Assembly: GCF_002744735.1 (NCBI RefSeq)
Contig: NZ_KZ319340.1
Span: forward strand, 715,030-779,029
Length of the DNA: 64,000 nt
Direction: 5' to 3'
From: Marinobacter guineae
GTDB taxonomy: Bacteria; Pseudomonadota; Gammaproteobacteria; Pseudomonadales; Oleiphilaceae
Under the pieces are notes generated by a model that did no database searches, had not been told where the DNA came from, and saw only the letters and a list, made by a program, of their open reading frames with translations. The translations under genes were made by a program, and so were the position numbers. Shown here piece after piece: positions 1 to 64,000 of this stretch; the stretch's first letter is position 1, and each line of letters opens with the position of its first letter.

Positions 1-543
1 GGGTCTAACCATTCCGCTCTGCCGCGATCAGAACCTACGTTCTACAACGTCACCCTGTATGGCAGTGGCCGCTCGGCCAAGGAACATCGCGCTATCCTTC
101 TGCGTGAAGGGTCCGGTGGCCACTTCCACAACATGATTATCGACAGCTTTGCCATTGAAGCGCTGGATACCCGCGACGAAATAACCGCGCTTGTCGGCAT
201 GAAAGCCCTGACCTTCAGCCATAACCTGCTGTCGAATAATGGCCGTCTTGGCAATCTTAATGCGACGGAAGAAGCGGAAGATGATGATTTTGATTTCAAT
301 GAGGAGAAATGGATTCGTACGCCCTCGCTGTCCAATTCGGTGCAGGTGGAGAGCGGCCTGCAGATCTCAGCCAGTGACGAATCCTTCCCCCATTTCAGGC
401 CCCTTGGAATGATGCGCACCATGAAAGCGAAGCGGCCACCGAAAAGTGAATTTTTCGACGAATCCGCAGAATATCAGGGTGCGATCAACCCCCGCGCTAC
501 ATCTACCTGGCTGGACGGCTGGACGGCTTTCCCGGAGGCCTGA
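1..543 (+). CDS. C-terminal end of a large secreted/surface beta-helix-like protein (5' part outside window)
   Basis: The frame is open from base 1 to the TGA at 541-543, giving the last 180 residues of a protein that begins before the window. The visible part starts with a segment containing PTFYNVTLYG and LREGSGGHFHNMII. This resembles the tail of long marine-bacterial surface lipoproteins whose short strand repeats stack like a right-handed beta-helix and where an 'SPTF-NVTLIG' segment recurs. An acidic stretch (EEAEDDDFDFNEE) follows, and the end is rich in Trp and Pro. No catalytic motif is visible. The family link rests on remembered resemblance only, and the function is unknown. A perfect hairpin follows the stop codon. 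Confidence 0.6.
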   Translation, partial: GSNHSALPRSEPTFYNVTLYGSGRSAKEHRAILLREGSGGHFHNMIIDSFAIEALDTRDEITALVGMKALTFSHNLLSNNGRLGNLNATEEAEDDDFDFNEEKWIRTPSLSNSVQVESGLQISASDESFPHFRPLGMMRTMKAKRPPKSEFFDESAEYQGAINPRATSTWLDGWTAFPEA

Positions 544-550
544 ACGGTCC

Positions 551-578
551 GCTTTTCCGGGCTGATGCCCGGAAAAGC
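551..578 (+). terminator. Hairpin after the surface-protein gene
   Basis: Perfect 12-bp stem (551-562 with 567-578) and a TGAT loop, 8 bases after the stop codon. No clear T-tract follows, so it may be a weak terminator or an mRNA-stabilising hairpin. Confidence 0.5.
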
Positions 579-611
579 CAGTGTTAAGGTCCTCGATTCG
601 TTAAGCCTATG

Positions 612-629
612 AGTTCTATAGATAGAACT
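612..629. promoter_or_regulatory. Palindromic operator candidate before the peroxiredoxin gene
   Basis: Perfect inverted repeat AGTTCTAT-AG-ATAGAACT, which can also be read as GTTCTA-N4-TAGAAC. It is centred about 100 bases before the peroxiredoxin start. Closely related palindromes with the same 4-base spacer lie at 1424-1439 (rhodanese) and 5026-5041 (SQR). A weak -35-like TTGCAT begins 4 bases after the repeat. The binding protein is unknown. The TT-N-TA / 4-base spacer layout recalls CRP/FNR-type sites, but that is inference. Confidence 0.55.
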
Positions 630-720
630 ATATTGCATAACCTGAGACTGAAGGGTTATTGTGATTTCGACATGACGAGGCGCCCAGCCTCCAGAAGCAA
701 AACCCGACAGGAGATTCACC

Positions 721-1347
721 ATGAGTTTAAGACTTGGCGATACCGCACCGGACTTTACCATCGACAGCACCGCCGGCCAGATCAACTTTCACGACTGGGC
801 GGGGGATTCCTGGGTATTCTTCTTCAGCCACCCGGCCGATTTCACACCGGTCTGCACCACTGAAATGGGCCGTACTGCCCAGCTTGCGAAGGAGTTCTCG
901 GCCCGCAACGTGAAGCCGCTGGGTTTGTCCACAGACACCGTTGAAGAGCACGTCAAGTGGATTGAAGACGTCAACGATACCCAGAACTGTGACCTGCAGT
1001 TCCCGATCGTTGCCGACGCGGACCACAAGGTGGCTGAGCTGTATGAAATGATCCATGCGGGTGAAAGTGAAACCGCCGCGGTACGCAGCGTGTTCATTAT
1101 CGATCCGAACAAGAAAATCCGTCTGACCATGACCTACCCGATGGCGGTGGGCCGGAATTTCGATGAGATTCTGCGAGTGATTGATGCGCTCCAGACCAGC
1201 GACGCGAACAACTGTGCCCTGCCTGCTGACTGGCGCAAGGGTGATGATGTGATCATTCCGCCCTCCATCTCCAACGAGGAAGCCAAGGGCCTGTTCCCGA
1301 ATGGCTGGAATGAGATCCGTCCTTACCTTCGCACCACCAAGCTTTAA
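721..1347 (+). CDS. 1-Cys peroxiredoxin (Prx6-type, AhpC/TSA family)
   Basis: The 208-residue protein should reduce peroxides in the cytoplasm through one peroxidatic cysteine. The catalytic PxxxTxxC loop is visible as PADFTPVC with Cys45, and an Arg-containing segment (VRSVFIID) lies in the thioredoxin fold. The long C-terminal extension (residues about 155-208, ending RPYLRTTKL) is typical of the Prx6 subfamily, which usually runs 210-220 residues. The start at 721 has AGGAG about 7 bases upstream. The gene stands alone between hairpins, and the palindrome upstream links it to the following sulfur genes. The other cysteine (NNCALP) is not in a resolving-Cys context. Confidence 0.93.
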   Translation: MSLRLGDTAPDFTIDSTAGQINFHDWAGDSWVFFFSHPADFTPVCTTEMGRTAQLAKEFSARNVKPLGLSTDTVEEHVKWIEDVNDTQNCDLQFPIVADADHKVAELYEMIHAGESETAAVRSVFIIDPNKKIRLTMTYPMAVGRNFDEILRVIDALQTSDANNCALPADWRKGDDVIIPPSISNEEAKGLFPNGWNEIRPYLRTTKL

Positions 1348-1364
1348 TCTGGTTCGCGGATAAC

Positions 1365-1399
1365 AAAGGGTGTTTGCCAGCCGGCAGGCACCCCTTTCC
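1365..1399 (+). terminator. Imperfect terminator-like hairpin after peroxiredoxin
   Basis: AAAGGGTG/CACCCCTTT-type arms (about 1365-1378 and 1383-1397) enclose a 4-base loop, with one G-U pair and a short bulge. Only a weak T-run follows. Confidence 0.4.
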
Positions 1400-1423
1400 G
1401 CTTTGATCCCGGTCAAGACAGAA

Positions 1424-1439
1424 GTTATAGGCTTATAAC
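1424..1439. promoter_or_regulatory. Palindromic operator candidate before the rhodanese/OTR genes
   Basis: Perfect palindrome GTTATA-GGCT-TATAAC, centred 86 bases before the rhodanese start. A possible -35 (TTGAGG, 1445-1450) and -10 (TATGCT, 1469-1474, 18-base spacer) follow directly, which would put the palindrome just upstream of -35, a position used by activators. It shares the TTMTA-N4-TAKAA pattern with the sites at 612-629 and 5026-5041. Confidence 0.5.
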
Positions 1440-1517
1440 AGTACTTGAGGGGCCCGACACCGCAGGGGTATGCTCAAGAAACAGTCGGGGGAAGTCTGAT
1501 TCCAGGAGGAAACGACG

Positions 1518-2063
1518 ATGAAACATCTAGTATTCGGTTTTTTAATTGCATTCGCTCTCAGCTTCAACACCCAAGCCGAGGATGCCCTCTCTCTTACCCC
1601 CCAGCAGACCTATGACATGGTTCAGGAACAGGGCGATGAGATCCTTTTTGTCGATGTCCGCGATCCGGTGGAGATCATGTTCATCGGCTACACAGACGCA
1701 ATCGACAAAAACATCCCGTTCAAACTGGTGGATCGCTCTGAGTTTCTTGCCGACAAGGGCCGGTTCGCCATGAACACCAATCCGGATTTCGCGGCAGACG
1801 TGGAAAAAGCCCTGAAGGAAAAAGGCCTCAACAAAGACGCACTGATCATTACCATGTGCCGTTCGGGCTCCACCCGGGGCAAGCCCAGTGCCGAATACCT
1901 GCTGGAGCGGGGCTTTACCAATGTGAAATACATTGATAACGGCTTTCAGGGCGGTGGAGCCAAAGACGGCAAGAAAAAGGGCATGAGGATCGTCAGTGGC
2001 TGGCAGAACGACGGGCTGCCTTGGTCAATGACCCTGAACCCGGAAAAAATCTATCGTCCTTAA
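1518..2063 (+). CDS. Periplasmic rhodanese-domain sulfurtransferase
   Basis: The 181-residue protein has a Sec signal peptide (about residues 1-20, ending NTQA) and a single rhodanese domain. The active-site loop reads MCRSGSTRG with Cys114. The family moves sulfane sulfur from thiosulfate, persulfides or polysulfide to an acceptor through a Cys-persulfide. The start has a strong AGGAGG about 7 bases upstream. The octaheme cytochrome gene follows after 97 bases on the same strand without an evident terminator, so the two are probably co-transcribed. In this setting it probably handles sulfane sulfur in the periplasm next to the OTR-like cytochrome. The true substrate cannot be read from the sequence. 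Confidence 0.9.
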   Translation: MKHLVFGFLIAFALSFNTQAEDALSLTPQQTYDMVQEQGDEILFVDVRDPVEIMFIGYTDAIDKNIPFKLVDRSEFLADKGRFAMNTNPDFAADVEKALKEKGLNKDALIITMCRSGSTRGKPSAEYLLERGFTNVKYIDNGFQGGGAKDGKKKGMRIVSGWQNDGLPWSMTLNPEKIYRP

Positions 2064-2160
2064 CCCCGGACTATACTGATTTTCAGCCTTGATGTTGCAG
2101 TAGCAGGGAGTTTATCGGCAGTTCTGATGATTCCGAATCCGGGATCGGGGAGCGTAGAAC

Positions 2161-3780
2161 ATGGAAAGATCAGCAAGGGACCGTCTGCTTGGTCGTTTTG
2201 GCAGGCGCGCTGCGAATATTGCACTGGCCGGGGCATTAATCTGCTCCGGCTTTGCTGTTTCTGGTGCCGAGCGCCCACCCGCCACAGCCGATCACAGCAA
2301 GTTCGAGGTGCTTGAGGGCCCCTTTGACAACGCACAGGAAGTCACGGAAGCCTGCCTGGGATGCCATACCGAAGCCGGCGAACAGATCCGCGCAACCACT
2401 CACTGGACCTGGACCTACGAGCACCCGGAAACCGGGCAGACCCTTGGCAAAAGCAAGGTCATTAACAGCTTCTGTGGTATGGCGATTACCAATGAAGCGC
2501 GCTGCACCTCCTGCCACGTTGGCTATGGCTGGGAAGACATGAAGCAGCCACCGCCCACCGCAGACAACGCTGTCGATTGCCTGGTGTGCCACGACACCAC
2601 CGGCGAATACTGGAAGTTTCCCACCCTGGCCGGTCATCCCACCTACATGCCCCGGGAATGGCCCAAAGGCAGCGGCAAGATGGTTCAACCGCCAGATCTT
2701 GAGTCCATCGCACAAAATGTCGGCGCCAGTGGCCGGGCCAACTGCGGCAGTTGCCATTTCTACGGTGGCGGCGGTGACGGGGTAAAGCACGGCGATCTGG
2801 ACTCCTCCCTGGTCGATCCACCACGGTCACTGGACGTGCACATGTCGCCGGACGGCCTGAACTTCGGTTGTGCCGATTGCCATACCAGCTGGGGCCATCA
2901 GGTGTCCGGAAGTCGCTACCAGGTGAACGCCAAAGACACCCTGGGCATTGATGTGCCGGGGCACACCGATTTCAGCCGCGCCAGTTGCGAATCCTGCCAT
3001 GGGGCTACGCCGCACCAGAAGCAAAAACTCAACGACCATGTCGACACCCTCGCCTGCCAGACCTGCCATGTGCCGGCATTCGCCCGGGGCGGCGTCCCCA
3101 CTAAAATCTGGTGGGACTGGTCAACCGCCGGCAGGCTGGATGAAAACGGAGAGCCGATCACCGAATACGATGACAGCGGCCACCCCAGCTACATGAGTGA
3201 GAAAGGGGACTTCCGCCACGGAGAGAATGTGGTGCCCAGCTATGCCTGGTTCGATGGCACGGTTAAATACACCCTTGTGGATGAAAAACTGGACGTGGAC
3301 CATCCACCTGTTGAAATCAACCGGGTTGAAGGCGGCCCGGACGACCCGGGGTCCCGCATCTGGCCGTTCAAGGTCATGCGCGGTAAACAGCCCTATGACA
3401 CCGAACTGGAAACCTTGCTGGCCACCCATGTGTTTGGTGCCGACGATACGTCATTGTGGAGCAACTTCAGCTGGCCGAAAGCCCTTCAGGCGGGCAGCGA
3501 GATGTCCGGCATGCCGTTCAGTGGCAGTTACGACTTTATCGAAACCACCATGCACTGGCCTATTACCCACATGGTGCCTCCGGCCGAGCAGGCGCTGGGT
3601 TGCGCTTCCTGCCATGCCAGTGAAAGCCGGCTGGCCGGAATTGCCGGGATCTACATGCCGGGGCACAACGGCAACATCTGGCTGGATCGCATCGGCTGGC
3701 TGCTGGTGGCACTGACCCTGGTGGGCGTAGTACTTCATGGCGTGGCGCGAATTCTGATCAAAGGGAGGAAGCGGTCATGA
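2161..3780 (+). CDS. Octaheme c-type cytochrome, tetrathionate-reductase (OTR) family
   Basis: The 539-residue protein has an N-terminal signal segment (about residues 18-36) and exactly eight CxxCH haem-binding motifs, at Cys65, 115, 140, 195, 237, 276, 299 and 481. A C-terminal membrane helix (about 512-533) is followed by a basic tail. Eight haems with the long gap before the last motif match the octaheme tetrathionate reductase family. Members characterised in Shewanella reduce tetrathionate, nitrite and hydroxylamine in vitro, and their physiological role is debated. The stop overlaps the next start (ATGA) for a cytochrome b, a likely quinol partner. The membrane anchor suggests direct coupling to that subunit. 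The direction of electron flow (reduction or oxidation) is not determined. Confidence 0.9.
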   Translation: MERSARDRLLGRFGRRAANIALAGALICSGFAVSGAERPPATADHSKFEVLEGPFDNAQEVTEACLGCHTEAGEQIRATTHWTWTYEHPETGQTLGKSKVINSFCGMAITNEARCTSCHVGYGWEDMKQPPPTADNAVDCLVCHDTTGEYWKFPTLAGHPTYMPREWPKGSGKMVQPPDLESIAQNVGASGRANCGSCHFYGGGGDGVKHGDLDSSLVDPPRSLDVHMSPDGLNFGCADCHTSWGHQVSGSRYQVNAKDTLGIDVPGHTDFSRASCESCHGATPHQKQKLNDHVDTLACQTCHVPAFARGGVPTKIWWDWSTAGRLDENGEPITEYDDSGHPSYMSEKGDFRHGENVVPSYAWFDGTVKYTLVDEKLDVDHPPVEINRVEGGPDDPGSRIWPFKVMRGKQPYDTELETLLATHVFGADDTSLWSNFSWPKALQAGSEMSGMPFSGSYDFIETTMHWPITHMVPPAEQALGCASCHASESRLAGIAGIYMPGHNGNIWLDRIGWLLVALTLVGVVLHGVARILIKGRKRS

Positions 3781-4379
3781 GCCGGGTAATGATCTACAAA
3801 CGTTTCGAGCGTTTCTGGCATTGGTTCCAGGCGCTGCTGATCTTCGCATTGCTGTTTACCGGCTTCGAGATCCACGGCAGTTATTCGGTACTCGGCTTCG
3901 GTGATGCTGCCCGGCTACATACCCTGGCTGCCTGGGCATTGATCGTCCTGTGGCTGTTTGCCATTTTCTGGCACATTACCACTGGCGAATGGCGCCAATA
4001 CATCCCGACCAGGAACGGGCTGTTTCCAGTCATCCGTTACTACCTCATCGGTACATTTACCGGCGCCGAGCACCCGTACCGAAAAACCACCCGGGCCAAG
4101 CACAACCCTCTGCAGCGGCTCGCCTATCTGTTTTTCAAGCTGATGATTACACCTGTGATCTGGCTTACCGGGTTGCTCTACCTGTTCTATAACGACTGGC
4201 CGGCAACGCTTTCCGGAGCGCTGGAACTGGAAACGGTAGCCCTCGTCCACACGGCAGCAGCCTTTGCCATGCTCATTTTCATCATTGCCCATGTCTACAT
4301 GGCAACCATGGGCGCAAAGGTGACCAGCCTGATCAAACCCATGGTTACCGGTTACGAAGACCTCGAAGACACCCGCTAA
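3777..4379 (+). CDS. Membrane cytochrome b (b561/thiosulfate-reductase cytochrome b type)
   Basis: The 200-residue protein has about four hydrophobic helices and His residues placed as haem b ligands (HWFQALL near the N-terminus, RLHTLAAW, FWHITTGEW and IIAHVYMAT near the C-terminus). This is the arrangement of di-haem cytochrome b subunits that pass electrons between the quinone pool and periplasmic c-type cytochromes. Translation is coupled to the octaheme cytochrome by a 4-base overlap. The pair probably forms a quinone-linked membrane complex. The exact subfamily is uncertain. Confidence 0.88.
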   Translation: MSRVMIYKRFERFWHWFQALLIFALLFTGFEIHGSYSVLGFGDAARLHTLAAWALIVLWLFAIFWHITTGEWRQYIPTRNGLFPVIRYYLIGTFTGAEHPYRKTTRAKHNPLQRLAYLFFKLMITPVIWLTGLLYLFYNDWPATLSGALELETVALVHTAAAFAMLIFIIAHVYMATMGAKVTSLIKPMVTGYEDLEDTR

Positions 4380-4447
4380 TCCTCAATACAGATCGCCCGG
4401 CGTCGCACGGCCTGGGCGGTCTTGCCGACCGCCTCAGGCCTGCATAC

Positions 4448-4891
4448 TCAGAATGTGAACGTGCGCATCTTCGGGTTCAGCATCTGTCCCGCCATCTCTG
4501 GCGGCATGGCAACACCAACGCCGTCAATCAGGTCATCCTTGCTGTACTCACTGTTGGGCAGGTACAGGGCACAGACTTTGGCCTCACCACCCTGCTTTAG
4601 CAGGCCGCGAAGCATCTGGCCAGGGGTGACATCCTTCGGCTTGAGGGCCGGGGCTTCATAGGATTTCAGGGCCAGATCACCAGCCTTGTCACATAGCAGT
4701 ACATTCACCTTGGCCCCTTGCTGAGCCATGGTATTGGAGAGCACCATCGCCATACCCTGGGTTTGCAGGGAATCGCTGGACAGGATCACCAGTACTTCTT
4801 CAATGGCACCCTTATGGTTATCGGCATGCACACCGAAAGGCGCAAGCGCGAGCAATGCGGCAACAACCATGGCCTTGAAAGATTTGATCAT
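4448..4891 (-). CDS. Secreted DsrE/DsrF-like sulfur-carrier protein
   Basis: The 147-residue protein has a signal peptide (about residues 1-23, ending GVHA) followed by a DsrE-like fold. Two Cys sit in strand contexts, VNVLLCDKAG and AKVCALYLP. DsrE-family proteins carry sulfur on a conserved Cys or assist sulfur transfer, and exported versions occur beside sulfide-oxidation genes. The start has AAGGAGA upstream. The gene diverges from the SQR gene across 223 bases. It may accept sulfane sulfur produced by SQR or the rhodanese. That role is inferred from context. Confidence 0.85.
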   Translation of the reverse strand: MIKSFKAMVVAALLALAPFGVHADNHKGAIEEVLVILSSDSLQTQGMAMVLSNTMAQQGAKVNVLLCDKAGDLALKSYEAPALKPKDVTPGQMLRGLLKQGGEAKVCALYLPNSEYSKDDLIDGVGVAMPPEMAGQMLNPKMRTFTF

Positions 4892-5025
4892 GGGAAAATC
4901 TCCTTTTTCAGTTGATCGATAAACTACACATCTAAATTACTCGGCTTCAGAACATCCTTCAGTGACAAAGTCACTTTCGATTTTATGCCTGCGACAAAGA
5001 GGCTCCACCTGGCATATTCGTAAAT

Positions 5026-5041
5026 ATTCTAACGATAGAAC
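5026..5041. promoter_or_regulatory. Palindromic operator candidate before the SQR gene
   Basis: ATTCTA-ACGA-TAGAAC with perfect 5-bp arms (5027-5031 and 5036-5040) and a 4-base spacer, centred about 81 bases before the SQR start. It matches the sites before the peroxiredoxin and rhodanese genes. It lies in the divergent region between dsrE-like (minus) and sqr (plus), so it could act on both. No good -10/-35 pair could be assigned. Confidence 0.5.
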
Positions 5042-5114
5042 CTTTTGTTTGGTAGGCTTTGATATATCTCAAGCGAAAGCACGCACAGCAAAACAAAGAC
5101 AAGAGGTTCCAGGC

Positions 5115-6383
5115 ATGACCAGCACCACAACACCCAATGGCAGCGTCAAAACACATACGGTCGTAATCGTGGGCGGCGGGGCTGCCGGCATTTCGGTCGC
5201 TTCCAGCATTCGAAAACGTGACAGCAATATCGACATTGCCATCATCGAACCGGCCAACAGACATCACTATCAGCCTGGCTGGACCATGGTGGGAGGCGGT
5301 GTTTTCCGGCCGGAAGTCACCTCCAAACCCATGTCGCAAGTTATGCCCGGCTTCGTGTCCTGGTACCAGCAGGCGGTGACGTCGGTGGATCAAGAAATGA
5401 ATCAGGTCGTTCTGGAAGACGGCTCTTCGGTTGAATACAAGGCCCTGGTGCTAGCCCCGGGGCTGGAACTGAACTGGGCTGGTATTGAGGGGCTGGAGGA
5501 CGCCCTCGGCTCCAACGGCGTAACATCCAACTATCGCGAAGGCATGGCCAGCTACACCTGGGAGATGGTCCAGAGTCTGAAGAAGGGCCGCGCCCTGTTC
5601 AGCCAACCGCCGATGCCGATCAAGTGTGCCGGCGCACCCCAGAAGGCCATGTACCTGTCGGCGGATTACTGGCTCAGGCATGGTGTGCTGAACAACCTGG
5701 ACATCCAGTTCCATAACGCCGGGGCCGTTCTGTTTGGCGTGCCGGATTATGTACCGGCTCTTGAGGCCTATATCCAGAAATACGGCATTGATCTGAACTT
5801 CCAGAGCACTCTGGTTGCGGTAAACGGCCCCTCGAAAACCGCTGTCTTCCGGACAACAGACGGTGACGGCAACAGCCAGGACCGCGAAGTCAGTTTCGAT
5901 ATGCTGCATGCAGTGCCACCCCAGCGGGCTCCCCACTTCATCCGGGAATCTGCCCTGGCCAACGAGGGCGGATGGCTGGATCTCGAAGATGACACCCTTC
6001 GCCACAAGACCCACACCAACATCTTTGGTCTTGGCGATGTCAGTGGCACGGGAAATGCCAAAACCGCCGCCGCGGTTCGCAAACAGGCGCCGGTAGTGGC
6101 CGAAAACCTGGTTGCCAGCCTGCACAACCAACCTCTGCGGGCCGCCTATCTTGGCTATGGCTCCTGCCCTCTCACGGTGGAAAACGGCAAGATCGTATTG
6201 GCGGAGTTCGGCTACGGCGGCGTGCTACAGCCGAGTTTCCCGAAATGGATCAACGATGGCACCAAGGCAACCAGGGCCGCCTGGTACCTGAAAGCCAAAC
6301 AACTGCCCGCCCTTTACTGGCACGGCATGCTGAAAGGACACGAGTGGCTGGCTAAGCCGGCGCCCCGTTCAGGCGTAAACTGA
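5115..6383 (+). CDS. sqr: Sulfide:quinone oxidoreductase, type II (mitochondrial-like)
   Basis: The 422-residue FAD enzyme oxidises sulfide and passes electrons to quinone at the membrane, leaving sulfane sulfur. The N-terminal dinucleotide fold VIVGGGAAG is at about residues 17-25 and a second FAD segment, FGLGDVSGTGNAK, at about 304-316. Cys171 (KCAGAPQKAMYL) and Cys351 (GYGSCPLT) are the two redox cysteines, and the third Cys of type I enzymes is absent, as in type II SQR. The frame stays open upstream to 4962, but the ATG at 5115 has AGAGG upstream and begins where family alignment expects. With the rhodanese, DsrE-like protein and OTR-like cytochrome, it forms a plausible sulfide/sulfane pathway. 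Confidence 0.93.
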   Translation: MTSTTTPNGSVKTHTVVIVGGGAAGISVASSIRKRDSNIDIAIIEPANRHHYQPGWTMVGGGVFRPEVTSKPMSQVMPGFVSWYQQAVTSVDQEMNQVVLEDGSSVEYKALVLAPGLELNWAGIEGLEDALGSNGVTSNYREGMASYTWEMVQSLKKGRALFSQPPMPIKCAGAPQKAMYLSADYWLRHGVLNNLDIQFHNAGAVLFGVPDYVPALEAYIQKYGIDLNFQSTLVAVNGPSKTAVFRTTDGDGNSQDREVSFDMLHAVPPQRAPHFIRESALANEGGWLDLEDDTLRHKTHTNIFGLGDVSGTGNAKTAAAVRKQAPVVAENLVASLHNQPLRAAYLGYGSCPLTVENGKIVLAEFGYGGVLQPSFPKWINDGTKATRAAWYLKAKQLPALYWHGMLKGHEWLAKPAPRSGVN

Positions 6384-6393
6384 CCTCTTTGAT

Positions 6394-6420
6394 GGCCGGG
6401 GTTATGAGCCCCGGCCGTTT
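6394..6420 (+). terminator. Intrinsic terminator after sqr
   Basis: Eight-bp GC stem (GGCCGGGG at 6394-6401 with CCCCGGCC at 6409-6416) followed by GTTTTA. Confidence 0.75.
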
Positions 6421-6472
6421 TAAAGGCGAATAAACTAACAATCGACGCTGAACCTCATGCGAAGACTGGCCC

Positions 6473-7376
6473 ATGGAAAACCCGAGCATCGAAAAACGCA
6501 GACTGGCTGCGCTCGATCGCTTGGGTATTCTGGATACCCCTCAAACACCAAGATCCGTGGCATTCTGTGACTATGCCATCCAGCAGGACAAGATTCTGCT
6601 GGTGGAAGATGCCACCAGGGATCCCCGCTTCCAGAAGAACCCCCTGGTTACCGGCAAACCTCACACACGTTTTTATGCTGGCATGCCCGTACGTGAACCC
6701 AGCGGTTTCAAGATAGGCACGCTCTGCATTATTGACGACAATAAACATGTCCCCGTTTCCCACCTCAGCCGCTCGATTCACCGGGCCCAGAATGTTTTCC
6801 TGACTAGTGACATCGAGCGGGCGGCCTTCGAGCTGATGCTCAGTGATTTGCTGTCACTGACTGGTAGCGAGTTCGGTTTCATAGGCGAAGTACTTCAGTA
6901 ACGGGGCCTGGTTTTTGACCGTCTGGACAACATTCTGGGCCAGCCCATGGTAACCGGCGAGGTGATTGTCTCCAGCGATCTGGCCTCAGATCGCCGCCAA
7001 GGAGAGCTACCTGCCGGCGTGCCGGGAACTGGGCGTTGATATTTCTCTTGATGATTTCGGTACCGGCTACTCTTCACTGGACCTTTTCCGGCGTCTGCCT
7101 GCCAAGGAAATCAAAATCGACTGTTCCTTCGTAATGGACATGCTCGACAATAACGACAGCGACATGATCGTAAGCGCTATCGTCAGCCTCTCGAAAAGCT
7201 TCAAACGGCGCCTGGTCGCCGAAGGCATTGAAAGTTTCGCCGTTGAAGCCAAACTGATAGAACTGGGATGCAATCTCGGTCAAGGCTTTTTCTATAGCAA
7301 ACCGCTGCCCCTGAGCCAGGCACTGGACTGGGCACAAACCTTCAACTGGGAAAACAGGGCGGGCACTGGAGCCTGA
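6473..7376 (+). pseudogene. Degraded GAF-GAF-EAL signalling gene with several internal deletions
   Basis: This is a patchwork of recognisable pieces of a larger sensor/phosphodiesterase. It begins like a GAF protein (RRLAALDRLGILDTP), but the usual 40-50 residues before SVAFCDYAI are missing. The first GAF end (RFYAGMPVREPSGFKIGTLCIIDD) then jumps to the start of a second GAF (SDLLSLTGSEFGFIGEVL). A TAA at 6899-6901 stops the frame. The same frame continues with more GAF-like sequence (LDNILGQPMVTGEVIVSSD), and from about 7005 another frame gives the C-terminal half of an EAL domain (DDFGTGYSSLDLFRRLPAKEIKID, AEGIES, GCNLGQGFFYSKP). At least three joins are needed to explain it. It is unlikely to make a functional protein. 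Confidence 0.8.
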
Positions 7377-7402
7377 CTCCAGGCTGCAAAGTGACGGAAC
7401 AC

Positions 7403-8692
7403 ATGGAACTGACACCGGAAATCCGACTGAAAGCAATTCTTGAAGGCACGGGCGCTGGCACCTGGGAGTGGCACCTCGATACCCAGGAGGTTATTTATAA
7501 TGATCGTTGGGCCCAGCTTCTCGGTTACAGCCTGGAAGAACTCGAACCTGTTACCTTCCAGACCTGGGAAAACCTGTGCCATCCCAACGATCTCCTACAG
7601 GCGAGAGAGGCACTCGCCCGCTATCTCGACGGAGCAAGCCAGAAGTTTGAATGTGTAATCCGCATGCTCCACAAGGACGGAGACTGGCGCTATATCCACA
7701 CCCGCGGAACGCTGCTGACTGACGATCAGGGTCGCGACACTCGCTGGCTGATGGGAACCCACCTTGATGTTACCCGGGAGGTGGTGAGCCAGCACCAGAT
7801 GGAGCAGCTCTCCAAATCACTGCCGGGTATTATCTACACCTTTGTTCTTGAACCGGATGGGCGTTATTACTTTTCGTTCATGAGCGAGAAAACCTGGGAC
7901 TTTTACGGGGTATCCCCCGAAGCGGCGCTTCGCGACCCAGACACAATCTTCAACATGGTCCATCCGGAAGATCTGGCCGCGCTCCATGAGAGCATCTCTG
8001 TTTCCGCCCGGACGATGGGCGAATGGGTGTGCGAATACCGTGTTGCAATCAATGACCGGGTCAACTGGGTAAGAGGAGTATCCCGGCCTGAAAAAGATCC
8101 GGATGGCACGATTACCTGGCACGGCATAATCACTAACATCGACCGGCAGAAGGGTCTGGAACTGGAACTGGAACAACTGTCCATTACCGATGAACTGACC
8201 GGCCTTTATAACCGCCGCTACATGCTCAGGAAACTGGAAGAATCGGTTGCGGAAAGTGAACGCTATGGCGATGATTTCTCCCTCGTATCGCTGGATATCG
8301 ATTTCTTCAAGAGCATTAACGATTCCTATGGGCACCCTACCGGTGATGCAGTACTGCAGCGGTTTGCCACAATCATCGAAAAACGGACACGTAAATCCGA
8401 CATTGTGGCCCGGACCGGGGGCGAAGAGTTTATCATCTTCATGCCCAGTACCGTCCTGGACGAGGCCGAGCAGGTGGCAGAGTCCCTGAGGGTTGCCCTT
8501 GAGGCGGAAGAATTCGTGAGCGATGATGGCGAAGCCTTTAACGTGACCTTCAGCGCGGGCGTGGTTAACTGGTCCGGGGCCGGCGCCAATGCCACCTCAG
8601 TAAGGGATTTGCTCTCAGCCTGCGACCAGTCGCTGTATGCTGCAAAGCGAGCAGGCAGAAACCGGATAGTCGTAAACGGAGTGGGAAAGTGA
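7403..8692 (+). CDS. PAS-PAS-GGDEF diguanylate cyclase
   Basis: The 429-residue protein has two PAS domains (about residues 10-120 and 130-250) and a C-terminal GGDEF domain. The active-site motif reads ARTGGEEFIIF (GGEEF). Five residues before it RKSD forms an RxxD inhibitory site, so the enzyme should make cyclic di-GMP and be product-inhibited. No membrane segment is visible, so it is cytoplasmic. A GTG at 7391 could add four residues. The ATG at 7403 has a weak GGA nearby, so the start is not certain. It follows the EAL remnant by a few bases, suggesting the two once formed a cyclase/phosphodiesterase pair. Confidence 0.9.
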   Translation: MELTPEIRLKAILEGTGAGTWEWHLDTQEVIYNDRWAQLLGYSLEELEPVTFQTWENLCHPNDLLQAREALARYLDGASQKFECVIRMLHKDGDWRYIHTRGTLLTDDQGRDTRWLMGTHLDVTREVVSQHQMEQLSKSLPGIIYTFVLEPDGRYYFSFMSEKTWDFYGVSPEAALRDPDTIFNMVHPEDLAALHESISVSARTMGEWVCEYRVAINDRVNWVRGVSRPEKDPDGTITWHGIITNIDRQKGLELELEQLSITDELTGLYNRRYMLRKLEESVAESERYGDDFSLVSLDIDFFKSINDSYGHPTGDAVLQRFATIIEKRTRKSDIVARTGGEEFIIFMPSTVLDEAEQVAESLRVALEAEEFVSDDGEAFNVTFSAGVVNWSGAGANATSVRDLLSACDQSLYAAKRAGRNRIVVNGVGK

Positions 8693-8752
8693 TCCTGCCG
8701 GCGGGCCGGACGTAATAACCAGTCCCAAACCAATCATTAACGGAGAAAAACC

Positions 8753-9124
8753 ATGATCGGATACGTCACCCTTGGCGTCAGTGATATGGAGAAAGCGAAG
8801 AAATTTTACTCGGATCTGCTGGCGGATCTGGACGCAAAAGTGCTTCTGGATCTGGACCGCATTGCCTTTATCGGCAAGAACATGGGCTCTCCCATGCTGG
8901 CGGTGTGCAAACCGTTCAACGGTGAGCCGAACCATCCTGGCAACGGCAACATGCTGGCCCTGCAGCCGGGCTCAAAAGAGGCGGTGGATGCCCATTACAA
9001 CAAGGCCATCGAACTGGGGGCCACCTGCGACGGCGAACCCGGGCAACGCATTCCCAACCAGTTCTACGGCGCCTACGTGAAAGACCCGGACGGTAACAAG
9101 CTGGCGTTTTTCCACTTCGGTTAA
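8753..9124 (+). CDS. VOC (glyoxalase/bleomycin-resistance) family protein
   Basis: The 123-residue single-domain protein has two beta-alpha-beta-beta-beta modules: MIGYVTLGVSDMEKAKKFYSDLL at the N-terminus and the closing KDPDGNKLAFFHFG motif. The final aromatic/His strand and the DPDGN loop are hallmarks of the VOC superfamily, which uses a divalent metal for isomerase, lyase or dioxygenase chemistry. The start has GGAGAA about 8 bases upstream. The substrate cannot be inferred. It is monocistronic and ends in a strong terminator. Confidence 0.85.
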   Translation: MIGYVTLGVSDMEKAKKFYSDLLADLDAKVLLDLDRIAFIGKNMGSPMLAVCKPFNGEPNHPGNGNMLALQPGSKEAVDAHYNKAIELGATCDGEPGQRIPNQFYGAYVKDPDGNKLAFFHFG

Positions 9125-9125
9125 C

Positions 9126-9155
9126 AAAAATGGCCCTCATTGCAGGGCCATTTTT
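9126..9155. terminator. Bidirectional intrinsic terminator
   Basis: Perfect 12-bp stem AAAAATGGCCCT / AGGGCCATTTTT with a 6-base loop. It works on both strands and serves the convergent VOC and fruA genes. Confidence 0.9.
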
Positions 9156-9175
9156 GATTCATCTGCCAACGGCCT

Positions 9176-10939
9176 TCAGCCTGTCGCTGCCGCCACTTCC
9201 GCCTTACCCGTTTTCACCAGGGCGTACCCGAAACCGATCACCAGTGATCCCACGGCAATGGCAACCAGGTAAGGCAGCACCGAACTGACCGCGTTCGGAA
9301 TGGCCAAGACAAACAGCCCGCCATGGGGCGCCATCAGCTTCACCGTGAACAGCATCGACAAGGCGCCGGTAATGGCGCCACCGACCATGCACACCGGAAT
9401 CACCCGCAGCGGGTCCTTGGCCATAAACGGAATCGCACCCTCGGAGATAAAGCACAGGCCCAGCACAAACGAGGCCCGGCCCGCCTGGCGTTCGGCCTCG
9501 GCAAACTTGCGGCGGGCCACAAACGAGGCCACACCCATGCCAATGGCAGGTACCATGCCCGCCGCCATGATGGCCGCCATGGGTGCGGAACCTCCGCTGC
9601 CCTCGGAGAGCAGGCCAACGCCGAAGGTGTAGGCTGCCTTGTTGACCGGGCCGCCCAGATCGAAGCACATCATGGCGCCAAGGATACCGCCGAGCAGAAT
9701 CGCATTGGTGGTGCCCATGCTCTCAAGGAAACCGGTCAGACCGTCCATGATCGCGGCCATGGGCTCGCCAATTACGTAGATCATGCCCAGACCAGTGACC
9801 AGGCTGGCCAGCAGCGGAATGATCAGGATCGGCTTCAGGGATTCGATGCTTTCCGGCATCGGCAGCTTCTGGCTGATGAAACGCGCCACATAACCGGCCA
9901 GGAAGCCCGCCACAATGCCGCCGAGAAAGCCGGCTCCCAGCTCACCGGCCAGATAGCCGCCAATCATGCCGGGCGCCAGGCCCGGGCGGTCGGCGATGGA
10001 CCAGGCAATGTACCCGGCCAGCAACGGAATCATCAGTTTGAACGCGGTGCCGCCACCGATCTGCATCAGGGCCGCTGCCAGGGTGCCTTCTTCCTGAAAC
10101 GCCTCGATCCCGAACACGAAGGACAGGGCGATCAGCAAACCGCCGGCCACCACCATCGGCAACATGAAGGAAACGCCGGTAAGCAGGTGCTTGTAGGGTC
10201 CCCGCTTTTCTCCGCTGCCGGCACTGCTGGCGGCTTTCTGCTGTCCGGCCTCAAGGACCACGGCCTGGGCCAGAGCATCACGAACGGTATTGGCGGGTTT
10301 TTTCAGGGCCGCGCCGGTGGAGGTCCGCCACACCCGCTTGCCGGCAAACCGGCTCGGATCCACCTCGATGTCGCAGGCAAGGATAACCACATCGGCGTCA
10401 GCGATCTCCCCGTCGGTCAGGGGATCCTGGGCACCAACGGAGCCCTGGGTTTCCACCCGGATCTGGTGGCCAGCGGATTCGGCCGCGGCGGTGAGGGCCT
10501 CAGCCGCCATAAAGGTATGGGCTACGCCCGTGGGGCAGGCGGTTACAGCAACAATCCGTTTACCGGCGGTTGCACTCTCGCCAGAGGCTGTCGGCGTCAC
10601 TGGTGCCTGGTTGGCTCTGGCCGGGTCCCAGGGCGTGGCCTCCGCCTGAGCCCTGTCCAGAATCCCATCCGGATCGGGCAACGCGGCGGTTACCGGGATC
10701 TGCAACAGGCGTTTGCCGGCGTAGGCCTCGAGGTCTACCGCTACGCCCACGGCGGCAATAACCAGGTCCGCCTGTTCGATGGTTTCAGCATCGGGCTGGC
10801 TTTCAGCCTTGCCATCCGGTCCACGGCTGTCGGTGGTTACCGACCAGCCGCGACGGTTTGCTGCCCGCTCCAGTGCCCGGGCAGCAAGAAAGCGGGTTGC
10901 CACACCCTGGGGGCAGGCAGTCACAATAATCAGGTTCAT
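9176..10939 (-). CDS. fruA: Fructose-specific PTS permease, EIIB'-EIIB-EIIC
   Basis: The 587-residue inner-membrane protein imports fructose and phosphorylates it to fructose 1-phosphate. Two IIB-type domains are visible, each beginning with a P-loop-like VTACP motif: Cys9 (VTACPQGVATRF) and Cys135 (VTACPTGVAHTF). The second has the canonical phosphocysteine context. The C-terminal half (from about residue 245) is the hydrophobic IIC domain with the GGPVNKAAY motif. It is the last gene of fruB-fruK-fruA, and its ATG overlaps the fruK stop as ATGA. Confidence 0.96.
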   Translation of the reverse strand: MNLIIVTACPQGVATRFLAARALERAANRRGWSVTTDSRGPDGKAESQPDAETIEQADLVIAAVGVAVDLEAYAGKRLLQIPVTAALPDPDGILDRAQAEATPWDPARANQAPVTPTASGESATAGKRIVAVTACPTGVAHTFMAAEALTAAAESAGHQIRVETQGSVGAQDPLTDGEIADADVVILACDIEVDPSRFAGKRVWRTSTGAALKKPANTVRDALAQAVVLEAGQQKAASSAGSGEKRGPYKHLLTGVSFMLPMVVAGGLLIALSFVFGIEAFQEEGTLAAALMQIGGGTAFKLMIPLLAGYIAWSIADRPGLAPGMIGGYLAGELGAGFLGGIVAGFLAGYVARFISQKLPMPESIESLKPILIIPLLASLVTGLGMIYVIGEPMAAIMDGLTGFLESMGTTNAILLGGILGAMMCFDLGGPVNKAAYTFGVGLLSEGSGGSAPMAAIMAAGMVPAIGMGVASFVARRKFAEAERQAGRASFVLGLCFISEGAIPFMAKDPLRVIPVCMVGGAITGALSMLFTVKLMAPHGGLFVLAIPNAVSSVLPYLVAIAVGSLVIGFGYALVKTGKAEVAAATG

Positions 10940-11901
10940 AACGGTGTCTCCCCGGTGTTATTGTCCCCGGGCCAGGGGTAGACCCGGGTTTGTTGGAGAA
11001 GGGTTGGAAAACCAGGTGCTTCAGGATCGCCAACACCGATGTGTTGCACGCATTCGGCAGACAGGGCAGTGGCGTATTGCAGCACCGTTTCAGCAGGCTG
11101 CTGGTCAAGAACACCGTGCAGCATGCCCGCCAGAAGGGTATCGCCGGCACACACGGTGCTGACCACCCGGACCGGAGGCACCCGGGATCTCAGGGTGCCG
11201 GCGGGCGAGTGCCAGAGCACACCGTCTGGCCCCATGGAGACCACCACATGGGCGATGCCCTCGCCCTGAAGCCGGGCGGCAGCGGATTCAACGGCTGCCA
11301 TATCGTTCAGGGGCGTCCCTGCCCAACCGGACAGCTCATCGGTATTGGGTTTTACTGCAAAAGGTCCCGCCTCGATCCCGGCTTTAAGACCCTCACCACT
11401 GGCATCCAGCCAAACCGGTTTGCCAGCGCGGTTAGCCTGTTGCACCAGACCCGCAACGCCGGCAGGTGGAAAACCCTCGGACAGACTGCCGCCGATAACC
11501 ACCGCGTCGCATTCGGCCAGCAGCCGCGCCAGGCGCGATTCCAGCCGCTCGAGGGCGTCTTCCGGCATCTGGAACCCCGGTCCGTTCAGGTCGGTCACCC
11601 GGCCACCGGGCTCGGCGATCTTGACGTTGATCCGGTTCAGGCCTGGCACGCGCACAAAACTGTCCTGCAACCCCTCAGCCGCGAACAGCCGCTCAAAAGG
11701 GGTGGCATTGGCTTCGCCCAGCAAGCCGGTCACGGTGACCGAATGGCCCAGCCTCGCCAGCACACGGGCCACGTTGATGCCTTTGCCAGCCGGTTCCAGC
11801 CGGGTGTTACCGGTGCGATTGACTTCGCCAAGGGCCAGAGCGGGGGTTTCTACACTCAGGTCCAGGGCCGGATTCAGGGTAATGGTGAGGATATTGGCCA
11901 T
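10936..11901 (-). CDS. fruK: 1-phosphofructokinase
   Basis: The 321-residue PfkB-family kinase converts fructose 1-phosphate to fructose 1,6-bisphosphate. The N-terminal TLNPALDLS and the C-terminal CAGDTLLAGML (anion hole and catalytic Asp) are diagnostic. The ATG at 11901 overlaps the fruB stop as TGATG and has GGAGG 7 bases upstream; a GTG directly before it (11904) is less well placed. It is translationally coupled on both sides. Confidence 0.95.
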   Translation of the reverse strand: MANILTITLNPALDLSVETPALALGEVNRTGNTRLEPAGKGINVARVLARLGHSVTVTGLLGEANATPFERLFAAEGLQDSFVRVPGLNRINVKIAEPGGRVTDLNGPGFQMPEDALERLESRLARLLAECDAVVIGGSLSEGFPPAGVAGLVQQANRAGKPVWLDASGEGLKAGIEAGPFAVKPNTDELSGWAGTPLNDMAAVESAAARLQGEGIAHVVVSMGPDGVLWHSPAGTLRSRVPPVRVVSTVCAGDTLLAGMLHGVLDQQPAETVLQYATALSAECVQHIGVGDPEAPGFPTLLQQTRVYPWPGDNNTGETPL

Positions 11902-14732
11902 CACCAGACCTCCAGGGCATCACGTACCTCGGCAGCGGTTGCCATGGCCAAGGCCTTTTCGGCCTGCTGGCGGGCGTTTTCCAGGTTCAGGCCGCGGATG
12001 CAGGCCTTCACCAGAGGCACCCGGCGACTGGTCACCGAGAGCTCGTCCACATCCAGGCCCACCAGGACCGGGATGGCCTGTGGATCGGAGGCCAGTTCGC
12101 CGCAAACCCCGACCCAACGATCATGCGCATGGGCCGCCTCTACCGTCATCCGGATCAGCCGTAACACCGACGGATGCAGGCCATCCGACTCGGCCGACAG
12201 CTGACCGTGGCCACGGTCGATGGCCAGGGTGTACTGGGTCAGATCATTAGTGCCGACGGAGAAGAAATCCACCTCCGGCGCCAGGGTAGAGGCCAGCAGG
12301 GCACAGGAGGGCACTTCGATCATTACACCGACCTGAACATCACCGGCTGGTACTTCGGCCTGCACTTTGGAAACGATCGCCCGGGCAGCCCGGAATTCTT
12401 CCAGATCCTTGACCATGGGAAACATGATGCGCAGGGGCCGATCACCCGCCGCAGTCAGCAGGGCGCGCACCTGGGTTTCGAGAATATCCGGCCGGGTCAG
12501 GGACAGCCGGATGCCGCGCATGCCCAGAAACGGGTTGTCTTCCTGGGGCAGGGGCCAGTAATCCAGAGGCTTGTCGCCACCCACGTCCAGGGTTCGGGCC
12601 ACCAGGGGCAAACCGTTCAGGGCATCGAACGCATGTTGGTACTCACGCACCTGAGTAGCCAGGTCCGGCGCTTCCGGATGGGCCATGAAAATGAACTCGG
12701 TACGAAGCAGGCCGACACCGTCGGCGCCCCGGTCCACGGCATCCGGTGTATGAGCGGTATTGCCGAGGTTGGCACAGACTTCGATGGTGTGACCATCCTC
12801 TGTGGTGGCTGGCTGATTGCGGTGTTCATGGGCCTGAGCCTGCAAGGCTTCCAGCTTTTCCAGGCGACGGCGAATCCGTTCACAGCGCTCAGCCCCCGGA
12901 TTCGGTACCAGACAGCCCCGTTCACCATCCACCACCAGGTCGGAACCATTGGCGATAGTAAGTATTTGCTCACCGGCACCCACCACAGCCGGCAGACCAA
13001 GGGCCCGGGCAAGGATGGCGCTGTGGGAGGTCGCGCCACCCCGGGCTGTGACCAGGCCACGTACCCGGGTCGTATCCAGCCGGGCAACATCCGACGGCCC
13101 GAGATCGTCGGCCACCAGAATATAAGGGGTATCCGGCGGCGTTGGCATGGCCACGCCGCAGAGATTGGCCAGCACCCGTCGGCCGACGTCCCGCAAATCC
13201 GCGGCACGTTCCGCCAGCAGTCGGTCAGACAGCGCTTCCTGGGCGCGGGCCGCGGTATCTATGGCTTTCCACCAGCCCGCTTCGGCGGAGGCCCCTTCGT
13301 TAATCGCCTCCAACGTGGCCTGATACAGGTCCTCGTCCTGAAGCATTTCCACGTGTACCGAGAGAATTGGCGCGGCTTCACCGCCCTCCGCATGGCGGAT
13401 CAGGGTCCGGAGCTGGCCATCCGCGTCATCGATGGCCTGGTTCAGGCGCTGGATCTGCTGTTCGCTGTCTGCCGCGGAATCCGGGTATTCCAGCGCGGGC
13501 TGGCGCATCACAAAGGCCGGCGCCAGCGCCAGCCCCGGTGAGGCGGCAACGGCTTTGACCGGCTGGTCATCGGCCAGGGGTTCGGGAGGCTGAGCCTCCG
13601 GCACCGGGGCGCGCGGTTCAGCAGAGCGAAGCGGATCAACGTTCTCGCCCAAACCGTCTTCGATGGCGTTGGTCAGCGACACGATGGCCTGATCGGCCTC
13701 GTCTCCGGTCGCCGACAGCAGCAGCATTTGCCCCCGGCGAGCACCCAAACCAATGACGCGCGTCAGGCTGGTGGCCGAAACAGCGCTGCCATCCCCTTCC
13801 AGCACGCGTATCCGGATGCTGGCGTTATGGCGTCGCGCCTCCTGCACCAGATACTTGGCCGGCCGGGCATGAAGCCCATGGGTATTGAGCAGAGTCACTT
13901 TTGCGGTGACCGCATCGGCAGCCTCACCGGACAACCGGGCCAGAAGGGCATCTCCACTCAGGCCGTCAATCGGTTCATTGCGTGCCAGGAAATTATCGAT
14001 GCGGTCCAGCAGGTCGTGGCACTCATCGCCAGGCCCGGCCAGACAGAACACACCCCGGAGTTCCGGCGTCGCCCGCTTTGGCGTGGCCAGTGACAGGGTC
14101 GGACGCCTGGCACCAACGGTATGATGGGTTAGCCAGAATCCCTGCCCGAGAGCCACCGGCGGCTGGCCGATAATTTCCGCCAGAAAATCGGTACTCACAC
14201 AGCGCAAGCTTTGCAGGCGGGCGGCGGCAATCAGGGCCAGTTCGTTAGGAGTGGAAGCGTCGATGCCCAGGCACAGGGTCTCGTTGTCGCATTTGGCCAC
14301 CGCAGGGGCTTTGGAAAGCAGGGCAACCAGTTCGGTGGCGTCAGTAGCCCGAGCAAGCTTTTCCGCCAATCCGGGCTTGTCCAGGACACGGGTGAGGTGG
14401 CGGAGAATATCCAGGTGTTCATCAGACTGGGCCGCAATGACCACCAGCACATGCACCCGGGCATTGTCGTGCCAGGTGATGCCTTGCGGGAACTGAAGAA
14501 TGCGGATACCGGTTTTGAGAACGGCATCCCGGCTTTCCGGTGTACCGTGGGGAATGGCAATGCCGTTACCGAGCACCGTGGACGACTGCCGTTCACGGGC
14601 CATCATTCCGGCCAGGTAATCGGGGGAGGTTCGGCGTGCAGCTTCAAGGTCCCGGGCGGCCTGTTGCAGTGCGTCTTGCCAGTCAGTGGCCGTGGCACCC
14701 AATCGAACGTCGTTGGCGGTCAGCGTCAGCAT
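11901..14732 (-). CDS. fruB: Multiphosphoryl transfer protein: EIIA(Fru)-HPr-EI fusion
   Basis: The 943-residue cytoplasmic protein combines three PTS steps. The EIIA domain (about residues 1-150) has its His in [11 protein letters not shown]. An FPr-like HPr domain at about 280-370 carries [11 protein letters not shown]. Enzyme I (about 400-943) has the phospho-His in [15 protein letters not shown] and the PEP-site Cys in [10 protein letters not shown]. It thus takes phosphate from PEP all the way to FruA. The frame is open further upstream, but the ATG at 14732 ([12 protein letters not shown]) fits the EIIA start and has GAGG upstream. It is the first gene of the fru operon and diverges from the regulator gene. 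Confidence 0.95.
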
Positions 14733-14779
14733 GAGCGTTGCCTCGCTTTGTTGTTTTGATCGTGCGTGTCTTTTTTGTT

Positions 14780-14795
14780 GCTGAATCGTGTCAGC
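14780..14795. promoter_or_regulatory. Cra/FruR-type operator between fruB and fruR
   Basis: Inverted repeat GCTGA-ATCGTG-TCAGC with perfect 5-bp arms. It is close to the known Cra/FruR site pattern (GCTGAAWCGWTTCAGC) and lies 48 bases before fruB and 70 bases before the regulator. A second weaker candidate (ATCGAT core) lies at about 14801-14815. The site suggests local repression of fruBKA relieved by fructose 1-phosphate. Confidence 0.65.
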
Positions 14796-14864
14796 ATGCT
14801 TAAAATCGATCATGAAACAGATATGATCAGAAATCAAGCAATCTTTTAATCGGAGCCGTTGCCC

Positions 14865-15875
14865 ATGACCCTTGCGGAACTTGCCCGGCTTGCCGGCGTG
14901 TCAAGAACCACCGCCAGTTATGTCATTAATGGCCAGGGGGCTGCCCGACGCATCAAGCCGGACACCATCGAGAAGGTGCTTGCGGCCGCTCGCGAGCATA
15001 ATTTCCAGGTGGATACCCAGGCAGCGGCCCTGCGGGGGGGCGCCAGCCGAACCCTGGGCTTCATCCTGCCGGACCTGGAAAACACCAGTTACGCCCGGCT
15101 CGCCAAGCTGTTGGAGCAAGGCGCCCGGGCCCGGGGCTACCAGCTTCTGATTGCCGGCTCCGACGACGACCCGGAAACCGAGAAATCCCTGGCCCGGGCC
15201 TTGAAGGCAAGGCGCTGTGATGCACTGATCGTCGCCAGTGCCCTGGCCCAGGACGATCCGTTTTACCCGGACCTGCAGCAGCATGGCCTGCCGGTGATTG
15301 CCGTGGACCGCGCCCAGTCGCCAGGAGTGATCCGATGCGTGGTCAGCGATAACCGGGCGGCGGCAGACGCCCTGACCCGTTCAGTGCTGGGGCATGACAC
15401 CACCACCATCGCCTGGCTGGACGCCGTGCCCGGGATTGCCATGACCCGCGAACGACGCGAGGGCTTTCTGGCTGCCGCCGGCCAGGCCGGGGTCACCACC
15501 TTCATCGAAAGCGGTCCCCACTATGATCGCGCCTCAGGTGCGGCAATGATGAACCGGATTCTCCGGGAGCGTGGCCTGCCGGATGCCCTGGTAACGGCCT
15601 CCTACACACTGCTTCAGGGGGTTCTGGATGTACTGTTGGAACAACCCGGCGGGCTGCCGGACAGCCTGCGCCTCGCGACATTCGGAGACGATCGTCTGCT
15701 GGACTTTCTGCCGCTTGCGGTGAACTCCCTGCCCCAGAATCACGAAGCCATTGCCAGGGCGACCCTGGAGCAGGCTTTCGCCGCCATTGCTCAGGACAGC
15801 GGGGGTAATACCGTCACCGTTAACCGGACCCTGAAAGAACGACCCGTAGCCAGGCAAAACACGAACAAACATTAA
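14865..15875 (+). CDS. fruR: LacI-family catabolite repressor/activator (FruR/Cra)
   Basis: The 336-residue protein has an N-terminal LacI helix-turn-helix (LAELARLAGVSRTTASYVING) and a periplasmic-binding-protein-like effector domain (from about residue 58, LGFILPDLENTSYARL). Cra-type proteins bind fructose 1-phosphate. A TTG two codons upstream is possible, but the ATG at 14865 has CGGAG about 9 bases upstream. It is divergent from fruB with a matching operator between them, so it is the probable local regulator of fructose uptake. Confidence 0.93.
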   Translation: MTLAELARLAGVSRTTASYVINGQGAARRIKPDTIEKVLAAAREHNFQVDTQAAALRGGASRTLGFILPDLENTSYARLAKLLEQGARARGYQLLIAGSDDDPETEKSLARALKARRCDALIVASALAQDDPFYPDLQQHGLPVIAVDRAQSPGVIRCVVSDNRAAADALTRSVLGHDTTTIAWLDAVPGIAMTRERREGFLAAAGQAGVTTFIESGPHYDRASGAAMMNRILRERGLPDALVTASYTLLQGVLDVLLEQPGGLPDSLRLATFGDDRLLDFLPLAVNSLPQNHEAIARATLEQAFAAIAQDSGGNTVTVNRTLKERPVARQNTNKH

Positions 15876-16009
15876 GCAAGAATCTTGCAGTCAGAATGAT
15901 TATTTTGTGCTAGCTTCTTGTGGTGATTGGCAGGCCCGCTCGAACCTGTCAGCGATCAATCTCTTAAAGGAATGCGCAGATCGCCAATAGCTTCGCCAGG
16001 GAGGTGACT

Positions 16010-16759
16010 ATGCCTGATATTTCAACTGCTTCGACTGCGTCGAAGGCTTCAATTACTCCCGAGCAGAATCATTTGCTGGCCGCTTTTCCGGACAGTGCCA
16101 AACAGCGGATTTTCCCCCGGCTCAAACTGGCTGAAATGAACCTCGGCGACGTGATTCATGAATCCGGCCAGACCATTGAGTTCGTCTACTTCCCCACCAA
16201 CTGCATCGTTTCGCTGCTTTACGTGATGCTTAACGGCTCTTCCGCCGAAATCTCGGTGGTGGGTAACGAAGGTATGGTCGGTATTTCTGTATTCATGGGG
16301 GGAGACAGCACCCCCAGCCGCACGGTTGTGCAAAGCAAGGGCTTCGCATACCGGCTGCCGGCCCAGGAGCTCAAGGCTGAGTTCGACAACACACCCGAGC
16401 TTCGATTCCTGGCCCTGCGCTACACTCAGGCACTGATTACCCAGATGTCCCAGACCGCCGTGTGTAACCGGCACCACTCCATTGACCAGCAACTGTGTCG
16501 CTGGCTGCTGTTATCTCTTGATCGCCTGCCGGACAATCATTTGACGATGACCCAGGAACTGATTGCCAACATGCTGGGTGTCCGTCGGGAAGGCGTCACC
16601 GAGGCCGCGAGCAAACTGCAAAAACTGGGGATTATCGAATACCATCGCGGCCATATCACCGTGATGAATCGGCCAGGGCTCGAAGAGCTTTGCTGCGAAT
16701 GCTACGCCGCAGTAAAGCGGGAGACAGACCGCCTGACCTCACGCCAGGTCAGTCATTAG
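16010..16759 (+). CDS. Crp/Fnr-family transcriptional regulator
   Basis: The 249-residue protein has an N-terminal cyclic-nucleotide-binding-like beta-barrel (about 40-140) and a C-terminal winged helix (about 165-235, with MTQELIANMLGVRREGVTEAASKL as recognition region). No FNR-type N-terminal Cys cluster is seen, so it is not an oxygen-sensing FNR. GGGAGG precedes the ATG at 16010; a GTG at 16004 overlaps that ribosome site and is less likely. It converges on the following cyclase gene, the two stops overlapping by 4 bases. Its targets are unknown, and it is only a distant candidate for the N4-spaced palindromes at 612, 1424 and 5026. Confidence 0.9.
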   Translation: MPDISTASTASKASITPEQNHLLAAFPDSAKQRIFPRLKLAEMNLGDVIHESGQTIEFVYFPTNCIVSLLYVMLNGSSAEISVVGNEGMVGISVFMGGDSTPSRTVVQSKGFAYRLPAQELKAEFDNTPELRFLALRYTQALITQMSQTAVCNRHHSIDQQLCRWLLLSLDRLPDNHLTMTQELIANMLGVRREGVTEAASKLQKLGIIEYHRGHITVMNRPGLEELCCECYAAVKRETDRLTSRQVSH

Positions 16760-18126
16760 GTCTGGCGTTGCAGACTTCCCGGCGCTGACACCAGGTCCTC
16801 AGCAACAGGTCGCCGGTTCAGTATCTTGACCCGGTACATGGCCATATCTGCTTTTTTTAATAGCTCATCGGCGGTTTCCCCGTTTTCGGGATACACACTC
16901 ACCCCGATGCTGAGCTGAAGCATCACCTCATGACCACCTATAATCATGGGCAATGCGGCGGCTTCCCGTATTTTATCGGCAACGGCATGGGCGTGATCGG
17001 GCTGCGCAATTTCGCCCAACAACACTACAAACTCATCGCCGCCATACCGGCAAACCGTATCCGCAGCCCTCACACAGCTCTTCAGTTTACCCGCCAGTAC
17101 CGAGAGGATGATGTCACCACTGTTGTGGCCAAGAACGTCATTGATGCTTTTGAAATTATCAAGATCAATGAACAGCAGGGCCATCTGTTTGCCATGCCGG
17201 CGTGCCAGTGCCAGAGACTGGTCAAATCGCTCGTAAAAGGCGTTGCGGTTGTGTAACCCGGTCAGCTCATCATGTTGCGCAAGGTGCTCCATGCGATCGG
17301 TGGTTTCCCGGGAAAAGCGGGCATCGTGGAATACGATCACCGCCCCGACGACCACACCGAAGCGGTTATGGATCGGTGCCGCCGAGTCTTCAATGGCAAG
17401 CTCCGTACCGTCTCTGGCCACCAACAGGGCATTTGCTTCCAGCGCCACGATGCTGTCGGTCTGAATGGCTCGCCGGGCAAGATCGGTCGTCGGCTCGTGG
17501 CTGGTCGCATCCACCACATGAAAAACCTCGCTCAAGGGCCGCCCGATAGCTTCCAGGCGGCTGAAGCCGGTCAACGTCTCTGCCACCACATTCATGTAGG
17601 ACACCTGGCCGTCGATATCGGTGCACAACACCGCGTCGCCAATAGAATCCAGGGTGACCCGAGCCCGCTCCTTTTCCTCGAACAACTGCTCCTCGGCCTT
17701 TCTCCGGGCCTTCTCATGGGCTTTATAGGTGCTGATATCTTCGATGGTGTGCACGTATCCCTCGCCGGGCATGTCGTCAGTCAGCAGGGCCGCGTTGCGG
17801 CGGGTCCAGATGACCTTCCCGCTCGCCGACTTCAAGCGCGCTTCACATACGAAGGACTTGTGCCCCAGCACCGCCGCATCCCAATGCCGGACAGTCCTCT
17901 CATGATCCTGGGGGTGGATCACCGCACTCCAGTGCGATCCGATCAGCTCATCACCGGTCCAGCCACAGAGTTTCTGATAAGCGATATTGCTGTAGAGGCA
18001 TTTGCCATCCTGGTCGGTCACCAGAATGCCCAGCGGCAGGGCATCGCTCAGCGGAATACTCCTACCCAGGCCAGCGTTGGCCTGGGTATCCGCTGCTAAC
18101 GGGAAATAGTCTCTATATCGCAGCAT
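16756..18126 (-). CDS. PAS-PAS-GGDEF diguanylate cyclase
   Basis: The 456-residue cytoplasmic protein has two PAS domains (about 25-130 with LPLGILVTDQDGKCLYSN, and 145-265 with TLDSIGDAVLCTDIDGQVSYMN) followed by a GGDEF domain. The motif CRYGGDEFVVLLGE is intact and RAAD upstream provides the RxxD inhibitory site. The start at 18126 has AAGGAA upstream and lies only 4 bases after the ompA-like stop, so it is the third gene of a DUF4398-OmpA-cyclase operon. Co-expression with envelope lipoproteins suggests a link between cell-surface state and c-di-GMP, which is inference. Confidence 0.92.
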   Translation of the reverse strand: MLRYRDYFPLAADTQANAGLGRSIPLSDALPLGILVTDQDGKCLYSNIAYQKLCGWTGDELIGSHWSAVIHPQDHERTVRHWDAAVLGHKSFVCEARLKSASGKVIWTRRNAALLTDDMPGEGYVHTIEDISTYKAHEKARRKAEEQLFEEKERARVTLDSIGDAVLCTDIDGQVSYMNVVAETLTGFSRLEAIGRPLSEVFHVVDATSHEPTTDLARRAIQTDSIVALEANALLVARDGTELAIEDSAAPIHNRFGVVVGAVIVFHDARFSRETTDRMEHLAQHDELTGLHNRNAFYERFDQSLALARRHGKQMALLFIDLDNFKSINDVLGHNSGDIILSVLAGKLKSCVRAADTVCRYGGDEFVVLLGEIAQPDHAHAVADKIREAAALPMIIGGHEVMLQLSIGVSVYPENGETADELLKKADMAMYRVKILNRRPVAEDLVSAPGSLQRQT

Positions 18127-18130
18127 GCCA

Positions 18131-18991
18131 TTATTCCTTGTTCTCAATGACGACCTCGACACGACGGTTCTGCTGACGACCCATGGCAGTGTCGTTACTG
18201 GCAACTGGTCGCTCAAAGCCATATCCGGACACCGACAGCCTGCTGCTTTCGATGCCACGGTTTACCAGAAACCGTCGGACTGACTCAGCCCGTTGACGGG
18301 ACAATGTCTGATTGAAGGCGGCGCTGCCCACGTTATCGGTATGACCTTCAATCAACACCTGGCGATCGGGGTACTGCTTGAGAAAGTTCACCAGTTTTTC
18401 CAGGTTCTGGTTTGTGCCGCCCTGAAGCTCCGCACTGCCGGTGGCAAACAGGACATCGCCCAGGGTCAGGACCAGCCCCCGTTCAGTCGCCTCGGCCTCA
18501 AGGGTGTCGATCTGACGCTGCAGTTCCTCGGCCTCACGGGCAGACAGAGCGGCCGCCTGTGCTTGCGAGCTACGAGCACTTTCAGCCTCGGCATGGGCCC
18601 GGTCTGCTTCCCTGGTTCGGGCCGCCAGTCGGGCCTCATCCCGTTGCTCGCCCAACAGCTCCCGCTCAGCCTCCAGCGACCCGGCCTTGCCTTTGGCACG
18701 GGCAATTTCAACCATCCGGTCTGCCATGTAAATACGGTGAGCGGCCACCGCGTTGTCATCCACCGGCTGTTCGGCCAGTACAACCGCCGCTTCCGCATCC
18801 CGCAATTCCACGCGGGCGTGAGTCATCATGTCCGGGTTCTGTTGCAACTGCGTCAGCTTGGCGCGCACATCCTCCGAGCCGTCGGGGCTCGTCGGCGACA
18901 TGGCGCATGCACTCAGAAGCAGCGAGGAAAGCAAAACCACGGCGCCGGTTTTCACGCCAGAAACCGGTTTCAAAAACGATGGAATCTTCAT
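18131..18991 (-). CDS. OmpA-family lipoprotein with DUF4398 N-terminal region
   Basis: The 286-residue protein has a signal peptide with lipobox LLLSAC at about residue 29. An alpha-helical, Ala/Glu-rich region (about 45-165) carries the DUF4398 pattern (ARVELRDAEAAVVLAEQ). The C-terminal OmpA peptidoglycan-binding domain contains VLIEGHTDNVGSAAFNQTLSRQRAESVRRFL. It is anchored in the outer membrane and should grip peptidoglycan. The start overlaps the stop of the upstream DUF4398 lipoprotein gene (ATGA). Confidence 0.93.
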   Translation of the reverse strand: MKIPSFLKPVSGVKTGAVVLLSSLLLSACAMSPTSPDGSEDVRAKLTQLQQNPDMMTHARVELRDAEAAVVLAEQPVDDNAVAAHRIYMADRMVEIARAKGKAGSLEAERELLGEQRDEARLAARTREADRAHAEAESARSSQAQAAALSAREAEELQRQIDTLEAEATERGLVLTLGDVLFATGSAELQGGTNQNLEKLVNFLKQYPDRQVLIEGHTDNVGSAAFNQTLSRQRAESVRRFLVNRGIESSRLSVSGYGFERPVASNDTAMGRQQNRRVEVVIENKE

Positions 18992-19389
18992 TGCTGATCT
19001 CCCTGACGCTGCATTTCTTCATCCAGAGCTTCGGCACCACGCCCCATTTCACGATTGATAGCCGCGGCCTTGGCCGCTTCCGTTCTCGCGATTGCAAGCT
19101 CGGCGGCAACTCGCGCCTGTTTGGCCAGGCGCTCGGCTTCGGCCATTCGTTCCGCTGCAACAGCCTCATTGGCTGCCGCCAGATGCCGATTCGCTTCCTC
19201 CAGCTCGGCCCCTGCGTATTGCCGGGCTTCAGCCTGTTCGGCACTGGCGATGGCATCTCTGGCAGCATTCAGGGACTCCGTTGGCGGCAGCGGCGCAGAC
19301 GCGCAGGCAACCAGAGTCAGTGTGGCAAACATCAAAACAGTGAAAAGACCGATGCGTCTGAAAGCACACCGGATTGGGTCAATAGTCAT
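18988..19389 (-). CDS. DUF4398 lipoprotein
   Basis: The 133-residue protein has a lipoprotein signal (FATLTLVACAS) and a single long helical Ala/Glu/Arg-rich domain (ARDAIASAEQAEARQYAGAELEEANRHLAAANEAV) typical of DUF4398. The chosen ATG at 19389 has AGGAG 6 bases upstream; the longer frame upstream has no matching ribosome site. It resembles the helical part of the next gene, so the pair probably arose by duplication with or without the OmpA domain. Function unknown, envelope-associated. Confidence 0.85.
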   Translation of the reverse strand: MTIDPIRCAFRRIGLFTVLMFATLTLVACASAPLPPTESLNAARDAIASAEQAEARQYAGAELEEANRHLAAANEAVAAERMAEAERLAKQARVAAELAIARTEAAKAAAINREMGRGAEALDEEMQRQGDQQ

Positions 19390-19614
19390 AGCAGGCTCCT
19401 TATGCCACGGTATAACGCGGGCCTCAGCGGCCCGACAACATTCCGTTACAAACACACTAGGCCTCGCCCAACAGATCTTCTGTTCGCTAGCGCACACAGC
19501 GGGCTCCCCCTTGTCAAAAACTTCCAAACCCGGCTATTCGGGTGTCCCAAGGTCGAGTAAACTCATTTCACGTAACCCAGACGCCGGTTTCGGGAGACAC
19601 ATCATGGAGGGACT
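19390..19614. other. Divergent intergenic region
   Basis: 225 bases between the DUF4398 operon and the PAS gene. It should hold promoters for both directions, but no convincing -35/-10 pair or operator was identified. Confidence 0.4.
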
Positions 19615-20217
19615 ATGAAGGACACGGATCGATACCCGAATGCCGAAAGCTATGACCGATTAAGGCGCAGTGCCAGGGATCTGATTGACCACGGGGTATC
19701 GCCACCCCACTGCGGCGGCAACCTCAGCGTGGATGCGCTGCAACTGCTTTACGAGCAAGCCAGCAGAGCCGAAACCGCTGGGGACGCCCTCAAATTGCTC
19801 CATGAGCTTCAGACCTACCAGGTCGAGCTTGATCTTCTGTATGAGCAGCTTCAGGCCAACGAACACGAAATCAGCGAGGAGCTGGCTCACTACAGGTCGC
19901 TTTATGAGCAGGCGCCTGTCGCCTATCTGATCGTTGCCAACGATGGAGAAATCATTGAAGGCAACCAGGCAGCGAGCGTGCTTTTCGGGCAATCCACCAC
20001 GGATCTTGCCGGCAACGCCTTGAGTTCAGTTCTGGCACCAGGCGAGGAAGTTACGGTTAATACACTGCTCAGGAATTCCGGGAACGAGGAGCCAGCGAGT
20101 GCATCGTTTGAACTTCCGGATCGCAGGCGCGTGAAAATCATCGCACGGTCTGCAGCTGCCAGGGACAGCATTCTGATGATACTGATTGAAGCCACAGCAA
20201 ACGCCGCGACGTCCTGA
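19615..20217 (+). CDS. PAS-domain protein coupled to CheB-CheR fusion
   Basis: The 200-residue soluble protein has an N-terminal helical segment (about 45-95, LLYEQASRAETAGDALKLLHELQTYQVELDLLYEQLQ), probably a coiled coil, then a PAS domain (about 100-195, APVAYLIVANDGEIIEGNQAASVLFG). No output domain is present. GGAGG lies just upstream of the ATG. The stop TGA overlaps the next start as TGATG, so synthesis with the CheB-CheR protein is coupled and the two probably act as partners. Confidence 0.88.
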   Translation: MKDTDRYPNAESYDRLRRSARDLIDHGVSPPHCGGNLSVDALQLLYEQASRAETAGDALKLLHELQTYQVELDLLYEQLQANEHEISEELAHYRSLYEQAPVAYLIVANDGEIIEGNQAASVLFGQSTTDLAGNALSSVLAPGEEVTVNTLLRNSGNEEPASASFELPDRRRVKIIARSAAARDSILMILIEATANAATS

Positions 20218-22751
20218 TGCGTATGGTGGGTATCGGCGCCTCCGCTGGCGGCCTGGCGTCGTTGGAAGACTTTTTCCGCAATACGCCTTGCGATACCGGC
20301 ATGGCATTTCTGGTGGTGCAGCACCTGGACCCGACCCAGAAGGCGCTGCTGCCGGAACTCCTGCAACGCTTTACCGAGATGCCGGTTTTTGAAGCGCGGC
20401 AAAATATGCCAGTTCGCGCGGATTCGATCTATGTCATCCCGCCGAACCGCGAGCTGCGGGTGCTTGATCAAACCCTGAAGCTGCAGCAACCGACGCAAAA
20501 CCGGGGGCTGCGTTTGCCCATCAATGTGCTGTTTTCATCCCTGGCAAGCGCTCAGAACGAACGGGCCATTGCCGTCGTGCTTTCCGGCATGGGCTCTGAT
20601 GGCACCCTGGGCCTGCAGGCCATTAAGGCCACAGGCGGGCTGACGGTGGTGCAGAGTCCTGCCTCCGCCCAGTTTGATGCCATGCCCAAAAGCGCCATAA
20701 CCGCCGGCTGTGCCGACATTGTGGCGCCGGCTGATGAATTACCGGCACGCATACTGGCCTATGTTCGCCGCGTTCCGGAACCGAATCCGAATCAGAGCCC
20801 GGAACCTGACCACCAGGCTGACATCTCGCTGAGGCGGCTGGACCCACTTCTCAGCCTCCTGCAACGGCACACCCGGCACGACTTTTCCCTCTACAAGCCC
20901 ACAACCCTGAACCGCCGGATTGAGCGGCGTATGGCCATCCATGGCATTTCGGATCTGGCCGATTACACCCACTTCCTGGCCGAGAACAACCAGGAAGTGC
21001 AACTGCTGTTCCGGGAACTGCTGATCGGTGTTACCCAGTTTTTCCGGGATCCGGAAACCTGGGACTACCTGGTCGAAACTGGCCTGCCTGAACTGCTCAC
21101 CAGTCAACCAAAGGAACACATGCTGCGAGCTTGGGTGGTGGGTTGCTCAACCGGGGAAGAGGCCTATTCCCTGGCGATTGCGTTTACAGAGGCACTGGAA
21201 AACACCAAGCCTGGGCAGGCACTGAATCTGCAGATTTTTGCCTCCGACATCAGTCCGGAAGCCATTGCGGTGGCGCGGCGGGGGCAGTACCCACTCAGTA
21301 TTGAACGTACCGTGTCCGAGACCCGGCTGGCGCGTTTTTTCACCAGACACGACAATTATTACCAGATACAGCCATCAATACGGGACAAGATACTGTTCAC
21401 GACACACGATGTCATCCTGGACCCGCCATTCACCAAGCTGGATGTGATTGCCTGCCGCAACCTGCTGATTTATTTTGACCTGTCACTGCAGCGACGGATA
21501 CTGCCCCTGTTCCACTACAGCCTTCGCCCCAACGGATTGTTGATGCTGGGCAGCTCGGAAACCATCGGCCGGCTGAATCATCTGTTTGTACCGCTGAAGC
21601 CTAAAATGCGGCTGTACCGATGCAAACCCTTCGAATCAGACCGCCACTCCGACTTCTTGCTAAAATCGTTCCCACCGATGTCAACCATGCCCCAGGAGCA
21701 ACCCGTGCAATCTACCCGCATTCCCCCGGAGGGGGCTACCAACACCCTGCAGTCCGCCGCAGACCATGTGTTGCTTCAGTTCTATGCGCCGGCCGCTGTG
21801 GTGCTCAATGCGGATGCTGATATCGTTTATATCAGCGGGCGTACCGGCAAGTATCTGGAACCTGCAGCTGGAAAAGCCAACTGGAACATCCATGCCATGG
21901 CCCGGGAAGGCTTGCGTGAACCCTTGTATACCGCCTTGCGGCAGGCTTCGGACCAGTCGGAACCGCTTGAGCTTACGGGAGTGTTGGTACAGACCGGCGC
22001 CGGCGCTCAGGCCGTTGATGTGACCCTTCAGGCCCTCCGTGAACCCGATGCCCTGAAGGGCATGACCATGGTTGTGTTCCGAGATGCGCCGACGCCCGCG
22101 GTCTCCCGGCGCCGCAAACCAGCCTCTGTGACCGAATCGGACTACGCATTGGAAATCCAGCGGTATCAGAAGGAAATTGAAAGCCTCAGGCAGCAGGCAA
22201 AACAGACACGGGAGGAACTGCAGGCGTCCAACGAAGAGCTTCAGTCGACCAATGAAGAGTTGCAGTCGGCCAATGAGGAGCTGACAACGTCAAAAGAAGA
22301 AATGCAGTCAATGAACGAGGAACTGCAAACCATTAACACAGAGCTGCAAACCAAGCTGGATGATCTCGCTCTGGCCCAGAGCGACATGCAGAACGTGCTC
22401 AACAGCATCGAAATCGCGGTTCTTTTCCTCGATCAGGACCTGAATGTACGGCGCTACACGGAGCGGGCCGCAACCATTATCAACCTGCGCGAAAGCGACA
22501 TCGGCCGCCCGCTGAGCGACCTGACCACCAGCCTTCGTTACCCGAAGCTTCAGGAAGATGCCCGGAATACGCTGGATACCCTGGCGGTCAGCGAAAAACA
22601 GATTACCACCGACGATGAACGCTGGTTTTCAGTAAGGATCATTCCTTACCGGAGACTGGACAATATGATTGACGGAGTCGTCATCACCCTGGTGGATATT
22701 ACCGAAACGAAGAATCTGGAATCCTCATTGCGGAATAAGCCCGAGGCCTGA
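20217..22751 (+). CDS. CheB-CheR-PAS fusion (methylesterase/methyltransferase sensor)
   Basis: The 844-residue protein combines a CheB methylesterase domain (about 1-185; GASAGG, VQHL and MGSDGTLG give the Ser-His-Asp set) with a CheR methyltransferase domain (about 205-480; HDFSLYKPTTLNRRIERRM, GCSTGEEAYSLAI, ASDISPEAI, CRNLLIYF). A PAS-like region follows, then a strongly periodic coiled coil (about 655-720, repeats of the type SNEELQS/TNEEL) and a C-terminal PAS. It lacks the CheB receiver domain and any histidine-kinase domain, unlike the longer hybrid forms. No chemoreceptor gene is nearby. The substrate is unknown. A role in modifying a receptor or in a PAS-based sensory relay is inferred. 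Confidence 0.92.
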   Translation: MRMVGIGASAGGLASLEDFFRNTPCDTGMAFLVVQHLDPTQKALLPELLQRFTEMPVFEARQNMPVRADSIYVIPPNRELRVLDQTLKLQQPTQNRGLRLPINVLFSSLASAQNERAIAVVLSGMGSDGTLGLQAIKATGGLTVVQSPASAQFDAMPKSAITAGCADIVAPADELPARILAYVRRVPEPNPNQSPEPDHQADISLRRLDPLLSLLQRHTRHDFSLYKPTTLNRRIERRMAIHGISDLADYTHFLAENNQEVQLLFRELLIGVTQFFRDPETWDYLVETGLPELLTSQPKEHMLRAWVVGCSTGEEAYSLAIAFTEALENTKPGQALNLQIFASDISPEAIAVARRGQYPLSIERTVSETRLARFFTRHDNYYQIQPSIRDKILFTTHDVILDPPFTKLDVIACRNLLIYFDLSLQRRILPLFHYSLRPNGLLMLGSSETIGRLNHLFVPLKPKMRLYRCKPFESDRHSDFLLKSFPPMSTMPQEQPVQSTRIPPEGATNTLQSAADHVLLQFYAPAAVVLNADADIVYISGRTGKYLEPAAGKANWNIHAMAREGLREPLYTALRQASDQSEPLELTGVLVQTGAGAQAVDVTLQALREPDALKGMTMVVFRDAPTPAVSRRRKPASVTESDYALEIQRYQKEIESLRQQAKQTREELQASNEELQSTNEELQSANEELTTSKEEMQSMNEELQTINTELQTKLDDLALAQSDMQNVLNSIEIAVLFLDQDLNVRRYTERAATIINLRESDIGRPLSDLTTSLRYPKLQEDARNTLDTLAVSEKQITTDDERWFSVRIIPYRRLDNMIDGVVITLVDITETKNLESSLRNKPEA

Positions 22752-22804
22752 CGCATCGCCAAGCCTGAGGCATTCCGGAGGATCCCTGAATAGATCGCCA
22801 GTCC

Positions 22805-23119
22805 CTATTTCAGCTCCATATCGTTACTGACCGATTTAACGCCCTTCACGCTACGGGCCACCCTGATCGCAGTCTGGATGTCGGCCTTCGAGCTCACGAA
22901 GCCCGACAGCTGTACGACACCCTTGTAGGTCTCAACGTTGATTTCAGCACTTTTCAGCGTCGGTTCGTTGAAAATCGCCGCCTTGACCTTGGTGGTGATC
23001 ACCGTATCGTCGATATACTCACCGGTGCCAGAACTGGACTCGGTAGAGGCACACCCGACGAATAGAGCCAACAACATTGCTACTGCCAACATCGGCACTG
23101 ATCGCATTATCCGTTCCAT
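22805..23119 (-). CDS. BON-domain lipoprotein (OsmY-like)
   Basis: The 104-residue protein has a lipoprotein signal (LLALFVGCAS) and one BON domain (about 35-104: YIDDTVITTKVKAAIFNEPTLKSAEINVETYKGVVQLSGFV). BON domains bind phospholipid surfaces and occur in envelope-stress proteins. ATG at 23119 has AGGAG upstream; an inner ATG five codons later is possible. Monocistronic. Confidence 0.88.
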   Translation of the reverse strand: MERIMRSVPMLAVAMLLALFVGCASTESSSGTGEYIDDTVITTKVKAAIFNEPTLKSAEINVETYKGVVQLSGFVSSKADIQTAIRVARSVKGVKSVSNDMELK

Positions 23120-23309
23120 ATCTTGTTCTCCTGTTTTCGCCAACACCGACATCATGCGGCCCCGGCGGGGCCGAGCCTCGGCAGTTGACTGACCGGGCAC
23201 ACTCCCAGATTAACGCTGTCTCCACATCTCATCTGTTCGATGGCCAACACAGGTTACTGGTAAACCCGGCAACTGAGCAGACTCACTCGTTGGCGGATAG
23301 TCGGCTTCC

Positions 23310-25574
23310 CTAAACGGAGCTTTTCGGGAACCACCAGCGCGGCAAAAGCCGGTTGATCCCCGGCTGTAGAAACCGATCATCAATCAGCCAGATTACGCCC
23401 TCGTCCTCCGGCGTACGGATAACGCGCCCGGCGGCCTGGGCCACTTTCTGCAGGCCGGGAATCAGGTAGGTGTACTCGTAGCCGGCACCGAAACGCTGCT
23501 CGAGGCGGGCCTTCAGAATTTCATGCCAGGCGTCGAACGGTGGCAGACCAAGGGTGGCGACGAAGGCGCCGATCAATTGATCTCCCGGCAGGTCAATGCC
23601 TTCGCTGAACACGCCACCGAGCACCGCGAATGCGACACTGCCCTCTGATTCTTTGAAACCCGCGAGAAACGCTGCCCTCTGCTGGGGTGACATACCCGGT
23701 TGCTGGGCCCGCTGGGGAACATCCGGCGCTTCACGGGCCAGCACGTCACTGACCTGCCTGGCGTATTTGAAGCTGCTGAAAAACGCCAGGTAGTGCCCGG
23801 GCCTATCGCGAAACTGGCGGGCAATAAGGTCGGCGATCGGCTTCAGCGAGGCTTCCCGGTGAACCTGACGGGTACTGACGCCTGGAGTGAAGTGTACCTG
23901 CAACTGGTCGGCACTGAACGGGCTGGGCAGTGAGGTGAAGCGCGAGTCCTCCGGAAGGCCCAACAGATCCCGATAGTAGACACCCGGGCTCAGGGTGGCG
24001 GAAAACAGCAGCACCGAGTTCGCGGCTTCAAACCGTTCCCGTAAAAAATCCGCCGGTATCAGGTTCTGGATGGTCAGACTGGCGCGGCCCCGACCGGCCC
24101 TCTGGAACTCGCACAGGGAGTGGTCACCGAAGGAGTCTGCGAGTTTCATAAAAGCCACACTTTCAAACAGTAGTTCCTGCAAAGCCAGATCCGGCGGATT
24201 ATCGGCCAGGTAATCGGAAAGACTGGAGACCATGGCTTGCAGGGCGCCGAGCAACTGGGCGGGCAGGCTCTCCAGAAAGACCGGGGCGTCATCCTCCCTC
24301 TGATGATCCCGGATCAGGCTCTGCCAGGCCCGGGCCGTGCGGTCAATTGCCGACTTCAACGGCTTGGGAGCCGCTTTTTTCAGCCTTAGCAATCGTTGCT
24401 GGTCCAGCCGCACCGAATACATGCCCCGGCCCCGGTCCACCAGGTTGTGGGCTTCGTCCACCAGAACGCTGGCCTTCCAGTTATTCTGGCGAATCAGACC
24501 GTGGAGCAGGGCGGATTGGTCGAACAGCCGATTCACGTCGCCGACCACCACATCACTCCAGCGGGCCATTTCCTGGGCCAGGAAATAGGGGCAAATGTCA
24601 TGACCCGCGGCGATCTTCGCCAATATTGCCTTATCAAGGGTACTTTCGGTCTGGGCGGCTTCAGCCCGGGCATCCGGCAGGCGGTCGAAAAAGCCTTCGG
24701 CGAGGGGGCAGGAGTCACCATGACAGGCCTTGTCCGGATGTTCACAGGCGTCGTCTTTCGACACCAGCTCCAGGGTTCTCAGGGGCCAGTGCGGCGCGAC
24801 CTGGGCCGAACGCAGGCGCGCCACCGCATCCATGGCAAGCTGGCGGGCGGTGTTGCGGCAGGTCAGGTAGAAGAGCCGGTCCTGCTGTGCCGCCGGCATG
24901 GCCATCAGGGCGGGAAACAGGGTACCGAGGGTTTTGCCCAGACCGGTCGGGGCCTCAAGCAGCAGGGTGCCGGACTTCACCGAGTTCTTGTAGACGGTCT
25001 CCGCGAGCTGCCGCTGCCTGGGGCGGAACGCCGGGAAGGGAAACGTCAGCCCGGAAAGCAGGGCATCGCGCTGCTCCCGGTGGTGTTCTTCCTGTTCAGC
25101 CCAATCCTTGTAAAGGCCGCACAGAGCTTCCAGCTCCTGCCAGAGCTCGTCCGCGCTGGCGTTTTCAACAACCGGCGTTTCCCGGTCCTTGCTGGCGTTG
25201 TAATAGATCAGCGCCAGTTCCAGTTTTTTCCGGTTTTCCTGGCGGCACAGCAGCGCGCCGTAGGCCCTCAGCTGGGCCCGATGGAGCGACCGTTGATGTT
25301 CGCGGATGCGGGACAGATCGCCCCGGTGAGTCTTGATCTCTTCCAGTCGTCCACGGTGCGGGTTATAGACATCCGCACGCCCGGAAAGCTCTAATCCCAG
25401 ACATTCTCCGGTAAGTGAGTACTCGCTTATATAACCGTAACCGCGCCGGGACTGGATTGCCTGGTGGCCGGCAATGCCCTCCTCGGCACTGGGCGCCGGG
25501 GTGTAGCGGAAATCCAGATCGCCCTGGCGGGCAGCAAACTCGCAGAGGGTGCGGATGGCAACCTTCACCGTCAT
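23310..25574 (-). CDS. Rad3/DinG-like Fe-S DNA helicase with N-terminal nuclease-like segment
   Basis: The 754-residue superfamily 2 helicase carries Walker A APTGLGKT at about 225 and the DEAH box VDEAHN. Four Cys for an Fe-S cluster are visible (three in CEHPDKACHGDSC, one in DICPYF), as in XPD/DinG 5'-3' helicases. The C-terminal motif VAQAAGRVIRTPEDEG is the helicase motif VI. The first 120 residues contain RADVYN, LEEIKTHRGD and HRAQLRAYGALL, matching the D-ExK-Q pattern of PD-(D/E)xK nucleases. Its ATG overlaps the stop of the VRR-NUC gene (ATGA), so the two are probably partners in DNA repair. Confidence 0.9.
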   Translation of the reverse strand: MTVKVAIRTLCEFAARQGDLDFRYTPAPSAEEGIAGHQAIQSRRGYGYISEYSLTGECLGLELSGRADVYNPHRGRLEEIKTHRGDLSRIREHQRSLHRAQLRAYGALLCRQENRKKLELALIYYNASKDRETPVVENASADELWQELEALCGLYKDWAEQEEHHREQRDALLSGLTFPFPAFRPRQRQLAETVYKNSVKSGTLLLEAPTGLGKTLGTLFPALMAMPAAQQDRLFYLTCRNTARQLAMDAVARLRSAQVAPHWPLRTLELVSKDDACEHPDKACHGDSCPLAEGFFDRLPDARAEAAQTESTLDKAILAKIAAGHDICPYFLAQEMARWSDVVVGDVNRLFDQSALLHGLIRQNNWKASVLVDEAHNLVDRGRGMYSVRLDQQRLLRLKKAAPKPLKSAIDRTARAWQSLIRDHQREDDAPVFLESLPAQLLGALQAMVSSLSDYLADNPPDLALQELLFESVAFMKLADSFGDHSLCEFQRAGRGRASLTIQNLIPADFLRERFEAANSVLLFSATLSPGVYYRDLLGLPEDSRFTSLPSPFSADQLQVHFTPGVSTRQVHREASLKPIADLIARQFRDRPGHYLAFFSSFKYARQVSDVLAREAPDVPQRAQQPGMSPQQRAAFLAGFKESEGSVAFAVLGGVFSEGIDLPGDQLIGAFVATLGLPPFDAWHEILKARLEQRFGAGYEYTYLIPGLQKVAQAAGRVIRTPEDEGVIWLIDDRFLQPGINRLLPRWWFPKSSV

Positions 25575-27280
25575 TCCGGCACTCCAGTTTCCTGCCAGCG
25601 TACGTAACAGACACTGGCTGGAATCCCCGCACCGGCGAAAAACTCAAGCCAGCGGATCTGGTGGTCCTGCAACCGATCACCCGGACCTTTCACTTCGATC
25701 ATTTCGTACTGGCGATCAGGCCCTGTGTTGCCAGGGTGAAACCGGATCAAATCCGGAAAACCGCTGCGGTGTTCCCGGATATTCAACAGCAGGCGACGGA
25801 ACAGTCGCTCCAGATCCGCCGGTGGAATACAATCCAGCGCCAGGCTCAACAGTTCCTCGGTGAGTACCGGCCAGATCACGAAGGGGTTGGTGGTACCCTG
25901 TTTGGCCCGGTAATTGTCCAGGATGCGCTCCCGGTAGCTGTTATCCTGCAGGCAGGCGAAACACCGGTCGAACGACGCCTGGCGACGGGCCACGAAATCT
26001 TCCCGGGTCAGATCCGCCGGCCCCACGTGAAACGGATGGAAGAAGGCACCCGGCACGGGTTCAAAGATAGTCTGCCAGCACAACAGCCCGAATAAGCCAT
26101 TAATGAGGGTGTTCTCCACATAGAACACCGGCGAATCGTCCCGCCACAGATGCTGTTGCGCGGCGAATTCCACCGAGCCCAGCGCCGGTTTTGGCAGGGT
26201 CAGGGTGAATTCCCGGATAGGCGGAGGAGTAAGCGCCGGCGGAGGTCCCTCACCCAGCTTTGCGGCAAGGCGTTTCAGAATGCGTGCCAGCCCCTGGGCC
26301 TCGGCGTCGCTCAGGTCCTGGGTTTGCCACCGCGAGGCGATGGCCCAGGCTTCCCGGTGACGTTTCATCCGCTCCAGCAACCGGAGCTGCTTCAGCCGCG
26401 CTTCCCGGTGGCCACTGGTGCCGAATGCCTGCAGGGCCAGCTCCCGCTCCCCCTGCCGTTCCGCTTGCCGGCCCAACTCCAGCAACAGCCGGTCCCGGCG
26501 GCTGGCCAGCCAGGCGTTGTCCGACGGCGCAGGCACCTCTGGCCAGACCTCACGGGCGGGCACGCCCTCGTCCAGCCATTCCCGGCACTGGTGCATGGTC
26601 AGGTAGATGTCCACCTCCGAACGATGCTGGAACGCCCTGGAATCCGGGGTGAATGTCACCGGCTCGTAACGTTGATGGCCCAGTTCCACCAGAACGAAAT
26701 CGGACCAGCTCTGGCGCAGGTTACCGAAGAACATCAACCGGACCCGGTCAAACAGCGCCATAGGATTGATGCAAACAACCGGTTGCACGTCCATCCCAAG
26801 CCAGTCCGCCAGCGACAGCGCATCGGGAAAAGATTGCTGCAATACCTCCAGCATTTGCCATTTCGGCAGGGTTTTTTGCCATCCCGCTTCCTGCAGCGCC
26901 GCCGCGAACACCGGACGTAATTCCCCCAGGGTATACAGACGAAACAACTGGTCGAGGGTGAGCAAAGGTTCCGCATCCAGCCAGTAGTCCGCCACCAGTT
27001 CTTCCAGCGCTTCGCTTTCCGGCACGCCGAGTTCCGGGTAGCGCAGTTTATCGGCACGAAACAGTTCACCCGTACGCATCACCATCCGGGTCAGCAGCGC
27101 CCGTGCCGGCAATGAAAGCGCCTGAAATGCTCTCAGCCGGTCCTGCTCCTCCGTGGTCAGCAAATCGGCGTGGTGATTCAACACCCAGCCAACCACTGTC
27201 TCCATGTTTTCGAGGTAATACAGCGGATTCTCGAGATCCGCCGTACCCGGTCTGGTGTCCATCGGACTCTGAAATGCCAT
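25571..27280 (-). CDS. VRR-NUC nuclease (FAN1-like)
   Basis: The 569-residue protein ends with a VRR-NUC domain. The motif IEVKGPGDRLQDHQIRWLEFFAGAG (about 530-555) holds the catalytic E-x-K and the Q of the PD-(D/E)xK fold, with the metal-binding Asp expected in FPDLIRFHPG before it. The N-terminal part (about 20-200) is helical and resembles the SAP/TPR-like parts of bacterial FAN1 proteins, which cut structured or cross-linked DNA. The frame opens at a TTG (27331), but the ATG at 27280 is preferred. It is first in an operon with the helicase. Confidence 0.9.
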   Translation of the reverse strand: MAFQSPMDTRPGTADLENPLYYLENMETVVGWVLNHHADLLTTEEQDRLRAFQALSLPARALLTRMVMRTGELFRADKLRYPELGVPESEALEELVADYWLDAEPLLTLDQLFRLYTLGELRPVFAAALQEAGWQKTLPKWQMLEVLQQSFPDALSLADWLGMDVQPVVCINPMALFDRVRLMFFGNLRQSWSDFVLVELGHQRYEPVTFTPDSRAFQHRSEVDIYLTMHQCREWLDEGVPAREVWPEVPAPSDNAWLASRRDRLLLELGRQAERQGERELALQAFGTSGHREARLKQLRLLERMKRHREAWAIASRWQTQDLSDAEAQGLARILKRLAAKLGEGPPPALTPPPIREFTLTLPKPALGSVEFAAQQHLWRDDSPVFYVENTLINGLFGLLCWQTIFEPVPGAFFHPFHVGPADLTREDFVARRQASFDRCFACLQDNSYRERILDNYRAKQGTTNPFVIWPVLTEELLSLALDCIPPADLERLFRRLLLNIREHRSGFPDLIRFHPGNTGPDRQYEMIEVKGPGDRLQDHQIRWLEFFAGAGIPASVCYVRWQETGVPE

Positions 27281-27385
27281 AGCCTGGTTCAGTTCTCTCG
27301 CAAGTGGTCCCCGGGGTTTAAGCAGACGCAATGACCCGGGTGGGCGGCGTAAACGTATCGACAGGTTCGATTACAGGAGAACCCC

Positions 27386-28093
27386 ATGACCGCACCTATT
27401 CTGATCACCGGCGCCGGCCAGCGCATCGGTCTTGCCTTTGCCAAAGCCTGTCTTGAACAGGGCCAGCCCGTTATCGTTACCTATCGCAGCTACCGCCCTG
27501 CGGTCGACGCCCTGCAAAAAGCCGGTGCCGATTGCATCCACGCGGATTTTGCCACGAATGAAGGGATTGATGCGTTTGTTGAAACCCTCAAGACGAAAAC
27601 CGACCGCCTGAGGGCCATCATTCACAATGCCTCGGACTGGATGCCCGAAAGCGATGAGTCTGACACCGCGGAGGTGATGAATGCCATGATGCAGATTCAC
27701 GCCATGACCCCTTACCGGCTCAACCTTGCGTGCCGGGGGCTGCTGGAGAACGGCGATTCCGTTACCGACATTATCCACATGACCGATTATGTGGTCGAAA
27801 AGGGCAGTGCAAAACACATCGCCTATGCCGCCAGCAAGGCGGCGATGGCAAACCTCACACTGTCGTTTTCAAGATTGCTGGCGCCGCGAGTCAAGGTCAA
27901 CAGTGTTGCCCCTTCACTGATTATGTTCAATGAAGGGGACGGCGACGCCTATCGGGAAAAAACTCTGAAAAAATCGCTGATGGGAATAGAACCCGGTGTG
28001 GGGGTGGCCGTGGCAGCCCTGCACTTTCTTCTGAACAACCCGTACTTGACTGGACGGACTATCGCCCTGGATGGGGGTCGTCACCTGGCTTGA
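27386..28093 (+). CDS. folM: Dihydromonapterin reductase / alternative dihydrofolate reductase (SDR family)
   Basis: The 235-residue short-chain dehydrogenase has the NADPH motif TGAGQRIG at residues 8-15, IHNAS in the middle and the catalytic YAASK. The TGAGQRIG form and the C-terminal segment TGRTIALDGGRHL fit FolM rather than fatty-acid SDRs. It makes tetrahydromonapterin and can back up folate reduction. AGGAG precedes the ATG. It stands alone between the nuclease operon and recC. Confidence 0.88.
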   Translation: MTAPILITGAGQRIGLAFAKACLEQGQPVIVTYRSYRPAVDALQKAGADCIHADFATNEGIDAFVETLKTKTDRLRAIIHNASDWMPESDESDTAEVMNAMMQIHAMTPYRLNLACRGLLENGDSVTDIIHMTDYVVEKGSAKHIAYAASKAAMANLTLSFSRLLAPRVKVNSVAPSLIMFNEGDGDAYREKTLKKSLMGIEPGVGVAVAALHFLLNNPYLTGRTIALDGGRHLA

Positions 28094-28299
28094 ACGCTTC
28101 AGATGCCCTGTTCCGCCGGGAGCAGGCGAACGCCGGCGATTTTCCAGACGCTCGTTTCATCGGCTTCAGCTACTCGCCACGACCCGTTAACCTGAAGCTG
28201 AGCTTTACTGTAATCAGACATTTCAGACTGTCCGCATCTGTGGTCACATACGGTAACCTGTGGCATCAGGATTGAACTGCACACCAGACAAGGAAACCC

Positions 28300-31200
28300 A
28301 TGGCCGCTCCGTCCATCGATAAACCCGCCGCCATCGAACCCGGCTTTCACGCCATTCACGCCAACCACCTGGAAGACCTGCGCCGGGCGGTGGTGTACAT
28401 CTGCCGCCAGAACCCGATGCCGCCACTGCAGAGCGAAACCTTTCTGGTGCAGAGTAACGGCATTGCCCAGTGGCTGAAGCTGGCATTGGCGGAAAAGCGC
28501 ACGGAGGATGGCATTGAGGGCGGTCTGGGTATTGCCGCCGGCATGGACTTCCTGTTCCCGGCCCGATTTATCTGGCAGGCCTACCGGGCGGTGTTACCGG
28601 ACGGCGAAGTGCCGGAGCAGTCGCCCTTCGACAAACGTCGGCTGGTATGGCGCCTTTACCGGTTGCTGCCGGAACTGGTGGGGCAGGACAACGCCTTCAC
28701 ACCACTGGCCCGGTTTCTGGACGGCACCGACCCGGATCTGCGCAATTTCCAGTTGGCTGAGAAAGTCGCGGACCTGTTCGATCAGTACCAGGTGTTCCGG
28801 GCCGACTGGCTGGCAGCCTGGGAGCAGGGCAAGGATGTGATCATCACCGCCCGGGGCGAAGAAAAAGCGCTGGACCCGGAAACACTCTGGCAGCCGCTGC
28901 TCTGGCGCAAGCTGGTGGACGACGTGGGTGAAGCCGCTCATTCCAGCCGTTCGCAAATCCACACCCGCTTTATGGAACAGGGCCAGCGCATCAACGCTCC
29001 GGCCAATCCGGCCCGGCTGCCCAGGCGTATTGTGGTGTTTGGCGTATCATCACTGCCCCGACAAGCCCTGGAAGCCCTGTACGTTCTGAGCCGGTTCAGC
29101 CAGGTGGTGCTCTGTGTCCACAATCCCAGCCAGTTCTACTGGGCCGATATCATCAGCGACCGGGAGCTGCTGAAAGCCGAGCGCAAGCGGGGCGAGGCCC
29201 ATCCGGTACTGTCACAGATCGATGATCCGGACCAGTTGCACCAGCACGCCAACCCGTTACTGGCGGCCTGGGGCAAGCAGGGCCGGGACTATATCCGCCT
29301 GCTGGACGAGTTCGACAACCCCGACGAATATCGGGACAGCTTCCGTACCCCGGACCAGAAAATCGACATCTTCTCGGAACACGGCGCTGGGGAGAAACCC
29401 TGCCTGCTGCACCAGCTGCAGAACGACATTCACAACCTGACGCCGCTGCAGGAAATCCGCGAGCAGAACCGCCAGCTGGATCTGACCCACGACCATTCCC
29501 TGGTGTTTCACGATGCCCACGGCCCCCAGCGGGAAGTGGAAATCCTGCACGACCAACTGCTGGCCGCCTTCAATGCGGATCCTGACCTGCGGCCCCGGGA
29601 TGTGATCGTGATGGTGCCGGATATCAACGTCTACGCGCCCCACATTCAGGCGGTGTTTGGCCGTTACCCGCCCGGCCGCAAGCGCCACATTCCCTTTACC
29701 ATTTCCGACCAGGGCCAGCGCCACCACGAGCCGGTGCTGATCGCCCTGGAAACCCTGATGTCGCTGCCCCGCAGCCGGTTTGGAGTCAGTGAAATCATCA
29801 GCCTGCTGGAAGTGCCCGGTATCCGTAACCGCTTTGGCATCCGCGAAGACGAGATTCCCCTGGCCCGGCGCTGGGTGGAAGGCGCCAACATCCGTTGGGG
29901 CCTGCACGGCCAACACCGGCAAAGCCTGGACCTTCCCGCCGACCTGGATCGCAATACATGGCAATCCGGGCTGCGGGCCATGTTATTGGGTTACGGCATG
30001 GGCGAAGACGAGCCCTGGGGCGGCGTGGAGCCTTATGGCGAAATCGGCGGTCTGCAAGCCAGCCTGGCCGGCCGCCTGAGTGAATTCGTGCATCAACTGG
30101 AAACTCTGTGGCAGGCGCTGCAAAGCACACGAAGCCCTGGTGACTGGGAAATCCTGTTCTCGGATATGCTCGGGCAGTTTTTCCACAAGGTCGAGGGCAG
30201 CGATCTGTTGCTGCTCAACCGTTTCCGCCGCCAGCTGGAACAGTGGCTGGAGGACTCTCTGGCCGCCGGTCTGGATACTCAGCTCCTGCCCCTGAACATC
30301 GTCAAGGATGTCCTGCTTGAAGGCCTGGACGAAGGCGGTCTGAACCAGCGCTTCCTGGCCGGCAAGGTGAACTTCGCCACCCTGATGCCGATGCGGGCCA
30401 TTCCCTTCCGCAAGGTCTGCCTGTTGGGCATGAACGATGGTGATTATCCGCGTTCCCGGCCACCGGTGGATTTCGACCTGATGGCGCAGGATTATCGGCC
30501 GGGGGACCGTTCCCGCCGGGAAGACGACCGCTACCTGTTCCTGGAAGCGCTGCTGTCGGCCCGGGAACAGCTGTACATCAGTTGGGTAGGGCGCAGCATC
30601 AAGGACGACTCCGAACGGCCACCGTCAGTGCTGGTGGGCCAGCTCCAGGACCATCTGGACAGCCTGTGGTCCGTGGCCGGGCAACCCGATGCAAACGTCA
30701 CCAAAGCCCTGACCACGCAACACCCGCTGCAACCTTTCAGCCGGGCCTATTTCCCGAAAGCCAATGGCATGGGCGAGGGCGGCGGTGACAGTGAGCACAA
30801 CCCAGCCAAACCCCTGGCCCAGGTGCTTCAGGCCCGAAACCTGTTCACCTACGAACGGGAATGGCGCAGCGCCCATGGCGTTGAAGCCGCAGATCAGGTG
30901 CAGGATGCGTTGTGGTATCAGGCGCCGGAGGAGCCCATCAGCCTGAACGATCTGGCTGGCTTCCTGAAAAAGCCCATCGACACTTTCTACCAGCGTCGCC
31001 TTCAGGTGCGTTTTGACGATGTGGAAGACGACGACACCGACAACGAGAACTTCGATCTGAACGGTCTGGACCGATGGCGCCTGGATAACGAACTGATTCA
31101 CCAAGGCCTGCTGAAAGCCGGCTCCGAAGAAGAGCTGTACGAACGTCTGGAAACCACCCTCAACCGCATGGCCCGCCGGGGCGACCTGGGCATGGGGGTA

Positions 31201-31920
31201 ACTGAACACCGGCTGCGCTCGGAGCTGTCCGGACGGTTACCGGATCTGTTTGAGCGTTATCAGAGTGCCCTGGCCGAGTGGCCGGAAGCCGTGGCCGAGC
31301 CCCTGCCCTTCGACTACCGGCTTGAAAACGCAATGGGGGTCGTGGACGTGGTGGATCTGATCGACAGCCTCCGCTGCAACGCCGACGGCCAGTTGTGCCG
31401 GCTGGTGGTGGCCCGTTCCGGCCTGCTGACCAGCTCCGGTAATGGCAAGAAAGTCCGCTACGCCAACCTGATGCGGGACTGGGTGATGCACCTGGCCGGA
31501 CAGCTCAGCGGGCAGCCGTTTGAAACCCTGATCCTGGGCAAGGAAGAAGGCCGCAAGTTCAGCTTTTTGCCAATGGCACCGGAACAGGCGAGGCAGTATT
31601 TCGACGCGATTCTCAGTTGCTGGATGGCCGCCACCACCCGGGCACTGCCGATTCACTGCGATGCCGGCTTTGCCTGGATTTACAGCTTCTACCAGAGCAA
31701 GAAATTCCTGGGTGACCACGAACGGGCCATCAGCGATGCGGAACAGGCCTACAGCACTGCCCTGGAGCGGGATACCGGCTATCTGCGCGGGGCCTTTGAA
31801 AGCCCGGAGTTATTGCTGGCCAGTGGCGAGTTCGAAGCTTTGTTGCATGAACTCTATGTGCCCCTGTGGGAAGCGGAGCAGGGCAAGTCCGCGGCAGAAC
31901 AGATCGGGAGCATGGAATGA
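28300..31920 (+). CDS. recC: Exodeoxyribonuclease V subunit gamma (RecC)
   Basis: The 1206-residue protein has the RecC layout: an inactive helicase fold (SNGIAQWLKLALAE near the N-terminus, MPMRAIPFRKVCLLGMNDGDYPR near 690-715) and an inactive nuclease-like C-terminus. RecC reads Chi and splits the strands inside RecBCD. AAGGA precedes the ATG. Its stop overlaps the recB start as ATGA. It is first of the recC-recB-recD operon. The 200 bases before it contain no recognised gene. Confidence 0.95.
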   Translation: MAAPSIDKPAAIEPGFHAIHANHLEDLRRAVVYICRQNPMPPLQSETFLVQSNGIAQWLKLALAEKRTEDGIEGGLGIAAGMDFLFPARFIWQAYRAVLPDGEVPEQSPFDKRRLVWRLYRLLPELVGQDNAFTPLARFLDGTDPDLRNFQLAEKVADLFDQYQVFRADWLAAWEQGKDVIITARGEEKALDPETLWQPLLWRKLVDDVGEAAHSSRSQIHTRFMEQGQRINAPANPARLPRRIVVFGVSSLPRQALEALYVLSRFSQVVLCVHNPSQFYWADIISDRELLKAERKRGEAHPVLSQIDDPDQLHQHANPLLAAWGKQGRDYIRLLDEFDNPDEYRDSFRTPDQKIDIFSEHGAGEKPCLLHQLQNDIHNLTPLQEIREQNRQLDLTHDHSLVFHDAHGPQREVEILHDQLLAAFNADPDLRPRDVIVMVPDINVYAPHIQAVFGRYPPGRKRHIPFTISDQGQRHHEPVLIALETLMSLPRSRFGVSEIISLLEVPGIRNRFGIREDEIPLARRWVEGANIRWGLHGQHRQSLDLPADLDRNTWQSGLRAMLLGYGMGEDEPWGGVEPYGEIGGLQASLAGRLSEFVHQLETLWQALQSTRSPGDWEILFSDMLGQFFHKVEGSDLLLLNRFRRQLEQWLEDSLAAGLDTQLLPLNIVKDVLLEGLDEGGLNQRFLAGKVNFATLMPMRAIPFRKVCLLGMNDGDYPRSRPPVDFDLMAQDYRPGDRSRREDDRYLFLEALLSAREQLYISWVGRSIKDDSERPPSVLVGQLQDHLDSLWSVAGQPDANVTKALTTQHPLQPFSRAYFPKANGMGEGGGDSEHNPAKPLAQVLQARNLFTYEREWRSAHGVEAADQVQDALWYQAPEEPISLNDLAGFLKKPIDTFYQRRLQVRFDDVEDDDTDNENFDLNGLDRWRLDNELIHQGLLKAGSEEELYERLETTLNRMARRGDLGMGVTEHRLRSELSGRLPDLFERYQSALAEWPEAVAEPLPFDYRLENAMGVVDVVDLIDSLRCNADGQLCRLVVARSGLLTSSGNGKKVRYANLMRDWVMHLAGQLSGQPFETLILGKEEGRKFSFLPMAPEQARQYFDAILSCWMAATTRALPIHCDAGFAWIYSFYQSKKFLGDHERAISDAEQAYSTALERDTGYLRGAFESPELLLASGEFEALLHELYVPLWEAEQGKSAAEQIGSME

Positions 31921-34900
31921 CTGACCAGATGAGTAACCGTAACCCCAACCTGGATCCGCTAGCGCTACCCCTCAACGGCAGCGCGCTGATTGAAGCCAGT
32001 GCCGGCACCGGCAAAACCTTCACTATCGCCATCCTCTACGTACGCCTGGTGCTGGGCCATGGCCAGACCCAAGACAGCCCACTGCAGAACCTGCTGCCGC
32101 CCAATCTGTTGGTGGTGACCTTTACCGAGGCCGCCACCAAGGAACTGCGGGATCGTATCCGCACCCGGCTGACCCAGGCCGCCGAGGTGTTTTCCGATGC
32201 GCCCGACGAGCCCGAGCCACCGGCGGAAACGGCGCTGATTTACCAGCTTCGGAATGAAGGCTATCCGGACCCGGCGACCTGGCCAGACTGCCGGAAAAAG
32301 CTGCTGCTGGCCGCCGAATGGATGGACGAGGCCGCGGTGTCCACCATCCACAGTTTCTGCAACCGCATGCTCAGCGAACACGCCTTCGACAGTGGCAGCC
32401 TGTTCAAGCTCCCCCTGGAAACCGACCAGAGTGAACTGCTGGACGAAGTCGCCCGGGATTACTGGCGCACCTTTGTTTACCCATTGCCACCGGCGCTGAT
32501 GGACGAAGCCCTGAGTCACTGGAAAACCCCGGGGGAATTGCGCAAGGCCGTGCGCAACCTGATCGATGAGCCGGACAGCCTGGGCACACCGCCAAACGAC
32601 GTAGACCAGGCCATCAATCAGGTGGTGAGCCAGCGCCTGGCCCGATCGCAGGAACTGAAAGCCTATCCCTGGGCCCAGTGGCAGGGAGACGTGAGTGACC
32701 TGCTGAACGATCTGAACAAGAGCAAACGGCTCCACGGCGGTAGCAAGAACGCGATGCTCAAGGTCTGGGACCCGCTCGTTACCTGGGCCGAATCCGATGA
32801 CCTGCTGCCGGACAAGCTGGAGAGTGTCGCTGGCTTCAAAAACCAGACCCCGGAAGGCATGGATAACATTCTGAAAGGGGACGATCCCGCGCCTCATCAC
32901 CCGGCTTTCGATGCCATCGAAGAACTCATGGCGTTCTCCCAGAATCAGCCCAGTGCCAAGTCCGACATCCTGCGCCACGCCAGCCACTGGATGGCCGAAC
33001 GACTGGAATCGGAAAAACAGAAACGCTCGGAAATGGGGTTTGATGACCTGCTCACCCGCCTGGACGATGCCCTGCACGGACCTCGTGGCGACCAACTGGC
33101 CGCCACCATCCGCCGCCAGTTCCCGGTGGCTCTGATTGATGAATTCCAGGACACCGACCCGGTGCAGTATCGCATTTTCGACAGGATCTATAGCGTGGCG
33201 GATGGTGCCCCGAGTACCTGCCTGCTGATGATCGGCGATCCGAAACAGGCCATCTACGGCTTCCGCGGTGCGGACATTTATACCTACCTGCAGGCCCGCC
33301 ATGGCGTGAAAGAACGCACCTGGACCCTCGGCACGAACTTCCGTTCCGCCAAACCCATGGTGGCGGCGGTGAACCGGGTGTTCGAACACAGCGACCAGCA
33401 CAGCCGCGATGGCGCCTTCCTGTTCGGCAAGGGCGATACTTCGCCGCTGCCGTTCCAGGGCGTGGCGGCCAACGGTACCAAACGCCTGTGGTCGGTGAAC
33501 GGCGAACGGCAGCCCAGCCTGATGTTCTGGACCCACGAATCCGGAGAAGAGGGCAAAGACGGCACCCCGAAAGGCCTGGCCAAAGGCACCGCCACCGCCG
33601 ATGTGGCGGAAACCAGCGCCAGCGAAATTGCCCGGCTGCTGACCCTGGGTCAGGCCGGGCAAGCTGGCTTTGCGCTGCCGGACAACCCCGCTGACCTGGA
33701 ACCGGTCGCCCCCAAAGACATCGCCATTCTGGTCAACAACCGCAACGAAGCGGGTGCGGTGCGGGATGCCCTGGGCCGACGACGAATCAAGAGCGTGTAC
33801 CTGTCGGACCGGGATTCGGTGCTGACGTCCCAGGAAGCCAAAGAAATGCTGTGCTGGCTGCGGGCCTTCGCCGAACCCCGGCAACTGGCGTATATTCGCG
33901 CAGCGCTGGCCACGCCCACCCTGGGCCAGTCCTGGCAGGCCCTGGACCTTTTGCTTACCGATGAACTCGCCCTGGAGCGGCAAATCGAACGGTTCATGGG
34001 TTACCAACAACAATGGCAGAAACAGGGTGTGCTGCCGATGCTGCGCAGCTTCCTGATGGATTTCGGAGTACCCGGCCGGTTGCTGCAACGGGCCGATGGC
34101 GAGCGGCGGCTGACCGACATTCTGCACATCGCTGAACTGCTGCAGCAGGACAGCCTGCAACTGGACGGCGAACACGCCCTGGTGCACCACTTCACCCAGA
34201 TTTTGCGGGCCGCCGACGAGGAAGACGAACACCGCACCCTGCGCCTGGAAAGCGACGCCGGGCTGGTAAAAGTGATTACCGTGCACAAATCCAAGGGCCT
34301 GGAATACCCGTTGGTGTTTCTGCCTTTTGGCACGGCGTATCGAGCCCAGAGTGAAAAGCAGGCGTTTGTGCACTACCACGATAGCCAGGGCAAACTGATC
34401 ACCGTGTTCGATCCCACTCCCAACGACGTCGCCAAAGCCGACCAGGAGCGCCTGGGCGAGGATATCCGTAAGCTCTACGTAGCCCTGACCCGGGCCCGGT
34501 TTGCCACCTGGGTCGGCGCTGCGGCCCTCGACAACTGGCAACAAAGTGGCCTGGGCTATCTGATTGCCAGTGCAGCACCCAGCCGCATCACCGACTGCCT
34601 GACCCGGCTGGGTGAAGGCCGGCCGGAAATTACCGTAGCTCCGCTGCCAGAGGCCGAACCGACCCAGTACACCGAACCGGCACCGGAAGCCCTGGGGCCT
34701 GCGCTGGAATCCACCCGTGAGGCGAAAGAGGACTGGTGGATTGCCAGTTACTCGTCCATCGAGTACACCGGCATGGCGGGCACCGGTATCGCCTTCACCG
34801 GCGAGGTGGAGGACGCCCAGACCCAGAACCTGCTGGAAGAAAGCGCCCAGGACGAAGGCGAACAAACGTCCCCGATACCGGACCATCGCAACCACCACAA

Positions 34901-35642
34901 CTTCCCCAAAGGCGCCGGCCCCGGCACCTTCCTGCACGAGCTGCTGGAATGGTGCAGCCAGCACGGCTTCCAGCGGGTTGTGGATAGCCCAGCCATGCTC
35001 CGGGAGCAGCTCAGCCGCCGTTGCGGCACCCAGGGCTGGAGCGACTGGGTGGAACCGCTGGAACGGTGGTTACTGGCATTGATCACCCGGCCACTGCAGC
35101 TGCAACGCTCCGGCAACGAAAGCGTCAGCCTGGCCGACCTGGCCACCCTGCGCCCGGAACTGGAATTCTGGTTCGAAAGCCGTAATGTCAGCATCCAAAA
35201 GCTCGACCAGCTGGTGACCCATCACACCCTGAATGGAGCCGACCGGCCCCGGGTCGAAGAGAACCGCTTCAACGGCATGCTCAAGGGCTTTATCGACCTG
35301 GTGTTTGAACACAACGGCCAGTACTACGTGCTCGACTACAAATCCAATGCCCTGGGTGAGAACGACAGCGCCTACACCGATCAGACCATGGGTGACGCCA
35401 TTCTGAATAAACGCTACGACCTGCAATACGTCCTCTACTTGCTGGCCCTGCACCGCCTGCTGAAAGCCCGGCTGCCCGGTTACGACTACGACCAGCACAT
35501 AGGCGGGGCGGTGTACCTGTTCCTGCGAGGGGTCCATTCCCCCAGTGGGGGAGCCTTCACCGACAAACCGCCAAAGGCCCTGATAGAACAGCTGGATGCC
35601 CTGTTTGATGGCGAACAGGTATCTGGGGAGGTAGCCGCATGA
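31917..35642 (+). CDS. recB: Exodeoxyribonuclease V subunit beta (RecB)
   Basis: The 1241-residue UvrD-type helicase-nuclease has Walker A ASAGTGKTFT at about 26-35, motif II ALIDEFQDTDPVQY, motif III GDPKQAIYGFRGAD and a late motif KVITVHKSKGLEYPLVFLP. The C-terminal nuclease domain keeps D and D-x-K in FIDLVFEHNGQYYVLDYKSN. The start at 31917 overlaps the recC stop and is preferred over an upstream codon inside recC. It is the 3'-5' motor and only nuclease of RecBCD. Confidence 0.95.
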   Translation: MTDQMSNRNPNLDPLALPLNGSALIEASAGTGKTFTIAILYVRLVLGHGQTQDSPLQNLLPPNLLVVTFTEAATKELRDRIRTRLTQAAEVFSDAPDEPEPPAETALIYQLRNEGYPDPATWPDCRKKLLLAAEWMDEAAVSTIHSFCNRMLSEHAFDSGSLFKLPLETDQSELLDEVARDYWRTFVYPLPPALMDEALSHWKTPGELRKAVRNLIDEPDSLGTPPNDVDQAINQVVSQRLARSQELKAYPWAQWQGDVSDLLNDLNKSKRLHGGSKNAMLKVWDPLVTWAESDDLLPDKLESVAGFKNQTPEGMDNILKGDDPAPHHPAFDAIEELMAFSQNQPSAKSDILRHASHWMAERLESEKQKRSEMGFDDLLTRLDDALHGPRGDQLAATIRRQFPVALIDEFQDTDPVQYRIFDRIYSVADGAPSTCLLMIGDPKQAIYGFRGADIYTYLQARHGVKERTWTLGTNFRSAKPMVAAVNRVFEHSDQHSRDGAFLFGKGDTSPLPFQGVAANGTKRLWSVNGERQPSLMFWTHESGEEGKDGTPKGLAKGTATADVAETSASEIARLLTLGQAGQAGFALPDNPADLEPVAPKDIAILVNNRNEAGAVRDALGRRRIKSVYLSDRDSVLTSQEAKEMLCWLRAFAEPRQLAYIRAALATPTLGQSWQALDLLLTDELALERQIERFMGYQQQWQKQGVLPMLRSFLMDFGVPGRLLQRADGERRLTDILHIAELLQQDSLQLDGEHALVHHFTQILRAADEEDEHRTLRLESDAGLVKVITVHKSKGLEYPLVFLPFGTAYRAQSEKQAFVHYHDSQGKLITVFDPTPNDVAKADQERLGEDIRKLYVALTRARFATWVGAAALDNWQQSGLGYLIASAAPSRITDCLTRLGEGRPEITVAPLPEAEPTQYTEPAPEALGPALESTREAKEDWWIASYSSIEYTGMAGTGIAFTGEVEDAQTQNLLEESAQDEGEQTSPIPDHRNHHNFPKGAGPGTFLHELLEWCSQHGFQRVVDSPAMLREQLSRRCGTQGWSDWVEPLERWLLALITRPLQLQRSGNESVSLADLATLRPELEFWFESRNVSIQKLDQLVTHHTLNGADRPRVEENRFNGMLKGFIDLVFEHNGQYYVLDYKSNALGENDSAYTDQTMGDAILNKRYDLQYVLYLLALHRLLKARLPGYDYDQHIGGAVYLFLRGVHSPSGGAFTDKPPKALIEQLDALFDGEQVSGEVAA

Positions 35643-37894
35643 GCCGTACCCGGAACACTGACAATCAGATAACCCTGGATTTGGGGGATGACCCCGCGGC
35701 CACTGCTCCGGCGCCAATCGCCGAATCCAGAGCTGTGGATAAATCCGGCTTGCTGGCCAGCCTCGAACAGACCGAAGCGTTGCTGCAGCAATGGCAACTG
35801 GCGGAATGGATCCGCCCCCTGGATGTGGGATTTGCCCGGCTGATTTGTGAGCTGTCGGAAGAGCAGGGCGAATCTCCGAGCCCGCTGATCCTGCTGCTGG
35901 CAGCATTGACCTCCCATCAGGTGGGCCGGGGCCATGTCTGTATTGATCTGGCCAACCTGCTGGCGGATGCGGGCAACACCTTGTCGCTGCCGCCGGAGGA
36001 GCCGGCTCGCGATACTCTCACTCAATCCAAAGCCGCTGAGCTGAACCAGCTGAAACCCGGTGATCTGCTTGCGCGGGTCACCCTGGCCGACTGCCAGGTC
36101 GCCCTGAGCGGATCTTTAGCGGTAAGTGATGGCTCACTGACTACGCCACTGGTATTGAACGAGACCCGACTCTACCTGCGCCGTTTCTGGCGGTATGAAC
36201 AGCGCATTGCCGACGGCATCCTGCAACGGCTGGCCTTACCATCACCCCTGGCCGACCCGGATTCCGCTGCGGCCCAAACCCTGGCCAAAGCCCTGGGCCA
36301 ACTGTTCCAATCACCGGAACCGGTTGATTACCAGAAACTGGCCTGCGCCCTGGCCGCCCGTAACCGCTTCGCGGTCATCACCGGCGGCCCCGGCACGGGC
36401 AAGACCACCACCGTGGTAAACCTGCTGGCAGCCCTGCAGGCGGTGGCGGGAGAGTCTCCGCAACGGGCCGGCCGGAAATACCGCATTCGTCTGGCCGCCC
36501 CCACCGGCAAGGCTGCCGCCCGCCTGAACGAATCCATTGGTGGTGCGGTCAGTCGTCTGCCACTGGACCAACTGCCGGGCAAGGTACACCTGGAGGACAT
36601 TCCCACCAGGGTCACCACCCTGCACCGTTTGCTCGGCAGCCGGCCGGATACCCGCAAGTTCCGCCACAACCGGGACAACCCGCTGCTGGTGGATATTCTG
36701 GTGATCGATGAAGCCTCGATGGTCGATGTCGACCTGATGGCCTCGGTGTTCGACGCCCTACCCGCCAATGCCCAACTGATTCTGCTGGGGGACAAGGACC
36801 AGCTGGCTTCGGTGGATGCTGGCGCAGTACTGGGTGAGCTGTGCCAGCGCGCTCTGGACGCGCATTACGCACCGGACACCGCCCGGTGGCTGGCGGCCAT
36901 CACTGGCGATCCGGTCCCGGACACCCTCATCGACCCGAACGGCCAGCCCATGGATCAGGCCGTGGCCATGCTGCGCAAGAGCTATCGGTTCGAGGAAGAC
37001 AGTGGCATTCGCAAGCTGGCAGAAGCGGTCAATACCAGCGCTCTGGACAGCGCGGTGTTACGCCAGATCCGGGAGGCGGAATTCGAGGATGTGATCTGGC
37101 TCAATAGCCAGCACGCCAAACCCGAGCTTGAACAAACCCTCGATCAGATCTGCCGACACGCCATCAACGGCACACCGGAAGCCTTCCGCAACGCCGGCCA
37201 GGGGCGGGTCGTGAATGATAAGGCACTGCCGCCACCGGTGGGTTACCGGCACTACCTGGCAATGATGCACAACCATGGACTGAGTGCTGACAGCGACCGG
37301 GACGACTGGGACGCCCACGCCGCACAGGTGCTGGAAGCCTTCAACGACTTCCAGATTCTCTGTGCCTTGCGCAAAGGGCCCTGGGGCGTGGAAGGCCTGA
37401 ACGACCGGGTCGCCCGGCATCTGCTGGCGGAAAAGCTGATCCCGAGAGCGGAAGGCTGGTACGCCGGCCGGCCGGTGCTGGTCACCGGCAATGACTACAA
37501 CCTGGGCCTGATGAACGGGGATATCGGCATTACCTTTCGAGTACCCTGGGACAAGACGGAGAACGGTGAGGCCAGGGACACTCTGCGTGTCGCCTTCCCG
37601 AGCGGTGACAGCACCGGTGGCATCCGCTGGATTTCTCCCAGCCGGCTGCAGCAACTGGAAACCGTATACGCCATGACCGTGCACAAATCCCAGGGTTCCG
37701 AGTTCAACCACACCTGCCTGGTGCTGCCGGATCGGCTCAGCCCGGTACTGACCAAAGAACTGATCTACACCGGCATCACCCGGGCGAAAAACTGGTTCAG
37801 CCTGATCACCGGCGATGCCCAGGTGCTGAAAGACAGCGTCGGTCAGCAGGTGGTGCGGGCTTCCGGGCTGGCGCTTCGGCTTGAAGAACGTTAA
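35639..37894 (+). CDS. recD: Exodeoxyribonuclease V subunit alpha (RecD)
   Basis: The 751-residue superfamily 1 5'-3' helicase carries Walker A TGGPGTGKTTT at about 246-256 and DEASMVDVDLM as motif II. The C-terminal VYAMTVHKSQGSEF and LIYTGITRAKNW are the last helicase motifs. ATGA overlap with recB shows translational coupling. Longer than the E. coli protein (about 608 residues), with the extra length spread through the central region. The gene ends just before a large inverted-repeat element. Confidence 0.95.
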   Translation: MSRTRNTDNQITLDLGDDPAATAPAPIAESRAVDKSGLLASLEQTEALLQQWQLAEWIRPLDVGFARLICELSEEQGESPSPLILLLAALTSHQVGRGHVCIDLANLLADAGNTLSLPPEEPARDTLTQSKAAELNQLKPGDLLARVTLADCQVALSGSLAVSDGSLTTPLVLNETRLYLRRFWRYEQRIADGILQRLALPSPLADPDSAAAQTLAKALGQLFQSPEPVDYQKLACALAARNRFAVITGGPGTGKTTTVVNLLAALQAVAGESPQRAGRKYRIRLAAPTGKAAARLNESIGGAVSRLPLDQLPGKVHLEDIPTRVTTLHRLLGSRPDTRKFRHNRDNPLLVDILVIDEASMVDVDLMASVFDALPANAQLILLGDKDQLASVDAGAVLGELCQRALDAHYAPDTARWLAAITGDPVPDTLIDPNGQPMDQAVAMLRKSYRFEEDSGIRKLAEAVNTSALDSAVLRQIREAEFEDVIWLNSQHAKPELEQTLDQICRHAINGTPEAFRNAGQGRVVNDKALPPPVGYRHYLAMMHNHGLSADSDRDDWDAHAAQVLEAFNDFQILCALRKGPWGVEGLNDRVARHLLAEKLIPRAEGWYAGRPVLVTGNDYNLGLMNGDIGITFRVPWDKTENGEARDTLRVAFPSGDSTGGIRWISPSRLQQLETVYAMTVHKSQGSEFNHTCLVLPDRLSPVLTKELIYTGITRAKNWFSLITGDAQVLKDSVGQQVVRASGLALRLEER

Positions 37895-37908
37895 TGCCCA
37901 GGCTTGAT

Positions 37909-38028
37909 GCGACAGTAAGGGGAGGGGCCCTTCCAAAACCGTGCGGAGCCAGGGATGGCGGAGCCCGAGCGTCACATGGATGTGCCGAAGGAGCGTGTTT
38001 TGGAAGGGCCCCTCCCCTTACTGTTCGC
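37909..38028. repeat. Structured inverted-repeat element, copy A
   Basis: Arms at 37909-37939 and 37997-38028 are nearly perfectly complementary (one extra base in one arm) around a 57-base centre. The centre, read on the minus strand, contains a small palindrome CACAT-CC-ATGTG, then ACGCTCGG and GCCATCCCTGGC. The same core occurs in copy B at 39840-39955 on the plus strand, but the outer arms have a different sequence. The stop codon of the minus-strand ABC gene lies inside the right arm (38018-38020). It may end transcription of both convergent genes, but copy B has no such position. Confidence 0.85.
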
Positions 38029-39811
38029 CACTCCGGTGCTGCTGCTCCCAAAGATGGGCGTAGTGGCCACCGCGGGCCAGCAACTCGCTATGACTGCCGC
38101 TCTCGACAATACGGCCGCCGTCCATCACCAGAATGGTGTTGGCATCACGGATGGTGGATAGACGGTGGGCAATCACCAGTGTGGTGCGCTGCTGGCTGAC
38201 TTCTTTCAGAGCCCCCAGAATTGCCTGTTCGGACAGCGAATCCAGGGAGGAAGTGGCCTCATCCAGAATCAGCAACGGCGGGTTCTTGAGAATCACCCGG
38301 GCAATGGCCACCCGTTGCTTCTCGCCACCCGACAATTTCAGGCCACGCTCACCCACTCTGGTTTCATAGCCATCCGGCAGGCTGTGGATAAAATCTTCCA
38401 GATGGGCCAGGCGTGCTGCCCGGTACACCTCTTCCTCACTGGCTTCCGGCCGACCATAAGCGAGGTTCCGGTAGAGGGTATCGTTGAACAACACCGTATC
38501 CTGGGGCACCACGCCAATGGCCGAGCGCAGACTGTCCTGGGTGACATGCCGGATATCCTGACCATCAATGCGGATCGTGCCTTTGTCCACATCGTAGAAT
38601 CGGAACAGCAGGCGGGCGAGGGTGGACTTGCCGGCGCCACTGGCGCCGACCACCGCCACCGTGTGACCGGCCGGAATGGTAAAATTCACATCCTGCACAA
38701 TCGGGCGATCCGGGCGGTAGGCAAAGTGAATATGCTCAAAGCGCACCTCAGCATTTTCCACAGCCAGTTCTTTGGCGTCCGGTGCATCCTGAATGGCAGG
38801 CTCGTCCCCGAGCAGCTTGAACAGGCGCTCGACATTCACCAGCGCCTGACGGATTTCCCGGTAGACAAACCCCAGGGCGTTCAGGGGAATGAACAATTGC
38901 AGCAGGTAGGCGTTGATCATGGTGAAGTCACCCAGGGTGATTTCACCGCTGGCGACTTCCCGGACCGCCATCGCCATAATCACGATCATCGCCAGGCCGA
39001 TGATCAGCGCCTGGCCCGAGTTCAGGGCCGCCAGGGACAACCTGTTTTTCAGGCGGGCCTGTTCCCAGTCCTCCAGATCGACGTCGTATAATTGCGCCTC
39101 ATAGCGTTCATTGTTGAAGTATTTGACGGTTTCATAATTAAGCAGACTGTCTATCGCCCGCGAGTTGGACTGGTTATCCCGGGCATTGGCTTCCCGCACG
39201 AATTTGGTACGCCACTCGGTGATCTTGATGGAAAAGACCACATAAACCACCACAGCCACCAGTATGGCCACCACATACCCCACGTTGAACGCCACAAACA
39301 GGATGCCGGCGACCATCAGGATTTCCAGAAGGGTAGGGACAATGTTGAACAGGGTAAAACGCAGCAGGAAACTGATGCCGTTGGTGCCCCGCTCGATATC
39401 CCGGGCCAGACCGCCGGTCTTCCGGTCCAGGTGAAAAGCCAGTTCCCGTTGGTGCAGGTGCTCAAAAATCCGCAACGACACCCGCCGCATGGCCCGCTCC
39501 GCCACCCGGGCAAACACCGCATCCCTCAGCTCGTTAAACAGGGTTGCCCCGAAGCGCAGGGAACCATAGGCCACCACCAGCACTACCGGAATCCATAACA
39601 GCATGTCCTCGGCACGGGTCTGGTCCAGATAGTCCACGATGTACTTGAGGGCTAGGGGTGTGGCGACTGTTGCCAGCTTGGCCAGCACGAGCAATGCGAA
39701 AGCCAGTGCCACCCGGCCCCGAAACTCGGCCAGATAGGGCCATAGACCGGAGATCACTTTCCAGTCGGGTTTATGGTCTGCAGGGTAGTCGTTGTCGGCG
39801 TAGGCGCGCAC
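38018..39811 (-). CDS. Atm1/HMT-type ABC exporter (half transporter)
   Basis: The 597-residue protein has an N-terminal six-helix permease domain (about 40-330; RAIDSLLNYETVKYFNNE is the Atm1/ABCB7 hallmark) and a C-terminal ATPase with Walker A GASGAGKST, signature LSGGEKQR and Walker B LLILDEATS. Atm1 proteins export glutathione-bound metal or persulfide compounds from the cytoplasm. A GTG at 39811 preceded by GAAGGAAG is chosen as start. An ATG at 39889 would put the start inside a repeat element and add 26 poorly conserved-looking residues. Both gene ends touch copies of the same repeat. Confidence 0.88.
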   Translation of the reverse strand: MRAYADNDYPADHKPDWKVISGLWPYLAEFRGRVALAFALLVLAKLATVATPLALKYIVDYLDQTRAEDMLLWIPVVLVVAYGSLRFGATLFNELRDAVFARVAERAMRRVSLRIFEHLHQRELAFHLDRKTGGLARDIERGTNGISFLLRFTLFNIVPTLLEILMVAGILFVAFNVGYVVAILVAVVVYVVFSIKITEWRTKFVREANARDNQSNSRAIDSLLNYETVKYFNNERYEAQLYDVDLEDWEQARLKNRLSLAALNSGQALIIGLAMIVIMAMAVREVASGEITLGDFTMINAYLLQLFIPLNALGFVYREIRQALVNVERLFKLLGDEPAIQDAPDAKELAVENAEVRFEHIHFAYRPDRPIVQDVNFTIPAGHTVAVVGASGAGKSTLARLLFRFYDVDKGTIRIDGQDIRHVTQDSLRSAIGVVPQDTVLFNDTLYRNLAYGRPEASEEEVYRAARLAHLEDFIHSLPDGYETRVGERGLKLSGGEKQRVAIARVILKNPPLLILDEATSSLDSLSEQAILGALKEVSQQRTTLVIAHRLSTIRDANTILVMDGGRIVESGSHSELLARGGHYAHLWEQQHRSGEQ

Positions 39812-39839
39812 TTGGTCTTCCTTCGGCTTCAGAGTAGTC

Positions 39840-39955
39840 GAGCGCACGGGGTGGGGCGGCCTGCCAGGACACGCTGTGAATACGTCCATGTACGCTCGGC
39901 AAAAGCCATCCCTGGCTTTTGACGGTCCTGGCAGGCCGCCCCACCCCGTACGCTC
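39840..39955. repeat. Structured inverted-repeat element, copy B
   Basis: Arms at 39840-39870 and 39925-39955 are 31 bases long and complementary except at one position. The 54-base centre has TACGT-CC-ATGTA, then ACGCTCGG and a perfect AAAAGCC-ATCCCT-GGCTTTT hairpin. It is the inverted counterpart of copy A: the core is shared and the arms differ but still pair. It lies between the starts of two divergent ABC transporter genes. Confidence 0.85.
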
Positions 39956-40029
39956 TTGCGTAGCTGTATGATAGGTCTTGTTACGAGTACAAACTGTATT
40001 GTTGCCAGAGTCTACAGCACCGCGTATCC

Positions 40030-40035
40030 AGGAGG
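40030..40035 (+). promoter_or_regulatory. Perfect ribosome-binding site before an ATT start
   Basis: AGGAGG, 6 bases before an in-frame ATT at 40042. No ATG, GTG or TTG lies in frame between the upstream stop (39961) and a GTG at 40123 inside the first membrane helix. Confidence 0.7.
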
Positions 40036-40041
40036 CATACC

Positions 40042-41796
40042 ATTAACATCCGTCACCGCAAAGCCCTGAAACTGGTTGTTGAATTCATCAGCCCCTACCG
40101 CCGGGCTGTCGCCGGAGCTCTTGTGGCTCTGATTTTCACGGCCGGAATTACTCTGGGACTTGGCCAGGGATTACGAATTCTGGTGGATCAGGGATTAGCC
40201 ACGGAATCTCCGGAGAACCTGGCGAAGGCCATCGGGCTTTTTTTCGTGCTGGTGCTGGGCCTGGCGTTCGGGTCGTTTGCCCGGTTCTACCTGGTGTCCT
40301 GGATCGGGGAGCGGGTGGTGGCGGATATCCGCAAAAAGGTCTTTAACCATCTGATTGATCTGCATCCCGGCTTCTTTGAGCAGAACCGGGCGCTGGAGAT
40401 CCAGTCCCGGTTTACCGCCGATACCACGGTGCTGCAGTCGGTGATTGGCTCCACCGTGTCCATTGCCCTGCGTAACGCCCTGATGCTGATCGGGGGCTTG
40501 CTGCTGTTGTTTATCACCAACGCCAAGCTGGCCAGCATTATCCTGCTGGGGTTCCCCCTGGTGATCGCGCCGATCCTGTTCTTCGGCCGGCGGGTGCGGC
40601 AGCTGTCTCGACTCAGTCAGGACCGGGTGGCCGATGTCGGCAGTTACGTGGGCGAGAATCTGACCCAGATAAAGACAGTGCAGGCCTTTAATCACCAGCC
40701 CCATGACCGTCTGTTTTTTGCGGAGGTCTCGGAGAAGGCCTTTGACATAGCCCGTGCCCGGATCCGGCAACGGGCCTGGCTGACCACTCTTGCCATTTCA
40801 CTGGTGATGGGGGCCGTCGGCATCGTGATCTGGATTGGCGGGCTGGATGTCATTCAGGGCCGGATCAGCCCGGGCGAACTGGCCGCCTTTGTGTTCTACA
40901 GCCTGCTGGTGGGCGTGGCCGCAGGCGCCATCAGTGAGGTGATTGGTGAACTGCAGAGAGCGGCAGGCTCGGCGGCGCGGCTGTTCGAACTGCTGCAAAC
41001 CGAGCCGGAATTTGTTCGAGACAATGCGGGCAAAGCCCTTCCAGAGCCCATCAAAGGGGAGATCCGCATTGAGCATCTGGGCTTCAGTTACCCCGGGCGA
41101 TCGGAGCAGCCTGCCCTCACTGACTTTTCACTGGCGGTGACCGCCGGGGAAACCCTGGCACTGGTGGGCCCCTCCGGCGCCGGAAAATCGACCCTGTTCG
41201 ATCTGCTGCTGCATTTTTACCAGCCCGATCAGGGCCGGATTCTGATTGACGGGGTGGATACGGGCGAGCTGTCTCTGGAATCTTTGCGCCGCTGTTTTGC
41301 CTTGGTGCCCCAGAACCCGGCGCTGTTTCATGGCACGGTGGCAGACAACATTCGCTATGCCCGTCCAGATGCCAGCCAGGAGGACGTGGAACAGGCCGCG
41401 CGGATTGCCCACGCCCACGACTTTATCCAGGGCCTGCCGAAAGGCTATGAGACAGCACTAGGTGATGCCGGCCTCGGGTTATCGGGCGGACAGAAGCAGC
41501 GCCTTGCCATCGCCCGGGCCTTGCTGGCGGACGCACCGATTCTGCTGCTGGACGAAGCCACCAGTGCGCTGGATGCGGAGAGTGAGAATCTTATCCAGCA
41601 GGCCATGCCGGCACTTACAACCGGGCGCACCACCCTGGTCATTGCCCATCGACTGGCAACGGTCAGAGATGCGGATCGCATCGCGGTTTTGGATCAGGGC
41701 CGCCTGCTGGCCGTGGGTAGCCATAACGAATTAATGCGCCATAATGATCTCTATCAGCGGCTGGCAAAACTGCAGTTCCGGGAAAACGCCGCCTGA
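40042..41796 (+). CDS. MsbA-like ABC exporter with probable ATT start codon
   Basis: The 584-residue half transporter has a permease domain (about 15-320) and an ATPase with Walker A GPSGAGKST, signature LSGGQKQR and Walker B ILLLDEATS. This resembles lipid/drug exporters of the MsbA-LmrA group. The coding frame clearly extends upstream of the first GTG (40123) with INIRHRKALKLVVEFISPYRR, a normal amphipathic lead-in to the first helix. An AGGAGG sits 6 bases before an ATT, so ATT is the best start. An ATG-to-ATT change or a sequencing error are alternatives. Divergent from the Atm1-like gene. Confidence 0.85.
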   Translation: MNIRHRKALKLVVEFISPYRRAVAGALVALIFTAGITLGLGQGLRILVDQGLATESPENLAKAIGLFFVLVLGLAFGSFARFYLVSWIGERVVADIRKKVFNHLIDLHPGFFEQNRALEIQSRFTADTTVLQSVIGSTVSIALRNALMLIGGLLLLFITNAKLASIILLGFPLVIAPILFFGRRVRQLSRLSQDRVADVGSYVGENLTQIKTVQAFNHQPHDRLFFAEVSEKAFDIARARIRQRAWLTTLAISLVMGAVGIVIWIGGLDVIQGRISPGELAAFVFYSLLVGVAAGAISEVIGELQRAAGSAARLFELLQTEPEFVRDNAGKALPEPIKGEIRIEHLGFSYPGRSEQPALTDFSLAVTAGETLALVGPSGAGKSTLFDLLLHFYQPDQGRILIDGVDTGELSLESLRRCFALVPQNPALFHGTVADNIRYARPDASQEDVEQAARIAHAHDFIQGLPKGYETALGDAGLGLSGGQKQRLAIARALLADAPILLLDEATSALDAESENLIQQAMPALTTGRTTLVIAHRLATVRDADRIAVLDQGRLLAVGSHNELMRHNDLYQRLAKLQFRENAA

Positions 41797-41885
41797 CAGC
41801 GACAATAGTCGGTTTGTTTCCTGTCACCGTACTACTTACACTGGTAGGTGAAACTTTTGAACCTGAACCCAGGGAGAATGGCAAA

Positions 41886-43163
41886 GTGAGCAATAAAGAA
41901 TTGCAGGCACTCAAAGAACGCTACGTTGCAGCGGGCGCGGCAAGTCCCAATGAACAGTTTGCCGACCACGCAACGAATGCGGAGCTGTGGGATGCAGACG
42001 GCAAACGCATGATTGATTTTGCCGGCGGCATTGGTGTCCTCAACATCGGCCATCGCCACCCGAAAGTGGTGGAAGCGGTCAAGGCACAGCTGGACAAGCT
42101 GATGCACACCTGCCAGACGGTTATGCCCTATGAGGGCTATGTAAAACTGGCACAGAAGCTCAGCGAAGTGGCTCCGGTCAAGGGCCACGCCAAGGTCATG
42201 CTGGCCAACTCCGGTGCGGAGGCCCTGGAGAACGCAATGAAGATCGCGCGGGCCGCGACTGGCAAAACCAACGTGATCTGCTTCGATGGCGGTTATCACG
42301 GCCGGACTTTTTACACCATGGCCATGAACGGTAAGGCGGCGCCCTACCAGACGGATTTCGGTCCGATGCCTGGTACGGTCTTCCGTGCGCCATACCCGGT
42401 TCCATATCACGGCGTCAGCGAAGACGAAGCACTTCGTGGTCTTAAGATGACCATGAAAGCGGACTCGCCGGCCAACATTACCGCGGCCATCGTGATCGAG
42501 CCGGTCCTGGGTGAGGGCGGTTTTTACGCAGCTCCGGCCAGTTTCCTGAAGGAAATCCGCAAGATCTGCGATGAGAACAACATTCTGATGGTTGTGGACG
42601 AAGTTCAGAGTGGCTTCGGACGGACCGGCAAGATGTTTGCCATAGAGCACAGTGGTATAGAGCCGGACCTGATGACCATGGCCAAGAGTATGGCCGATGG
42701 TATGCCGATTTCCGCGATTGTAGGTACGGACAAGCACATGGATGCCTCTGGCCCGAACTCTCTGGGCGGCACCTATACTGGCAGCCCGACAGCCTGTGCG
42801 GCGGCTCTGGCGGTTTTCGATGTGTTCAAGGAAGAGGACATCCTTGGTAAGGCCCAGGCACTCGGCGAAAAGCTGAACAAGCGCTTCAGCCAGTGGCAAG
42901 AGCAGTTCGAGCATGTGGATAACGTCCGCAACCTCGGCCCGATGGCAGCTTTCGAGCTGGTGGAAAGCAAATCAAGCCATACGCCCAAGCCGGAACTGGC
43001 GGCGGCCGTTACCAAGAAGGCCAAGGAGAAGGGACTGATTCTGCTGAGCTGCGGTATGTATGGCAATACCTTGCGGTTCCTGATGCCGGTGACCATCGAA
43101 GACGATGTGCTGGAAGAAGGGCTCGCGATTGTGGAAGAGAGCCTGAAGGAAGTTGGGGCTTAA
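41886..43163 (+). CDS. gabT: Class III aminotransferase (4-aminobutyrate aminotransferase type)
   Basis: The 425-residue PLP enzyme has the cofactor Lys in TMAKSMADGMP, the Asp pair VVDEVQSGFGRTGK and the N-terminal GGIGVLNIGHRHP. This matches GabT/PuuE-type enzymes that move the amino group of 4-aminobutyrate or 5-aminovalerate to 2-oxoglutarate. GTG at 41886 with GGGAG upstream is chosen over the upstream ATG (41814). No succinate-semialdehyde dehydrogenase gene lies beside it, so exact substrate is not certain. Confidence 0.88.
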   Translation: MSNKELQALKERYVAAGAASPNEQFADHATNAELWDADGKRMIDFAGGIGVLNIGHRHPKVVEAVKAQLDKLMHTCQTVMPYEGYVKLAQKLSEVAPVKGHAKVMLANSGAEALENAMKIARAATGKTNVICFDGGYHGRTFYTMAMNGKAAPYQTDFGPMPGTVFRAPYPVPYHGVSEDEALRGLKMTMKADSPANITAAIVIEPVLGEGGFYAAPASFLKEIRKICDENNILMVVDEVQSGFGRTGKMFAIEHSGIEPDLMTMAKSMADGMPISAIVGTDKHMDASGPNSLGGTYTGSPTACAAALAVFDVFKEEDILGKAQALGEKLNKRFSQWQEQFEHVDNVRNLGPMAAFELVESKSSHTPKPELAAAVTKKAKEKGLILLSCGMYGNTLRFLMPVTIEDDVLEEGLAIVEESLKEVGA

Positions 43164-43189
43164 AACCTATTAAGCTTTCTGCGAACATC

Positions 43190-43218
43190 AAAGCCGGGCT
43201 CAAGGGCCCGGCTTTTTT
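43190..43218 (+). terminator. Intrinsic terminator after the aminotransferase
   Basis: Ten-bp stem AAAGCCGGGC / GCCCGGCTTT with 6-base loop and a T6 run. Confidence 0.9.
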
Positions 43219-43314
43219 GTGCGCTTACGCAAGCCTTCGAATTCATCGTATACTGCGGTGAGTTCTCCGGCAGTGCCGTTCGGCCTGCTGCTGTTTCACC
43301 AACCAGGCTAAACC

Positions 43315-44073
43315 ATGACCTCTCCGAATTCCTCCAACATTCCGGACCACAAGCCAAGGCCCTGGGTCGATCTGCTGGTCAGTATCATTATTCCGTCCGT
43401 GATCCTGATGAAATTCAGTGGCGATGAGTACCTGGGCAATGTGAATGCCTTGCTGATCGGGCTCGCTTTCCCACTGGGCTGGGGACTGTTCGAGCTGGTT
43501 AAGTATCACAAGAAAAACTTTATTGCCGTGCTGGGTCTGATCAGTGTCGGTCTAACCGGTGGCATCGGTTTACTGGAGCTGGATGCCGGCTGGCTGGCGA
43601 TCAAGGAAGCTGCAATTCCGGCCATCATCGGGCTGGCGGTGCTGGTATCGACACGTACGAAATACCCGCTGGTCCGGACCCTGCTCTACAACCCGACCGT
43701 GCTGGATGTCGGGAAGATTCAGCGCTCCCTGGAAGAGCACAATTGTGTTGCCGAGTTTGAGGAACGGTTACTGAAAGCCAGCTACTTTTTCGCGGGCACC
43801 TTTCTGTTTTCGTCGATCATGAATTATGTGCTCGCCAAGTGGATCGTAGTCAGCCCTTCGGGCACTCAGGCGTTCAACGAAGAACTTGGACAAATGACGC
43901 TGGTCAGCTATCCCATGATTGCCATTCCTTCCATGGTGATGATGATGCTCATTTTTTACTATCTGTGGCGCACCATCCGTCGGCTCACCGGGTTTACTCT
44001 GGAAGAGGTGATGGCACCGCATCTTGCTGAAAAGGAAGATAAAAAGTCCGCCGATTCAACGTCAGGAAAGTAG
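43315..44073 (+). CDS. VC0807-like inner-membrane protein, function unknown
   Basis: The 252-residue protein has about six hydrophobic segments (starting WVDLLVSIIIPSVILMKF, then LLIGLAFPLGWGLFEL, FIAVLGLISVGLTGGIGLL, AAIPAIIGLAVLV, FFAGTFLFSSIMNYVLA and MIAIPSMVMMMLIFYYLW). It matches the pattern of VC0807-family membrane proteins. A charged C-terminal tail faces the cytoplasm. No catalytic residues are recognised. It converges on gyrB with a strong terminator between. Confidence 0.75.
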   Translation: MTSPNSSNIPDHKPRPWVDLLVSIIIPSVILMKFSGDEYLGNVNALLIGLAFPLGWGLFELVKYHKKNFIAVLGLISVGLTGGIGLLELDAGWLAIKEAAIPAIIGLAVLVSTRTKYPLVRTLLYNPTVLDVGKIQRSLEEHNCVAEFEERLLKASYFFAGTFLFSSIMNYVLAKWIVVSPSGTQAFNEELGQMTLVSYPMIAIPSMVMMMLIFYYLWRTIRRLTGFTLEEVMAPHLAEKEDKKSADSTSGK

Positions 44074-44103
44074 AGAACGCTGGTAACGGGAAGTTCGAGA
44101 CAA

Positions 44104-44143
44104 AAAAAAGCGGCGAAGGTTTGATAACCTTCGCCGCTTTTTT
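44104..44143. terminator. Bidirectional intrinsic terminator
   Basis: Perfect 18-bp stem with TGAT loop (AAAAAAGCGGCGAAGGTT on the left) between the convergent membrane-protein and gyrB genes. Confidence 0.93.
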
Positions 44144-44166
44144 ATACCCATCAGAACGTTGACGAA

Positions 44167-46635
<2,469 letters not shown>

Positions 46636-47763
46636 TTATTCTTCCGTCAATTTGCCATGTTCCACGTGGAACATTCTGTATTCTGGTGCCTTCCCGTCCG
46701 GCCAAAGCTGCCCAACCAGAGGCCGCTCGATCGACGTTATAAACACCTGACAACGCAATGCCTGTAACCTGCTGGCCAACATCGCCCTGTGCCCTTCATC
46801 CAGCTCGGCATTGATATCATCAAGCAAAAAGGTCACCTGTTTGCCCATGTCGCTCAACACCATGCCTTGGGCAATCTTCATTAAAATCACCAGGGTTTTC
46901 TGCTGGCCTCGGGAGAAGGTTTCAGCAACGGGTCGCCCCTGAAACTTCAACCGGATATCTGCGCGGTTGGGCCCATAAAGGGTGTGCCCCATTTTACGCT
47001 CCTGTTCCCGGTGGCTTAACAAAACGTCCACCAGGGATTGAGTGGTATCCCACCCGGCGTAAAACTCAAGCTTCAGCCCTTCGGTCCACTGCACTTCAAC
47101 TTCCCGGACCAGCGCTTCAAATGCCGCCTTGAAGCGCACAAACGTATTCACCCGGGCTTCATTGATCCGGTCACTCAATGCAGCGTACTGGCGATCCCAG
47201 ACCCGCAACAGGGATTCATCTAGTCTACCATTTCTGAGCGTTTGATTCCGCTGTGATGTCGCTCTCTGGCATTGCTGCCACACTGACGCAAAAGAAGGTT
47301 CCACGTGGAACACTGCCCAATCGAGGAACTGTCGTCGTTTTCCGGGCCCCCCGGCAACGACATCGAAAACGCCCGGGTCAATCACTGATACCGGTAAGTG
47401 CATTGCCAGCGAAGACAGACTTCGAACGCCTTCACCATCGACCCGCAATGCCGTTTCTTTCTGCACCACATCCCGGGAGATACCCAACCGGTGTACAAGA
47501 CCATTATCGCTTTGCCCGGCATCGTCCGTCAGCCCGTGATCGAGTCCGCCAAACACGGTCAGTCGTTGTTCACCATGGCGTACGACCGCCTGATGCCGGT
47601 TTACCCGGAACGATCTCCCCAAACCCAGATATCCAATAGCTTCCAGTACACTGGTTTTGCCACTGCCGTTCTCTCCGTATATGAGGTTAAAGGAAGGAGA
47701 AAAACTCACGGGCGCCGGGGACAAATTGCGGAAATTTTCAGTCTGGAATTTAACTAGCGCCAT
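46636..47763 (-). CDS. recF: Recombination protein RecF
   Basis: The 375-residue SMC-like ATPase has Walker A YGENGSGKTSVLEA near residue 33, signature SRGQQKTLVI and Walker B LLDDINAELDEGHR. It loads RecA at gaps. The ATG at 47763 (MALVKFQTENFRN) matches the family start; a longer frame reaches 47814. Unlike the common dnaA-dnaN-recF order, another gene and a terminator separate it from dnaN. Confidence 0.95.
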   Translation of the reverse strand: MALVKFQTENFRNLSPAPVSFSPSFNLIYGENGSGKTSVLEAIGYLGLGRSFRVNRHQAVVRHGEQRLTVFGGLDHGLTDDAGQSDNGLVHRLGISRDVVQKETALRVDGEGVRSLSSLAMHLPVSVIDPGVFDVVAGGPGKRRQFLDWAVFHVEPSFASVWQQCQRATSQRNQTLRNGRLDESLLRVWDRQYAALSDRINEARVNTFVRFKAAFEALVREVEVQWTEGLKLEFYAGWDTTQSLVDVLLSHREQERKMGHTLYGPNRADIRLKFQGRPVAETFSRGQQKTLVILMKIAQGMVLSDMGKQVTFLLDDINAELDEGHRAMLASRLQALRCQVFITSIERPLVGQLWPDGKAPEYRMFHVEHGKLTEE

Positions 47764-47820
47764 AGACAAGAGAGCTCGAAGCGGAAAGGAAGGAGAAGAA
47801 AAATTCATCCGCACAATGAA

Positions 47821-47854
47821 AAAGGCAGCGTTACCGGACCCGGTAACGCTGCCT
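47821..47854 (-). terminator. Intrinsic terminator between ABC1 kinase and recF
   Basis: Perfect 16-bp stem (AAGGCAGCGTTACCGG with its complement) and, on the minus strand, a following T5 run. It should end the dnaA-dnaN-kinase transcript, so recF-gyrB would need its own promoter. Confidence 0.85.
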
Positions 47855-47889
47855 TAGTGTACAAAAGCCAATGCCTGAAGGCGACCGCC

Positions 47890-49161
47890 TCAATGAAGCA
47901 TATTCAGCCGCTCATCCATAAACACGTCCATTTCCGGCGCAAGGATGTGAACATAGCGATCGAAATACAGAAACTGTTTCAGTAACAAGGCAAATTCACG
48001 GGGGAAATGGAGTCCGTGGCTTTCCCCGATTTTTACCATATCCATCAGAATATGATTCACATCGTCTTCAGCCTTATCGGCTTCATACGGAACCTCATCC
48101 GGTACCATCCTGTCCATCTGCTGGTAGAGCCTGCGAAGATCGCCGGCAAGATCGTCCGCCTGGACCGCCTGACGAGTGATCCCAATTCGGATCATGGCAT
48201 CCGCCATGCCTTCGAAATTCCCAACCATCACTGCGGAAATGAAATCGCTGACCGCCTGCCAGGTATCCGGCTTTATCCTGCCAACGATTCCGAAATCAAT
48301 AAACCCGACTCGCCCGTCTTTCAGGACCATCAGGTTTCCGGCATGAACGTCAGCGTGGAAAAATTCACATTGGGTCAGGCTCGCAAACCAGGTATTCATT
48401 GCCGTGATCAGAGTTCGTTCCGGATCCCGGGCATAACCCCGGATGCTTTCCAGATCGGTCAATGGCACCCCGTGAAAACGTTCCATGGTCAGAATTCGAC
48501 GGGTACTGCAATTCTCGAAAACCCGGGGGACTGCCGCATCTTCGTTATGGGTGTCGTGAAGAAATTCCCGGAACACCTTCAGGTTATTGGCTTCCTTGAT
48601 GAAGTCACACTCCTCCATCATGGTCCGCTGGATTTCTTCGACAATGCCGGACATGGAAGTCCAGGACAATCTAGGCGCCAGCGTCTCCAGAATCCGCGCG
48701 GATAAATACAGAAAATTCAGATCCGTCAGCAGAATGTTCTCAACGCCCGGCTTCTGTACCTTGATGACCACGTCTTCACCGGTCACCAGTCTCGCGGCAT
48801 GGACCTGCGCAATAGAGGCAGACGCCAGGGCTACAGGATCGATGTCCGCATAGACTTCATCCAGCGGCCGCCCCAGTTCGTCAGCAATGATCTTCCTGAT
48901 CACGCCAAAAGGCAGATTAGGAGTCTTATCCAGGCAGTTCTGGAATTCCTCCACGTACTCCTTTGGGAAGAACGTTGGCGAACTGGCGATAAACTGCCCG
49001 AGTTTGATGTAGGTCGCACCCAGCGATTCAAATGTCTGCCTCAGCAGCCTGGGTGTCGGGGGACGATCGCCCCGAACCCAGTTGATTCCTGTGCGCCCGA
49101 GTACCGACACAGTCTGGCCAATCCTGAAAGCTCCTTTGATTCCATTCGTTACGGCACTCAT
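47890..49161 (-). CDS. ABC1/UbiB-family atypical kinase
   Basis: The 423-residue protein has the family's KxGQ motif in GATYIKLGQFIASSPTFFP, the Ala-rich loop SASIAQVHAA, invariant Lys in DVVIKVQKPG and catalytic ADVHAGNLM and FIDFGIVG. Members support ubiquinone biosynthesis and lipid homeostasis, mostly at the membrane. No C-terminal membrane helix as in UbiB is seen. ATG at 49161 lies 9 bases after AGGAGG, which overlaps the dnaN stop; the ATG at 49170 is too close to it. It is thus coupled to dnaN, an unusual place for this family. Confidence 0.9.
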   Translation of the reverse strand: MSAVTNGIKGAFRIGQTVSVLGRTGINWVRGDRPPTPRLLRQTFESLGATYIKLGQFIASSPTFFPKEYVEEFQNCLDKTPNLPFGVIRKIIADELGRPLDEVYADIDPVALASASIAQVHAARLVTGEDVVIKVQKPGVENILLTDLNFLYLSARILETLAPRLSWTSMSGIVEEIQRTMMEECDFIKEANNLKVFREFLHDTHNEDAAVPRVFENCSTRRILTMERFHGVPLTDLESIRGYARDPERTLITAMNTWFASLTQCEFFHADVHAGNLMVLKDGRVGFIDFGIVGRIKPDTWQAVSDFISAVMVGNFEGMADAMIRIGITRQAVQADDLAGDLRRLYQQMDRMVPDEVPYEADKAEDDVNHILMDMVKIGESHGLHFPREFALLLKQFLYFDRYVHILAPEMDVFMDERLNMLH

Positions 49162-49174
49162 CAATCTCATCCTC

Positions 49175-50278
49175 CTAAAGCCTCATGGGCATGACCACGT
49201 ACAGGCAACGGCTATCATTCTGCGCTTCAATCAACGCACTGCTGTTGGGATTGGACAGGGTCATCTTGACCTGGTCCTCATCCAGAGCGTTCATCACATC
49301 CACCAGGTAGCCTACATTAAAACCGATCTGCAGGGATTCGCCCTGATAATCCACAGGCAGCGCGTCTTCGGCCTGTTCCTGATCCGGATTGTTAGCGAAC
49401 ACCTGGAGTTCGTTCGGGGCCAGATTCAGGCGCACCCCCCGAATATTCTCGTGAGACAGAATCCCGGCCCGTTGCAGTGTGTTTTTGAGCGTTGCACGGT
49501 CTGCCAATACCACTTTGTCACCGCCGCGAGGGATTACCCGGTTATAGTCCGGGAATTTGCCTTCAATCAGCTTTGAGGTAAAGGTGTAAGCGCCCACTGT
49601 GGCACGCAGGTGATTATCACCAATCACCAGGGTGACCGGTGTTTCCACATCCTCAAGCAACCTAGCCAGTTCCAGTACGCCCTTACGCGGCACAATCACC
49701 TGGCGGAGTTCCGGACAATTGGTCGGCAGTTCCAGGTGAGCCATAGCCAGCCGGTGACCATCGGTGGCCACCGTCCGCACATGATCCTTGTCCACTTCCA
49801 GCAACAACCCGTTCAGGTAGTAACGAACGTCTTGCTGGGCCATGGCAAAGGCCGTTGCATCCAGCATCCGACTCAGCTCCTTTTGGGGCAATTCCAGCCG
49901 GAAACTCTCTGCTTCGTCTTCGACATTGGGAAAGTGCTCGGCCGGTAACGTCGACAGAGTGAAGTGACTCGCCCCACACCGAAGATGCAAACGGTCACCT
50001 TCCAGTGACAACTCCATCGGTGCCTCATCGCCCAGCGCGCGACAGATGTCGGAAAGCTTGCGGGCCGGGACGGTAATACGGCCGGGCTGATCCACATGCA
50101 CCGGTGTTACCCGGGCAACCAGCTCCACTTCCATGTTGGTCCCGGTCAGGGTCAGGGTGTTGTCTTCTGCCACCAGCAGTACGTTGGACAGCACGGGCAT
50201 GGTCTGTTTCTTTTCCACTACACCCGCAATGCTTTGCAGCGGGATAAGCAGGGATTCACGGCTGATCGTCAGTTTCAT
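49175..50278 (-). CDS. dnaN: DNA polymerase III beta sliding clamp
   Basis: The 367-residue protein has the clamp start MKLTISRESLLIPLQSIAGVVEKKQTMPVLSNVLL, the central LPTNCPELRQVIVPRKGVLELARLL and the C-terminal CLYVVMPMRL. Length is normal for the family (366-367). It lies 55 bases after dnaA and runs into the ABC1 kinase gene. Confidence 0.98.
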   Translation of the reverse strand: MKLTISRESLLIPLQSIAGVVEKKQTMPVLSNVLLVAEDNTLTLTGTNMEVELVARVTPVHVDQPGRITVPARKLSDICRALGDEAPMELSLEGDRLHLRCGASHFTLSTLPAEHFPNVEDEAESFRLELPQKELSRMLDATAFAMAQQDVRYYLNGLLLEVDKDHVRTVATDGHRLAMAHLELPTNCPELRQVIVPRKGVLELARLLEDVETPVTLVIGDNHLRATVGAYTFTSKLIEGKFPDYNRVIPRGGDKVVLADRATLKNTLQRAGILSHENIRGVRLNLAPNELQVFANNPDQEQAEDALPVDYQGESLQIGFNVGYLVDVMNALDEDQVKMTLSNPNSSALIEAQNDSRCLYVVMPMRL

Positions 50279-50333
50279 GGCACTCAGCTTTCTTTATGTT
50301 GGAAGGGTGAATGTTGTTCGCCAACGCCCGGCA

Positions 50334-51803
50334 TCAGGTAGTCAGCAGTCTCATAAAATTCTGATAATCCTCGCGGATGCCCGGATCAGTCTCCTGCAAC
50401 TCCACGATTTTCTTGCATGCATGCAGCACAGTGGTGTGATCGCGACCGCCGAAGGCATCGCCTATCTCCGGGAGGCTGTGATTGGTCAATTCCTTGGACA
50501 GGGACATGGCAACCTGCCGTGGCCGGGTCACTACGCGAGTCCGCCGTTTCGACAGCAGATCTGCCACCTTGATCTTGTAATATTCCGCTACCGTGCGTTG
50601 AATATTGTCGATACTCACCTGCTTCTCGTGAAGTGCCAGCAGGTCTTTCAGACTTTCACGGATAAACGGGGGCGTGATTTCAGAACCCGTGAAGTGAGCA
50701 TTTGCTATCACCAGACGAAGCGCCCCTTCTAGCTCACGAACGTTTGAACGAATTTTCTGGGCGATAAAAAAGGCCGCTTCGCTGCTCAGCTTGACGTTGG
50801 CCTGCTCCGCCTTCTTCATCAATATGGCTACCCGGGTTTCAAGCTCAGGGGGCTCGACCATAACCGTTAAACCCCAACCAAACCGGGATTTAAGGCGTTC
50901 TTCCATGTCGACAATTTCTTTCGGGAAACGATCACAGGTCACAATGACCTGCTGTCCGCCCTCAAGCAACGCATTGAAGGTATGGAAAAATTCTTCCTGG
51001 GAGCGCTCTTTGCGTGCAAAAAACTGGATGTCATCAATAAGCAGGGCATCCACTGACCGGTAATAGCGCTTGAACTCGTTAATGGCATTCAGCTGTAACG
51101 CCTTGACCATGTCGGCCACAAAACGCTCGGATCTGAGGTATGCCACTTTGGCCCTGGGATTGCGACGGACTATCTCGTTCCCGATAGCATGCATCAGGTG
51201 GGTTTTACCCAGACCTACCCCACCGTAGAGAAACAGAGGATTGTAGGCACCACCTGGATTTTCGGCCACCTGCATCGAAGCAGCCCGCGCCAGCTGGTTG
51301 GACTTACCTTCCACAAAGGTTTCGAAGGTGAAACCTTCATTGAGAAAACTCTGGTGTTTGATGTCCCCTTCAATCTGAACCGGCCGACGCTCATTAAAGC
51401 TTTTGGGTCGCACAGACGTTGACCCGGCCGACGTTGATCCAGGCACCATCGCGGCGACGCCTCTTTCCTCTTCCGTGACCCGACTCCCTGATTCTTCAAG
51501 CACCTGACCGTTCACCCGGGCAGGCATTTCCGAACGCTTGACCGGATCACTTTCCCGGGGTGCAGATCCAACCTTCATATTGACCCGGGGCGCCTGGCCA
51601 CCGTTCAGATCCTTGAGAACTTCTTCAATACGCCGAAGATATTTTTCGTTGACCCAATCCATAACGAAGCGGTTGGGCGCGAACAACATCAGCTGCCCCT
51701 CCCGGTGATCGGATTGCAGGGGCCGGAGCCAGGTATTGAACTGTTGTGCGGGAAACTCGTCCCGGAGTACTTCAAGACATTGATGCCACATACTGTTTGG
51801 CAC
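50334..51803 (-). CDS. dnaA: Chromosomal replication initiator DnaA
   Basis: The 489-residue protein has domain I ([26 protein letters not shown]), a variable linker, the AAA+ domain (Walker [11 protein letters not shown], Walker [10 protein letters not shown]) and the DnaA-box-binding helix ([15 protein letters not shown]). The GTG at 51803 has GGGAGCAGG upstream; an inner ATG four codons later is possible. It points away from oriC. Confidence 0.98.
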
Positions 51804-52012
51804 GACAGCCTGCTCCCGATAACCCTGAAATGTCGCTGAACGGATAAGACCATCCTGTCCAGAGAGATGACCCCGGATTCTAACCCGCCGGCGCTCTCAG
51901 TGAAAGAGCTAAAGCCGGTTCATGAACAGCCTGTGGAAATTTATTTCGTTATATTTCAATTTAATACAGACTTACCTACAACCTTGTGTACAGAAAATTC
52001 CCGCTTAAAAGG

Positions 52013-52021
52013 TTATGCACA
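52013..52021 (+). promoter_or_regulatory. DnaA box TTATGCACA
   Basis: Matches the TTWTNCACA consensus. Confidence 0.7.
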
Positions 52022-52207
52022 GCCCTGTGTGTACAACCGTGGTTAAACCCTGTTAGGAAGACTGGGACACAACCGGGGATAACTCGGTCAGATTCGCCCA
52101 AACCGTGTTACCCACATTTCGCCCCTGCGTCGTCCACAGCCCTCAAGGCGCTTTGTCAATACCCTTGTCAACCAAACAAGATGTTGTTTTTTGGAACTTA
52201 TTGTTGC

Positions 52208-52216
52208 TTATCCACA
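52208..52216 (+). promoter_or_regulatory. DnaA box TTATCCACA
   Basis: Perfect high-affinity box next to the AT-rich 52231-52290 stretch. Confidence 0.8.
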
Positions 52217-52367
52217 GAAAACGTCGCCCCTAATAACAGTAATAATTAATTCTTAAAGAAATTCTAAAAGACCTACTGAATTTATTACCTGTCCGAAGCT
52301 TTTCCCGTTTTCAGCCACCGGCGTAATCCTCCGCACAAAACTCCTCATAACACCGTAGGAATAAACA

Positions 52368-52396
52368 TTGAATTCCCACCGCTATTTGCATAGAAT
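52368..52396 (+). promoter_or_regulatory. Sigma70-type promoter for rpmH
   Basis: TTGAAT (52368-52373), 17-base spacer, TAGAAT (52391-52396), ending 74 bases before rpmH. Confidence 0.7.
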
Positions 52397-52470
52397 GCCG
52401 CTCCTGTTTCGGCTGTACAATTTCCAGCCAGTTACTGAATTCCCAACTTACGAATTGTGAGATCATCACC

Positions 52471-52605
52471 ATGAAAAGAACGTTTCAACCAAGCGTCCTG
52501 AAGCGTAAGCGCGTTCACGGTTTCCGTGCCCGTATGGCAACTGCCAACGGCCGCAAGGTTATTTCCCGTCGTCGTGCCAAAGGCCGCGCACGTCTGTCCG
52601 CGTAA
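52471..52605 (+). CDS. rpmH: 50S ribosomal protein L34
   Basis: The 44-residue, very basic protein ([22 protein letters not shown], then [12 protein letters not shown]) is the complete L34 sequence of the large subunit. Too short for most ORF cut-offs, but unmistakable. First gene of rpmH-rnpA-yidD-yidC, right after oriC. Confidence 0.98.
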
Positions 52606-52619
52606 GCTCTGTTCGCCGA

Positions 52620-53027
52620 ATGAAGGCTTTGGGTTTTCCGAAATCGAACCGTCTCCTGCGACCTGCTGATTACGGTAAAGTCTTCGACGACGTGCAGCTG
52701 AAAGTTCCGCACAGGAATTTTCTGATCCTGGCGACACCGAATAATCTCGGTCACGCCAGGATCGGTTTGATTTTTTCAAAGAAAAACCTGAAGCTCTCGG
52801 TGCAGAGAAACCGGATAAAACGCCAGGTCAGGGAAAGTTTCCGACATCAGGCGGACCTCCCGGGACTTGACGTTGTGGTACTGGGAAGACAGGGCCTTGT
52901 TTCCCTGGACAACCCAACCGTTCGCGCATCCATGGACGACCTCTGGCGACGGCTCAGAAAAAAACACTCTCAATCTCAGCCATCCCGGGCAGCATCATCG
53001 GAGACTGCCGGTCGAGGAACGGGTTAA
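52620..53027 (+). CDS. rnpA: Ribonuclease P protein component
   Basis: The 135-residue protein has the RNR signature in [18 protein letters not shown]. It helps RNase P RNA mature tRNA 5' ends. It starts 14 bases after rpmH and overlaps yidD by one base (TAATG). The Ser/Arg-rich C-terminal tail after about residue 115 is probably flexible. Confidence 0.97.
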
Positions 53028-53320
53028 TGCGCAAACTTTTGCTCCTGCCCATTCGCTTCTACCAATATGCCATCAGTCCCATGATGGCCAGCCATTGCCG
53101 CCACCACCCCACCTGCTCACAATATGCCGTTGAAGCCATTACCCATCATGGCGCCCTGAAAGGGTTATTTCTCGCAATCCGGCGTCTGTTAAGGTGTCAT
53201 CCCTGGGCGGAAGGCGGGTATGATCCGGTGCCGGGCACAGAACAATCCGTGGGCCTGGAATCCGGAACACACTGCGTACACGCTGATCATTCCCATACAA
53301 CAACCCAGACCAGACAGTAA
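53027..53320 (+). CDS. yidD: Membrane protein insertion efficiency factor YidD
   Basis: The 97-residue protein shows the family pattern: amphipathic start [25 protein letters not shown] and [16 protein letters not shown]. It sits at the inner membrane and aids YidC-dependent insertion. Coupled to rnpA by start/stop overlap, with yidC 4 bases downstream. Confidence 0.96.
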
Positions 53321-53324
53321 CTCT

Positions 53325-55049
53325 ATGGATATTCAACGCATCGTATTATTTGCCGGCCTGGCTATTGTCAGTTATCTGATGGTGCTTGCCTGGAATGAGG
53401 ATTATCACCAGCAACCGGAGACCGCCCAGGTTGCTCAATCAGCTCCGTCACAAACCACTGACGGCTCAGGCAATTCAGACAATATGGTGCTGCCGGAAGA
53501 CAGTACTGGCTTATCCGTTCCCAATCAGGGCACTGAAGAATTCGCCACTCCGGAAACCGGAGAAGCCGTAGTCAGCCAGGCCGAAGCCGGTACCACCGTT
53601 ACCAATCAGTTCGTGAAAGTCCGGACTGATGTTTACGAACTGACTATCGACCGTGTCAGCGGCAATCTTGTCCGCACGCAACTTCTGGATTTCGACAAGT
53701 CACTGAACAGCAAAGAACCTCTGACCCTGCTCAATAACACTGAAAACCGGTTGTATGTTCTTGAGAGTGGACTGATTGGCCGTGACGGCCCGGATAGCCG
53801 CAAAAACGGTACGGCCCCGGTTTACCAGACTGAAGCGTCGAGCTATGAACTGGCCGAAGGCGATAATCAGCTCACCGTTGACCTGACCTTCACGACCGAC
53901 AACGGCGTCCGGATCATCAAGCGCTATCAGTTTGAAAGGAACAGTTACGAAATTGGTGTGAAATACCTGGTTGAAAACCAGTCCAGTGAAAACTGGCAGG
54001 CAAACTTCACCGGTAAAATAGTTCGTGACCAATCCCCCGACCCGACATCCTCCGCCAGCATGGGGATCAAGGCCTTCCTGGGTTTGGTTATCAGTTCCCC
54101 TGAGGATCCGTACCAGAAATTCGAATTCGACGATCTTCAGGAAGAACAAGTCAACCGGTCGGTCACCAATGGCTGGCTGGCCTTCCTGCAGCACTACTTC
54201 ATTTCAGCGTGGGTTCCCGAACGCGATCAGACTGCCCAGTTCCAGACTACCCGTCGCGGGCCTTATCATGTAATGGGCTTTGTCTACCCTGCCACTACTG
54301 TGGAGCCTGGCCAGACTGCAGAAATCGGAGCCCGTGCCTACGTTGGGCCCAAGGTTATTGATCGCCTGGAAAACATGGCGCCCAATCTGGATCGCACCGT
54401 CGATTTCGGCTGGCTATTCTTCATTTCCCTGCCACTGTTCATCATCCTGGATTGGTTCCACAGCATCGTTGGAAACTGGGGCGCTGCCATTATTCTGCTG
54501 ACCGTTCTGGTGAAAGCGGTGTTCTTCCACCTGTCCGCGACCAGCTACAAATCCATGGCGAAAATGCGAGCCGCAGCTCCGCAGCTGACCCGCCTCAAAG
54601 AACTCTATGGCGATGATCGCCAGCGCATGTCACAGGAAATGATGGCGTTGTACAAACGGGAAAAGATCAACCCGCTGGGTGGCTGCTTGCCAATCCTCGT
54701 GCAGATGCCGGTGTTCATCTCCCTGTACTGGGTTCTGTTTGAAAGTGTACAGCTGCGTCATGCCCCGTTCATGCTGTGGATAAATGACCTTTCCCAAATG
54801 GATCCTTACTTCATCCTGCCAATCCTGATGGGTGCAAGTATGTTCCTGCAGATGCACCTGAACCCGACACCGCCGGATCCGATGCAGGCCAAGATCATGA
54901 AGATGATGCCTCTGGTGTTTACCGTGTTCTTCCTGTGGTTCCCGGCAGGTCTGGTACTGTACTGGCTGACAAACAACATTCTGTCGATCAGTCAGCAGTG
55001 GTACATTACCCGCAAGATTGAAGCAGAAACGGCAGCCAGGAAGCACTGA
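53325..55049 (+). CDS. yidC: Membrane protein insertase YidC
   Basis: The 574-residue inner-membrane protein has an N-terminal helix (IVLFAGLAIVSYLMVLAW), a large periplasmic beta domain (about 60-350) and a C-terminal five-helix core (FISLPLFIILDWFHSIVGNWG, INPLGGCLPILVQMPVFISLYWVL, MKMMPLVFTVFFLWFPAGLVLYW). The ATG at 53325 matches the family start; the frame opens earlier inside yidD. Confidence 0.97.
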   Translation: MDIQRIVLFAGLAIVSYLMVLAWNEDYHQQPETAQVAQSAPSQTTDGSGNSDNMVLPEDSTGLSVPNQGTEEFATPETGEAVVSQAEAGTTVTNQFVKVRTDVYELTIDRVSGNLVRTQLLDFDKSLNSKEPLTLLNNTENRLYVLESGLIGRDGPDSRKNGTAPVYQTEASSYELAEGDNQLTVDLTFTTDNGVRIIKRYQFERNSYEIGVKYLVENQSSENWQANFTGKIVRDQSPDPTSSASMGIKAFLGLVISSPEDPYQKFEFDDLQEEQVNRSVTNGWLAFLQHYFISAWVPERDQTAQFQTTRRGPYHVMGFVYPATTVEPGQTAEIGARAYVGPKVIDRLENMAPNLDRTVDFGWLFFISLPLFIILDWFHSIVGNWGAAIILLTVLVKAVFFHLSATSYKSMAKMRAAAPQLTRLKELYGDDRQRMSQEMMALYKREKINPLGGCLPILVQMPVFISLYWVLFESVQLRHAPFMLWINDLSQMDPYFILPILMGASMFLQMHLNPTPPDPMQAKIMKMMPLVFTVFFLWFPAGLVLYWLTNNILSISQQWYITRKIEAETAARKH

Positions 55050-55079
55050 CCCGTGCAATTGATCTGACCTAAACCAAAC

Positions 55080-55108
55080 AGAGGCTCCTTCACGGAGCCT
55101 CTGTTGTT
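55080..55108 (+). terminator. Intrinsic terminator after yidC
   Basis: Nine-bp stem AGAGGCTCC / GGAGCCTCT with a 5-base loop, followed by GTTGTTT. mnmE starts 23 bases later, so read-through is likely partial. Confidence 0.7.
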
Positions 55109-55130
55109 TCGGCCCCGAGGAACAACCAAC

Positions 55131-56501
55131 ATGAGCCAGAGTTCTGACACTATCGCCGCCATTGCCACGGCACCCGGGCAGGCCGGTGTTGGCATTGTCC
55201 GGGTCTCCGGTCCCAAGGCTTCCGAGATTGCCCGACAGATGTTGGGTTTCCGCCCAAAACCGCGTTATGCCCACTACGGTCCCTTCCTGGACAGCAACGG
55301 TGAACTGATCGATGAAGGGATAGGACTGTTTTTCCCCAATCCAAACTCCTTTACCGGCGAGGACGTGTTCGAGTTACAGGGCCATGGTGGCACGGTGATC
55401 CTGGATCTTCTGCTCCGTGAGGTTTGTAGCCGGGGCGCAAGACTGGCACGCCCGGGTGAATTCTCTGAGCGGGCGTTCCTGAACGACAAGCTGGATCTGG
55501 CTCAGGCCGAGGCCATTGCCGATCTGATCGAGAGCAGTTCGGAACAGGCAGCCCGCTGCGCTGTGCGATCCATGCAGGGTGTGTTTTCCCGCCAGGTAGA
55601 CGATCTGGTAGAGGCGGTGACCCACCTCAGGATCTACGTTGAAGCGGCCATTGATTTTCCGGAAGAAGAAATCGATTTTCTGGCCGATGGCAAGGTCGCC
55701 AGCGATCTTCAGGCTCTGCTTGGCCGGCTTGAGCGGATTCTTGCCGACGCCCAGCAAGGGACTATCTTGCGGGACGGTATGAAAGTGGTCATTGCCGGGC
55801 GGCCGAACGCGGGCAAGTCCAGCCTGCTCAATGCTCTTGCCGGCCGGGAGGCTGCGATTGTGACCGCGATTGAAGGCACCACCCGGGATGTTCTACGGGA
55901 ACATATCCACATTGATGGGATGCCACTGCACATCATAGACACCGCCGGCCTGCGGGAAAGCGGTGACGAGGTTGAACAGATCGGTATAGCCCGGGCCTGG
56001 GACGAAATCCGGCAAGCGGACCGAATTTTGCTGATGGTCGATGCCACGACGACCGAAAAAACAGAGCCCCATGAGATCTGGCCGGATTTTATTGACCAGT
56101 TGCCTGCCAACGCACCGGTTACGGTTGTCCGTAACAAGGTTGACCTTTCCGGTGAAGCGATTGGTATTAGCGCGGACTATCATCAGAGTGCACCGGTTAT
56201 CCGACTGGCTGCCAGGTCCTCTGAGGGACTGGAGGTTCTCCGGGATCACCTGAAACAGTGTATGGGCTTTGCCAGCACCACCGAAGGCGGTTTCCTGGCC
56301 CGCAGACGGCACCTGGATGCCCTGGAACGGGCCCTGGCATTACTGGTGCAGGGTCAGAGTCAGCTTGAAGGCTTCGGTGCCGGCGAGCTCTTGGCGGAAG
56401 ACCTGCGAGCGGCCCAGGATGCCCTCGGGGAAATAACCGGTCACCTGACACCGGATGAATTGTTGGGCAAGATTTTCAGCAGCTTCTGCATCGGCAAGTG
56501 A
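55131..56501 (+). CDS. mnmE: tRNA modification GTPase MnmE
   Basis: The 456-residue protein has the N-terminal folate-binding domain ([22 protein letters not shown]), an inserted G domain with [17 protein letters not shown] and NKVD, and the C-terminal Cys motif FCIGK. With MnmG it modifies U34 of several tRNAs. Starts at 55131 with a GAGG upstream; the frame opens 27 bases earlier. Confidence 0.97.
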
Positions 56502-56567
56502 TAATGTGTTTGAGCAATCAAGAGCGATCCTGATCATCAAGCCACTGGTAACAGGCAGGTAGAACCG

Positions 56568-57401
56568 ATGTACTGTCGCTATGTCCTGGTATTGTTCCTT
56601 GCAATCACGTCTGGATGCGCGAGCATCGACGAGGATCGCTTGATGGACACCTCGTCGGATCTCCTGGACCGGACTGGCAAGGTCCTGCACGATATCGTGA
56701 GCGGCCCCGATACATACGAACAGGAGCTCCGGGCTCTGTTCGAACAACCTTATATTGATCCACTGACGGATTACCTGAGACAGCATAGGGAAGACGAGAA
56801 CCGGGCTGCGACCATGGGCCGTGTCAGAGCTGAACGGGACAGAAGATGCCGTGTTATTGCCGACCAATACGCCGAAAAGCCGGCGACGGAACCGATACTG
56901 GCACAGTTTCGGGCGGGCTATCTTTTTTCCTGTCCGGCCCGGGTAGCGGCCTTTTCCGAGCGTGTTACCCGGTCCCGGGCCAGCCCGCCCGTGGCAGAAC
57001 CCGAGCCAACCGTTTCCGGCCCGGAACCGGTTGGTCCCTCCCCTGATCAGCGGGCCATGAGCGATTGTTACCTGCTCACCTCAATTCGTAATTTCAGTGC
57101 TGCCCGGGAGGCATGTCTGGCGCCGGCAAGAGCTGGTGATACCCAGTCCCAGACCAATCTGGCAATCATTGCCTATGCGTTTGAAGATTATCCGGAGGCG
57201 CTCCAATGGGCCCGGGAAGCTGCTGACCAATCCAGTGAGGCAGCGTATCTGCTCGGCCAGATGTACGCTGCAGGTGAGGGCGTCGCACCCAATGAGCAAC
57301 AGGCCGTATACTGGTATACCAAAGCGGCCGGTCAGGGCCACGAACAGGCCATTGGCATCCTGAAGCGAAACGGCAACAGGGTGTCTGGCAGCGATAGCTG
57401 A
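56568..57401 (+). CDS. Sel1-repeat lipoprotein
   Basis: The 277-residue protein has a lipoprotein signal (VLFLAITSGCAS), a helical N-terminal half with several Cys, a Pro-rich linker (about 145-165) and two Sel1-type repeats near the C-terminus (QTNLAIIAYAFEDYPEALQWAREAAD and AAYLLGQMYAAGEGVAPNEQQAVYWYTKAAGQGH). Such repeats bind partner proteins at the envelope. Function unknown. Confidence 0.85.
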   Translation: MYCRYVLVLFLAITSGCASIDEDRLMDTSSDLLDRTGKVLHDIVSGPDTYEQELRALFEQPYIDPLTDYLRQHREDENRAATMGRVRAERDRRCRVIADQYAEKPATEPILAQFRAGYLFSCPARVAAFSERVTRSRASPPVAEPEPTVSGPEPVGPSPDQRAMSDCYLLTSIRNFSAAREACLAPARAGDTQSQTNLAIIAYAFEDYPEALQWAREAADQSSEAAYLLGQMYAAGEGVAPNEQQAVYWYTKAAGQGHEQAIGILKRNGNRVSGSDS

Positions 57402-57425
57402 TTTCCACACCCAGGGCCATCATCT

Positions 57426-59786
57426 ATGTCGGGTATGCCTCGTAGCAGCCTGTTTTTCCGGAAACGTTCGTCGTCACGACAGTCCATCATGTGGTTGCTG
57501 GGTCTGTTGCTGCTGGTGTTTGTGGCTGGCATGTTGTTGCTTTCCAGTCTCAATTTGACCTATTCCCGGGAGGCACTTTCGGAGCTCCGCAGGGAGCAGA
57601 TTGAAGAGGTGGTTGGCGCCGGTCTGGCACGGATCAACGCCCGTCAGTCAGCATTGGCCAGCTATACCGCAACGCTGGCCAATGTCGGTGAGAGTTTTCA
57701 GTCTCTGGCCGAAGATAGTGACTCGGACGCTGGGCGAGATCAGTTGCGAAGTCAGCTTGAGCAAACACTGCAGGCCCATCTGCTGGATTTCGAAGGCGCA
57801 GCCAGTGCCGGACTCTGATTTGAACCCGGAGTACTGGCGACATCAGGTTCCAGCTTCATGCCGTATTTTGTCCTCGACGACGGCAAGACACAGAGACTGG
57901 ACAGTGTAAGCCGTTTCACCCAATACCGGGCAGCTCCCTGGTTTATGCGCACACTGACCGCCGACTGGCGCCCGGAACCGGATAAGGCCGGGGAAGTGTA
58001 CTGGTCACCAGTGTACTTCGACCTCAACACAAAACGGGCAATTCTGACCCTCGCGAGCCCCATGTTTGATCCGGATGGGCGATTGCTGGGTATGGCCACC
58101 ACGGCCTGGGGTGCGGATCAGGTGATTGAGCTGGTGAGCCGGATCAATGTTACTGAGCACAGTTTTGCCTTCCTGAACGACCGAAATAACCGGAATCTGT
58201 CCAGTCTCAGCCAGGGCGAGGACACTCGCCGTGAACAGGCAATCATTGACGCCGTCCTGTCCCTGAACCTGGGCGATACCCTGTCTTCTCCGCTGACCGG
58301 CACTGATAATCCGCCGGAAGAGTTAACCACCCGCCGCCTGACGATTGACGGCGACGATTACGAGCTCTATTTTGCCGCCACAATGGCTGGCATGGTGTAC
58401 GGAGCTGGCGTGCCGGTCAGTGAAATCAATGCGGTTCTGCTGCCCATGGAGCGGACCAATCGCAACATACTGGCTGGAACAGTGGCGGCCATGCTGCTCC
58501 TCAGCCTGTATCTGCTGTACCGGATTGCCCAGTTGATTCGGGAGCTGCAGGCCTCCTACACCGATCAGATGACCGGGCTCCCTAATCGGGTCCGCCTTCT
58601 GCGGGATTTGCAGGCAACGGCTCAGGCGTCATTGCTGATAGTAAATCTCGACCGATTCAAGGAAATCAACAGTCTGTTTGGCAGTGTCTGCGGAGACCAG
58701 GTATTGCTGGCGGTCACTTCCCGGCTCAAAAATCTGCGCCGGAAGATCAGCCCGGCAAGGCTGGATGTGTATCGCCTGCCGGGCGATGAGTTTGCCATTC
58801 TGATGCCGCAACTGGCGCCGGAAGAGATCGAGGATATCGCCTGCCAGGTGCGGGACTCTGTGACCCGGGAGCAGATCTATTGGCAACAGCAACCAGTCAC
58901 AGTGGATATCAGTATCGGCATGGCAATCCGGCCCGGCCGGGCGCCGGAAGAAGCCCCGGATCAATTGGTCAGTCAGGCCAAGATCGCGGTGTTGCAGGCC
59001 CGGGAACAATCGCGTCATTACCTGCTGTACGATCCGGCAGTGGGGGTTGAGGAGAACTACGAGAGCAATCTGCACTGGGCCAACCGCCTGAAAGCCGCCA
59101 TCGAGCACGACTGGCTGGTGCCCTGGTTCCAGCCGATTTATGACAACCACCATGAACGGGTCAACAAGTATGAGTGCCTGGTCAGAATGGTGGAGCCTGA
59201 CGGCCGCGTTGCCAATGCTGGCCAGTTCATCGAAATCGCCGGCCGGTTGCGCCTCAATGGCAAGATTGCCGGAATGATGATCGATAAGTGCTTTGCCTGG
59301 TTCCGGGACCGGGACGAGGCATTCTCTATCAACCTGTCCTACGGCGACATTGCCGAATCCGAGACATTGGCTCATGTTCTGGACGCATTGGAGCAGACCG
59401 GTATTGGTGACCGGGTCATTTTCGAAATTCTGGAATCCGACGGTATCGAGAACTATGCCGAGATCCGGTCGTTTATTGACCGGGTCAAGGCATACGGCTG
59501 CCGCATCGCCATTGATGATTTTGGAACCGGCTACTCCAATTTTGCCCATCTGCTGAGCCTGAATGTGGACTTCATCAAGATTGATGGCAGCCTGATCCGT
59601 CACCTGGACACCGACCGCACGGCCTATCTGGTGACCAGTGGTATTGTCCAGTTTGCCCGTAGCCTGGAGATCCAGACCGTTGCGGAATTTGTCCACAGCG
59701 AGGCAGTGCAGCGGTGCGTCCGGGAGCTGGGCATCGATTTTTCCCAGGGCGAATACTTCGGCCTGGCGACGGCGGATCCGGATTGA
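57426..59786 (+). pseudogene. Cache-GGDEF-EAL phosphodiesterase gene interrupted by one in-frame TGA
   Basis: The first piece (57426-57818, 130 residues) has a membrane helix (IMWLLGLLLLVFVAGMLLLSSL) and the start of a periplasmic sensor. The TGA at 57816-57818 is in the same frame as the rest, which continues with FEPGVLATSGSSFMPYFVLDDG and the second piece (57858-59786, 642 residues). This piece contains the rest of the Cache-like sensor, a second helix (ILAGTVAAMLLLSLYLLYRIA), a GGDEF-like domain with changed motif (PGDEF) and an EAL domain. The EAL has its catalytic set: ECLVRM, NLS, FEILES, DDFGTGYS, KIDGSL, AEF, QGEYFG. A single TGG-to-TGA change explains the break. A cytoplasmic EAL-only product could start inside the second piece. 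Confidence 0.85.
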
Positions 59787-59795
59787 ACCGGGACA

Positions 59796-61616
59796 CTATC
59801 CGGTAAAGGCCAGATCATCCACAGCCAGCTGCATCAGGTTTTTGCTTGGGCTGAGCATGGTCGACGCGTGGCTTTGGGCCCGTGGTAACAACCGCTCAAA
59901 ATAGAATTCCGTGGTAGCCAGTTTGGCCTGGTAAAAGGCGTCGGATTCGTCCCCGCCGTTGTCGAGTTTATCCACAGCCACCGAAGCCTGGCGGACCCAA
60001 ACATAGGCCATGGTGACGTAACCGCTGTACATCAGGAAATCGTAGGCCGCTGAGCTCACTACATCCCGGTCTTTGCGGGCAGCGAGCATGATGCGCACGG
60101 TCAGCAGGTTCCACTGGCCAGTCAGCTTGAGAAGCTCCAGGGCATAGGGCCGAAGCCGCTTGTCGGTCAGGTGCTTGCGGGCAAAGTTGGCAATTTTCAG
60201 AGTGAATTCGCGCACGGCGCCGCCCCGGGTCATGAGCAGGACCTTGCGGCCAAGCAGGTCCAGTGCCTGGATGCCGGTAGTGCCTTCGTACAATGTGGCA
60301 ATGCGGGTATCCCGGACAATCTGTTCCATGCCATGTTCGCGGATATAGCCGTGGCCTCCGAACACCTGCACCCCGAGGTTAGCCGCCTCGTACCCCATTT
60401 CGGTCAGAAAACCCTTGAGGATCGGGGTGAGAAAACCGAGTTTGTCGTCGTACTTCTCCGCTTTTTTGTCGTCCCCTTCGGTAAAGCCCTCCACCATATG
60501 ATCCGCCAGACGGGCAGCGTAATAGAGCATAGCCCGGCCGCCCTCGGCGATGGCCTTCTGGGTCAGGAGCATCCGGCGTACATCGGCGTGGTGGATCAGG
60601 CTGTCGGCCACCTGGTCCGGTTCTTTCTTACCCGAGAGTGCGCGCATGGAACGGCGCTCCTTAGCGTAGGCCAGGGCCCACTGATAGGACAGTTCTGCTG
60701 GTCCGACGCCCTGAATGGCGGTGCCGATGCGGGCGGTGTTCATGAAGGTGAACATGCAGTTCAGGCCTTCGTTTTCCGGCCCGATCAGAAAGCCGGTAGC
60801 GCCGTCGAAGTTCATCACACAGGTAGCAGAGGCCTTGATCCCCATTTTTTTCTCGAGGCTGCTACAGACCACGGCGTTGCGTTCACCCACGCCACCCTGG
60901 CTGTCGGGCAGGAACTTGGGAACGATAAACAGGCTGATACCCCGGGTGCCTTTCGGAGCGTCCGGCAGGCGGGCAAGTACGATGTGCACGATGTTCCCGG
61001 TCAGATCGTGATCGCCGGATGAGATAAAGATCTTGGTGCCGGTAAGCCGGTAACTGCCATCGGCCTGGGGTTCAGCCCGGGTTTTCACCTGTCCCAGATC
61101 GGTGCCGCACTGGGGTTCGGTCAGGCACATGGTGCCGCCCCAGCGCCCCTCGGTCAGTGGTGGCAGGTAGGTCTGCTTCTGGTCGTTGGAGCCATGCAGG
61201 AAGATCGTGTTCATGGCGCCCAGGGACAGGCCGGGATACATGGAAAACGACCAGTTGGCGGTACCCATCATTTCCTGTTTCAGCAGCCCCATGGAGGCGG
61301 GTAGGCCCTGGCCTCCGAATTCCTCTGGGGCAGAGAGCCCCTGCCAGCCGCCCGAGACGTATTGCTGGTAGGCCTCTCGATAGCCTGCCGGTGTGGTCAC
61401 CTCACCATTTTCAAGCTTGCAGCCGTCTTCATCCCCTGACAGGTACAGCGGGCTCAGCACTTCCTCGCAGAGTTTTCCACACTCCGTGAGTATGGCCTCC
61501 ACGATATCCGGCGTGGCGTTTTCGCCACTGGCCAGGGTGGCATAATGTCCCGGGTAGTCGAACACTTCGTTCAGCAGAAACTTCATGTCGCGCAGGGGCG
61601 CCTTATAAACGGGCAT
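59796..61616 (-). CDS. Acyl-CoA dehydrogenase with C-terminal extension
   Basis: The 606-residue FAD enzyme oxidises acyl-CoA at the alpha-beta bond. The family motifs MCLTEPQCGTDLG, RLTGTKIFISSGDHDL, VQVFGGHGYIREHGMEQIVRD and IATLYEGTTGIQALDLLGRK are clear. The last named motif contains the catalytic Glu. The last 150 residues form the extra helical domain of the AcdA/very-long-chain-type bacterial group. AGAGGA precedes the ATG. Chain-length preference is unknown. Confidence 0.93.
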   Translation of the reverse strand: MPVYKAPLRDMKFLLNEVFDYPGHYATLASGENATPDIVEAILTECGKLCEEVLSPLYLSGDEDGCKLENGEVTTPAGYREAYQQYVSGGWQGLSAPEEFGGQGLPASMGLLKQEMMGTANWSFSMYPGLSLGAMNTIFLHGSNDQKQTYLPPLTEGRWGGTMCLTEPQCGTDLGQVKTRAEPQADGSYRLTGTKIFISSGDHDLTGNIVHIVLARLPDAPKGTRGISLFIVPKFLPDSQGGVGERNAVVCSSLEKKMGIKASATCVMNFDGATGFLIGPENEGLNCMFTFMNTARIGTAIQGVGPAELSYQWALAYAKERRSMRALSGKKEPDQVADSLIHHADVRRMLLTQKAIAEGGRAMLYYAARLADHMVEGFTEGDDKKAEKYDDKLGFLTPILKGFLTEMGYEAANLGVQVFGGHGYIREHGMEQIVRDTRIATLYEGTTGIQALDLLGRKVLLMTRGGAVREFTLKIANFARKHLTDKRLRPYALELLKLTGQWNLLTVRIMLAARKDRDVVSSAAYDFLMYSGYVTMAYVWVRQASVAVDKLDNGGDESDAFYQAKLATTEFYFERLLPRAQSHASTMLSPSKNLMQLAVDDLAFTG

Positions 61617-61862
61617 AATGGAATCCTCTGGGTCTGTCGCGGAATCGGGTGGGGGCGAACTCTGCCCTCTTGCCTGCTGTTTTACGCCATTCCCGGAGCA
61701 CTGCCATTGACGAAAAGCACTGATGGGACTGTCAGAATGGACAATTGGCCGAAATGACGAAGTCGGCCCCGTCTGTGTTGTTAAATGATCGCTACAGAGC
61801 GGGCCGGCGTATTCTTCAGCGCCAATGCCTTGTCAAAAACCCTCAGTAAGAGTGTAAAAGTC

Positions 61863-62423
61863 ATGCAAAGCCTATTATCCGGGATTTCGAAACGCTTACC
61901 GGCTCCTATACTCTGGATGGTGTTCTCTGCACTGTTGCTGAGTGGTTGTGCCAGCCCGTCGCTGGATGATTACGCCGACAGGACCCCGCAACTGGTCCCT
62001 GAGCAGTTCTTTACCGGCGAACTTTCCGCTCGTGGTGTGGTCAAGAACTTTTCCGGCGAGGTGATCCGCACCTTCGATGCCGACATCAGCGCCTCCTGGG
62101 ATGACAAAGGCGTCGGGACTCTGGATGAAACCTTCCGTTTTAACGATGGCGAGGTCCAGACCCGAGTCTGGACTCTGACGCCTTCGGATGAAGGGTATCG
62201 TGCCGAAGCCGGCGATGTGGTGGAGCCGGGCACCATGCGCTGGCGCGGCAATGCGATTCACATGAATTATGTGCTCCGTGTGCCCTACGGCGACGACACC
62301 CTGGATGTGCGGATGGATGACTGGATGTACCTGATAACCCCGGACACCCTGATCAACGAGACCACCATGAGCAAATGGGGAATTGACGTGGGTGAGGTGG
62401 TACTGGTGATCCAGAAGAAATAG
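61863..62423 (+). CDS. DUF3833 lipoprotein
   Basis: The 186-residue protein has a lipobox (ALLLSGCAS) and one beta-rich domain (YADRTPQLVPEQFFTGELSARGVVKNFSGEVIRTFDADISASW) with the DUF3833 pattern. The ATG at 61863 directly precedes the signal peptide; the frame opens at 61785. No catalytic motif. Function unknown. It runs into the RND adaptor gene after 45 bases. Confidence 0.85.
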   Translation: MQSLLSGISKRLPAPILWMVFSALLLSGCASPSLDDYADRTPQLVPEQFFTGELSARGVVKNFSGEVIRTFDADISASWDDKGVGTLDETFRFNDGEVQTRVWTLTPSDEGYRAEAGDVVEPGTMRWRGNAIHMNYVLRVPYGDDTLDVRMDDWMYLITPDTLINETTMSKWGIDVGEVVLVIQKK

Positions 62424-62468
62424 CCCGAATGAACGATTAATCGAGACAGACAAGAGCCTGGAAATACT

Positions 62469-63563
62469 ATGTTGAAACAGTGGTTGATTGCGCTGGTGCT
62501 GGTGGCCGTGGCTGTCGGTGGTGCCGTTGTGTTTCAGAATCTGGATAGCGAAACAGCGGCCCAGGATGGCAGGGAACGCCCGGCCAGCGTGGTCAACACG
62601 GTTGTTCCGGAACGCGACACCGTTCGCGATGTGGTGAAGGCGGTTGGCAGCCTCAAGGCGCTCAATGCCGTGGAGCTGACCACCGAGGTGAGTGGCCGGG
62701 TAATCGAGCTGAATCTGGAAACCGGCCGCCGTGTTGATAAGGGCCAATTGTTAGTGCGCCTGGACGATCGTCAGGCCCGGGCCGATCTGGAGGTCATCGA
62801 GGCGCAGCTGGCGGATGCCCGTCGGCAGTACGAGCGCGCCCGGCAACTGCGCTCGAACAACAGCATTTCGCAATCCCAGGTGGAAGAACTGCGCACCGTC
62901 GTGGATGTGGCTGAGGCGCAGCGCCAGTCAGCACGGGTGCGCCTGGAAAACCACCGCATCGAAGCGCCATTTACCGGCGTGGTGGGGCTCAGCGACATCA
63001 GCATTGGTGCCTACCTGACCTCAGGCACCAGTGTCACCACTCTCGACAGCACCGATACAATGGAACTGAATTTTGCCATTCCCGAGCGCTTCCTGGGCCA
63101 GGTGGCGTTGAACCAACCGGTCAGCGGCCAGTCCCTTGCGTATCCTGATCAGACATTCAGCGGCAAACTGGCGGAACTGGGTACCCGTATCAATGAGCTT
63201 AGCCGTACCCTGCCGGTGCGCGCACTGATCGATAACCCGGAAGGCCGGTTGCGGCCAGGTCAGTTCATGTCCGCCACCCTGACCCTGCGGGAGCGGGATG
63301 CATTGGTGATTCCGGAACAGGCGGTGATGATCCGGGGTGATGAAAAGTATGTGTTTGTGGCGGAGGACGGCATTGCCCGCCGGATGTCCGTCACCCTGGG
63401 CTCGCGGATGCCAGGTCGGGTTGAGGTCGTTGACGGCCTGACCATGGATGACCAGATCATTGTTACCGGCCAGGACCGGCTCAGCAGCGGTGACCGGATT
63501 GATGTGAAGGAAGGGGAAAACGTCATTCCCGATAACCGCTTCGCCAAGTCCATGGAGTCCTGA
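62469..63563 (+). CDS. RND efflux periplasmic adaptor (MFP)
   Basis: The 364-residue protein has an N-terminal anchor helix, a lipoyl half-motif (AVELTTEVSGRVIELNLETGRRVDKGQLLVRLDD), an alpha-hairpin (EVIEAQLADARRQYERARQLRSNNSISQSQVEELR) and a beta-barrel domain with RIEAPFTGVVGLSDISIGAYL. It bridges the inner-membrane pump and the outer-membrane channel. The pump gene starts 4 bases after its stop. Confidence 0.95.
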   Translation: MLKQWLIALVLVAVAVGGAVVFQNLDSETAAQDGRERPASVVNTVVPERDTVRDVVKAVGSLKALNAVELTTEVSGRVIELNLETGRRVDKGQLLVRLDDRQARADLEVIEAQLADARRQYERARQLRSNNSISQSQVEELRTVVDVAEAQRQSARVRLENHRIEAPFTGVVGLSDISIGAYLTSGTSVTTLDSTDTMELNFAIPERFLGQVALNQPVSGQSLAYPDQTFSGKLAELGTRINELSRTLPVRALIDNPEGRLRPGQFMSATLTLRERDALVIPEQAVMIRGDEKYVFVAEDGIARRMSVTLGSRMPGRVEVVDGLTMDDQIIVTGQDRLSSGDRIDVKEGENVIPDNRFAKSMES

Positions 63564-63566
63564 TCC

Positions 63567-64000
63567 GTGATCCTGTCTGATATCTCCATCAAGCGCCCGG
63601 TCTTTGCCACCGTTCTCAGCCTGCTGATTGTGGTGTTTGGCCTCGCGGCCCTGCTGGGCCTGCCAGTGCGGGAATACCCGGATATCGATCCGCCCGTGGT
63701 GTCCATTTCCACCGATTACACCGGCGCGGCCGCGGAAGTCGTGGATACCCAGATTACCCAGGTAATTGAAGGCGCTATCAGTGGCATCGAGGGTATCCGC
63801 TCCATAGAATCCTCAACCGAACAGGGGGAGTCCCGTACCAGTATCGAGTTTTCAACCTCCCGGGATGTGGATATTGCCGCCAACGACGTTCGCGATGCCG
63901 TTTCCCGGGTTGCCAACCAGTTGCCCGACGAGGCTGATCCGCCGGTGGTGCGCAAGGCCGATTCCGACGCCCGACCGATGATGTGGGTCACCCTGCGTAG
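63567..64000 (+). CDS. RND efflux permease, N-terminal part (runs off window)
   Basis: From the GTG at 63567, 144 residues are visible: MILSDISIKRPVFATVLSLLIVVFGLAALLGLPVREYPDIDPPVVSIST. This is the diagnostic start of AcrB/MexB-type RND pumps, with the first helix and the porter domain entry (RPMMWVTL at the window end). It pairs with the adaptor gene upstream. Confidence 0.95.
   Translation, partial: MILSDISIKRPVFATVLSLLIVVFGLAALLGLPVREYPDIDPPVVSISTDYTGAAAEVVDTQITQVIEGAISGIEGIRSIESSTEQGESRTSIEFSTSRDVDIAANDVRDAVSRVANQLPDEADPPVVRKADSDARPMMWVTLR

Follow-up and report, generated by a model that had tools for sequence, protein, structure and literature searches.

What do the similar palindromes in front of three sulfur and thiol genes of Marinobacter guineae bind, and is it one and the same regulator? 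Marinobacter is a widespread marine heterotrophic genus, and many of its members carry sulfur-oxidation genes, the switching of which appears to be undescribed in the open-licence literature that we searched; nor did the open-licence papers searched contain a description of the palindrome. We analyzed a stretch of 64,000 nucleotides (the window), the rest of the genome, and the genomes of relatives. Our results make it highly probable that the palindromes are the operators of one dimeric factor controlling a regulon for the oxidation of sulfide, sulfane sulfur, and thiosulfate in Marinobacter.

Three palindromes with a common spacer precede genes of one cluster

The cluster comprises the following genes.

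721-1347, + strand, peroxiredoxin, prx (AhpC/TSA PF00578 and 1-cysPrx_C; profile matches)
1518-2063, + strand, rhodanese-domain periplasmic protein (PF00581; profile match)
2161-3780, + strand, octaheme c-type cytochrome of the tetrathionate reductase family, OTR (TIGR04315; profile match)
3777-4379, + strand, cytochrome b561-type membrane subunit (profile match)
4448-4891, - strand, small secreted protein, DsrE-like by eye (no Pfam or NCBIfam match)
5115-6383, + strand, sulfide:quinone oxidoreductase (SQR)-like flavoprotein (NF049943, E 2e-55, below the curated cut-off)

The earlier assignments of peroxiredoxin, rhodanese, and OTR hold, while that of SQR is weaker, with 188 bits against an NF049943 cut-off of 525. 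As previously stated, the cluster contains no recognizable regulator gene, and the same applies to the 10 kb to its left, judging the protein sequences by eye. The candidate operators, located by reading and pattern search, are as follows.

613-628, GTTCTATAGATAGAAC, GTTCTA-N4-TAGAAC, before the peroxiredoxin gene
1424-1439, GTTATAGGCTTATAAC, GTTATA-N4-TATAAC, before rhodanese-OTR-cytochrome b
5026-5041, ATTCTAACGATAGAAC, ATTCTA-N4-TAGAAC, before SQR

We found all three palindromes exactly where the earlier note had placed them. The arms are perfect at the first two sites and carry a single outer mismatch at the third. The architecture is indeed a common one: when spacers of 0 to 12 were tried with the same half-sites, the window gave matches at N4 alone, at these three places, and none with any other spacer. 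The exact pattern RTTMTA-N4-TAKAAY is likewise absent from the rest of the window. From palindrome center to start codon we measured 100.5, 86.5, and 81.5 bases, in agreement with the 81 to 100 bases reported. Allowing up to one mismatch, the window contains 8 strand-matches (four places) against 0.27 expected, a number reached by none of 100 shuffles of the window; the fourth place, at 26111 with one mismatch, lies inside a gene (25571-27280, minus strand). These data confirm that the palindrome observation is real.

In this genome, exact sites are restricted to sulfur promoters

A genome-wide search, proposed in the earlier note, detected exact RTTMTA-N4-TAKAAY sites at six places in the 4.46-Mb genome. 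All six stand before sulfur genes, namely, two peroxiredoxin genes, rhodanese/OTR, SQR, a persulfide dioxygenase, and the soxC/soxH divergon. Outside the window, the sites are the following.

C1:10795, exact, before a prx paralog
C1:17165, exact, before an ETHE1/Blh-type persulfide dioxygenase gene
C1:166685, exact, at the divergent pair soxC (TIGR04555)/soxH-like
C1:11607, one mismatch, before a second rhodanese/OTR operon
C2:424761, one mismatch, before a third dioxygenase-SulP operon

The remaining one-mismatch places examined in the genome were mostly intragenic, and none preceded a sulfur gene. The soxC gene at C1:166685 heads a sox operon, and the dioxygenases match the Blh model NF040641 across its dioxygenase part, with scores below its cut-off. 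The region C1:6000-17000 holds a second, paralogous prx-rhodanese-OTR-cytochrome b-dsrE cluster plus additional genes for SQR, dioxygenase, and SulP.

Among 124 Marinobacter genomes, we found 84 distinct exact sites. Forty-five of them lie at most 260 bp upstream of orthologs of sulfur genes (soxC/soxH, prx, rhodanese, SQR, dioxygenase, SorT, and SulP), 7 precede the gene of a small, functionally uncharacterized secreted protein, and 32 are located elsewhere, away from the listed sulfur genes. Because the genus-wide raw count of exact sites per genome did not exceed the count for the reversed pattern used as a control, which puts random occurrence at about 0.5 site per genome, the weight of the evidence rests on location and conservation and not on frequency. 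Thus, the search upheld the proposal in where the sites lie in this genome, but not in how many occur per genome across the genus. Outside the genus, the version with an AAGG spacer gave isolated matches near unrelated genes only (391 genomes of the order).

The palindrome arms are conserved in orthologous promoters

Promoter alignments demonstrated that the palindromes are kept across the genus, a check that had also been proposed. The identity of the prx arms was 0.91 in 11 orthologous promoters, compared with a background of 0.60, and no other segment of these promoters equaled them. At the rhodanese promoter, arm identity was 0.84, with the TTATAnGCTTAT core kept in 20 promoters and 2 of 150 segments conserved as strongly; at the SQR promoter it was 0.92, with TAACGATAGAAC kept in related promoters and 6 of 147 segments reaching the same level. 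The highest values were obtained for soxC (0.98) and soxH (0.97) against a background of 0.71-0.77, and there no segment matched the arms. Background identity over the five promoter sets was 0.55-0.77. Judged by these alignments, few blocks of the promoters are as conserved as the arms.

These results bear on the trivial explanation that all three palindromes arose by chance in AT-rich promoter DNA. The random occurrence given above would allow an odd site per genome; however, all exact genome sites precede sulfur genes, the palindromes are conserved in orthologous promoters, and the window matches occur at a spacer of 4 only. Conservation and location thus refute coincidence, to which we assign a negligible probability.

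Site position suggests repression at the sox promoters

We next compared the sites with promoter elements and boxes read from the sequence.

633-638 and 657-662, + strand, putative prx promoter, -35 TTGCAT and -10 TATTGT
1445-1450 and 1469-1474, + strand, putative rhodanese/OTR promoter, -35 TTGAGG and -10 TATGCT
1403-1416, ANR/FNR-like box TTGAT-N4-GTCAA, upstream of the rhodanese palindrome
5059-5072, ANR/FNR-like box TTGAT-N4-CTCAA, 26-39 bp downstream of the SQR palindrome center

In the predicted promoters of prx (TTGCAT-N18-TATTGT) and OTR (TTGAGG-N18-TATGCT), the palindrome is centered around -48 to -50, a short way upstream of the -35 element. Most prx orthologs keep the GGGTTATTGT block and a TTGGCT-like -35, and most rhodanese orthologs keep TTGA...gTATG. 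At soxC, the conserved TTGTAA-N17-TATAAA is of the sigma-70 type and would have the palindrome cover roughly +1 to +16, while at soxH the palindrome overlaps the predicted -10. This overlap suggests repressor action at both promoters, where a factor sitting over +1 to +16 or over the -10 would repress transcription. Both boxes listed above look like ANR boxes: ttTGA-N4-gTCAA is conserved in the rhodanese promoters, the OTR box lying a further 20 bp upstream of the palindrome, and TTTGA...ATCTCAAG is conserved in the SQR promoters.

Because the site does not keep one fixed position within the predicted promoters, repression alone is perhaps not the whole story. At prx and OTR, a factor bound just upstream of the -35 could block an upstream activator, and an ANR-like box flanks the OTR site. 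All five promoters would be accounted for by a repressor whose action includes shutting out an activator bound upstream; alternatively, the factor may be a dual regulator.

Activators of the sigma-54 type often bind perfectly palindromic sites, and one of the FisR type might use the palindromes as upstream activating sequences. A precedent is FisR of Cupriavidus, a sulfane-sulfur-responsive activator (PMC9774590). However, the conserved sigma-70 promoter at soxC overlaps the site, reading of the three window promoters revealed no -24/-12 element, and no sigma-54 activator stands next to a sulfur gene among those inspected. We therefore rejected FisR as the regulator and regard this reading as very improbable.

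The palindrome resembles the SqrR/YgaV operator, but no such repressor was found in the genome

The published site of SqrR (Rhodobacter capsulatus) and YgaV (Escherichia coli) is ATTC-N8-GAAT (PMC9774250). The Marinobacter palindrome, RTTM-N8-KAAY, shares its 16-base frame and comes close to it in the outer bases: the SQR site, ATTC-N8-GAAC, agrees at seven of the eight positions, and the other sites read RTTC or GTTA-N8-KAAY. It differs in its additional inner TA..TA and in the alternative GTTATA arm. The targets are also alike. SqrR/YgaV controls SQR and sulfide-responsive genes, BigR (Xylella, Agrobacterium, and Acinetobacter) controls a Blh-type persulfide dioxygenase, and the Marinobacter sites precede SQR and dioxygenases, both of which are targets in the SqrR/BigR/YgaV regulon. 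In contrast to BigR systems, the Marinobacter genome has no bigR, and the site-bearing set extends to sox, SQR, OTR, and peroxiredoxin. In other bacteria, sox genes are repressed in a sulfur-responsive manner by SoxR/sHdrR (Hyphomicrobium; ArsR family) and TTHA1953 (Thermus; CsoR family); the site of the latter, TACNNTACNNNNGTANNGTA, differs from the palindrome, and the genome encodes no CsoR (PF02583), which eliminated CsoR as a candidate.

The likeness would be explained if an ArsR repressor of the SqrR/BigR/YgaV type bound the sites and, through a di- or tetrasulfide bridge, released the DNA when sulfane sulfur rises. The shared frame, a regulon that equals that of SqrR, BigR, and SoxR in SQR, Blh-type dioxygenase, and sox, and the repressor-like position at soxC/soxH all agree with this. 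Searches of the complete genome with HTH_5 (PF01022) and HTH_20 (PF12840), however, found no stand-alone SqrR/BigR-type ArsR repressor with a cysteine pair; the matches were confined to fused ArsR proteins (with LMW-phosphatase, methyltransferase, or rhodanese) and some non-ArsR HTH proteins. The ArsR-rhodanese fusion was favored on account of an ATTCTA-N8-TAGAAT sequence in the intergenic region next to its gene, but at least 10 genomes that keep the sites lack the fusion (G005, G007, G011, G016, G017, G023, G042, G045, G056, and G058). On this evidence, an ArsR repressor of this type is already largely refuted and appears improbable.

The ATTCTA-N8-TAGAAT element lies where the fusion gene and a DsrE-like gene diverge (L039 5994-6107, about C1:1242000) and is likely the fusion's own operator.

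CRP/FNR-family proteins fit the spacing but not the half-site

The earlier note had also seen a hint of CRP/FNR sites in the four-base spacer. FNR/ANR boxes (TTGAT-N4-ATCAA) indeed share with the palindrome this spacer and a distance of about one helical turn between half-sites. A CRP/FNR-family protein binding 5-4-5 sites (TTMTA-N4-TAKAA) could activate prx, OTR, and SQR and repress sox; the prx and OTR sites lie upstream of the -35, the distance at SQR is class-II-like, and in one relative a site stands 37 bp before an FNR-like gene (L184). The half-site, however, is TTMTA and not TTGAT, the ANR-like boxes are separate elements in the same promoters, and the recognition helices of FNR type (E..SR) would predict TTGAY half-sites.

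The genome encodes eight Crp/Fnr proteins, of which we tested one, L033, the sole sulfur-linked member. It was first favored because its gene adjoins the sulfur cluster in one relative (L069) and because it has three conserved cysteines. However, three genomes that have retained the soxC/soxH site (G011, G016, and G045) lack L033, and the L033 gene itself carries GTGAC-N3-RTCAC instead of the RTTMTA palindrome. The hint thus failed for this protein, and we consider a CRP/FNR-family regulator rather unlikely. Overall, the published SqrR/YgaV site fits the palindrome better than a CRP/FNR site does, as far as sequence can tell.

A site next to its own regulator gene would be a further guide. In this genome, neither exact nor one-mismatch sites precede a recognizable autoregulated regulator, and the genus-wide search gave single, nonconserved cases only (an FNR-like gene in G467 and a two-component system beside pdo1 in G493). 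Going by gene content, the regulator is none of the sulfane-sulfur sensors testable here, that is, stand-alone ArsR, the ArsR-rhodanese fusion, CsoR, the FisR type, or Crp L033.

A second palindrome probably belongs to a Crp protein with three cysteines

A different palindrome is present between SQR and the divergent gene.

4962-4974, GTGACAAAGTCAC, GTGAC-AAA-GTCAC, before the dsrE-like gene, between it and SQR

The whole genome contains four exact matches to GTGAY-WWW-RTCAC (this one, C1:8799, C1:16115, and C3:162472), which lie before both dsrE-like paralogs, beside a second dioxygenase, and beside the gene of Crp protein L033. The C1:8799 site is located between the dioxygenase gene and a divergent gene, and the C3 site between the Crp gene (C3:161800-162420) and a divergent YgaP-like membrane gene. 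Of 30 relatives, 29 have GTGAC-N3-RTCAC next to the crp gene, and the arms of the palindrome have an identity of 0.98 in 20 dsrE promoters. Because of this conservation and autoregulation, the Crp protein is likely the regulator of the second palindrome. Of 30 orthologs, all keep its cysteines 74 and 80 and 29 keep cysteine 40, which suggests a thiol sensor.

A probable regulon for sulfur oxidation

The earlier note had read the palindromes as the mark of one regulator of a sulfide/persulfide/peroxide response. The shared cis-element, all exact genome sites, and the conserved promoters agree with this reading, from which we infer a single regulator. As the well-known sulfur-sensing repressors are not encoded in the genome, it would be a protein other than these, probably working like SqrR/BigR without being either. 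The factor would bind two RTTMTA half-sites one helical turn apart at every site and would sense persulfide or polysulfide, with repression in the absence of sulfane sulfur as its most likely mode. Its regulon would comprise SQR, persulfide dioxygenases, the soxC-headed sox operon, soxH, rhodanese-OTR-cytochrome b, peroxiredoxin, and the SulP transporter, and in relatives also the sulfite dehydrogenase SorT.

More tentatively, and with the balance slightly against it, we propose that a factor of a family new to sulfane-sulfur sensing has replaced SqrR/BigR at an SqrR-like operator of the sulfur-oxidation genes, while the three-cysteine Crp protein controls the dsrE-like genes through its own operator. 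Such a regulon would not need the usual SqrR/BigR/CsoR sensors. With the operator, membership in the regulon can be assigned gene by gene, and the sequence can serve as bait for the factor. The regulon also ties a peroxiredoxin and a cytochrome of the tetrathionate reductase family to sulfide and thiosulfate oxidation, which aids the assignment of functions to little-known genes.

Sites before other genes in relatives

In seven relatives (L122 9948-10328, L124, L125, L163, L185, L187, and L200), the gene of the small secreted protein starts about 16 bp after an RTTMTA palindrome. This protein is glycine/methionine-rich, has no Pfam match, and is a possible new member of the sulfur regulon. In four relatives (L047, L183, L203, and L205), GTTCTA-N4-TAGAAC is found about 103 bp before a gene resembling a pirin family member. 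In two further relatives (L057 and L206), the palindrome lies 21-36 bp ahead of the gene for the membrane-fusion component in an RND-type efflux operon, with a TusA-like gene nearby in L206.
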